Source: Alphaproteobacteria bacterium
Lineage (GTDB): Bacteria > Pseudomonadota > Alphaproteobacteria > Sphingomonadales > SMXR01
DNA: 33,389 nt
Assembly: GCA_030634465.1 (NCBI GenBank)
Contig: DAOWAS010000009.1
Location: 1-33,389 of the forward strand
Reading direction: 5' to 3'
The stretch's first letter is position 1. Each line of letters starts with the position of its first letter. The notes under the pieces are model-generated. The model did not search any database and had not been told where the DNA came from. It saw nothing but the letters and a program-made list of their open reading frames with translations. Positions 1-33,389 of this stretch are shown piece after piece. A program made the translations under genes and the position numbers.

Positions 1-1
1 A

Positions 2-298
2 CAAGCACTGGAAAAACAAATACAAACAAAGGTTGAGCAATATATAGAAGGCCCGCTTGAAGAAGCTGCGGTACAGTTAATTGAAGAAAACTTGGCAAAA
101 GAGAATAACGAAGAAGATAGCTCAGATGTTGAAGAAGAAAAATTATCCGCACAAGACGAGCAAAATGAAATAACATCGCCAAATAATGAAAGTGCTAATG
201 AAAGCACTGATGAAAGCACTGTTGAAACAAATGAAGAAACAGATGCTGTAGATACAGATATTGCTGGCACTGCAAAGCAAGAAGATGAACAGGAATAA
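2..298 (+). CDS. fliH: 3' end of probable flagellar assembly protein FliH (partial)
   Basis: The reading frame is open from the first bases of the window to a TAA at 296, so this is the C-terminal part of a longer gene cut by the left edge. The TTG at 92 is an internal codon, not the start. The visible 98 residues begin with a helical stretch (EKQIQTKVEQYIEG) and then become extremely acidic and low in complexity (Glu, Asp, Asn, Ser, Thr), probably disordered. Assignment to FliH, the regulator of the FliI export ATPase, rests mainly on position: fliF-fliG-fliH-fliN is the usual order in Rhodospirillales-like flagellar operons, and fliN follows 76 bases later. The visible residues alone do not prove FliH, and an uncharacterised operon member is possible. 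Confidence 0.5.
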   Translation, partial: QALEKQIQTKVEQYIEGPLEEAAVQLIEENLAKENNEEDSSDVEEEKLSAQDEQNEITSPNNESANESTDESTVETNEETDAVDTDIAGTAKQEDEQE

Positions 299-311
299 AA
301 AATAAAAATAG

Positions 312-332
312 CCTCGCGAAAATAAAGCGAGG
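312..332 (+). other. Short hairpin between fliH and fliN
   Basis: CCTCGC (312-317) and GCGAGG (327-332) are perfect 6-base inverted arms around a 9-base A-rich loop. No T-run follows on the + strand, so it is not a clear intrinsic terminator for the operon. It could be an mRNA-stabilising or processing hairpin that separates the levels of FliH and FliN. Confidence 0.45.
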
Positions 333-374
333 AAAGTGAGATAAAAGTTAAGAAGTTTATAAGGAGTATGGCTA

Positions 375-788
375 ATGGCCGATGATGAAAACATAGAAGA
401 TGGTTTAGAGGCTGAAGCTGGTGCTGATGACGCTGCCACAGACACTGGTGCCGAAGATGCTGCGTCTGCCGATATGGAATTTGAAGAAATTAAGCAGGAA
501 GCAGAAACTTCTCCCTTTGATGGTGATGACGACTCCCATTCAGCAACTGAGCTAGAGCCTGTTTTTGATGTTCCAGTTAATGTGCAGGTGGTTTTGGGCA
601 AGTCATACTTGGAAGTAAGCCAGCTATTGAAACTAGGACCAGGTGCGGTTGTAGAACTAGACCGCAAGGTTGGTGAAGCCATAGATATTTATGTAAATGA
701 CCGTCTTGTGGCTCGTGGCGAGGTGATTTTATTAGATGAAAACCTTGGCGTGACCATGACTGAAATTATTAAGGGTGATCGCATCTAA
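375..788 (+). CDS. fliN: Flagellar motor switch protein FliN
   Basis: FliN forms the base of the cytoplasmic C-ring together with FliM. It takes part in rotation switching and docks the FliH-FliI export complex. The protein has 137 residues. The first 60 or so are acidic and poorly conserved, which is common in alphaproteobacterial FliN. Residues about 62-133 are a typical SpoA (surface presentation of antigens) domain, with the sequence DVPVNVQVVLGKS, then LKLGPGAVVELDR and VNDRLVARGEVIL. The start ATG at 375 follows an AAGGAG box at 361-366. An ATG at 368 opens only a five-codon frame. It lies between the probable fliH and motA, in a + strand flagellar operon. Confidence 0.93.
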   Translation: MADDENIEDGLEAEAGADDAATDTGAEDAASADMEFEEIKQEAETSPFDGDDDSHSATELEPVFDVPVNVQVVLGKSYLEVSQLLKLGPGAVVELDRKVGEAIDIYVNDRLVARGEVILLDENLGVTMTEIIKGDRI

Positions 789-811
789 TTGCGTTTTTGT
801 AAGGATTATTA

Positions 812-1573
812 ATGACCGCCATTTTTGGAATATTTTCAGCATTTGCACTGGTTCTTGCGGCCATGTTTATGGGCGGGCCGTTAGCTTCATTTTTCAACCC
901 TGGCGGCATACTTATTGTTGTTTTTGGCACCATTGCCGTAACTTCAGTTAGCTTTGCGGGCAAAGAGTTGCTCGACACACCTAGTACAATTTGGCAGCTT
1001 TTATCACAAAAACCCAAGAACCCGACAAAAGAGGCTCACAGAATTATTCAACTGTCGGAAAAAGCTCGAAAAGACGATTTGGTTAAGCTTGAAAAACAAC
1101 TGTTAAAAAGCAAATCATCACCATTGTTTTTAAAAGGTATACAGCTTTTAATTGATGGCATTAAGTCAGATTATGTGGAAAACCTTATGCTGCGTGAGGC
1201 TGGAACTATCCAATCTAAAAGCCTTAAAAGTGTTGATGTGTTGCGCCGTGCCGGTGAAGTGTCCCCTGCCATGGGTCTAATTGGAACATTGGTTGGCCTT
1301 ATTCAAATGTTGGGCAATTTGGATGACCCATCCACCATTGGTAAGGCCATGGCAATTGCCCTGTTGACCACATTTTATGGTGCCATATTAGCACATATGT
1401 TTTTTATTCCCTTGGCCGCCAGAATTGAGCGCATTTCGGGGGATCAAGCTTTGTTAAATTCTGTTTATGCCTTGGGTGCAAGCTCCATAGGCAGAAGAGA
1501 GAACCCAAGACAATTAGAAATTATTCTAAACACCATTTTGCCACCTGAGCAAAAAGTACGTTATTTTGACTAA
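812..1573 (+). CDS. motA: Flagellar stator protein MotA (short PomA/MotP-like class)
   Basis: This is the stator subunit that couples ion flow to torque, a four-helix inner-membrane protein of the MotA/TolQ/ExbB family. The 253-residue length matches the PomA/MotP class better than the longer E. coli MotA (295 residues). The N-terminus is hydrophobic (two helices). A charged cytoplasmic loop spans about residues 60-145. The conserved block GEVSPAMGLIGTLVGLIQML then precedes the last two helices, with FYGAILAHMFFIPLA in the final one. The start ATG at 812 has an AAGGA box just upstream. No motB lies beside it, since flbD is next, so the partner must be encoded elsewhere. The ion (H+ or Na+) cannot be read from MotA alone. 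Confidence 0.93.
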   Translation: MTAIFGIFSAFALVLAAMFMGGPLASFFNPGGILIVVFGTIAVTSVSFAGKELLDTPSTIWQLLSQKPKNPTKEAHRIIQLSEKARKDDLVKLEKQLLKSKSSPLFLKGIQLLIDGIKSDYVENLMLREAGTIQSKSLKSVDVLRRAGEVSPAMGLIGTLVGLIQMLGNLDDPSTIGKAMAIALLTTFYGAILAHMFFIPLAARIERISGDQALLNSVYALGASSIGRRENPRQLEIILNTILPPEQKVRYFD

Positions 1574-1591
1574 CAAATATTGGCGTAAGTC

Positions 1592-1612
1592 ATAATTACA
1601 AAATGTAATTAT
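1592..1612. promoter_or_regulatory. Perfect palindrome in the flbD leader
   Basis: ATAATTACA (1592-1600) and TGTAATTAT (1604-1612) are perfect 9-base inverted arms around a 3-base A loop, ending 26 bases before the flbD ATG. There is no T-run after it. It could be a dimeric operator controlling flbD, or an RNA hairpin that decouples flbD from motA. It does not look like the GC-rich ftr sites bound by Caulobacter FlbD. Confidence 0.5.
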
Positions 1613-1638
1613 AGAACTAGACACCACGGAGAGAGAAA

Positions 1639-3003
1639 ATGAGACTGTTAATTGTAGGAACCCTAAACGGTCAGCTTGGAACCGCTAGTAAAATGGCTAT
1701 TTCTAACGGCGCACAGGTAACCCACATTGAAGACACCCAAGGTGCTCTTGGCATTTTACGCTCAAAAGGAGCAGACCTGCTAATCATTGATGTGGCTTTG
1801 GAAATTAAAGCTTTCATCAAGCAAATTCGCTCAGAACATTTTTCTCTGCCTGTAATTGCTTGCGGCGTTGGCAACAATGCCGAACTAGCCATTGAGGCTA
1901 TCAGAGCAGGAGCAAAAGAGTATTTACCACTGCCGCCTGATGCTGAGCTTATAGCCGCAGTTTTACAAGCGGTTAGTGATGACGAGCGCCCTTTCATTTA
2001 CAAAGATCCAGCAATGGACAAGGTGGTTAAGCTTGCCGAGCAAATAGCCCCGTCTGAGGCCAGCATTTTGATAACTGGCGAAACTGGTTCTGGTAAAGAG
2101 GTAATGGCGCGCTACGTACACGAACGCAGCAACCGAGCCAACAAACCCTTCATTGCCATCAACTGCGCGGCTATTCCTGAAAACTTGCTTGAATCTGAGC
2201 TGTTTGGTCATGAAAAAGGTGCTTTCACTGGTGCTGTGGCACGGCGTGTGGGTAAATTTGAAGAAGCCGATGGTGGCACATTACTGCTTGATGAAATTAG
2301 CGAAATGGACGTGCGCTTGCAGGCTAAGTTATTGCGCGCCTTGCAAGAGCGTGAAATTGACAGAGTTGGTGGCAACAAGCCCGTTCCTATTAACATCCGC
2401 ATTATCGGCACCTCAAACCGTAACTTGGCAGAAGAGGTTAAGGCAGGCAATTTCCGTGAAGATTTAATGTTCCGTCTTAATGTTGTTAATTTAAAAATTC
2501 CCTCACTGAGTGAACGCAAACAAGACATTCCAGAACTGGCAAAGTTTTTTTCCAAACGCTATGCCGAAATGAATGACGTTCCTATCAGAGAGCTTTCTGA
2601 TGAAGCCATGAGCCAGCTAAAAAACCACCACTGGCAGGGCAACGTTCGTGAACTGGAAAACACCATTCACCGTGCTGTGCTTTTAGCGCAGGGTGACGTT
2701 ATCGGTGTTGAAGCTATTTTGTTACCTGATGGTTCCACCCATTCGGCCGCACCTGCTGGCACTGGTCAGCAGTCTGGTGACGAAGCCCAAGTGGCGGGCG
2801 GTGTATTGGTGGGCAAAACAGTGGCTCAGGTAGAACAAGACCTTATAATTGACACCCTGAAACATTGCCTAGGAAACCGCACCCATGCGGCAAACATTCT
2901 TGGCATTTCCATCAGAACTTTGCGTAACAAACTTAATCTTTATGTAAATGATGGTGTCAGTGTTCCCGGTAATGAGAACCAAGGCTCTTCCGCATCAGCA
3001 TAA
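1639..3003 (+). CDS. flbD: Sigma-54-dependent flagellar transcriptional activator FlbD
   Basis: FlbD is an NtrC-family activator of late flagellar genes in alphaproteobacteria. It works with sigma-54 and in Caulobacter is controlled by FliX. The 454 residues contain three domains in order. First is a degenerate receiver (about 1-115): Asp51 is present, but the usual Asp-Asp acidic pocket is replaced by VGT near residues 6-8, and the switch lysine by Leu98. Next is a complete AAA+ domain, with Walker A GETGSGKE at 147-154, the sigma-54 loop GAFTGA at 194-199 and Walker B DGGTLLLDE at 211-219. Last is a Fis-type helix-turn-helix near the C-terminus (AANILGISIRTLRNKL). The opening MRLLIVGTLNGQLG is very close to Caulobacter FlbD as I recall it. 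The start ATG follows GGAGAG. The degenerate receiver is typical of FlbD and fits phosphorylation-independent control. Confidence 0.93.
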   Translation: MRLLIVGTLNGQLGTASKMAISNGAQVTHIEDTQGALGILRSKGADLLIIDVALEIKAFIKQIRSEHFSLPVIACGVGNNAELAIEAIRAGAKEYLPLPPDAELIAAVLQAVSDDERPFIYKDPAMDKVVKLAEQIAPSEASILITGETGSGKEVMARYVHERSNRANKPFIAINCAAIPENLLESELFGHEKGAFTGAVARRVGKFEEADGGTLLLDEISEMDVRLQAKLLRALQEREIDRVGGNKPVPINIRIIGTSNRNLAEEVKAGNFREDLMFRLNVVNLKIPSLSERKQDIPELAKFFSKRYAEMNDVPIRELSDEAMSQLKNHHWQGNVRELENTIHRAVLLAQGDVIGVEAILLPDGSTHSAAPAGTGQQSGDEAQVAGGVLVGKTVAQVEQDLIIDTLKHCLGNRTHAANILGISIRTLRNKLNLYVNDGVSVPGNENQGSSASA

Positions 3004-3035
3004 TGGCGCATCAGCATAATGGCGCATCAGTATAA
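2991..3035 (+). repeat. 16-bp tandem repeat across the flbD stop codon
   Basis: The unit CGCATCAGCATAATGG occurs at 2991-3006 and 3007-3022, with a third partial copy at 3023-3035 that has one change (GTATAA). The flbD TAA (3001-3003) lies in the first copy, so the later copies repeat the stop-codon context outside the gene. It looks like a recent slipped-strand duplication. Confidence 0.9.
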
Positions 3036-3087
3036 ATAACTGGCAGTTTTAGTTAGCCCAATTTAATTTTTAGGAAGTACGCCTAGT

Positions 3088-5187
3088 ATGAGCGACGCAA
3101 CATCAAATCAATCTGGCACTGCATTTAGCGGTGATACCGAAAGAGGCATGCGTACCGACCTTATAATGGCTCTTGGCATTATAGCCATTCTTTTAATGCT
3201 TATCATGCCAATGCCGGGCTGGTTGCTCGATCTTATGCTTACCATATCCATAACCTTTTCGGTTTTGGTGCTTATGACCGCTATTTTCATTGAAAAGCCG
3301 CTACATTTCAGCTCTTTTCCAACCATTCTTTTGGTGGCGACGATGCTGCGATTATCGCTAAATCTGGCGTCCACCCGACTTATATTATCAGAAGGGCACA
3401 CAGGCTCAGATGCGGCTGGTGCCGTTATTGAGGCCTTTGGCAACTTTCTCATGGGGGGCAACGTTCTAATTGGTCTAATTATCTTCTCCATTTTGGTTAT
3501 TGTTAACTTTATCGTTATTACCAAGGGTTCTGGGCGTATTGCCGAGGTTGCCGCCCGCTTTAGCTTGGACGCTATGCCCGGCAAGCAAATGGCTATTGAT
3601 GCCGACCTTTCTTCAGGAATTATGGACGAAGCCGAAGCCAGAGCAAGGCGAAAAGAGTTGGAGGGTGAAAGCAGTTTTTATGGCTCTATGGATGGTGCCT
3701 CAAAGTTCGTGCGTGGTGACGCTGTTGCCGGATTGTTAATTACATTCATCAACATTGTTGGTGGCATTATCATTGGCACAACTGGTGAAGACATGTCGTT
3801 TGGCAACGCTGTTGACCGCTACACTGCGCTGACAATTGGTGATGGTCTGGTAACCCAAATACCTGCACTTATCGTATCTACTGCCGCAGGCATGTTGGTT
3901 ACAAAAGCAGGCGTTTCTGGCAGTACTGACAAGGCGCTATTTTCACAGCTAAGTATGCATCCCCAAGCCATGATGGTTTCATCAGGGCTTTTATTCTTGT
4001 TGGGTGTAATGCCAGGGTTGCCATTTTTGCCATTTTTCCTAATTGGTGGTTTGCTAGCATTCACTGGCATTCGACTACAGAACAACCAACAAAATAAAGC
4101 TCGAGAGCTGCTAGTAGCTGAAACCACGCCCACAGAAGAAGCCGCCCCAGTGGAGGAACCCATAACCGCGGCCTTGGCAATTGACCAAGTACGGTTGGAG
4201 CTAGGCTACGGCTTATTGGCATTAATTAACGATGACAGTGGTTACCGCCTGACCGACCAGATTAAAGCACTAAGACGGCAACTAGCCAGTGATCGTGGTT
4301 TTGTTATGCCCTCTGTTCGCATTTTGGATAACATGCAATTACCGGGCAATACTTATGCCATTCGCATTAAAGAAACTGAAATTGGCAGGGGTGATGTGCG
4401 CCCGGGAATGTTGTTGGTTATGGACCCCAAAGGTGAACAAGTTACCTTGGCGGGTGAGCCAACAACCGAACCTGCATTTGGCCTGCCTGCCATGTGGGTT
4501 GACCAGACCCTGCGCGAAGAAGCGTCATTCCGTGGCTATACGGTGGTGGATGCCGCCACAGTTGTAACCACGCACTTAACCGAAGCCATTAAAGAAAACA
4601 TGGCTGAACTGCTTTCATATGCAGAAACCCAAAAACTGTTGGACGACCTGCACGAAGGACAGCAAAAGCTTATTGGCGATCTGGTGCCAAATATTATTTC
4701 AGTGTCGGGCATTCAACGTATTTTGCAAAACCTGCTTGCTGAAAGCATTTCCATACGCGACCTGCCAACCATTTTGGAAGGAATTTCCGAAGGTGCTGGC
4801 TATTCACAAAACATCGTTACAATTACCGAACATGTGCGTGGCAGATTATCTCGTCAAATTTCTAATGCCAACACCGTGGCTGATGGCTTCATTCCGCTAT
4901 TAACCCTTTCACCAGAATGGGAACAATCGTTTCAAGAAGCACTTATTGGTCAGGGCGATGAAAAGCAACTGGCAATGGCACCAAGTAAGTTACAAGAATT
5001 TATCACGGCTGTGCGTATGAGCTTTGACCAGCAAGCGCAAATTGGTCTAGTACCTGTTTTGCTAACCAGCCCTAATATTCGCCCTTATGTCCGCTCTATT
5101 ATTGAGCGCGTACGTTCCGCCACAATTGTAATGAGCCAAAATGAAATTCATCCAAAAGCAAAAATTAAAACACTGGGCCAAGTTTAA
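3088..5187 (+). CDS. flhA: Flagellar type III export gate protein FlhA
   Basis: FlhA is the main membrane component of the flagellar export gate, built of N-terminal transmembrane helices and a large cytosolic domain that docks chaperone-substrate complexes. The 699 residues match the family. About eight hydrophobic segments lie in residues 25-330. The conserved block LNLASTRLILSEG is at about 91-103. The FHIPEP-type signature spans about 147-174, with GSGRIAEVAARF followed by DAMPGKQMAIDADL. The soluble domain begins near residue 360, after an acidic Glu/Pro linker. The start ATG at 3088 has AGGAAG ten bases upstream. It follows flbD and precedes flhF in the same operon. No key motif seems to be missing. 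Confidence 0.96.
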   Translation: MSDATSNQSGTAFSGDTERGMRTDLIMALGIIAILLMLIMPMPGWLLDLMLTISITFSVLVLMTAIFIEKPLHFSSFPTILLVATMLRLSLNLASTRLILSEGHTGSDAAGAVIEAFGNFLMGGNVLIGLIIFSILVIVNFIVITKGSGRIAEVAARFSLDAMPGKQMAIDADLSSGIMDEAEARARRKELEGESSFYGSMDGASKFVRGDAVAGLLITFINIVGGIIIGTTGEDMSFGNAVDRYTALTIGDGLVTQIPALIVSTAAGMLVTKAGVSGSTDKALFSQLSMHPQAMMVSSGLLFLLGVMPGLPFLPFFLIGGLLAFTGIRLQNNQQNKARELLVAETTPTEEAAPVEEPITAALAIDQVRLELGYGLLALINDDSGYRLTDQIKALRRQLASDRGFVMPSVRILDNMQLPGNTYAIRIKETEIGRGDVRPGMLLVMDPKGEQVTLAGEPTTEPAFGLPAMWVDQTLREEASFRGYTVVDAATVVTTHLTEAIKENMAELLSYAETQKLLDDLHEGQQKLIGDLVPNIISVSGIQRILQNLLAESISIRDLPTILEGISEGAGYSQNIVTITEHVRGRLSRQISNANTVADGFIPLLTLSPEWEQSFQEALIGQGDEKQLAMAPSKLQEFITAVRMSFDQQAQIGLVPVLLTSPNIRPYVRSIIERVRSATIVMSQNEIHPKAKIKTLGQV

Positions 5188-5244
5188 TGCTAAGTTCTAA
5201 TTCAGGGTTCTCAAAAAAATAAAGTAAATTAGCGAGTAATTGTT

Positions 5245-6300
5245 ATGCGATTAAAGACCTTCAAAGCCGCAACAATGGCAGAAGCGCTAGAGCTGGTTCG
5301 TGGTGAACTGGGTCGTGATGCCATTATTATACGCTCTGAGGAAGAAGACGGTAACAATGGTGCCACCATTACCGCCGCATATGAGGGCGTAGCCCCCACC
5401 CCTGAAGTAGAACCAGAAGTACCTGACATTGCCGCCCTAATGGGTGAGGCCATTCATGCCAAGCACAGAGATAATGCTGATACCAGTTTTGACCTAGAAG
5501 AATTAATAGCTGTGCTTAAGCACCACGGGGTGCCACACGACATGTCCATGCGCTTGCAAACTGCGGCATCATCATTTGCTGCTGAAAATTTGGAAGAGGC
5601 ACTATCATCAGCCTTGGAAACATCGTTTCGTTTTTATAATTTACCTGCCACATCAAACCGTCCGTTTATTTTGGTTGGCCCCACAGGTGCTGGTAAAACT
5701 ATTGCCAGTGCCAAGCTTGCGGCTGAAGCTGTAATGCAGAAAAAAACAGTGGAAATTATTACCATAGACACCATTAAATCCACAGGGTTCGAGCAGTTGC
5801 AAAACTTTGCCACCCTTATGAAATGCACAGTAAGTGCCGCCGACAGCCCTGAAAAACTGGCAGAAATTTTAAACAACCGTGCTACGGGTGACGATGCCCC
5901 TGACCTGACCATTATTGATACCTTTGGTGTTAACCCGTTTGACAAGACCGAGTTGGAAAGCCTCGCAAGGTTTATTAAGGCAGGTAAAGCCGAACCTGTT
6001 TTGGTTATGCCTGCGGGTCTGGATCCGGTGGAGGCAGGCGAAATATCCCAGATATTTGCCAGCATGGGAACACGGCTTTTTGTACCGACAAAACTGGATG
6101 CCGTAAGACGCTATGCCAGTGTGCTAACCGCAGCACAAGCAGGTGGCATGACCATAGCCGCCATTGGCAACTCGCCCATTGTGGCTGACCAGTTGCAACC
6201 AGCTTCACCGTTGTTGTTAGGCAGGTTGATAGGGCAAATTGCCACAAAAAAAGATTTCATTAAAAACACAAGTAACCCAGATAAAAGAGCCGCAATATGA
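5245..6300 (+). CDS. flhF: Flagellar SRP-type GTPase FlhF (non-canonical GTPase motifs)
   Basis: FlhF is an SRP-family GTPase that sets flagellar position and number, acting at the membrane with FlhG. The 351 residues have the family N-terminus (MRLKTFKAATMAEAL and GRDAIII), a helical N domain and a G domain. The P-loop GPTGAGKT is at 145-152 and the base-recognition motif TKLD at 282-285. Two motifs differ from Ffh, FtsY and classical FlhF. The DTYR-type motif reads DTIKSTGFEQL (175-185), and the G3 motif, usually DTAGR, reads DTFGVNPF (225-232) and lacks the arginine. This may be normal for the lineage. The stop codon overlaps the flhG start by four bases (ATGA), so the two are probably translationally coupled. 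The start ATG at 5245 has only a weak ribosome-binding site. Confidence 0.87.
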   Translation: MRLKTFKAATMAEALELVRGELGRDAIIIRSEEEDGNNGATITAAYEGVAPTPEVEPEVPDIAALMGEAIHAKHRDNADTSFDLEELIAVLKHHGVPHDMSMRLQTAASSFAAENLEEALSSALETSFRFYNLPATSNRPFILVGPTGAGKTIASAKLAAEAVMQKKTVEIITIDTIKSTGFEQLQNFATLMKCTVSAADSPEKLAEILNNRATGDDAPDLTIIDTFGVNPFDKTELESLARFIKAGKAEPVLVMPAGLDPVEAGEISQIFASMGTRLFVPTKLDAVRRYASVLTAAQAGGMTIAAIGNSPIVADQLQPASPLLLGRLIGQIATKKDFIKNTSNPDKRAAI

Positions 6301-7082
6301 CAGAAAAACCAAGAAAATTATTAGAGCGCAAACTAATTACCGTGGCATCTGGCAAGGGCGGTGTTGGCAAAACGTGGCTTTCTGTAACCTTGGCGCACAC
6401 ACTAGCCAGCATGGGCCGCAAGGTGCTTTTGTTTGATGGCGATTTGGGCTTGGCAAATGTTGACATTCAGCTTGGCTTTATGCCTGAACGTGACTTGGGC
6501 GATGTTATTGCCGGCAAATACACCATGAAAGAAGTTATCAGCACTTATGACGATACTGGCAGCACTGGTGGTCAGTTGGATATTATTGCTGGCAAGTCTG
6601 GCTCTGGCTCATTGGGCAACTTGGCTAGAGAACGATTAATGCAAATAAGATCTGAGCTAATTGAACTAGCCAAAGACTATGACCATGTGGTTTTAGATTT
6701 AGCGGCGGGTGTTGATGCCAGTGTGAACATTTTATCTTACCACAAGGGGCTAGTGCTTGTGGTGCTGACAGCCGACCCCACATCGCTGACCGATGCCTAT
6801 GCATTTATTAAGCTGACACATATGCGTGATCCAAATACAAATATACAAATTGTGGTTAATAATGTGCCATCAAAGCAAGAGGGCAAAAAAGCATTTGAAG
6901 CCCTGCAAAAGGCCTGTCAGGGATTTTTGAAGTTTTCCCCTGCATTAGCTGGTATTATAAAAAATGATAGCAAAGTGGTGGAAAGTATTAGGGCGCAAAC
7001 CCCTATTTTAAACCGCCACCCGCAATCAGACGCGGCAACGTCTGCAAAAGAGTTAGCTGAAAAAATGCCGCAGTTTGAGTAA
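6297..7082 (+). CDS. flhG: MinD-like ATPase FlhG (FleN/YlxH)
   Basis: FlhG is a ParA/MinD-family ATPase that limits flagellar number and acts on FlhF. The 261 residues carry the deviant Walker A motif (SGKGGVGKT, Lys20 to Thr26), the conserved acidic block DGDLGLANVDIQLG (47-60) and a Walker B-type stretch, DHVVLDLAAG. The N-terminus before the P-loop is short and lacks an obvious DQAxxLR motif, which in other FlhG proteins stimulates FlhF. No clear amphipathic MinD-type tail is visible. The ATG overlaps the flhF stop codon (ATGA). The neighbourhood makes FlhG far more likely than MinD or ParA. Confidence 0.9.
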   Translation: MTEKPRKLLERKLITVASGKGGVGKTWLSVTLAHTLASMGRKVLLFDGDLGLANVDIQLGFMPERDLGDVIAGKYTMKEVISTYDDTGSTGGQLDIIAGKSGSGSLGNLARERLMQIRSELIELAKDYDHVVLDLAAGVDASVNILSYHKGLVLVVLTADPTSLTDAYAFIKLTHMRDPNTNIQIVVNNVPSKQEGKKAFEALQKACQGFLKFSPALAGIIKNDSKVVESIRAQTPILNRHPQSDAATSAKELAEKMPQFE

Positions 7083-7119
7083 TTAGACCATGAAGTAAAC
7101 ACACCTCAAGGTGAATAAA

Positions 7120-8595
7120 ATGAGTGGAGTAGGTTCAAAATCAGGTACACCACCCATTGGTCATGGGCCAAATGCTGTTGTGCGCTCTACAAAGCACCAA
7201 GACGACAGAAAACATAAAGAAAAGCACAAAGATAAAGATCAAGACCAGCAATTAGCCGAAAAAGAAGGCCATGACGAATTTGCTGTGCGCATGGATGCTT
7301 CGCTATACCACCTTAAAAAAGATGATGTTTTTGAGGGCTGGGTCACAAAAATTGAAGCTGAACAGAAATTTCTATTTGATAGTAAAATAGGAAGCTTTCG
7401 CCTGAAAGCCGCCATAAAACTAAATGTCGGCGACAAGGCTGTTATTCGTGTAATAAAAAGTACCGCAGAAATTGAATGCGTTATAATTTCAGGTGCGGGT
7501 ATTCAGCTTACCGTGCCCATTCACGCTATTATGACCCCCCTAACCCTGCACGCTAATGCGGCATATAACCAAGACGCCCAACCTGCTGAAGAAAAGCCTT
7601 TGCAAGCGGCAACATATGCACCGCAAGAAAAACCACTAATATCAGGCAATGACTTGTCGCAGGAAGATGCCGCAGTTTTAATTTCAGGCCAGACAATTGA
7701 CAACCTGGCAATTGACAACCTGGCAACTGACAATCAAACCATTGAAAGCCACGCCAGCTCGCAAATTCATCCACCTAAAATTAAAGATACTTCGCCGTTG
7801 GCAAGTCAGGATTTAAGCTCGTTAATTGAAGCAAGCACAAGCCCAACAGAAACCAGAGCACAAACCGTATTAAAAAAACAAGCGGGTAGTGTTCATGATG
7901 AAAGGCCAAGTTTGAGCTTTTTTTCCGAGGTGTATAAAAACAAGTTCCCCGATGAAGCTGACGAGTTAAGCAGGCTGATACAAGGGGTGGGTGGCATGGT
8001 GCCATCAGGGTTAGCGTTCTTTTTTGCCGGAGTGATATTTAAAGATGTAAAAAGCTGGCTTGGGGTTAGTATCTACACCAAAATGGCTGACCACCCTGCC
8101 CTTAAAGCATTGGAAGACGATTTCGCCAACCTGGTTGAGCATGTTCATTGCTTGGCTAATGAAAAATGGCGCTTGGTTGTATTTCCGCATCCTGATGGCG
8201 GAGAAGACCGCGCCATTAATATTATTTCAAATATCCAGTCTGGATACACCCATGATGGCGACCACATCGACATGCGCACACTGTTTACCCAGTTAAACTT
8301 TCAGCAACATCACGGCACAGAAATACCCGCAGAAAAGCCTACAGAAAAGCCTTATGGGCAAATGCAAGTTGAAGCCACCATGCTGCCGCAACATTACGGT
8401 CTGACCCTGCGTTTCGCCAGAGATTTAAGCGATGACGAAAGACGCGACATAGAGCAATTGGCTAGGTTTTATTTCACCAAAGCAGGGTTGAAAGGTCATG
8501 TTTTATTTGCCCCATTCACATCGGACCATGTGGGCTTTCACGATGTTGTAAACGACCTAACCATGTTGGACGCACCGCCACCATTTTCTACTTAA
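7120..8595 (+). CDS. Flagellar-operon protein with FliK-like C-terminal region
   Basis: The protein is unnamed, with 491 residues from ATG 7120. I chose this start over the GTG at 7111 because AAGGTG (7108-7113) is well placed for 7120. The N-terminal 60 residues are very rich in Lys, His, Asp and Gln. The middle is low in complexity, with a small repeat (IDNLAIDNLATDN), and looks disordered. The last 150 residues appear folded: EKWRLVVFPHP, then MQVEATMLPQHYGLTLRFA, then LKGHVLFAPF. This spacing (a W-x-L strand, a strand pair, a helix, a last strand) resembles the C-terminal domain of hook-length control proteins (FliK/Flg_hook). A disordered N-terminus is also usual in FliK. It closes the flagellar operon 37 bases after flhG. 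The function is an inference. Confidence 0.55.
   Translation: MSGVGSKSGTPPIGHGPNAVVRSTKHQDDRKHKEKHKDKDQDQQLAEKEGHDEFAVRMDASLYHLKKDDVFEGWVTKIEAEQKFLFDSKIGSFRLKAAIKLNVGDKAVIRVIKSTAEIECVIISGAGIQLTVPIHAIMTPLTLHANAAYNQDAQPAEEKPLQAATYAPQEKPLISGNDLSQEDAAVLISGQTIDNLAIDNLATDNQTIESHASSQIHPPKIKDTSPLASQDLSSLIEASTSPTETRAQTVLKKQAGSVHDERPSLSFFSEVYKNKFPDEADELSRLIQGVGGMVPSGLAFFFAGVIFKDVKSWLGVSIYTKMADHPALKALEDDFANLVEHVHCLANEKWRLVVFPHPDGGEDRAINIISNIQSGYTHDGDHIDMRTLFTQLNFQQHHGTEIPAEKPTEKPYGQMQVEATMLPQHYGLTLRFARDLSDDERRDIEQLARFYFTKAGLKGHVLFAPFTSDHVGFHDVVNDLTMLDAPPPFST
7696..7740 (+). repeat. 15-bp in-frame tandem repeat
   Basis: The unit ATTGACAACCTGGCA is at 7696-7710 and 7711-7725, and a decayed third copy begins at 7726. 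It encodes IDNLA units in the disordered middle of the FliK-like protein and keeps the frame. Confidence 0.85.
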
Positions 8596-8691
8596 GCCAT
8601 ACAAATACCAAACAAAATTATAACTTGTAAATTCTTTTGCTTTGCCTACATATATTCTCTTACGTTTAATGGTTTGGGAAAGCGATTTATA

Positions 8692-9597
8692 ATGAGCAAT
8701 ACTGCTTTGTTTATTTTGATCTCATTAATTTGGGGATCAACATTTTATGCCATCACCTTTCAATTAGGTGACGTGGCAAAAGAATGGTCGCTGTTTTACA
8801 GATTTCTCATTTCAACTGTTTTGTTATTTGCCTTTTCACACCTAACCAAACGCCAGCTTAAATTTAAACTTAAAGACCATAGAATTTTCTTAGGGTTAGG
8901 TGTTCTTCTGTTTGGGGTGAATTATTACCTGACATATGCAGGTACAGAACGCCTACCATCAGGCTTGGTGGCTATAGTTTTTTCAACCATTACCTTAATG
9001 AATATTTTAAACTCAGCATGGCTGTTAAAACGCCCATTTGAACATTCCATTCTTTGGGCGGCGGTTGTTGGCGTGGTTGGTATTGTGCTGTTGTTCTTGC
9101 CAGAAATTGAGCATTTCAGCTTAACAGATGCCAGTATTATAGGTTTTTGGCTAACCCTGACGGCCTCTTATTTGGCATCATTAGGCAATACCATAGCCGC
9201 CACAAAACAGGCCAAAAAATTGCCTGTTATTCCCACTAACGCGTGGGGCATGCTTTATGGTTCTATTCTTTTAGCCAGCTTTGCCTTAATTACTGGCAAA
9301 CCAATGACCTTTGACACCTCGTTGCCTTATGTCCTATCGCTGGGCTATCTATCAGTTTTTGGCACAGTTATAGCGTTTTCAGCATATTTACTGTTGATAG
9401 ACCGCATAGGGCCAGAGCGTGCAGGTTATTTCGCTGTGTTAAACCCTGTGGTGGCGCTAACCCTTTCCACACTGTTTGAGAACTATCATTGGACACCAGA
9501 AGGCGTGCTGGGCATGGTGCTGGTATTAGGTGGAAATTTTGTGGTGTTGAGGAAAAAACAGATCACCGCAGAACAAATAAAAACCGATCACGGTTGA
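8692..9597 (+). CDS. EamA/DMT-family transporter
   Basis: This is a ten-helix inner-membrane transporter of the drug/metabolite superfamily (two EamA repeats), whose members usually export amino acids, nucleotide-type metabolites or drugs. The substrate cannot be predicted. The opening motif SLIWGSTFYAI is typical of EamA proteins. Each half contains about five hydrophobic segments, and the second repeat ends in LGMVLVLGGNFVVLRKK. I start it at ATG 8692 (301 residues), preceded by GGGAAAG at 8677-8683, rather than at TTG 8674, which would use that region as coding. It faces fliJ tail to tail and is separated from the flagellar operon by 96 bases, so it is probably transcribed alone. Confidence 0.85.
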   Translation: MSNTALFILISLIWGSTFYAITFQLGDVAKEWSLFYRFLISTVLLFAFSHLTKRQLKFKLKDHRIFLGLGVLLFGVNYYLTYAGTERLPSGLVAIVFSTITLMNILNSAWLLKRPFEHSILWAAVVGVVGIVLLFLPEIEHFSLTDASIIGFWLTLTASYLASLGNTIAATKQAKKLPVIPTNAWGMLYGSILLASFALITGKPMTFDTSLPYVLSLGYLSVFGTVIAFSAYLLLIDRIGPERAGYFAVLNPVVALTLSTLFENYHWTPEGVLGMVLVLGGNFVVLRKKQITAEQIKTDHG

Positions 9598-9619
9598 ACA
9601 GACAAAAGCTGAAACTAAA

Positions 9620-10039
9620 CTAAGCTGACTTTTCATTCCGCCGTTGCATGTTCATGCTCATTTCATCTAGCTCAATTTGCTCTTTGCGCAATTCTTCGGC
9701 CGCAGCTTCTTTTTCACGGCGTTCTAACGATATTTCAAACCGTTTCAGCTCTTGGTACAAAAGTGACAACTGGTCATGAACCACAGAAATTTCTTTATCA
9801 ACATCATCAATATCGCTGGATAATTTCTCTCTTCGCTCAATAACCTTGCTGGCATAAATGCCGTAATGTTCGGTCAGGCCGTCTCGCAATGAAATTTCCT
9901 GCTCTTTAACAACTTCTATTTCTAGCGCCACACCTGCGGCAACATAATTGGCACGCTGTGCCTCAAAAACACCAAGCTCACGGCGTTTTTCATCAACCTT
10001 CCAGTTTTGCAAACGTATTAAAGAACGCAGACCTTCCAT
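9620..10039 (-). CDS. fliJ: Flagellar export chaperone FliJ
   Basis: FliJ is a small coiled-coil protein that inserts into the FliI hexamer like a rotor stalk and couples it to the export gate. The 139 residues are almost wholly helical and charged, with heptad-like patterns throughout. The opening MEGLRSLIRLQNWKVDEKRREL is the usual FliJ pattern, in which an initial Leu/Arg helix precedes the coiled coil. Sequence conservation in this family is low. The call depends on length, coiled-coil character and position: it lies three bases downstream of fliI on the minus strand, the normal fliI-fliJ pair. Confidence 0.85.
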   Translation of the reverse strand: MEGLRSLIRLQNWKVDEKRRELGVFEAQRANYVAAGVALEIEVVKEQEISLRDGLTEHYGIYASKVIERREKLSSDIDDVDKEISVVHDQLSLLYQELKRFEISLERREKEAAAEELRKEQIELDEMSMNMQRRNEKSA

Positions 10040-10042
10040 AAC

Positions 10043-11428
10043 CTAAACCCCACCACCAGTTTGTGGTGCCACAAACCCAGTGCTTATAGGCTCAGTGCTT
10101 GCAGGCTCAGCCGTTGCCAAAATTTCAGCCAACATGGCATAACAAGTGGCTAGGTCCGTATGCTCGTTTTTATCTTGCGACAAAAATGCCTCCAACGCGG
10201 GGTGCAACTGTATAGCGATATCAACTTCAGGGTTAGTACCCACACGGTATGCCCCCAAACGGATCATTTCTTCCATATCGGCATAGTTTGAAATATGCAT
10301 TTTAGCCGTTTTTACAATTTGGTTTTCTTCGGGTGAATTGCACGCTGGCATGGTTCGTGAAATTGAACGCAATACATTAATGGCAGGGTAACGCCCCCTG
10401 TCAGCAATGGCGCGTTCCATAACAATATGACCATCCAAAATACCGCGTACAGCATCGGTTATGGGTTCATTATGATCGTCACCCTCAACCAAAACACTGA
10501 ACAGGCCAGTAATGTTGCCCTTGCCAGTAACACCGGGGCCAGCACGCTCCAACAGCTTGGGCAGTTCGCCAAACACAGTTGGGGTATAGCCACGGCTGGC
10601 AGGTGGTTCGCCACTAGCCAAGCCAATTTCGCGTTGCGCCATAGCAAAGCGGGTTACGCTGTCCATCAAGCAAAGAACCTCTTTACCTTGATCGCGGAAA
10701 TATTCCGATGCCGCCATGGTTAAATATGCCGCCTGACGGCGCATTAATGCGCTTTCATCTGAGGTGGAAACAATAACCACAGACCGCGCTAAACCCTCTT
10801 CACCCAGATCGTCTTGTAAAAATTCTTGTAGCTCTCTGCCACGTTCGCCAACCAGACCAATCACTGAAATATCGGCCTTGGTGTAACGAGCTAGCATGGA
10901 CATAAGAACAGATTTACCCACACCCGAGCCTGAGAAAATGCCCATACGCTGACCACGACAACAACTGACAAAACTGTTTAAGGCACGAATGCCAAGGTCG
11001 AGCTTTTCGCCAACCCGTTGGCGTGAATGTGCTGGTGGCGGGTTTGCCCGCAATGGATATGGAGAAGGCCCCATTGGTAGCGGCCCTTTGCCATCTAATG
11101 GCTCACCAAGTGCATTTATAACACGGCCCAGCCAGCCTTGAGACGGATGCACCATGCTGTCGCCCTCAGCCAAATAAACACGAGCACCAACACCAACACC
11201 CTCAACACTGGTAAATGGCATAAGCAGAACTTTGCCATCCTGAAAACCAATAACTTCGCACAGCACTTCAACACCGCCGTCAGACTCAATTCTGGTGCGC
11301 GAGCCAATTTTTAGACTGCGCTGGGTGCCAACAACCTCTATCAACAGACCCTGAACACCAGAAACCCTGCCGTAACGAGATGTTTCGGTAACACGAGATA
11401 TATCTGTTATAAGACCTTCCAAGCCCAA
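10043..11428 (-). CDS. fliI: Flagellum-specific ATPase FliI
   Basis: FliI is the ATPase of the flagellar type III export apparatus, homologous to the F1 beta subunit. The 461 residues have an N-terminal beta-barrel domain, then the P-loop GSGVGKS (167-173 from the first TTG) within [16 protein letters not shown]. The family signature around [19 protein letters not shown] follows, then PPASRGYTP and [13 protein letters not shown]. Two in-frame TTG codons could start it. The first is at 11428, directly after GAGAGGG. The second is at 11422, which is better spaced from that box and would remove two residues. No in-frame ATG is nearby. The C-terminus carries a 15-bp tandem repeat ([10 protein letters not shown]) absent from the conserved core. 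It is divergent from ctrA and followed by fliJ. Confidence 0.95.
10078..10110 (-). repeat. 15-bp tandem repeat in the fliI 3' end
   Basis: On the + strand the unit CAGTGCTTATAGGCT is at 10078-10092, CAGTGCTTGCAGGCT is at 10093-10107, and three further bases begin a third copy. It encodes the repeated TEP(A/I)S segment in the variable C-terminal tail of FliI. Confidence 0.85.
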
Positions 11429-11732
11429 CCCTCTCTCATTCCTACAACTGCCACTATATAGCTTAAACCAATACTATAACTGAGCGTGGCCCAACCTAGC
11501 ACAAGCAAGCTTTACCAGACGTTAAAAAATTAACTTTTTGTGATTTTTTATTGGAACAGTGCAAATAAAAACAAATATAGAAAAAATAAAGAATAAATGG
11601 TTTTGTTTTTTCACTTTGCCAACGTTTGAACTATTTGCTATTCATGAATGATGAAAATTAACCTTTATTAACAAAATAAAGCTTGATAGTATAATATTGT
11701 TGCAAGTCAAAGACTTTAAAAGGGGTAGTAAA
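11429..11732. other. Divergent intergenic region between fliI and ctrA
   Basis: This 304-base AT-rich stretch is the longest gene-free segment in the window. I see no convincing small gene in it. It contains the ctrA promoter elements described separately, a palindrome GTTAA-AAAA-TTAAC at 11521-11534, and presumably the fliI promoter, for which I could not find a convincing sigma-70 or sigma-54 pair on the minus strand. Confidence 0.7.
11658..11695 (+). promoter_or_regulatory. Probable CtrA-responsive promoter of ctrA
   Basis: A perfect TATAAT (11690-11695) lies 37 bases before the ctrA ATG. No good -35 hexamer is visible. Instead the -35 region is covered by TTAA-N6-TTAAC (11658-11672), whose left half reads TTAACCTT. 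The known CtrA box is TTAA-N7-TTAAC, usually overlapping -35, so the spacing is one base short. This suggests CtrA autoregulation. A transcript starting near 11702 would exclude the upstream TTG at 11697 as start. Confidence 0.5.
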
Positions 11733-12437
11733 ATGAGAGTGTTACTCATTGAAGATGACGACAATATGCAAAGAAGCATAGAGTTGATGCTAAGCTCAGA
11801 AGGTTTTAATGCATACTGCACCGAATTGGGTGAAGAGGGCTTGGACCTTGGCAAGTTATATGATTATGACATTATTATTCTAGACCTTAACCTGCCCGAT
11901 ATGCATGGTTACGATGTGCTGAAAAAACTGCGTTTGTCAAAAGTTGATACACCCATTTTAATTCTGTCTGGCATGTCTGAAATGGAAGACAAAGTTCGCG
12001 CTCTTGGTTTTGGTGCTGATGACTATTTGACAAAACCCTTCCACAAGGAAGAGCTTATCGCCCGTTTGCACGCTATTGTCAGGCGTTCTAAAGGCCATGC
12101 ACAGTCCATTATTACCACAGGCAAACTTGCCATAAACCTTGATGCCAAAACCGTTGAGGCTGGCGGTCAGCGTGTGCATTTAACTGGCAAAGAATACGCC
12201 ATGTTAGAACTGCTATCCCTTAGAAAAGGCACAACCCTGACTAAAGAAATGTTCCTAAACCACCTGTACGGCGGCATGGACGAACCAGAACTTAAAATCA
12301 TTGATGTTTTCATCTGTAAATTGCGCAAAAAACTTGCTGCCTATACGGGTGACGAAAACTACATTGAAACGGTTTGGGGTCGTGGTTATGTTCTGCGTGA
12401 ACCAGATGGTTATGAAGATGAGCGTGAAAGCGCTTAA
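11733..12437 (+). CDS. ctrA: Cell-cycle response regulator CtrA
   Basis: CtrA is the OmpR-family master regulator that in alphaproteobacteria controls flagellar, chemotaxis and division genes, and in some species silences the origin. The 234 residues align almost without gaps to Caulobacter CtrA as I recall it. The receiver has the acidic pocket E7-D8-D9 and phosphoacceptor Asp51 in ILDLNLPDM, then the RRSKGHAQS linker. The winged helix is nearly invariant ([20 protein letters not shown] and [20 protein letters not shown]). The ATG at 11733 is preceded by AAAGGGG. The C-terminus ends in ...ERESA, not the Ala-Ala that serves as a ClpXP signal in Caulobacter, so proteolytic control may differ. 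It is convergent with cheR. ChpT, its phosphodonor, is encoded at 18687-19343. Confidence 0.97.
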
Positions 12438-12469
12438 ACTTAAAAGCCTGAAAGCTTAAAAATTAATCC

Positions 12470-13306
12470 CTAAACACCACCATAAGCCGTGGCATCCATG
12501 GCTGATGGCACGTAGATACCTCTTTGACCCTTAACAGGTTTGAAGTGATCTGAAATACCCAAAACAGTTTCAGCCGCACCAAGGAACAATGAGCCATCAT
12601 TGGAAATTACATTGCTTACCCGACCTAGAACCTCTGTTTTTGTAGGTTGGTCAAAATAAATCAACACATTTCGGCAAAATACAATGTCAAAAGGACCTTT
12701 GTTCTTAAATGGCTCTAACAAGTTCATATATTCGAACTTAACCATGCTTTTAATGTCTTCATTTAAGAACCAGCCATCGCTTTCCTGACGGAAATATTTC
12801 ATCATCATTTGAATTGGCAAACCTCTTTGCACTTCAAACTGTGAATATCTGGCCTCTCTGGCCTTATCTATAATTTTGTTTGAAATATCTGTGGCATGGA
12901 TTTCAATATCCCAACCATTCCAAAGATGAGACTGCTCTTTCAAAATCATCGCAATTGAGTATGGCTCTTGGCCTGATGATGCCGCCGCACACCAAATGCG
13001 TAGTTTTTTGCTATCTCTATTCTTGTTTAAAAATGGCAAAACATGCTTTTTCAATATGTCGAAAGGTGTGTTGTCGCGGAAGAAAAAGCTTTCATTTGTG
13101 GTCATGGCATCGGTGACCTCATCAACAAGCTTGGCATCACGAGATGTGCGAACCTTATCGATAAGCTGGTCTAAACTTTCCAAGCCATGGGATCTGGCTA
13201 ATGGAGTTAGACGGCTTTCTAACAAATAGACCTTATCAGGGTTAACAACTAACCCCGACTTCCTCTTCAGAAGGTCTCTCATAAATTCAAAATCTTCGGG
13301 TTTCAA
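12470..13306 (-). CDS. cheR: Chemotaxis protein methyltransferase CheR
   Basis: CheR methylates glutamates of chemoreceptors using S-adenosylmethionine and so sets adaptation. The 278 residues have the N-terminal helical domain (KRKSGLVVNPDKVYLLESRL), the TTNESFFFRD motif at about 69-78, the SAM-binding block RIWCAAASSGQEPYSIAM (103-120) and the catalytic-domain motif FCRNVLIYF (210-218). All are standard. The ATG overlaps the cheB stop by four bases (ATGA). It is the last gene of the minus-strand che cluster and convergent with ctrA, whose stop codon is 32 bases away. Confidence 0.95.
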   Translation of the reverse strand: MKPEDFEFMRDLLKRKSGLVVNPDKVYLLESRLTPLARSHGLESLDQLIDKVRTSRDAKLVDEVTDAMTTNESFFFRDNTPFDILKKHVLPFLNKNRDSKKLRIWCAAASSGQEPYSIAMILKEQSHLWNGWDIEIHATDISNKIIDKAREARYSQFEVQRGLPIQMMMKYFRQESDGWFLNEDIKSMVKFEYMNLLEPFKNKGPFDIVFCRNVLIYFDQPTKTEVLGRVSNVISNDGSLFLGAAETVLGISDHFKPVKGQRGIYVPSAMDATAYGGV

Positions 13307-14502
13307 AGTTTAGCCCCCAATATTAGTTGTCCCACTGCTGGGCCCAACTCGTCTAACGGTAAAACACTGCTGCATATTCCCGCAACAGCAACACTTCCTG
13401 GCATTCCCCAAACTACACTTGTTTCCTCGTCCTGAGCCACAAGCGTTCCGCCAGCTTCTACTATTTTTCTACTACCTTCTAAACCGTCATGACCCATGCC
13501 TGTTAATATAACAGATAGTGTTTTTGCGCCATAAATACTGGCAATACTACGAAACATTGGATCAACCGCAGGTCTACAAAAGTTTTCCTGAGCATCTTGG
13601 TTAAGGCGAATACGTACCACATCATGCTCTTTTCTCAAAACCATATGATGATCCCCAGGTGCAACATAAATTACACCAGGTTTAACCCGCTCACCCTCAA
13701 TGCCTTCGTGGGCATCTTTACCAGTAGCTTTGCTTATATGTTGAGCCAAAATAGAGGTAAATGATGGTGGCATGTGCTGGGTTATAACTACAGGAATATC
13801 AAGAAAACCCTTAGCTTGCGTCAAAAACTTAACCAATGCTTGCGGACCACCTGTTGAAGCACCAATTGCCATAATTTCTGGCTTCAGTTTTGATGCAGCT
13901 TTCAGCTTAATTTCAGATGATGCACCCTCAACACTTTTAAACAAGTGCAAGCTGCTGGTTTTTGTTTGCGGCGTTTTTGTAAATGGTCTGGCATCTTCAG
14001 CAGCACCCATTGTTGGCAGCTCTTCACCCCTTTGCTTACGGCGGGTTGAGGCCAGCGCCTTAACTTTTGTAATAAGTTCATGGCGAAAGTTTACCCGTGA
14101 GGTAACATCGCGGTTGCTTTCAGGTTTTGGCACATAATCAGCCGCACCTAGACCAAGCGCTTTAATGCTAATTTCAGCATTTCTTTTTGTAAGCGATGAT
14201 GCCATGAGAATTTGCAGGTCTGGAACGGCCTTTTTCAACAATGGTAAAGCGGTTAAACCGTCCATAACTGGCATTTCAATATCCAGAAGAACAACCTCGG
14301 CATCTGAACTAACAACACTGTTTAATGCCATTTGGCCATTACTGGCAGTGCCTACAACACTAATATTATCATCTTCTTCCAGCCAACGAGAGATAAAGCC
14401 CCTAATTACGGCGCTATCATCAACGACAAGCACACGAAAAGGGTTTGATGTCCCTGCTCCGTCTTTTTTGTTTTTATTAATCTGACCAGTGACGCTTGAC
14501 AC
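13303..14502 (-). CDS. cheB: Chemotaxis protein-glutamate methylesterase CheB
   Basis: CheB removes methyl groups from chemoreceptors and opposes CheR. Phosphorylation of its receiver by CheA activates it. The 399 residues have a receiver with Asp28-Asp29 and phosphoacceptor Asp74 (VVLLDIEMPVMDG). A linker of about 60 residues follows, then the esterase domain with the catalytic triad Ser216 (AIGASTGGP), His243 (TQHMPPSFT) and Asp339 (LTGMGHDGLEG). It starts at a GTG (14502) that directly follows the cheY TAA, and no alternative ATG is near. The distance from the AGGG upstream is rather long, so translation may depend on coupling to cheY. Confidence 0.95.
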   Translation of the reverse strand: MSSVTGQINKNKKDGAGTSNPFRVLVVDDSAVIRGFISRWLEEDDNISVVGTASNGQMALNSVVSSDAEVVLLDIEMPVMDGLTALPLLKKAVPDLQILMASSLTKRNAEISIKALGLGAADYVPKPESNRDVTSRVNFRHELITKVKALASTRRKQRGEELPTMGAAEDARPFTKTPQTKTSSLHLFKSVEGASSEIKLKAASKLKPEIMAIGASTGGPQALVKFLTQAKGFLDIPVVITQHMPPSFTSILAQHISKATGKDAHEGIEGERVKPGVIYVAPGDHHMVLRKEHDVVRIRLNQDAQENFCRPAVDPMFRSIASIYGAKTLSVILTGMGHDGLEGSRKIVEAGGTLVAQDEETSVVWGMPGSVAVAGICSSVLPLDELGPAVGQLILGAKL

Positions 14503-14868
14503 TTATATTAACCCTACTTGTGAAAATTTAGATTCAATAATTTCTCGGTCGAAAGGTTTCATGATGTATTCATCAGCACCTGCTTCCATAGCCGTTCTAA
14601 TGTGAGCCATGTCATTTTCAGTGGTACAAAAAACCACCTTGGGCTGATTAACACCACTTAAAGCCCGCAATGCTCTTAGAAAATCAATGCCAGACATAAC
14701 AGGCATGTTCCAATCCAACAGCACAACATCTGGCATGTTAATTTTACATTGATCTAGAGCGTCCTGACCATCAACCGCTTCGTTGGTGTCAAAACTCAAT
14801 TCGTCTAGGATGCGCCTTGCAACCTTACGAATTACTTTAGAATCGTCCACTACCAAACAAGACCTCAT
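14503..14868 (-). CDS. cheY: Chemotaxis response regulator CheY
   Basis: This is a single-domain receiver of 121 residues that should carry the signal from CheA to the flagellar switch (FliM/FliN). Asp8 and Asp9 form the acidic pocket, Asp52 in VVLLDWNMP is the phosphoacceptor, Thr82/Thr83 lie at the switch threonine position, and Lys104 is in IMKPF. There is no output domain. It lies between cheW and cheB, close to both, and the receiver of the hybrid CheA may compete with it for phosphate. In alphaproteobacteria a cluster CheY can be the motor-binding protein or a phosphate sink, and the sequence alone does not decide. Confidence 0.92.
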   Translation of the reverse strand: MRSCLVVDDSKVIRKVARRILDELSFDTNEAVDGQDALDQCKINMPDVVLLDWNMPVMSGIDFLRALRALSGVNQPKVVFCTTENDMAHIRTAMEAGADEYIMKPFDREIIESKFSQVGLI

Positions 14869-14905
14869 AAGCCAAAGTCCTCATACATTGTTCAAATATC
14901 AGCTA

Positions 14906-15385
14906 TTATGCTGCGTCTGAAATGTCAAAATCCAACAAGGTATCTACCTCTAGAACAACAAGTAGTTCTTTTTCCAATCGGTAAACCCCGCCACACACTG
15001 CCCGCAATCTATCATCAAGAGTAACGGGACTTTTTTCATAGTCATCATCTGGCAGAGATACAACCTCGCCAACACTGTCTATTAACAAGCTATACGGCTC
15101 GCCTTTATGCTCAACCACAACACTCATAAAGGTATCATCTTCCCCGCGAGGGGCAAAACCTAAATGTACCCTAAGGTCAATAGCAGTAACAATGCGCCCG
15201 CGCAAGTTTAACACACCAGCCACTGAAGGAGGGGCTAGAGGAATTTTAGTCATTTTCTGAGCATTTAAAACATCATGCACATCCAACACTGGAATGCCCA
15301 ACAATTGCCCTGCCAAGTTTATGGTTACAAACTCACGAGAAGAGCCATCAACATCGGCTACGCCATCTGTATATCCGTCGCTCAT
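14906..15385 (-). CDS. cheW: Chemotaxis coupling protein CheW
   Basis: CheW is the adaptor that links chemoreceptors to CheA in the signalling array. The 159 residues form one CheW domain: FVTINLAGQLLGIPVLDVHDVL, then the conserved LAPPSVAGVLNLRGRIVTAIDLR and SLLIDSVGEVVSL. The N-terminal 15 residues are an acidic extension. The ATG overlaps the cheA stop by four bases (ATGA), so the two are probably translationally coupled. CheA here itself ends in two CheW-like domains, so this cluster supplies three CheW folds. Confidence 0.95.
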   Translation of the reverse strand: MSDGYTDGVADVDGSSREFVTINLAGQLLGIPVLDVHDVLNAQKMTKIPLAPPSVAGVLNLRGRIVTAIDLRVHLGFAPRGEDDTFMSVVVEHKGEPYSLLIDSVGEVVSLPDDDYEKSPVTLDDRLRAVCGGVYRLEKELLVVLEVDTLLDFDISDAA

Positions 15386-18300
15386 GCTGCATCCTCCTTG
15401 TTTTTCAACTGTTGAGTTAGAGTGTGAAGCAATGCATCACGATCAAATTTTGGCACATAATCGTTAAAGCCAGCTTTACGACCACGGTCGAAATCTTTTT
15501 CACTGGTCAGGTTTGTTAAAGCAACCAGTGGAGTAGATTTCCAACGATCATCGCCCTTAATGCTTTCTGCCAGTTCAAAGCCACTCATACCAGGCATTTC
15601 AATGTCGCTGATAATCAGGTCAAACGTTGCACCATCTTCCCTTAGTTTAAGGGCATCTGACGCATTTGACGCTGTTGTTACACCATAACCAGATGATGAC
15701 AATAATGGTTTCAACATGTTTCTAAAAAACGAACTGTCATCGATTAAAAGCACAGAAACATTTGAAACAATTTCAGTTTTTTGCGCTGCTTTATCCGCAA
15801 GCCTGTCGGCAAATGCGACATCCATATAATGGGCAACATCTATCATCTCGGTTGCTTTTTTGGCAATAACGCCTGAACCAACCACACCAGCTGTGCCTGA
15901 TGTTAGCTCAACCTCAAGCCTGTCTTCGATAATGTCATCAATTTCATCAACTGCCAGACCCATTGTGCGCTCACCATCAGTAAACACAATAACTGGCTGA
16001 CGGCCACTTTCTTTTATGTGGCACTCATCATTCATAACCACTAGGGGCATTAAAGCACCACGATATTGAACCACGGAATGAACATCTGTTTGTTCAATTC
16101 GCTCTACTTCAATATCTTCCAGTCTGGCTACCAATGACAATGGAACTGCCTTCTGGTTTGTATTTCCAGCATGGAACACCAGAATTGTTTCTGTTTCACT
16201 TACTGTTGATGCTTGCTCATCTGTACCTTTGCCAGCCTCGGCATTAGAAACATTAGCGTTTGCCAGTTCAGATATACCATTTGGATCAAGGATCATAATA
16301 ACCGTGCCATCGCCCAAAATAGTGTTACCTGAATAAATTGACATATCTTTCAACAATGGAGCCACTGGCTTAACCACAATTTCTTCTGTGTCGAAAACCT
16401 GATCAACCACAATGCCGAATGTGAAAGCACCAACTTGTGTCACCACAATAAACTGGTCTGATTTCAAAGCCTCATCGCTATGCGCCTCTTCGGTGGCATA
16501 ACCCAAAGCTTCGTTTAAGAACACTAATGGCAACAGCGCATTTCTCAAACGCAACACTGGTGTGTCTTTAATTTTCTCAATAGCATATTCGGTTCTTGAG
16601 GATGCCCGAACCAGTTCCAGAACACTAATTTGCGGAATAGCAAAACGTTGACCTGTAGCTTCCACAATCATGCCAGAAACAATAGCAAGAGTTAGCGGTA
16701 TTTTAATGGAAAGGCTTGTGCCCTTGCTCTCTTCAGATTTCAAATCAATAGTGCCGCCAATTTGCTCAATATTGGTACGCACCACATCCATACCCACACC
16801 ACGACCAGAAACATTTGTCACCTTCTCAGCAGTTGAGAAGCCAGGGTGGAATATTAATTTTTGAATTTGGGCGTCTGACATAGCTTCAATTTCAGAAGCA
16901 GGATACAGCTCTTTTTCCAAAGCTTTTTTGCGTAACTTGGCAACTGGTAGTCCCTTACCATCATCCACAATTTGAATAATGATATGCCCACCTTCGTGGA
17001 AGGCGTTCAGGGTTATGGTGCCTTTTTCAGGCTTGCCAACGGCCAAACGTTCCGCAGGCATTTCCACACCATGGTCGGCTGAGTTGCGTACCATATGAGT
17101 AAGTGGGTCTTTAATCAGCTCTAGCACCTGACGGTCAAGCTCGGTTTCAGCACCGTTCATAACCAGATCAATTTGCTTGCCTAGGTCAACTGACAAATCG
17201 CGAACAATTCTAGGCAGTTTGGCCCACGCATTACCAATTGGTTGCATGCGGGTTTTCATAACCCCTTCTTGCAGTTCGGTTGTACACTGGCTTAAACGCT
17301 GAAGCGGCACAGCAAATTCGCTATCATCTGCCTGTCTTAGCATTTGCATAAGCTGGTTTCTGGTTAGAACCAACTCGCTTACCATGTTCATAAGGTCTTC
17401 CAACAGGTCAACATTAACCCGAATAGACTGGGTGCGACCGCCACCCGCAGCTTTATCTTTTTTCTTGGTATCGCCACCTTTGCTAGATGCGCCCAATTCT
17501 TCAGACTTGGCAATCATTGCATCACCTATAACGTCTAGTTCAGGGGCAACCTCATCAACCACTTCCTTGCTAGCACCAACCTCTTGCAAAACATTTTTCA
17601 GCTCGTCAACCAGTTCACCAAACTGATCCTGACCAAAACCTGCTCCGGCAATACAGCCCTTAGCTATAGTAGCGGCGCTATCATCATTTCCCTGAAGAAC
17701 AGCCGTCAACATGCCGTTGCAACGGTCTTTCAAATCTTTCTCAAAAAACTGACCAAGACCTTTGCTGTTCTCTAAACGGTTGGAAATTAGGTGCGAGGCA
17801 ACTGAAATTGAATCTTCACCGCCACATCTGTCAAACAACGAACCTTCAGACACTGCGGCTACTGCGGCCACTGCGGGCGCTGTGGCATCGCTTGAACTAT
17901 CATCATCAGGGCCAGGGGCATTTTGAAATGCTGCTTCCAGCTCATCCATTGAAACCTCACCCGGACGCAGGTCTTCTTCTTTTTCAGGTACAATAATGTC
18001 AGGAATTACCATTTCTGGCTCAGCTGCTACAACTTTGCCATCATTTAATATGATATCATCCAGCTTCTGAATAAGCGGGCGGTCGTCACCCTTGGGCTCT
18101 TCTTCGGTTTCTTCCAAGTCAGCCAAGATGCTTTTAATACGATCAAGACTTTCTAGAATAACGGTTACACTATCAGATGTAACATCAAGCTCGCCATCAC
18201 GAAACTTGCCCAAAACATTTTCTGCGGCATGGGCCACTTTTTCCAAGCGGGGCAACCCTAAGAAACCACAAGTACCTTTAATGGTATGCACCAGTCTAAA

Positions 18301-18417
18301 AATATTGTCCAAAACGCTCTTGTTGTTTGGATCCTGCTCCAATTCAACAAGTTGCACATCAACTTCTTCAATACTTTCAAATGTTTCAGTTAGAAACTCA
18401 TTAAGAAGATCATCCAT
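15382..18417 (-). CDS. cheA: Hybrid chemotaxis histidine kinase CheA with globin-like insert and receiver
   Basis: CheA phosphorylates CheY and CheB. I start it at ATG 18417 (MDDLLNEF..., 1011 residues) because AGGTG lies just upstream and homologues begin this way. The frame extends to 18447. Domains, numbered from this start: Hpt with phosphoacceptor His44 (VHTIKGTCGFLG); an acidic linker; a truncated-haemoglobin-like segment at about 193-305; the dimerisation helices at about 330-400; the ATPase with N box near 445 (HMVRNSADHG), G1 DDGKG at 485-489 and G2 GRGVG at 538-542; a CheW-like domain at about 580-725; a second, more divergent one at about 745-870; and a receiver at about 887-1000 with Asp938. 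A classical P2 CheY-binding domain is not recognisable. It is much longer than E. coli CheA (654 residues). A 270-base leader separates it from chpT. Confidence 0.95.
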   Translation of the reverse strand: MDDLLNEFLTETFESIEEVDVQLVELEQDPNNKSVLDNIFRLVHTIKGTCGFLGLPRLEKVAHAAENVLGKFRDGELDVTSDSVTVILESLDRIKSILADLEETEEEPKGDDRPLIQKLDDIILNDGKVVAAEPEMVIPDIIVPEKEEDLRPGEVSMDELEAAFQNAPGPDDDSSSDATAPAVAAVAAVSEGSLFDRCGGEDSISVASHLISNRLENSKGLGQFFEKDLKDRCNGMLTAVLQGNDDSAATIAKGCIAGAGFGQDQFGELVDELKNVLQEVGASKEVVDEVAPELDVIGDAMIAKSEELGASSKGGDTKKKDKAAGGGRTQSIRVNVDLLEDLMNMVSELVLTRNQLMQMLRQADDSEFAVPLQRLSQCTTELQEGVMKTRMQPIGNAWAKLPRIVRDLSVDLGKQIDLVMNGAETELDRQVLELIKDPLTHMVRNSADHGVEMPAERLAVGKPEKGTITLNAFHEGGHIIIQIVDDGKGLPVAKLRKKALEKELYPASEIEAMSDAQIQKLIFHPGFSTAEKVTNVSGRGVGMDVVRTNIEQIGGTIDLKSEESKGTSLSIKIPLTLAIVSGMIVEATGQRFAIPQISVLELVRASSRTEYAIEKIKDTPVLRLRNALLPLVFLNEALGYATEEAHSDEALKSDQFIVVTQVGAFTFGIVVDQVFDTEEIVVKPVAPLLKDMSIYSGNTILGDGTVIMILDPNGISELANANVSNAEAGKGTDEQASTVSETETILVFHAGNTNQKAVPLSLVARLEDIEVERIEQTDVHSVVQYRGALMPLVVMNDECHIKESGRQPVIVFTDGERTMGLAVDEIDDIIEDRLEVELTSGTAGVVGSGVIAKKATEMIDVAHYMDVAFADRLADKAAQKTEIVSNVSVLLIDDSSFFRNMLKPLLSSSGYGVTTASNASDALKLREDGATFDLIISDIEMPGMSGFELAESIKGDDRWKSTPLVALTNLTSEKDFDRGRKAGFNDYVPKFDRDALLHTLTQQLKNKEDAA
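17852..17878 (-). repeat. 9-bp tandem repeat in the cheA linker
   Basis: Three near-identical 9-base units (ACTGCGGCT, ACTGCGGCC, ACTGCGGGC on the + strand) encode the AVAAVAAV stretch just before the globin-like domain, a flexible Ala/Val-rich linker. Confidence 0.8.
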
Positions 18418-18467
18418 TATACACCTATTTAGTTGCCCGAAAGCCATACAGTCTGGCTATTATTTCA

Positions 18468-18535
18468 AACGTTTTTACTTTTTTAAACTTCTGAAAATCA
18501 TCAACAAAAGTTATTTATAAAAAAATAAAAACGTT
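18468..18535 (-). promoter_or_regulatory. Long hairpin in the cheA 5' leader
   Basis: AACGTTTTTA (18468-18477) and TAAAAACGTT (18526-18535) are perfect inverted arms. In the minus-strand RNA the pairing continues through one G-U, six A-U pairs and one further A-U, giving about 18 pairs around a 32-base loop. An AGGAGGA lies at 18541-18535, at the 5' foot of the stem. No U-run follows the hairpin, so it is not an intrinsic terminator. The cheA ribosome-binding site is about 50 bases downstream of the stem. Confidence 0.55.
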
Positions 18536-18593
18536 CCTCCTAAAACACTTTATTCCAAACTTTAAAGAATAAAGAACCCCATACTACGGTCTA

Positions 18594-18624
18594 AGTATAC
18601 AACTTGTACTCATTCTAGTTACAA
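18594..18624 (-). promoter_or_regulatory. Candidate cheA promoter
   Basis: On the minus strand TTGTAA (18624-18619) and TATACT (18599-18594) resemble sigma-70 hexamers, but the 19-base spacing is long. The 11-base palindrome TACAA-G-TTGTA overlaps the -10 side and could be an operator. This is weak evidence on its own. Confidence 0.25.
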
Positions 18625-18686
18625 TTTCATTAACAACAATAAATAACAGGCTAATTTTTACAAAAAACTTCTATATTTGCAGGAAA

Positions 18687-19343
18687 TCAATTCTCAACAG
18701 CAGAATTAGCAGGCCAATTAACCAAAAAACGCAATGTTTTGTCTTCACTATCATCCAGTGAAACACTTGCCTTTATGTCACTGGCAAGTGAAAATATTAA
18801 CGCGACAGGTGCGGTTCTAGGCTCGACCACTATGCTTTGACGCGCGGCATCACTGGCGGCGAACATTTCTTTAATCGGTGGGTATAATATTACGGTGTCG
18901 CCACTAACATTAATAGCCAGTGTCATTTCGTCTGCCTTGCCAAGGAAAAGGGTTATTTCCCCGCCCCTAACCAAACTTTCAGATGCTATTAGCACCAAGT
19001 TAAGCAAAAGCTTGGCCGAATTTTTTGACAAAACCTCAATATCTGATTGCCAGTTCAAGGTTATTTTCTTTGATTGCAGGAAACTGCTTATTAAAGCCTT
19101 GGTTTTACCCATCTCAACCACATCGCCCAAGCCACCGCCAGAACCAAATGCAGCGCGGTAGAACTGAACCATGCTTGATGATTGCTCAGAGCTTTTTTTA
19201 ATCAGGTCAAACACCTGATCCCGCATTTCAGGATCGGTTTCATCATCTAAAATTTCTATGCCGTTAGATACAGCACTTACAGGACTTATTAGGTCATGAC
19301 AAAGACGAGAGCACAACAGTGCCGCGAAATCAATTTCGTTCAT
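18687..19343 (-). CDS. chpT: Histidine phosphotransferase ChpT
   Basis: ChpT carries phosphate from the hybrid kinase CckA to CtrA and CpdR. It folds like a degenerate histidine kinase, with a DHp helical hairpin and an ATPase-like domain that no longer binds ATP. The 218 residues fit the family. The phosphorylated His16 lies in LLCSRLCHDLISPVSAVSNG, the diagnostic ChpT motif, followed by GIEILDDE. The C-terminal half (residues about 85-215) lacks the N, G1 and G2 boxes of active kinases. The ATG has a G-rich stretch (GGGGGGC) just upstream. It lies upstream of cheA on the same strand, with a 239-base gap before the longest possible cheA frame, and about 6 kb from ctrA, its target. Confidence 0.93.
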   Translation of the reverse strand: MNEIDFAALLCSRLCHDLISPVSAVSNGIEILDDETDPEMRDQVFDLIKKSSEQSSSMVQFYRAAFGSGGGLGDVVEMGKTKALISSFLQSKKITLNWQSDIEVLSKNSAKLLLNLVLIASESLVRGGEITLFLGKADEMTLAINVSGDTVILYPPIKEMFAASDAARQSIVVEPRTAPVALIFSLASDIKASVSLDDSEDKTLRFLVNWPANSAVEN

Positions 19344-19416
19344 GTGCCCCCCAATGCTTGCAACCGCTAATATTTACGGCCTAATAATTCCAGAATTCAT
19401 TATATATTTTATATGG

Positions 19417-20757
19417 TTAGGATGTCGAATTAAAAGTAATTGGCTCGCCTTGCGGCGTTCCTATCAGTTTGTCATTCCACATTATTTTTTTGCCTCGTAT
19501 CATGGTGCCAAAAGGTTTGCCCTTCAGGGTCATTCCTGTAAACAGCGACCAGCCACACTTGCTTTTCAGCCAGCTTTCATCAACTGTCCATTTTTTGTCT
19601 AAATCAACAAATGTCACATCCGCATGCAAGCCAACCTCAATTGCGCCTTTGTCCTTCAAACCAAAAATTCGCCGTGCCCCAAAACTGGTCAGTTCAACCA
19701 ACTTACCCAGTGTTAGCCTGCCTTCAGCCACATGGTTCAACATTACTGGTAACAATGTTTGCACACCGGGCATTCCCGATGGGCTGTCAGGATAGGTTTG
19801 CGCTTTTTCTTCTTTAGTATGTGGCGCGTGGTCAGACCCTATAACGTCAACCGTGCCGTCATTAACCGCCGCCCACAGCCCCGCCATGTGGCTGGCATCT
19901 CTAATGGGTGGGTTTTGCTGGGCTAGTGTGCCAAAACGTTCGTAACAATCTGGCGCACCAACGGTCAGGTGTTGTGGTAATATTTCAACGGTAAGTAGCT
20001 TGTTTCCTGCAGCTTTTTCAGCACGCAAAATATCCATTTCTTGCGCGGTGGATATGTGTAAAACATGAACCTTGCGCCCAACTTCCTTGGAAATTTTCAG
20101 CAATCTTTTGGTGGAGCGTATAGCGGTCTCATCATCACGCCAAATTGGGTGGCTAGACGGGTCACCAGCAACACGCTTGTCCAAACGTTCGTTCATTCTA
20201 AACTCATCTTCTGAATGAATAGCCACCCGCCGTTCACCAGACGAAAGTGCGGCACGCAAGCCATCATCACCCGCAACCAACAGGTCGCCAGTTGACGCGC
20301 CCATGAAAATTTTCACGCCAGATGTGCCGGGCATTTTTTCCAGCTCGGCCAAGCTTTCAGCATTTTCATTAGTTGCCCCCACATAAAATGCATGGTCGCA
20401 CCACATACGGTCATGGGCACGGTTTAGCTTATCTTCAATGGCTGCTTTTGTGGTGGTTGATGGCTTGGTGTTAGGCATTTCAAACACGGCGGTAACCCCG
20501 CCCATAACTGCGGCTAACGACCCTGATGCTAAATCTTCTTTATGTTCATTGCCGGGTTCTCTGAAATGAACTTGGGTATCAATTACCCCTGGCAAAATAT
20601 GCAAACCAGTTGCGTCTATTACCTCGTCTGCCAGACTTTCATCTAGCGAGCCAATTTCAGCAAACCTGCCATCTTTAATACCAATGTCGGCGCGAACACT
20701 GCCCTCAACACTAACAATTGTTCCGCCTTTTATAATGCTGTCAAACGCTTTGCCCAT
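19417..20757 (-). CDS. pyrC: Dihydroorotase (class I, PyrC)
   Basis: This enzyme converts N-carbamoyl-aspartate to dihydroorotate, the third step of pyrimidine synthesis. The 446 residues form an amidohydrolase-type metal-dependent barrel. Visible sites are His64 in DTQVHFREPG, the carboxylated-lysine candidate Lys150 (SGVKIFMGAS), His182 (AIHSEDE), His235 (VLHIST) and the catalytic Asp310 (GSDHAPHT). The first histidine of the usual HxH metal motif is Gln62 (QVH). I recall the same QVHFREPG in other alphaproteobacterial dihydroorotases, so this is probably a lineage feature and not a defect. The next gene upstream is the divergent ygfZ-like gene at 20858, and pyrB is not adjacent. Hydantoinase or allantoinase is less likely given the HFREPG and GVKIFMGAS motifs. 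Confidence 0.9.
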   Translation of the reverse strand: MGKAFDSIIKGGTIVSVEGSVRADIGIKDGRFAEIGSLDESLADEVIDATGLHILPGVIDTQVHFREPGNEHKEDLASGSLAAVMGGVTAVFEMPNTKPSTTTKAAIEDKLNRAHDRMWCDHAFYVGATNENAESLAELEKMPGTSGVKIFMGASTGDLLVAGDDGLRAALSSGERRVAIHSEDEFRMNERLDKRVAGDPSSHPIWRDDETAIRSTKRLLKISKEVGRKVHVLHISTAQEMDILRAEKAAGNKLLTVEILPQHLTVGAPDCYERFGTLAQQNPPIRDASHMAGLWAAVNDGTVDVIGSDHAPHTKEEKAQTYPDSPSGMPGVQTLLPVMLNHVAEGRLTLGKLVELTSFGARRIFGLKDKGAIEVGLHADVTFVDLDKKWTVDESWLKSKCGWSLFTGMTLKGKPFGTMIRGKKIMWNDKLIGTPQGEPITFNSTS

Positions 20758-20857
20758 AACTCACTCCTGTTTGTATCAATTAATACCCCCAATTACAGTT
20801 GCAAGAAAGCCTTAAAGAACTTAAATAACCTAAGAGGACTAAAAAATTGGACAAGAC

Positions 20858-21658
20858 ATGACACAAATTAAAAAAGCCATTCATCTGAACAACCGAGGGC
20901 TAGTTAGCTTAAGCGGAGCTGACAAAAAAAGCTTTCTGCAAGCTATAATTACCAATGACATTGAAAAACTAGCGTCCGACAGCCCGCTTTATGCCGCTAT
21001 TCTAACCCCGCAAGCCAAATATCTGTTCGACTTTTTATTAAGCCAAAATGCTGATGGCTCTGTCATTTATATGGATTGCGAATTGACGCGTATTGATGAT
21101 CTTTTAAGGCGTTTGACCATGTATAAATTAAGGGCTGATGTGGAAATTAAAAACATCAGCGATGCATTCAACATCTGGTCTGTTTTGGGTAACGGCCTTG
21201 GGTTTGTTGACCCCCGCCATGTTGAGCTAGGCAGTCGTTTGATATTAGCAAAAGACCAAAAGCCAGACATGGACATAGCACCATATGAAAACTATGAAAC
21301 CCTGCGTTTAACCCTAAATATTCCTGATGCATCCAAGGATATTGAAGTGGAAAAACGCCCCGTTTTGGAAGCAAACTATGTTGCCCTAAACGGGGTTAGC
21401 TTTACCAAGGGCTGTTATGTGGGGCAAGAGGTCACCGCCCGCATGCAGCACCGAAACGCCGTGCGTAAACACATTTATGGCATTGGTTTTGCGGATGATG
21501 CACCAGAGTTTGGCACAATAATTTATGCTGGTGATAAAAAAGCAGGGCATGTTTTGTCATCGCAAAACGGTCTGGCACTAGCCCTGATAAAAGATGAATA
21601 TATTGATGCTGAACACAGTTTAAGCGCAGATGGAAAAGATATTGAGTTACGCTCATAA
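20858..21658 (+). CDS. ygfZ: YgfZ/GcvT-domain protein (folate-binding Fe-S cluster factor)
   Basis: YgfZ-family proteins resemble the T-protein of glycine cleavage, bind folate and help to maintain or repair certain Fe-S enzymes. The 266 residues show the opening pattern HLNNRGLVSLSGADKKSFLQ, where the last part matches the family SGxDxxxFLQ. They also contain the diagnostic motif KGCYVGQE at 184-191 with the conserved Cys186. There are no signs of the full GcvT architecture. The ATG at 20858 has only a weak GGA upstream. A stronger AAGAGGA lies at about 20832, too far away to serve it. The gene is divergent from pyrC and followed by the 32-residue ORF at 21698. Confidence 0.9.
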   Translation: MTQIKKAIHLNNRGLVSLSGADKKSFLQAIITNDIEKLASDSPLYAAILTPQAKYLFDFLLSQNADGSVIYMDCELTRIDDLLRRLTMYKLRADVEIKNISDAFNIWSVLGNGLGFVDPRHVELGSRLILAKDQKPDMDIAPYENYETLRLTLNIPDASKDIEVEKRPVLEANYVALNGVSFTKGCYVGQEVTARMQHRNAVRKHIYGIGFADDAPEFGTIIYAGDKKAGHVLSSQNGLALALIKDEYIDAEHSLSADGKDIELRS

Positions 21659-21697
21659 AATAGCTAGGCTTAAGTATATATTTTAGGGGGAATAGCC

Positions 21698-21796
21698 ATG
21701 TCGCGTAAACATAAAAGAAAAGATGAAAGCAAGCTGAAAATGCTTCTTGCTGTTGTCGTTGTTACAATTTTGGTTATCTATTTAATGCAAACTTAA
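21698..21796 (+). CDS. 32-residue single-pass membrane protein
   Basis: ATG 21698 to TAA 21796 encodes 32 residues. The start has an excellent ribosome-binding site: AGGGGG at 21685-21690, seven bases upstream. Residues 1-14 are strongly basic (MSRKHKRKDESKLK). Residues 15-30 form one hydrophobic helix (MLLAVVVVTILVIYLM), followed by Gln-Thr. By the positive-inside rule the N-terminus would be cytoplasmic. It lies 39 bases after the ygfZ-like gene on the same strand, perhaps in the same transcript, and is convergent with ppdK. I do not recognise a family. Small proteins of this shape often modulate membrane complexes, but no function can be claimed. Confidence 0.65.
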   Translation: MSRKHKRKDESKLKMLLAVVVVTILVIYLMQT

Positions 21797-21807
21797 GCTT
21801 AGGCACT

Positions 21808-24480
21808 TTACTGGTTTTTCTTGTTTTCCAGTGCCGCCTGTGCCGCCGCTAAACGAGCAATTGGCACACGGAACGGCGAGCATGAAACATAATCTAACCC
21901 CGCACCTTGGCAAAATTTAATGGAACGCGGGTCGCCACCATGTTCGCCGCAAATACCCATTTTTATATCAGGTCTGGTTTTGCGACCACGCTCAACCGCC
22001 ATTTTAATCAGCTCGCCCACACCTTCAAAATCCAACGAAACAAATGGGTCTTCATGAATGATGTGTAGCCGCAAATATTCGCTTAAAAATGTCTGGGCAT
22101 CGTCCCGCGAAACACCCAGTGCTGTTTGGGTCAAGTCATTGGTACCAAACGAGAAAAACTCGGCCGTTTCGGCAATATGCCCCGCCGTAATAGCCGCCCT
22201 TGGCAGTTCTATCATAGTGCCAACAAAATATTCTATTTCGCTATTTTTTTCTGCAAACACTTGCTTTGCTACGTTATCAATGCGCTCTTTTAAAAAGTCC
22301 AATTCTTCTTTTAACGCCACTAACGGTATCATTATTTCTGGCACAATGGCCTGACCTGTTTTTTTCTGCGCTTCAATGGCACCTTCAAAAATAGCGCGGG
22401 TCTGCATTTCATAAATTTCAGGGTAACTAATGCCCAAACGACACCCCCTATGCCCCAACATCGGGTTGCTTTCGTGCAGTTCGTTGGCACGGCGTTTCAA
22501 CTGGGCGGCACTAACATTCATGCCCTCAGCCACGGTGGCAAACTCTGCTTCTTCACGGGGCAGGAATTCATGCAATGGCGGGTCTAAAAGCCTGATAGTT
22601 ACAGGCAAACCCTTCATAATTTCAAATATCTCGGCAAAGTCGCCCCTTTGCATGGGCAATATTTTTGCCAAGGCTACTTCACGGCCTTCCACATCATCAG
22701 CCAAAATCATTTGCCTTACTGCGACAATACGCTCGGCATCAAAAAACATATGCTCGGTTCGGCACAGGCCAATACCCTCAGCACCAAACTCGCGGGCGGT
22801 GCGCACGTCTTTCGGGGTTTCGGCATTGGTGCGAACCTGCATGGTACGCACCTCGTCTGCCCAGTTCATTAAAACACTAAACTCGCCAGCCAGCTCTGGC
22901 TCTTGGTGGGCAACCTCACCCAACATCACCTCGCCGCTAGAGCCATCGAGCGTAATAATTTCACCTGCTTTTATCTCATGCCCAGCAACACGCATAACAC
23001 CCTCGGCCACGTTAACATCCAACTCACCAGCACCAGCAACACAAGTGCGCCCCATGCCCCGCGCCACCACTGCCGCGTGCGATGTCATACCACCACGCGA
23101 TGTTAAAATGTCGCTTGCCGCGTGCATGCCATGAATGTCCTCTGGGCTGGTTTCCACCCGCACCAAAATAACCTCAGCACCTGTTGCGGCCTGACGTTCA
23201 GCCTCGTCCGCGGTGAAATACACCTTGCCCGATGCCGCCCCCGGGGACGCTGGCAAGCCACGGGTTAAAACTGTTCTTTCAGCGTCAGGGTCTAATGTCG
23301 GGTGCAATAACTGGTCTAGTGACTTGGCCTCAATTCTAAGGAGTGCCTCTTCTTTAGTTATTTTTCCCTCTTCCACCATATCAATGGCAATTTTTAGTGC
23401 GGCTTTTGCGGTGCGTTTGCCTGTGCGGGTTTGCAACAACCATAACTTGCCTTTTTGTACGGTAAATTCAATATCCTGCATTTCGCGGTAATGGTCTTCT
23501 AACAGGTCAAAATTATCTGTCAGTTGTTTATACACCTCAGGCAAGGTCACTTCCATTGAGGGTAGTTCTGCACCCGCCTCTACCCGCGCTTGTTCGGTTA
23601 AAAACTGTGGTGTTCTTATGCCTGCAACTACATCTTCACCCTGCGCATTTATCAAATACTCACCGTAATATTCATTATCGCCAGTGGCGGGGTTGCGGGT
23701 AAATGCCACACCCGTGGCTGAACTGTCCCCCATGTTGCCAAACACCATTGCTTGCACGTTTACGGCCGTTCCCCAGCCTTCGGGAATGGCGTGTAAACGG
23801 CGATATGTTTTGGCACGGTCAACGCCCCACGACGCAAACACAGCACCAATTGCCCCCCATAACTGGTCGTATGGGTCTTGGGGAAACGGCTTGCCAAGCT
23901 CTTCTTCAACTTTGGCTAAAAATGCCCCACATAGCTTTTTCCAATCGTCGGCCTCTAAGTCAGTGTCTTTGATATGACCATTATCTTCCTTGTGCATTTC
24001 GATAAGGTCTTCAAAATGATAATGGCTGACACCTAGCACAACATCTGAATACATTTGAATAAAACGACGGTAACTATCCCATGCAAAACGCGGGTTTTCC
24101 GAATTTTCTTCCAAGCCTTTAACCGTCACATCGTTAAGGCCAAGGTTTAAAACAGTGTCCATCATGCCCGGCATTGAAACTCTGGCACCTGAGCGCACTG
24201 AAACTAAAAGTGGGTTATGGTTGTCACCAAACTTGGTGCCAACAATATCTTCCACGGTTTTAAGGGCGGCGATAACTTCTGTCTTCAGGCTGTCGGGATA
24301 AGCATTATTTGCGGTAAAATGGGTGCAAACCTCGGTGGTGATAGTAAACCCCGGCGGCACATCTATGCCAATAGAGGCCATTTCAGCCAAGTTCGCCCCT
24401 TTGCCACCCAATAAATTTCTGTCTTGCGCCCCACCCTCTGCCGAGCCGCCGCCAAAGCCAAAAACAAATTTAGATGCCAT
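21808..24480 (-). CDS. ppdK: Pyruvate, phosphate dikinase
   Basis: This enzyme interconverts pyruvate + ATP + Pi and phosphoenolpyruvate + AMP + PPi in central carbon metabolism. The 890 residues match the bacterial enzyme. The N-terminal ATP-grasp domain begins with LLGGKGANLAEMASIGIDVPPGFTITTE and includes the phosphate-site region SVRSGARVSMPGMMDTVLNLG. The swivelling domain has the phosphorylated His468 in SRGGMTSHAAVVARGMG. The C-terminal PEP/pyruvate barrel has ESNPMLGHRGCRLG and the catalytic Cys844 (GICGEHGGDP). All sites are intact. It lies five bases downstream of glyS on the same strand, so the two may share a transcript. Confidence 0.97.
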   Translation of the reverse strand: MASKFVFGFGGGSAEGGAQDRNLLGGKGANLAEMASIGIDVPPGFTITTEVCTHFTANNAYPDSLKTEVIAALKTVEDIVGTKFGDNHNPLLVSVRSGARVSMPGMMDTVLNLGLNDVTVKGLEENSENPRFAWDSYRRFIQMYSDVVLGVSHYHFEDLIEMHKEDNGHIKDTDLEADDWKKLCGAFLAKVEEELGKPFPQDPYDQLWGAIGAVFASWGVDRAKTYRRLHAIPEGWGTAVNVQAMVFGNMGDSSATGVAFTRNPATGDNEYYGEYLINAQGEDVVAGIRTPQFLTEQARVEAGAELPSMEVTLPEVYKQLTDNFDLLEDHYREMQDIEFTVQKGKLWLLQTRTGKRTAKAALKIAIDMVEEGKITKEEALLRIEAKSLDQLLHPTLDPDAERTVLTRGLPASPGAASGKVYFTADEAERQAATGAEVILVRVETSPEDIHGMHAASDILTSRGGMTSHAAVVARGMGRTCVAGAGELDVNVAEGVMRVAGHEIKAGEIITLDGSSGEVMLGEVAHQEPELAGEFSVLMNWADEVRTMQVRTNAETPKDVRTAREFGAEGIGLCRTEHMFFDAERIVAVRQMILADDVEGREVALAKILPMQRGDFAEIFEIMKGLPVTIRLLDPPLHEFLPREEAEFATVAEGMNVSAAQLKRRANELHESNPMLGHRGCRLGISYPEIYEMQTRAIFEGAIEAQKKTGQAIVPEIMIPLVALKEELDFLKERIDNVAKQVFAEKNSEIEYFVGTMIELPRAAITAGHIAETAEFFSFGTNDLTQTALGVSRDDAQTFLSEYLRLHIIHEDPFVSLDFEGVGELIKMAVERGRKTRPDIKMGICGEHGGDPRSIKFCQGAGLDYVSCSPFRVPIARLAAAQAALENKKNQ

Positions 24481-24485
24481 TATAG

Positions 24486-26546
24486 CTACCCTTCAATTTT
24501 AGAAAAATCTGCGACCAGATCGCATTCTAACTTAATCCTCGACAACAGGTTTAATCGATTTACCCTTGTTGCTTTATCTTCTGAATTAACAATTACATCT
24601 TCAAAAAAGTCATCAAGCGGTGCGCGCAAACTTGCAATAGCCACCATCACCTCTTGGTAATTTTCCTCAGCCAGTTTGGCCTCAACCTCAACATTCACTT
24701 TTGCAAGGGCTGCGAACAGGTCTTTTTCTTGGCGCTCGCTTAACTGGCTTTCCTTTACCTCGCTGGCATAAGAAGTTTTATCTTTCTTCTCTTCAATACG
24801 CACAATGTTACCCGCGCGTTTATATGCCGCCAACAGGTTTTCACCATCGTCAGTTTCAACAAAGCTTTGCAGGGCGGACACTTGCGATAACAAGCGAACC
24901 AAATCATCTTCGCCGCTCCTAGCAAAAACAGCATCAATAATATCGTGACGCATGCCTTTTTCTTTTTGCTGAACCTTTAACCTATCAGCAAAAAACGCCA
25001 TTAGGTCGTCACTAAAACCAAGGTCTTTTTGCAAACCCAGTCTTAGGCCATTTTCGGTTATCAGGCGAATAACCCCAAGTGCGGCACGCCTTAGCGCAAA
25101 TGGGTCTTTAGAACCTGTGGGCTTTTCATCAATGGCGAAAAAGCCCGTTAAAACATCTATCTTTTCTGCCAATGCTAGCGCAATGCTAACAGGCTCGCTT
25201 GGGCAAGCATCGTTTGGCCCTTTGGGTGAATAATGCTCACGAATTGCCTGCGCAACTTCTGCGGCCTCGCCTTGTTGTGCGGCATAATACGAACCCATAA
25301 CACCTTGCAGGTCAGGAAATTCACCCACCATGCCAGAAACTAAATCAGCCTTTGCCAGTTCGGCGGCACGTTTAGCTTGTTTTTGGTCGCAACCAATTAA
25401 AGCAGCAATTTCCCCTGCAAGTTTTTCAACCCGCGCAACCTTATCAGCCACGGTGCCTAGCTTATCATGAAAAACAATGTCTTTAAGAGCGGGTAAAAAC
25501 TCGTCTAGTTTTTTGGCTCTGTCCTGATCCCAGAAAAATTTGGCATCTGATAACCTTGCGCCCAACACCCGCTCGTTACCTGAACGTATCAGCTCAGCAT
25601 CACCTTCAATATTAGCCACAAAAATAAAGTGTGGGCTTAAATTACCCTTAGCATCACGCATGGCGAAATATTTCTGATGGTGCTTCATTTCGCTAACCAG
25701 CGCTTCTGATGGCACCTCTAAAAACGCCTTGTCAAACTGACCCATCATTGGCACAGGCCATTCAACTAGCCCGGCAACCTCTGCCAACAAGGCAGGGTCA
25801 TCAACAAGGGTTAAGCCTTTGTCTGCGGCTAGCTTTTCGGCCTTTTCTTTAATCATTTCACGGCGCTCGGCAGGGTCTAAAACAACCTTGGCGACACGCA
25901 GTTTTGCCTGATAATCGGCAAAATCTGTAACTTCAAAGCTATCGCCAGCCAAAAACCTGTGTCCTTGGGTTTTGTTGGAAGAACGTATGTTCTTTATGTC
26001 AGTAGGGACTAATGGCGTATCAGTACTGTGCCTCCAAATATTAAATAACGTTGTATTTATTTTTATTCCATCAAACAAACAAATAATAGAATGAAGAGGG
26101 CGCACCCATTTATTTTGGCCACTTCCCCAACGCATAGATTTTGACCATGGAAAATTCAAAATAAATTCTTGTAATTTTGCTTCTATTAACTCTACGGTTT
26201 TTTGACCCTCTGCCTCAATCTTGGCAAAAAGGAATGTGCCTTTTTTCTCTTCAACATGCTCTATCAGCGCATGCTCTGGCAGTGAGCGTTTAAAACCCGC
26301 AATTGCCTGCTCAGGCGCGTTAATACTAGGCCCACGCTTTTCTTCACAAATATCTGGCTGGCTAAGTGGCAGGCCATCAACCACCGCAGTTATACGCCGC
26401 GGGGTCGAGTATGTTTTAATGCTGTCAAACGACAAATTAGCGTCTTTAAACATCGCTGTTAATAGGCGGCTTAAATCAGCCTCAGCTCGCGACTGCATGC
26501 GGGCGGGAATTTCTTCTGAAAACAGCTCTAATAATAACTCAGCCAT
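24486..26546 (-). CDS. glyS: Glycyl-tRNA synthetase beta subunit
   Basis: This is the large subunit of the alpha2-beta2 glycyl-tRNA synthetase, which binds tRNA. The 686 residues start with [18 protein letters not shown], the usual beta-subunit opening. They include NKWVRPLHSIICLFDG (145-160), TQGHRFLAG (about 193-201), the HHQKYF motif, and a C-terminal anticodon-binding helical region with the DDFFEDVIVN motif. Between LFDG and GHRF (about 162-190) the protein has a stretch (TTLFNIWRHSTDTPLVPTD) that seems longer and less conserved than in most homologues I recall. The ATG shares one base with the glyQ stop (TAATG), so the two are tightly coupled. Confidence 0.96.
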   Translation of the reverse strand: MAELLLELFSEEIPARMQSRAEADLSRLLTAMFKDANLSFDSIKTYSTPRRITAVVDGLPLSQPDICEEKRGPSINAPEQAIAGFKRSLPEHALIEHVEEKKGTFLFAKIEAEGQKTVELIEAKLQEFILNFPWSKSMRWGSGQNKWVRPLHSIICLFDGIKINTTLFNIWRHSTDTPLVPTDIKNIRSSNKTQGHRFLAGDSFEVTDFADYQAKLRVAKVVLDPAERREMIKEKAEKLAADKGLTLVDDPALLAEVAGLVEWPVPMMGQFDKAFLEVPSEALVSEMKHHQKYFAMRDAKGNLSPHFIFVANIEGDAELIRSGNERVLGARLSDAKFFWDQDRAKKLDEFLPALKDIVFHDKLGTVADKVARVEKLAGEIAALIGCDQKQAKRAAELAKADLVSGMVGEFPDLQGVMGSYYAAQQGEAAEVAQAIREHYSPKGPNDACPSEPVSIALALAEKIDVLTGFFAIDEKPTGSKDPFALRRAALGVIRLITENGLRLGLQKDLGFSDDLMAFFADRLKVQQKEKGMRHDIIDAVFARSGEDDLVRLLSQVSALQSFVETDDGENLLAAYKRAGNIVRIEEKKDKTSYASEVKESQLSERQEKDLFAALAKVNVEVEAKLAEENYQEVMVAIASLRAPLDDFFEDVIVNSEDKATRVNRLNLLSRIKLECDLVADFSKIEG

Positions 26547-27433
26547 TATTCGCCCTCTTTATCTAAATACGTTTGGCAACTGCCCTTTGCCATGGCGCGC
26601 ACACGGGCAATGTAGGCTTGGCGTTCGGTCACTGAAATAACACCCCTAGCATCTAACAGGTTAAACACATGGGATGCCGCCATGCATTGCTCGTAAGCAG
26701 GTAGCGGCAGTTTTGCTGTTAACAACATTTCACATTCAGCCTCAGCATCTTTAAAATGCTGAAACAGCATGTCAGTTGATGCGTGTTCGAAATTATAAGC
26801 CGATTGCTGTTTTTCATTTTCTAAAAACACTTCGCCATAAGTTACAGGGTTGGCACTTTTGGGGTCGTTATAAGCAAGATCATAAACATTATCCACACCC
26901 TGCACATACATGGCTAAACGTTCCAAGCCATAAGTCAGCTCGCCAGTTACAGGGTTGCAATCAAAACCACCCATTTGTTGGAAATATGTAAATTGCGATA
27001 CTTCCATGCCATCGCACCAAACTTCCCATCCTAAACCCCACGCCCCTAAAGTTGGGCTTTCCCAGTCGTCTTCAACAAAGCGAATATCGTGTTTGTTAAC
27101 ATCAATACCAATAGCAGTAAGCGAGCCAAGATACAGGTCTTGAATGTCGTCAGGGCTAGGCTTTAACACCACCTGAAACTGGTAATAATGTTGTAGGCGG
27201 TTTGGGTTTTCGCCGTACCTGCCATCGGTTGGGCGGCGGCAACCCTGCACATATGCCGCATTCCACGGTTTTGGCCCTAACGAGCGCAAAGTAGTGGCAG
27301 GGTGAAAAGTACCCGCACCCATAGGGGCATCATGTGGCTGTAAAATTACACAACCCTGTTCTGCCCAATAATGTTGCAGGGTCAGAATTAAATCTTGGAA
27401 GCTAGCTTCAGGGTTTAATGCTTTGTTTTTCAT
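26546..27433 (-). CDS. glyQ: Glycyl-tRNA synthetase alpha subunit
   Basis: This is the small catalytic subunit that activates glycine, in the class II synthetase fold. I start it at ATG 27433 (295 residues) because homologues begin a few residues before [18 protein letters not shown]. The frame is open to a TTG at 27490, which is preceded by a good GAGGG, so a 19-residue extension is possible. Conserved blocks are [20 protein letters not shown], then [20 protein letters not shown] and [16 protein letters not shown], and later [19 protein letters not shown]. It is the first gene of glyQ-glyS and possibly ppdK. It is divergent from the small helical gene at 27644. Confidence 0.95.
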
Positions 27434-27643
27434 AATTTGTAAAATTTGCTCATAATCAGGCATAACAAAAAGGGCTAATATATGGGGCAAAACTAGCCCT
27501 CACGACGAGCAAGGTCAAGCCAACATATGCTAAGTTTAAACAGTTTTTTTGTTTTCCTTTTCAAATGCGGTTTGAAAGGTTAGTCTATCCACAATTGCAT
27601 AAAAAATTATGTTATCTAAATCAGGCTACTTAAGGAGCAACTA

Positions 27644-27958
27644 ATGTCAGGTGGATCAGCTTTTAGAGATCGTTTCAAAGCACAACTTAAAAAATGTTCT
27701 GCGGAGTTAGATTCCCTAGACGAACAGTCAAAGGTTTTTGGTGATAGCCTTAAAGCCAAGTTTAAAGAGCGTGAACCTGAGTTTAGAAGCCTGATTAAAG
27801 AGGGCGAAGAAAGCGTTGAAAGGCTAGCCTCGCTAACTGATAATGAAATTGATCATATTAAAGGCTCGCTGGAATTTACCGCCCACGCCATTAAAAATTC
27901 ATTAGATGTATTTTCCGACCAATTTAAAGAAAACCAGCAAAAAAACAAAGACGACTAA
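27644..27958 (+). CDS. Small charged helical protein of unknown function
   Basis: The protein has 104 residues and no family that I recognise. It starts at ATG 27644 with AAGGAG about eight bases upstream, and is followed by a convergent gene. The sequence is rich in Lys, Glu, Asp, Phe and Leu with hydrophobic residues at helical spacing (FRDRFKAQLKKCSAELDSL, later IDHIKGSLEFTAHAIKNSL). It is probably a soluble helical hairpin or coiled coil. There is no signal peptide or membrane segment, and the C-terminus is a charged tail (QQKNKDD). One Cys is present near residue 18. The strong start signal and the isolation between divergent and convergent genes support a real, separately transcribed gene. 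Confidence 0.75.
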   Translation: MSGGSAFRDRFKAQLKKCSAELDSLDEQSKVFGDSLKAKFKEREPEFRSLIKEGEESVERLASLTDNEIDHIKGSLEFTAHAIKNSLDVFSDQFKENQQKNKDD

Positions 27959-27977
27959 GCACTAGGCATATAGCGTC

Positions 27978-28952
27978 TTAGCTTTTCAAATTTACCTGCA
28001 CTAATATTGCCCCTGGACATACGTCTATATGACAGGGCAAATAACCTATAAACTCGCCGTCAGCCTCAACAGGCATTAAACCATGCTCTTCACCACCGCT
28101 AACATGTGCCGACAGTTTTTCTAATGGCTGGTGGCTTATTTTAGGGTGCGACATATGCTTGCCCTTAAACAAACGCCGCATATAACGCACTAAGTCAAAA
28201 AAGCCCACATCGCCCACCACAATGGCATCTAAGACCGCATCATTCATTAAAGCCATAGGGGTCAAATGCACCCCGCCACCGCAAAATGCCCCGTTAGCAA
28301 CACCAACTAGCGCCACGGTTTGCTTAACCTCTAAACCATCATTTATTTTCAGGCTTATTTTACGGTTTTTATTTGTTATTAACGCCTTGAAAGCCCCAAT
28401 TAAATAAGCAAAGCGGCCTGAAATATTTTTGCCCAAACTGGCTTTATTAACTGCGCTAACAATATCGGCTGAAATGCCAAAACTGCACATGTTTATAAAC
28501 AATTGCACTGATGTTGAGCCATCAACCCCGCTAGTTTCAACCCGCCCCAAGTCAAAGGGCAAAGCCCTGCCATTAATCAGGGTTTTTATTTGCTCATCAA
28601 GCTTGTTACCAATGCCAAGTGACCGTGCGGTGTCGCAACCAGTACCCACACCCAAAAAGCCCAATACAGCATCAGGGTTAAGCGGGGTTTTATGACCATC
28701 ATCACTAAAAAAACCGTTGATAACCTGCGACAAGGTGCCATCGCCACCAACGGCTATAATGCGGTTAAACTCACCGTTTATGGCACTGCGGGTCAGGTGG
28801 GTTGCATGGGCGGGATATTGGGTGAAAACGGTTTCAAAACTGCCAATGGCTTGTTTTAGTTTAGCCTCAATTTCAGGCCAGCGTTTTGCCATTTTGCCTG
28901 AGCCTGAAAACGGGTTAACCACAACACATGTTTTATAACCTGAACTAAGCAA
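27978..28952 (-). CDS. Diacylglycerol kinase-family lipid kinase (YegS/DgkB-like)
   Basis: This protein probably phosphorylates a lipid such as diacylglycerol or a related species at the inner membrane. The exact substrate cannot be read from the sequence. I start it at TTG 28952 (324 residues), because GGGGG is seven bases upstream and the preceding sppA-like gene ends at 28954. The longer frame to 29057 would overlap that gene. The catalytic domain has the nucleotide-binding VVVNPFSGSGK (10-20), then the hallmark GGDGTLSQVINGF (GGDGT at 69-73) and GFLGVGTGCDTARSLG, where the usual GTxND is GTGCD. The C-terminal beta-sandwich half ends in IDVCPGAILVQV. It is probably co-transcribed with the S49 protease upstream. 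Confidence 0.88.
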   Translation of the reverse strand: MLSSGYKTCVVVNPFSGSGKMAKRWPEIEAKLKQAIGSFETVFTQYPAHATHLTRSAINGEFNRIIAVGGDGTLSQVINGFFSDDGHKTPLNPDAVLGFLGVGTGCDTARSLGIGNKLDEQIKTLINGRALPFDLGRVETSGVDGSTSVQLFINMCSFGISADIVSAVNKASLGKNISGRFAYLIGAFKALITNKNRKISLKINDGLEVKQTVALVGVANGAFCGGGVHLTPMALMNDAVLDAIVVGDVGFFDLVRYMRRLFKGKHMSHPKISHQPLEKLSAHVSGGEEHGLMPVEADGEFIGYLPCHIDVCPGAILVQVNLKS

Positions 28953-28953
28953 A

Positions 28954-29826
28954 TTATAGCCCCCAGCGATCCCAGTATGAGCGTGTTTCAATGGTGTCCA
29001 AAACATCGTCCGACCAAGAACCCCCGCTTGAAACGGAAACATCGCTTTTAGAATCAATGCCGCGCAACATGCTTAAAAGGCCAAAGGGTTCTTTTTTGGG
29101 TTTAATAGTTCTGACACGAACCCGATCACCAAAACGGTCTTTTAAAAATGTTCGCATGTCGGCTGTGTCGTCAATAAGGCCTAGCTTTTGCGCTTCTTTT
29201 CCTAGCCAAACGTCGCCAGAAAACACTTTAGCCTTAGGCCCTTTCAGGCGTTTGCCACGGCGTTCTCGCACCTTGGATTTGAAATATTCATGAATTTCAC
29301 CCTGAATATGTTGAAGCCTTTTAACGTCTTCTTTTTTCTCTGGTGAAAACGGGTCCAGCAGGCTTTTTTGCTCGCCCGATGTATAAAGCCTGCGCTCCAC
29401 ACCAAATTTGTCCAACACCTTGTCAAAGCCAAAGCCAGAATAAACCACGCCAATACTGCCAAGTATTGATGCTTCGTGGGCATAAATTTCATCACCCGCC
29501 AAGGCCAACATATAGCCGCCAGATGCCGCCACATCTTCACAAAAGGTCAGAACGGAAATGTCTTTGTCTTTGGCAAGGTTGCGAATGCGGTCAAGAATTA
29601 ACGCTGACTGAACTGGCGAGCCGCCAGGTGAATTAATTATCAAAACAACGGCCTTAACCCCCCTTAGGGAAAAAGCGGTGGTCAGAAGCTTTTCAGTGTT
29701 TTCCAAATTTATACTTTTGGTTGTACGTGAGTTTGGCGCAATAACACCTGCCAAGCGCACTACGGCAACAACTGGCGCTGGATTAGCACTGAAATTATTT
29801 AAAAAAGCTAATATTTGCTCCCACAT
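28954..29826 (-). CDS. sppA: S49-family protease (SppA/SohB-like)
   Basis: This is a short (290 residues) member of the signal-peptide-peptidase A family, whose Ser-Lys dyad enzymes degrade cleaved signal peptides or membrane-associated peptides. The catalytic Ser102 lies in DVAASGGYM and the probable general base Lys154 in TSGEQKSLLDPF. The oxyanion region NSPGGSPVQSA is present at 65-75. The N-terminus has no convincing transmembrane helix, unlike E. coli SppA, so it may be a peripheral or soluble form. The ATG at 29826 follows AAGGTGA. It is preceded by the DUF2007 gene (32-base gap) and followed directly by the lipid kinase, a likely three-gene unit. Confidence 0.88.
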   Translation of the reverse strand: MWEQILAFLNNFSANPAPVVAVVRLAGVIAPNSRTTKSINLENTEKLLTTAFSLRGVKAVVLIINSPGGSPVQSALILDRIRNLAKDKDISVLTFCEDVAASGGYMLALAGDEIYAHEASILGSIGVVYSGFGFDKVLDKFGVERRLYTSGEQKSLLDPFSPEKKEDVKRLQHIQGEIHEYFKSKVRERRGKRLKGPKAKVFSGDVWLGKEAQKLGLIDDTADMRTFLKDRFGDRVRVRTIKPKKEPFGLLSMLRGIDSKSDVSVSSGGSWSDDVLDTIETRSYWDRWGL

Positions 29827-29858
29827 TTACAATCACCTTTTACATTCATAGTTAAAAT

Positions 29859-30089
29859 TTATTTGTCACACGACAACAGCTCATCAGCCAGACCTGCCTC
29901 GCTAAGAGTGCGCTCAGCAATGTCAAAGTCGTCGTCATCCACCATAATTCTACGAGGGAAAAGCCCTATACTGCCCTCGGTAATGCTTATATTTTCATCA
30001 AATACAAGACAACCAATTCCCCTATCCTGCAAAAGAGATTGCACGAAAGAGATTAAAATAACATCAGTTGTTTTTAATAAATTTTGCAT
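29859..30089 (-). CDS. DUF2007 family protein
   Basis: A 76-residue protein of the DUF2007 family (annotated in databases as a putative prokaryotic signal-transducing protein). Its molecular role is not established. The visible pattern is LLKTTDVILISFVQSLLQDRG, then FDENISITEGSIGLFPRRIMVDDDD and a terminal helix AERTLSEAGL. This is the beta-alpha-beta layout of the family with its conserved GSIG...PRRIMV segment. It is 32 bases upstream of the S49 protease on the same strand and divergent from the polyprenyl synthase gene at 30167. Confidence 0.85.
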   Translation of the reverse strand: MQNLLKTTDVILISFVQSLLQDRGIGCLVFDENISITEGSIGLFPRRIMVDDDDFDIAERTLSEAGLADELLSCDK

Positions 30090-30166
30090 TTTTTGTTTCG
30101 CACACTGTTTCTTTGCCGTAAAAGTATATATGAAGATAACAAGCAGACTAACTATAAACCACTAAA

Positions 30167-31225
30167 ATGCAAATGGACCAAATTGTGAGCAATATAATAA
30201 AAATGACAAAACCATTGGACCAAAATGCTGATAAAAGCACCAATATTGATAGTGCTATCACCCAGTTACAAGAACTGGTGGCTAAAGACATGCTGGTGGT
30301 TAACCAAACCATTTTAGATCGCATGAAAAGCCCTGTGGTTCTTATTCCTGAGCTTGCAGGACACTTAATTGCATCTGGCGGAAAACGCCTTAGACCCATG
30401 CTTACACTCGCTTGTGCCAAACTGGTTGGCTACGAAGGGCAGCGCCACACCAAACTGGCAACCTGTGTTGAATTTATTCATACCGCCACCCTGCTGCATG
30501 ATGATGTGGTTGACGAAAGCAACTTAAGACGCGGCAAAGAAACTGCCAATGTGGTTTGGGGCAACAAGCCTAGCGTTTTGGTTGGTGATTTTTTATTCTC
30601 ACGCTCGTTCGAGTTAATGGTGGAAGATGGCTCGCTTAAAGTTTTGAAAATTCTATCAAACGCATCATCTGTTATTGCCGAGGGCGAGGTGTTGCAACTA
30701 ACCACCACAAGCAACATGTCCACAACCGAAGATGCGTATTTAGAGGTTATAAAAGCCAAAACAGCCGCACTTTTTGCCGCCGCTTGTCAAATTTCTGCGG
30801 TGGTGGGAGAACGTAGCGAAAAAGAAGAAGAGGCCCTGAAAAGTTACGGCATGAATTTGGGCATTGCCTTTCAGCTTATTGATGATGCCTTGGATTATTC
30901 AGCCAAGCAAGCAACCTTGGGCAAGTCAGTGGGTGATGATTTTCGTGAGGGTAAAATTACCCTGCCGCTTATTTTGGCATCACGGCGCGGTGACAAAGAG
31001 GAAACAGAGTTCTGGAAACGTACCGTTGTTAAACTAAAGCAGGATGATGGCGATTTGGAACATGCCATTTCATTAATGCAAAAGCATGACAGTATTAATG
31101 CAACAGTTGAACGGGCGCGTTATTACGGTACTAAAGCGAAAGACGATCTGGCTATTTTCAGCAATGGAAAACACCGAGATGTATTGGAAAACATAGTAGA
31201 TTTCTGCATCAACAGAGCCTACTAG
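30167..31225 (+). CDS. ispB: Polyprenyl diphosphate synthase (octaprenyl/decaprenyl type)
   Basis: A trans-prenyltransferase that makes the long isoprenoid side chain of ubiquinone. The 352 residues carry GGKRLRP (71-77), the first aspartate-rich motif LLHDDVVDESNLRRG (DDVVD at 112-116), the GDFLFSRSFEL region after it, and the second aspartate-rich motif QLIDDALDYS near residue 240, followed by GKSVGDDFREGKITLPLI. All catalytic motifs are intact. Product chain length cannot be read with certainty. The residues before the first DDxxD fit a long-chain synthase. The start is uncertain: ATG 30167 has no clear ribosome-binding site, and ATG 30173 or 30203 are alternatives. The stop codon overlaps the convergent PAS_5-like gene. 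Confidence 0.92.
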   Translation: MQMDQIVSNIIKMTKPLDQNADKSTNIDSAITQLQELVAKDMLVVNQTILDRMKSPVVLIPELAGHLIASGGKRLRPMLTLACAKLVGYEGQRHTKLATCVEFIHTATLLHDDVVDESNLRRGKETANVVWGNKPSVLVGDFLFSRSFELMVEDGSLKVLKILSNASSVIAEGEVLQLTTTSNMSTTEDAYLEVIKAKTAALFAAACQISAVVGERSEKEEEALKSYGMNLGIAFQLIDDALDYSAKQATLGKSVGDDFREGKITLPLILASRRGDKEETEFWKRTVVKLKQDDGDLEHAISLMQKHDSINATVERARYYGTKAKDDLAIFSNGKHRDVLENIVDFCINRAY

Positions 31226-31866
31226 TAGCTTATCACACCTAAAATATGATCAACGTCTTTACCGTCATTTGAAAAAGGCAACAACATAACTTGTGCCTTC
31301 GCGGGCAATGTTTTTGAGCCGTCTTCCTGCTTGGCGTGAGAAACAGTGCCAACATAAGCATGAGGTTTTTTCTTTTTCTCAACAATTTTAAAATTATCTT
31401 CCATAGCTTTTTTAGCCTCAGCTAAGTCTTGCGTTTGATCTTGTTTTTGACCTTGTGTTGACCCGCTTACCAAACTGTCGCTCAAGCCAAGCGCGTCACG
31501 CAATTTAATACCCACAACCTGATAGTCATACGAATTTAACGGTGCGCGCAAAATTGAACTTTCAATAGAACTAACCTTAACTAACAGAGCGCTTTGCATG
31601 GAAAAACGTATGGACATTAGGTCTATTGAAGACAGCTTTGGCATACCCTCAGATTTTTCATACAAGCTATCGTAATAAATGAACAATGAGGTTAGCAGGT
31701 CATCAAACATAACCTCGCTTTTCGGCTTGCCTGAAGCTCTCTTTGGTTCGCGTGTAATTTTTGGTTTGCGTGTTATTTTTGGTTCGCGTGAAACGCTACC
31801 TGTTTGATAAGTATGATCAAATACAGATGTTTTTTTATTTTCAGTGGCAGGCATCTTCGTACTCAC
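31222..31866 (-). CDS. PAS_5-like domain protein (first of two tandem paralogues)
   Basis: The 214-residue protein has its start placed at GTG 31866, which has GGAG seven bases upstream and lies about 35 bases after a perfect TATAAT. The frame extends to a GTG at 31902, which would fall at the promoter itself. The N-terminal 60 residues are basic and include an 18-bp repeat (PKIT units). The folded part resembles the PAS_5 (PF07310) domain common in alphaproteobacteria: LSSIDLMSIRFSMQSALLV, then YDYQVVGIKLRDALGL, and a terminal VMLLPFSNDGKDVDHILGV. Between these lies a Gln/Lys-rich insert. No output domain is attached. It is a paralogue of the next gene, with nearly identical last 20 residues. 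Ligand and partners are unknown. Confidence 0.75.
   Translation of the reverse strand: MSTKMPATENKKTSVFDHTYQTGSVSREPKITRKPKITREPKRASGKPKSEVMFDDLLTSLFIYYDSLYEKSEGMPKLSSIDLMSIRFSMQSALLVKVSSIESSILRAPLNSYDYQVVGIKLRDALGLSDSLVSGSTQGQKQDQTQDLAEAKKAMEDNFKIVEKKKKPHAYVGTVSHAKQEDGSKTLPAKAQVMLLPFSNDGKDVDHILGVISY
31742..31794 (-). repeat. 18-bp in-frame tandem repeat
   Basis: On the + strand the units are TTTGGTTCGCGTGTAATT (31742-31759) and TTTGGTTTGCGTGTTATT (31760-31777), with a third, partial copy from 31778. It encodes basic REPKIT/RKPKIT repeats at the N-terminus of the PAS_5-like protein and keeps the frame. Confidence 0.85.
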
Positions 31867-31907
31867 AAAACTACTCCAACGGCAATTAAACAACCCATCC
31901 ACACACC

Positions 31908-31960
31908 ATTATAGTGCGCTTACGTGTATCTTATTTTTTGAAGGAAAATCATTCCTTCAA
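31908..31960 (-). promoter_or_regulatory. Promoter with adjacent palindrome upstream of the PAS_5-like gene
   Basis: On the minus strand TATAAT is at 31913-31908. The -35 region (about 31936-31931) reads AAATAA and is poor. Directly upstream is a perfect 9-base inverted repeat, TTGAAGGAA (31938-31946) and TTCCTTCAA (31952-31960), around a 5-base gap. A palindrome abutting a weak -35 next to a perfect -10 suggests an activator site. No U-run follows in either direction, so it is not a terminator. Confidence 0.45.
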
Positions 31961-32123
31961 ATTGCCTGAAGTCATAGTTTTGAGAGTATTTTCTCTCTTA
32001 AGGGGAACACTATATTAACCAAAAATCAAAAGCAATAAAATTATAATAAATGGTGCATTATTGTAACTTTATAACCATTTAAATCAAATTGTAATAAAAT
32101 ATAGAGTGTCATCCCCGCCACTA

Positions 32124-32666
32124 TTAATAGCTTATTACCCCCAAAATATGGTCAACTGCCTTACCCTCATTTGAAAAAGGCAATAGCAAAACCTGAGTAT
32201 TAATTGCGGTTGTAGCACTGTTTGAATCATGGGAAACCGAGGCCAGTTCACCTTCCATGAGAAGAGGTTTTTTCTCACGCTCGGCACATTCATATAATTT
32301 GCACATATGGCTTTTTATATTTTCATACTGCTGAACATTAAGATTTTTCATGGACATTTCCTGACCAAAAATATCGCGAAGATCCGTCCCCACAACGCGG
32401 TAATAATAACGACAACTATTAGGGCAATTGCTGTTTAAAATTTCTAACAAGAAAACCCTGTTTAAAAATAACTTCATTTTTTTAATATTAAGAGATGACT
32501 TTGCTGGCAACTCGCCATTTGCACCTTGCAGATCTGTATAACTGCTAAACACTGAGTTTAGCATGTGGTCATTTTTAACATTTTCAATTGGAATATTTTT
32601 CAAAAGCTTGGGCTTTTCTGTTGCTGAATACTCAACATCAAAATATTTTACCGTGGCTATTTTCAT
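32124..32666 (-). CDS. PAS_5-like domain protein (second of two tandem paralogues)
   Basis: The 180-residue protein starts at ATG 32666, which follows a strong GGAGGGTG. The frame reaches a TTG at 32678 that would put this box inside the coding region. The pattern is the same as in the neighbour: a helical N-terminal part, then CRYYYRVVGTDLRDIFGQEM, a helix with KKPLLMEGELASVSH, and a terminal VLLLPFSNEGKAVDHILGV. This fits PAS_5 (PF07310). The last 20 residues differ from the neighbour at only a few positions, and the 3' DNA is also similar, so the pair comes from tandem duplication. The N-terminal halves differ strongly. No output domain is present. Confidence 0.75.
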   Translation of the reverse strand: MKIATVKYFDVEYSATEKPKLLKNIPIENVKNDHMLNSVFSSYTDLQGANGELPAKSSLNIKKMKLFLNRVFLLEILNSNCPNSCRYYYRVVGTDLRDIFGQEMSMKNLNVQQYENIKSHMCKLYECAEREKKPLLMEGELASVSHDSNSATTAINTQVLLLPFSNEGKAVDHILGVISY

Positions 32667-32713
32667 TTCACCCTCCAATAAAAAATCTACAAAGCATGCA
32701 AAAATGCAAAACC

Positions 32714-32728
32714 CTCAATTCGATTGAG
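32714..32728. repeat. Short palindrome upstream of the second PAS_5-like gene
   Basis: CTCAAT (32714-32719) and ATTGAG (32723-32728) are perfect inverted arms around TCG, about 48 bases before the ATG. It may be an operator or a leader hairpin. I found no convincing -35/-10 pair around it. The rest of the 281-base gap (32667-32947) is AT-rich, with no gene that I can support. Confidence 0.35.
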
Positions 32729-32947
32729 AAGATTTCTACTGAACGTATTTTATGAAAATGTATTTTTAAAAGAACAAATCCAAGCCACGCACAAGGTTAC
32801 AAAACCCTCTCAACAGCCTGAATAGTAAAATTATTTATGTTCTTATTATTAATAGTAAGACTAGCCAGCAAAGCCCGCCTTTGCAAGATAAAAATAATAC
32901 TTACAGTAGATTTGTAATAATATTACTTAAAATTGTATCGAATATTA

Positions 32948-33389
32948 TCAGAAGTTGCGTAACTGGTTTTTTATACTTTGCAGCCAAGGCACTGTAGTTT
33001 CCTTGTCTGGCCTTAAAAAAGCTGAGCCAAGAGCGCTGTCCACAAATTTACAAACAGGATAAATGGCTGCAAACAAAACAAGTGAAAATATTAAAACGGC
33101 AAGAAAGCCAAAACCAAAACTAGGTGGAAACTGCCACACAGGAGCAATAAAGCTTAACGGTTGGTAGCCCTGCAAACCACCAGCCATAACAGCAAATATA
33201 TGAATGAGATAAGTTGTGCATATATAAAAGAAAAGCGGGGTTTTACCGTAGACAGCAAAGCGGCTTAAGAACAACCGGCCTCTGCCTTCCAACCAAGACA
33301 GCAGCATAAAAATAGGCCCTAAGGTCATAAGTAAATATTGTACTGAGGCGGGAAATTTATTCACATTTATAAATGCTAAAAATGAGAAA
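32948..33389 (-). CDS. Membrane acyltransferase C-terminus (DUF1624/COG3503 type, partial)
   Basis: The frame is open to the right edge of the window, so the 5' part is missing. The GTG at 33364 is internal. About 147 residues are visible. INVNKFPASVQYLLMTLGPIFMLL and WLEGRGRLF precede YGKTPLFFYICTTYLIHIFAV, a segment with the FFY...YLIH pattern typical of the last helices of DUF1624/heparan-alpha-glucosaminide N-acetyltransferase-like proteins. Next come SFGFGFLAVLIFSLVLFAAIYPVC (last helix) and a basic tail with WLQSIKNQLRNF. Three to four transmembrane segments are visible. The substrate is unknown. It lies on the same strand as, and upstream of, the PAS_5-like genes, with 281 bases between. 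Confidence 0.75.
   Translation of the reverse strand, partial: FSFLAFINVNKFPASVQYLLMTLGPIFMLLSWLEGRGRLFLSRFAVYGKTPLFFYICTTYLIHIFAVMAGGLQGYQPLSFIAPVWQFPPSFGFGFLAVLIFSLVLFAAIYPVCKFVDSALGSAFLRPDKETTVPWLQSIKNQLRNF

Follow-up and report, generated by a model that had tools for sequence, protein, structure and literature searches.

Globins have been described in several signalling systems that bear some likeness to the one reported here. The globin-coupled histidine kinase AfGcHK (PMC8697598) has a globin covalently joined to a histidine kinase, and both HemAT and a PAS- and Bac_globin-bearing MCP of Corallococcus coralloides (PMC6194562) use a globin as an input to the chemotaxis pathway. The non-haem globins of the RsbR stressosome (PMC6614362, PMC10900884) set a precedent for a signalling globin free of haem. 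The parts available to us of a survey of 13,673 CheAs (PMC10782961) describe this chemotaxis kinase as lacking a sensor domain and name P2, receiver and CheC/CheX as its auxiliary domains, with no mention of either globin or haem.

Here, we analysed a stretch of 33,389 nucleotides from an alphaproteobacterial genome (contig DAOWAS010000009.1; hereafter the window), which carries a cheA gene. Judging from profile matches and a predicted structure, residues ~201–320 of the encoded CheA are a group I truncated haemoglobin (trHb) fold with its haem-ligand residues lost. AfGcHK carries a haem-bearing globin of the globin-coupled-sensor type on a classical kinase, whereas the trHb of the window lies inside CheA, between the Hpt and dimerisation domains. 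Likewise, HemAT and the C. coralloides MCP have their globin in the receptor, whereas here it is in the kinase, and RsbR is a different protein of a different complex. We found no published account of a truncated globin, truncated haemoglobin or Bac_globin domain fused to CheA in the open-access literature. The architecture may be listed uncommented in domain databases, as PF01152 scores above its cut-off in many relatives.

The cheA gene and its neighbourhood

The gene lies on the reverse strand, in an ORF that opens at position 18447 and runs to 15382 (1,021 aa). The second ATG, at 18417, is the likelier start of cheA (15382–18417, 1,011 aa), because most homologues align only from around residue 11 of the ORF; this ATG is preceded by AGGTG. 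An original prediction, made from the DNA letters alone, had quoted peptides that are all present in this ORF, with a residue numbering consistent with a start at the second Met. The residue numbers given below are those of the 1,021-aa ORF.

The protein is arranged as Hpt, linker, globin, dimerisation, HATPase_c, CheW, CheW and receiver, and the CheA core is complete, as Hpt, H-kinase_dim, HATPase_c and CheW were all matched by Pfam. Hpt (P1; 18133–18411, residues 13–105; PF01627, E 7.1e-17 with the whole protein) bears the phosphoacceptor His within LVHTIKGTCGF. It is followed, beyond the linker and the globin, by H-kinase_dim (P3; 17251–17430, residues 340–399; PF02895), HATPase_c (P4; 16690–17109, residues 447–586; PF02518), a CheW-like domain (P5; 16270–16674, residues 592–726; PF01584) with a second CheW stretch after it, and a C-terminal receiver (15421–15753, residues 899–1009; PF00072). 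On the same strand are genes for CheW (14906–15385; PF01584), which overlaps the end of cheA, a single-domain CheY-like receiver (14503–14868; PF00072), CheB (13303–14502; PF01339 and PF00072) and CheR (12470–13306; PF01739 and PF03705). Beyond these che genes lie fliJ and a gene for a T3SS/flagellar-type ATPase.

A truncated globin fold between Hpt and the dimerisation domain

The inserted domain spans positions 17488–17847 of the reverse strand (residues 201–320). The original prediction had recognised a trHb-like segment in this CheA and drawn its extent slightly too small; it had rightly placed the segment between Hpt and the dimerisation domain, where P2 usually resides. P2 has an alpha/beta fold. 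The domain in the window, in contrast, is all-helical in the predicted structure, and no profile for P2, a CheY-binding domain or Hpt extends over it; the Pfam models for P2 and CheY-binding domains had no match anywhere in the protein up to E 10.

As a single sequence, the segment gave no Pfam match, and Pfam and NCBIfam scans were unhelpful. Searched alone against the PDB, it reached group I trHbs at borderline E values (0.35–1.6), with matches collinear across the whole domain. The trHb order of elements read in the original prediction was borne out. Searching with the bare segment also retrieved a free-standing ORF of 130 aa from its own genome (E 5.6e-4), itself an ordinary PF01152 globin (E 3.4e-21), together with similar ORFs from relatives. 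Among the 39 CheA inserts collected, 25 were matched by PF01152, with those of L049, L060, L038, L067, L026 and L004 passing its cut-off (best 1.2e-20); the member of the window, on its own, was not matched. A profile built from all 39 inserts found HbN in the PDB at 1.3e-22, and one built from 25 haem-less relatives including the window domain found THB1 (3aq5) at 1.3e-11, with group I trHbs first; nearly all significant matches of both profiles were trHbs. Since the haem-less members by themselves retrieve group I trHbs, the globin call does not depend on the haem-competent ones. The lack of a significant PDB or Pfam match for the single sequence might suggest a helix bundle that converged on a globin by accident. 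This reading is effectively refuted by the profile E values, by their specificity for group I trHbs and by the presence of haem-competent orthologues at the same site.

The predicted structure supports the same identification. The AlphaFold (AF2) model of the segment has a pLDDT of 96.3 and meets the 2-on-2 globin fold, and the best ~31 of its Foldseek matches in the PDB are all trHbs (TM 0.71–0.75 for the best). The Foldseek E values, at 0.005 or worse, are only modest, as would fit a fold that has been remodelled. With group I trHbs (trHbN, PF01152; e.g., Tetrahymena pyriformis 3aq5 and Mycobacterium tuberculosis HbN 1idr) the domain shares the fold, the order of helices, the CD1 Phe and the AB-corner Gly-Gly (domain positions 9–10). 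It differs from them in residing inside a CheA kinase, in having no F8 His, B10 Tyr, E7/E11 Gln or EF Gly-Gly loop, and in its shortened F region. Other globin families fitted less well: the protoglobin/GCS sensor model PF11563 had no match in the window CheA and only weak ones in four of the 39 relatives (best 0.0026), far below the Bac_globin scores of the same relatives, and RsbR-type non-haem globins were not among the PDB matches of the 39- or the 25-member profile up to E 10.

Loss of the haem-ligand residues

Positions were read against the Tetrahymena trHb, in which B10 Tyr25, E7 Gln46 and E11 Gln50 are named in PDB titles, while F8 His73 was taken from the alignment. The domain in the window has Ser at B10, Leu at E7, Cys at E11 and, according to the placement of a two-residue gap, Cys or Ile at F8; the original prediction had read Ile, with no His, which agrees within this uncertainty. 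The usual set in the order to which the window belongs is Ala or Ser at B10, Arg at E7, Phe at E11 and Leu at F8, and the sequence near F8 is two residues short. Across the haem-less clade, F8 itself is Leu, Ile, Met, Phe, Gly or Cys, and F8 His, B10 Tyr and E7/E11 Gln are absent from the window domain and from every relative seen in its order.

The ligand residues appear to go together. Among 72 CheA globins, B10 Tyr occurs in 12 of the 13 with F8 His and in none of the 59 without (Fisher's test, 8e-13), and E11 Gln in eight of the 13 and one of the 59 (9e-7). These tests are uncorrected for relatedness; after correction on the tree only three well-supported independent pairs remained, all of which point in the same direction or show no difference.

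One helix-B residue, His19 of the domain, is nearly invariant in the haem-less clade. Family f8 (L025–L027, L029, L030 and L040) has a haem-less CheA globin with a His at B10 in addition to the helix-B His (HLFHNR or HLLHNR), a pair that could possibly form an alternative metal or haem site. With no binding data at hand, these two histidines leave a non-standard site possible, and the domain in the window might still bind haem, another tetrapyrrole or a metal through such a ligand. We nevertheless regard this as quite unlikely, as (i) helix-B residues belong to the distal side, (ii) F8 shows no conserved His, Met or Tyr and the F region has lost two residues, and (iii) E11 is usually a bulky Phe that would fill the pocket.

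Relatives with an F8 histidine

The question raised in the original prediction, whether CheAs with this insert ever have the F8 His, can be answered in the affirmative. At least seven further families of Alphaproteobacteria (f66, f88, f98, f102, f109, f120 and f130) have CheAs in which, as read from the sequences, the domain occupies the same site and carries F8 His, almost always along with B10 Tyr. The residue was found in L115, L117, L119, L131, L138, L143, L146, L147 and L152 as well as in L067, from a Rhodospirillales metagenome-assembled genome. The modelled domain of L115 superimposes on 3aq5 with TM 0.85–0.91 and an rmsd of ~1.5–1.6 Å at 42% identity; as modelled, the domain in the window is clearly less like a working trHb.

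Two families have a second F8-His globin in CheA (residues 709–833 in L152/L197 and 657–781 in L143), inserted in a loop of the CheW-like P5 between ...LPLxSL..LGL and xFIVVxQVG. That of L143 groups with a stand-alone trHb (support 98/83), which suggests a separate capture. In family f112 (L151, L153 and L160), proteins of ~366–402 aa end in a globin-like domain whose F8 residue is Ser or Tyr. The genome of the window encodes two stand-alone trHbs with F8 His (G000:C44:2691-3032, L111; G000:C4:11081-11389, L112), and adjacent pairs of trHb genes recur in many family f193 genomes outside the class (e.g., G843, G864 and G789).

Within the order, 64 of 301 genomes had a match to the globin profile in a frame of at least 700 aa, a count in which the frames were not each confirmed as CheA and the profile derives partly from the same genomes; the largest family sampled (f5) had stand-alone globins only. 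A class-wide scan of 385 genomes yielded, besides that of the window, 20 with a confirmed CheA-globin fusion under 12 family codes. No such fusion was found outside the class among 399 phylum-wide genomes; the large frames with a globin match outside Alphaproteobacteria (L193–L196) proved not to be CheA. In Thalassospira, Azospirillum, Sneathiella and Bradyrhizobium, CheA lacks a globin and has just a low-complexity linker. The insert of L036/L204 (family f2), which is divergent and had no independent globin match, was excluded from the evidence.

Gain and loss of the globin and its haem ligands

With its few columns, the globin tree does not exclude one loss (p 0.22) or one origin (p 0.285), so we turned to a tree of the kinase core. 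There, F8-His and haem-less CheAs are intermingled: L067 (His) is sister to the haem-less f44 group (support 97), and L115 plus L131 (His) are sister to L148, which lacks the His (support 99), while the order of the window is haem-less throughout. The best kinase-core tree requires six changes of F8 state and eight of globin presence, and it rejects a single clade of globin-bearing CheAs (p 9e-5). Such a rejection is consistent with an early gain followed by losses, with more than one gain, or with transfer. At F8 the change is likely to have been a loss, because trHbs outside CheA nearly all have the His (21 of 25). The haem ligands were thus probably lost repeatedly, albeit both the direction and the number of losses are inferred.

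We propose that a group I trHb was inserted into the Hpt-dimerisation linker of an alphaproteobacterial flagellar CheA. In lineages that keep the haem-ligand set, the domain probably binds haem, and CheA would sense O2 or NO directly. In the lineage of the window and several others, F8 His, B10 Tyr and E7/E11 Gln appear, from sequence and model, to have been lost together with the globin fold retained; the ancestor of the window CheA may thus have been a direct sensor of oxygen or nitric oxide. Taken as a whole, the explanation that a trHb gas sensor was captured, lost its haem and was kept as a regulatory or interaction module is the one that we moderately favour, its haem binding and function being inferred. 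A wider form of it must remain tentative, somewhat short of an even chance: CheAs with F8 His (the seven families above and L067) would bind haem and sense O2, NO or CO within the kinase, bypassing chemoreceptors, some through two globins (in the P2 place and the P5 loop), and repeated haem loss would have left a haem-free regulatory domain in lineages like that of the window.

A conserved linker motif and CheY docking

The linker upstream of the globin carries a conserved motif, DLRPGEVSMDELEAAFQNAPGPDD (17902–17973, reverse strand; residues 159–182), of the form [LR]xPGEVSxxELExAF..APGP. Other CheAs share it whether or not they have the globin, with two copies in some Sneathiella, and by eye, without scoring, the motif resembles the N-terminal repeats of FliM in the same genome (DDDAVAAEWAAM and RVLDQDEIDSLLGF). 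We infer that this short linear motif is a better candidate for CheY docking than the globin, and a possible substitute for P2. The CheA linkers of Magnetovibrio blakemorei (L101) and of a Rhodospirillaceae metagenome-assembled genome (L092) contain two to three repeats of GGFPVAAELLAEYEEATG.

The globin could instead have taken over the job of P2 as a docking platform for CheY and CheB; it sits in the P2 place with no P2 model matching, and a docking domain would pay nothing for losing haem. This appears unlikely to us. Many related CheAs have neither P2 nor the globin, so that neither is required, and the survey reports P2 to be missing from more than half of CheAs (PMC10782961). Because the separate FliM-like motif is common to globin-less CheAs, docking by the globin in the P2 sense is less likely than the original prediction implied. 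In the history that we prefer, CheY docking itself would proceed through the linker motif and/or P1.

Selection on the haem-less domain and its possible role

The haem-less domain is under purifying selection, weaker than that on the kinase. Its dN/dS is 0.05–0.10 for most of the pairs whose dS stays under about 1.2. These include L013/L014, L042/L168, L007/L185 and L114/L116, for which the kinase gives 0.01–0.03; over most comparable pairs the kinase value is 0.01–0.08. Some globin pairs have higher values (0.32–0.46), and a partial relaxation of selection is possible. If the domain were a decaying relic, i.e., a one-time gas sensor that persists merely as a tolerated spacer without specific function, it would be expected to evolve faster than the kinase, as it does, and to be missing entirely from some relatives, as it is from L044. 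Nevertheless, the low dN/dS in most close pairs, the confidently folded model, the retention of the domain across several families of the order and the new conserved polar positions that arose after haem loss make such a relic improbable.

For a captured trHb kept after haem loss, a regulatory or interaction role is inferred in the absence of functional data. Because the domain lies within the tether that holds the phosphodonor Hpt, a change of its shape or the binding of a partner could alter the reach of Hpt; today it would be a folded module through which a partner or a small ligand affects where Hpt lies relative to the kinase core.

A globin in CheA, haem-competent in several lineages and with its haem residues lost in others, would amount to a direct input to the core chemotaxis kinase. 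The CheA globins would also offer a natural series, in one protein and at one site, from a gas-sensing globin to a haem-free signalling domain.
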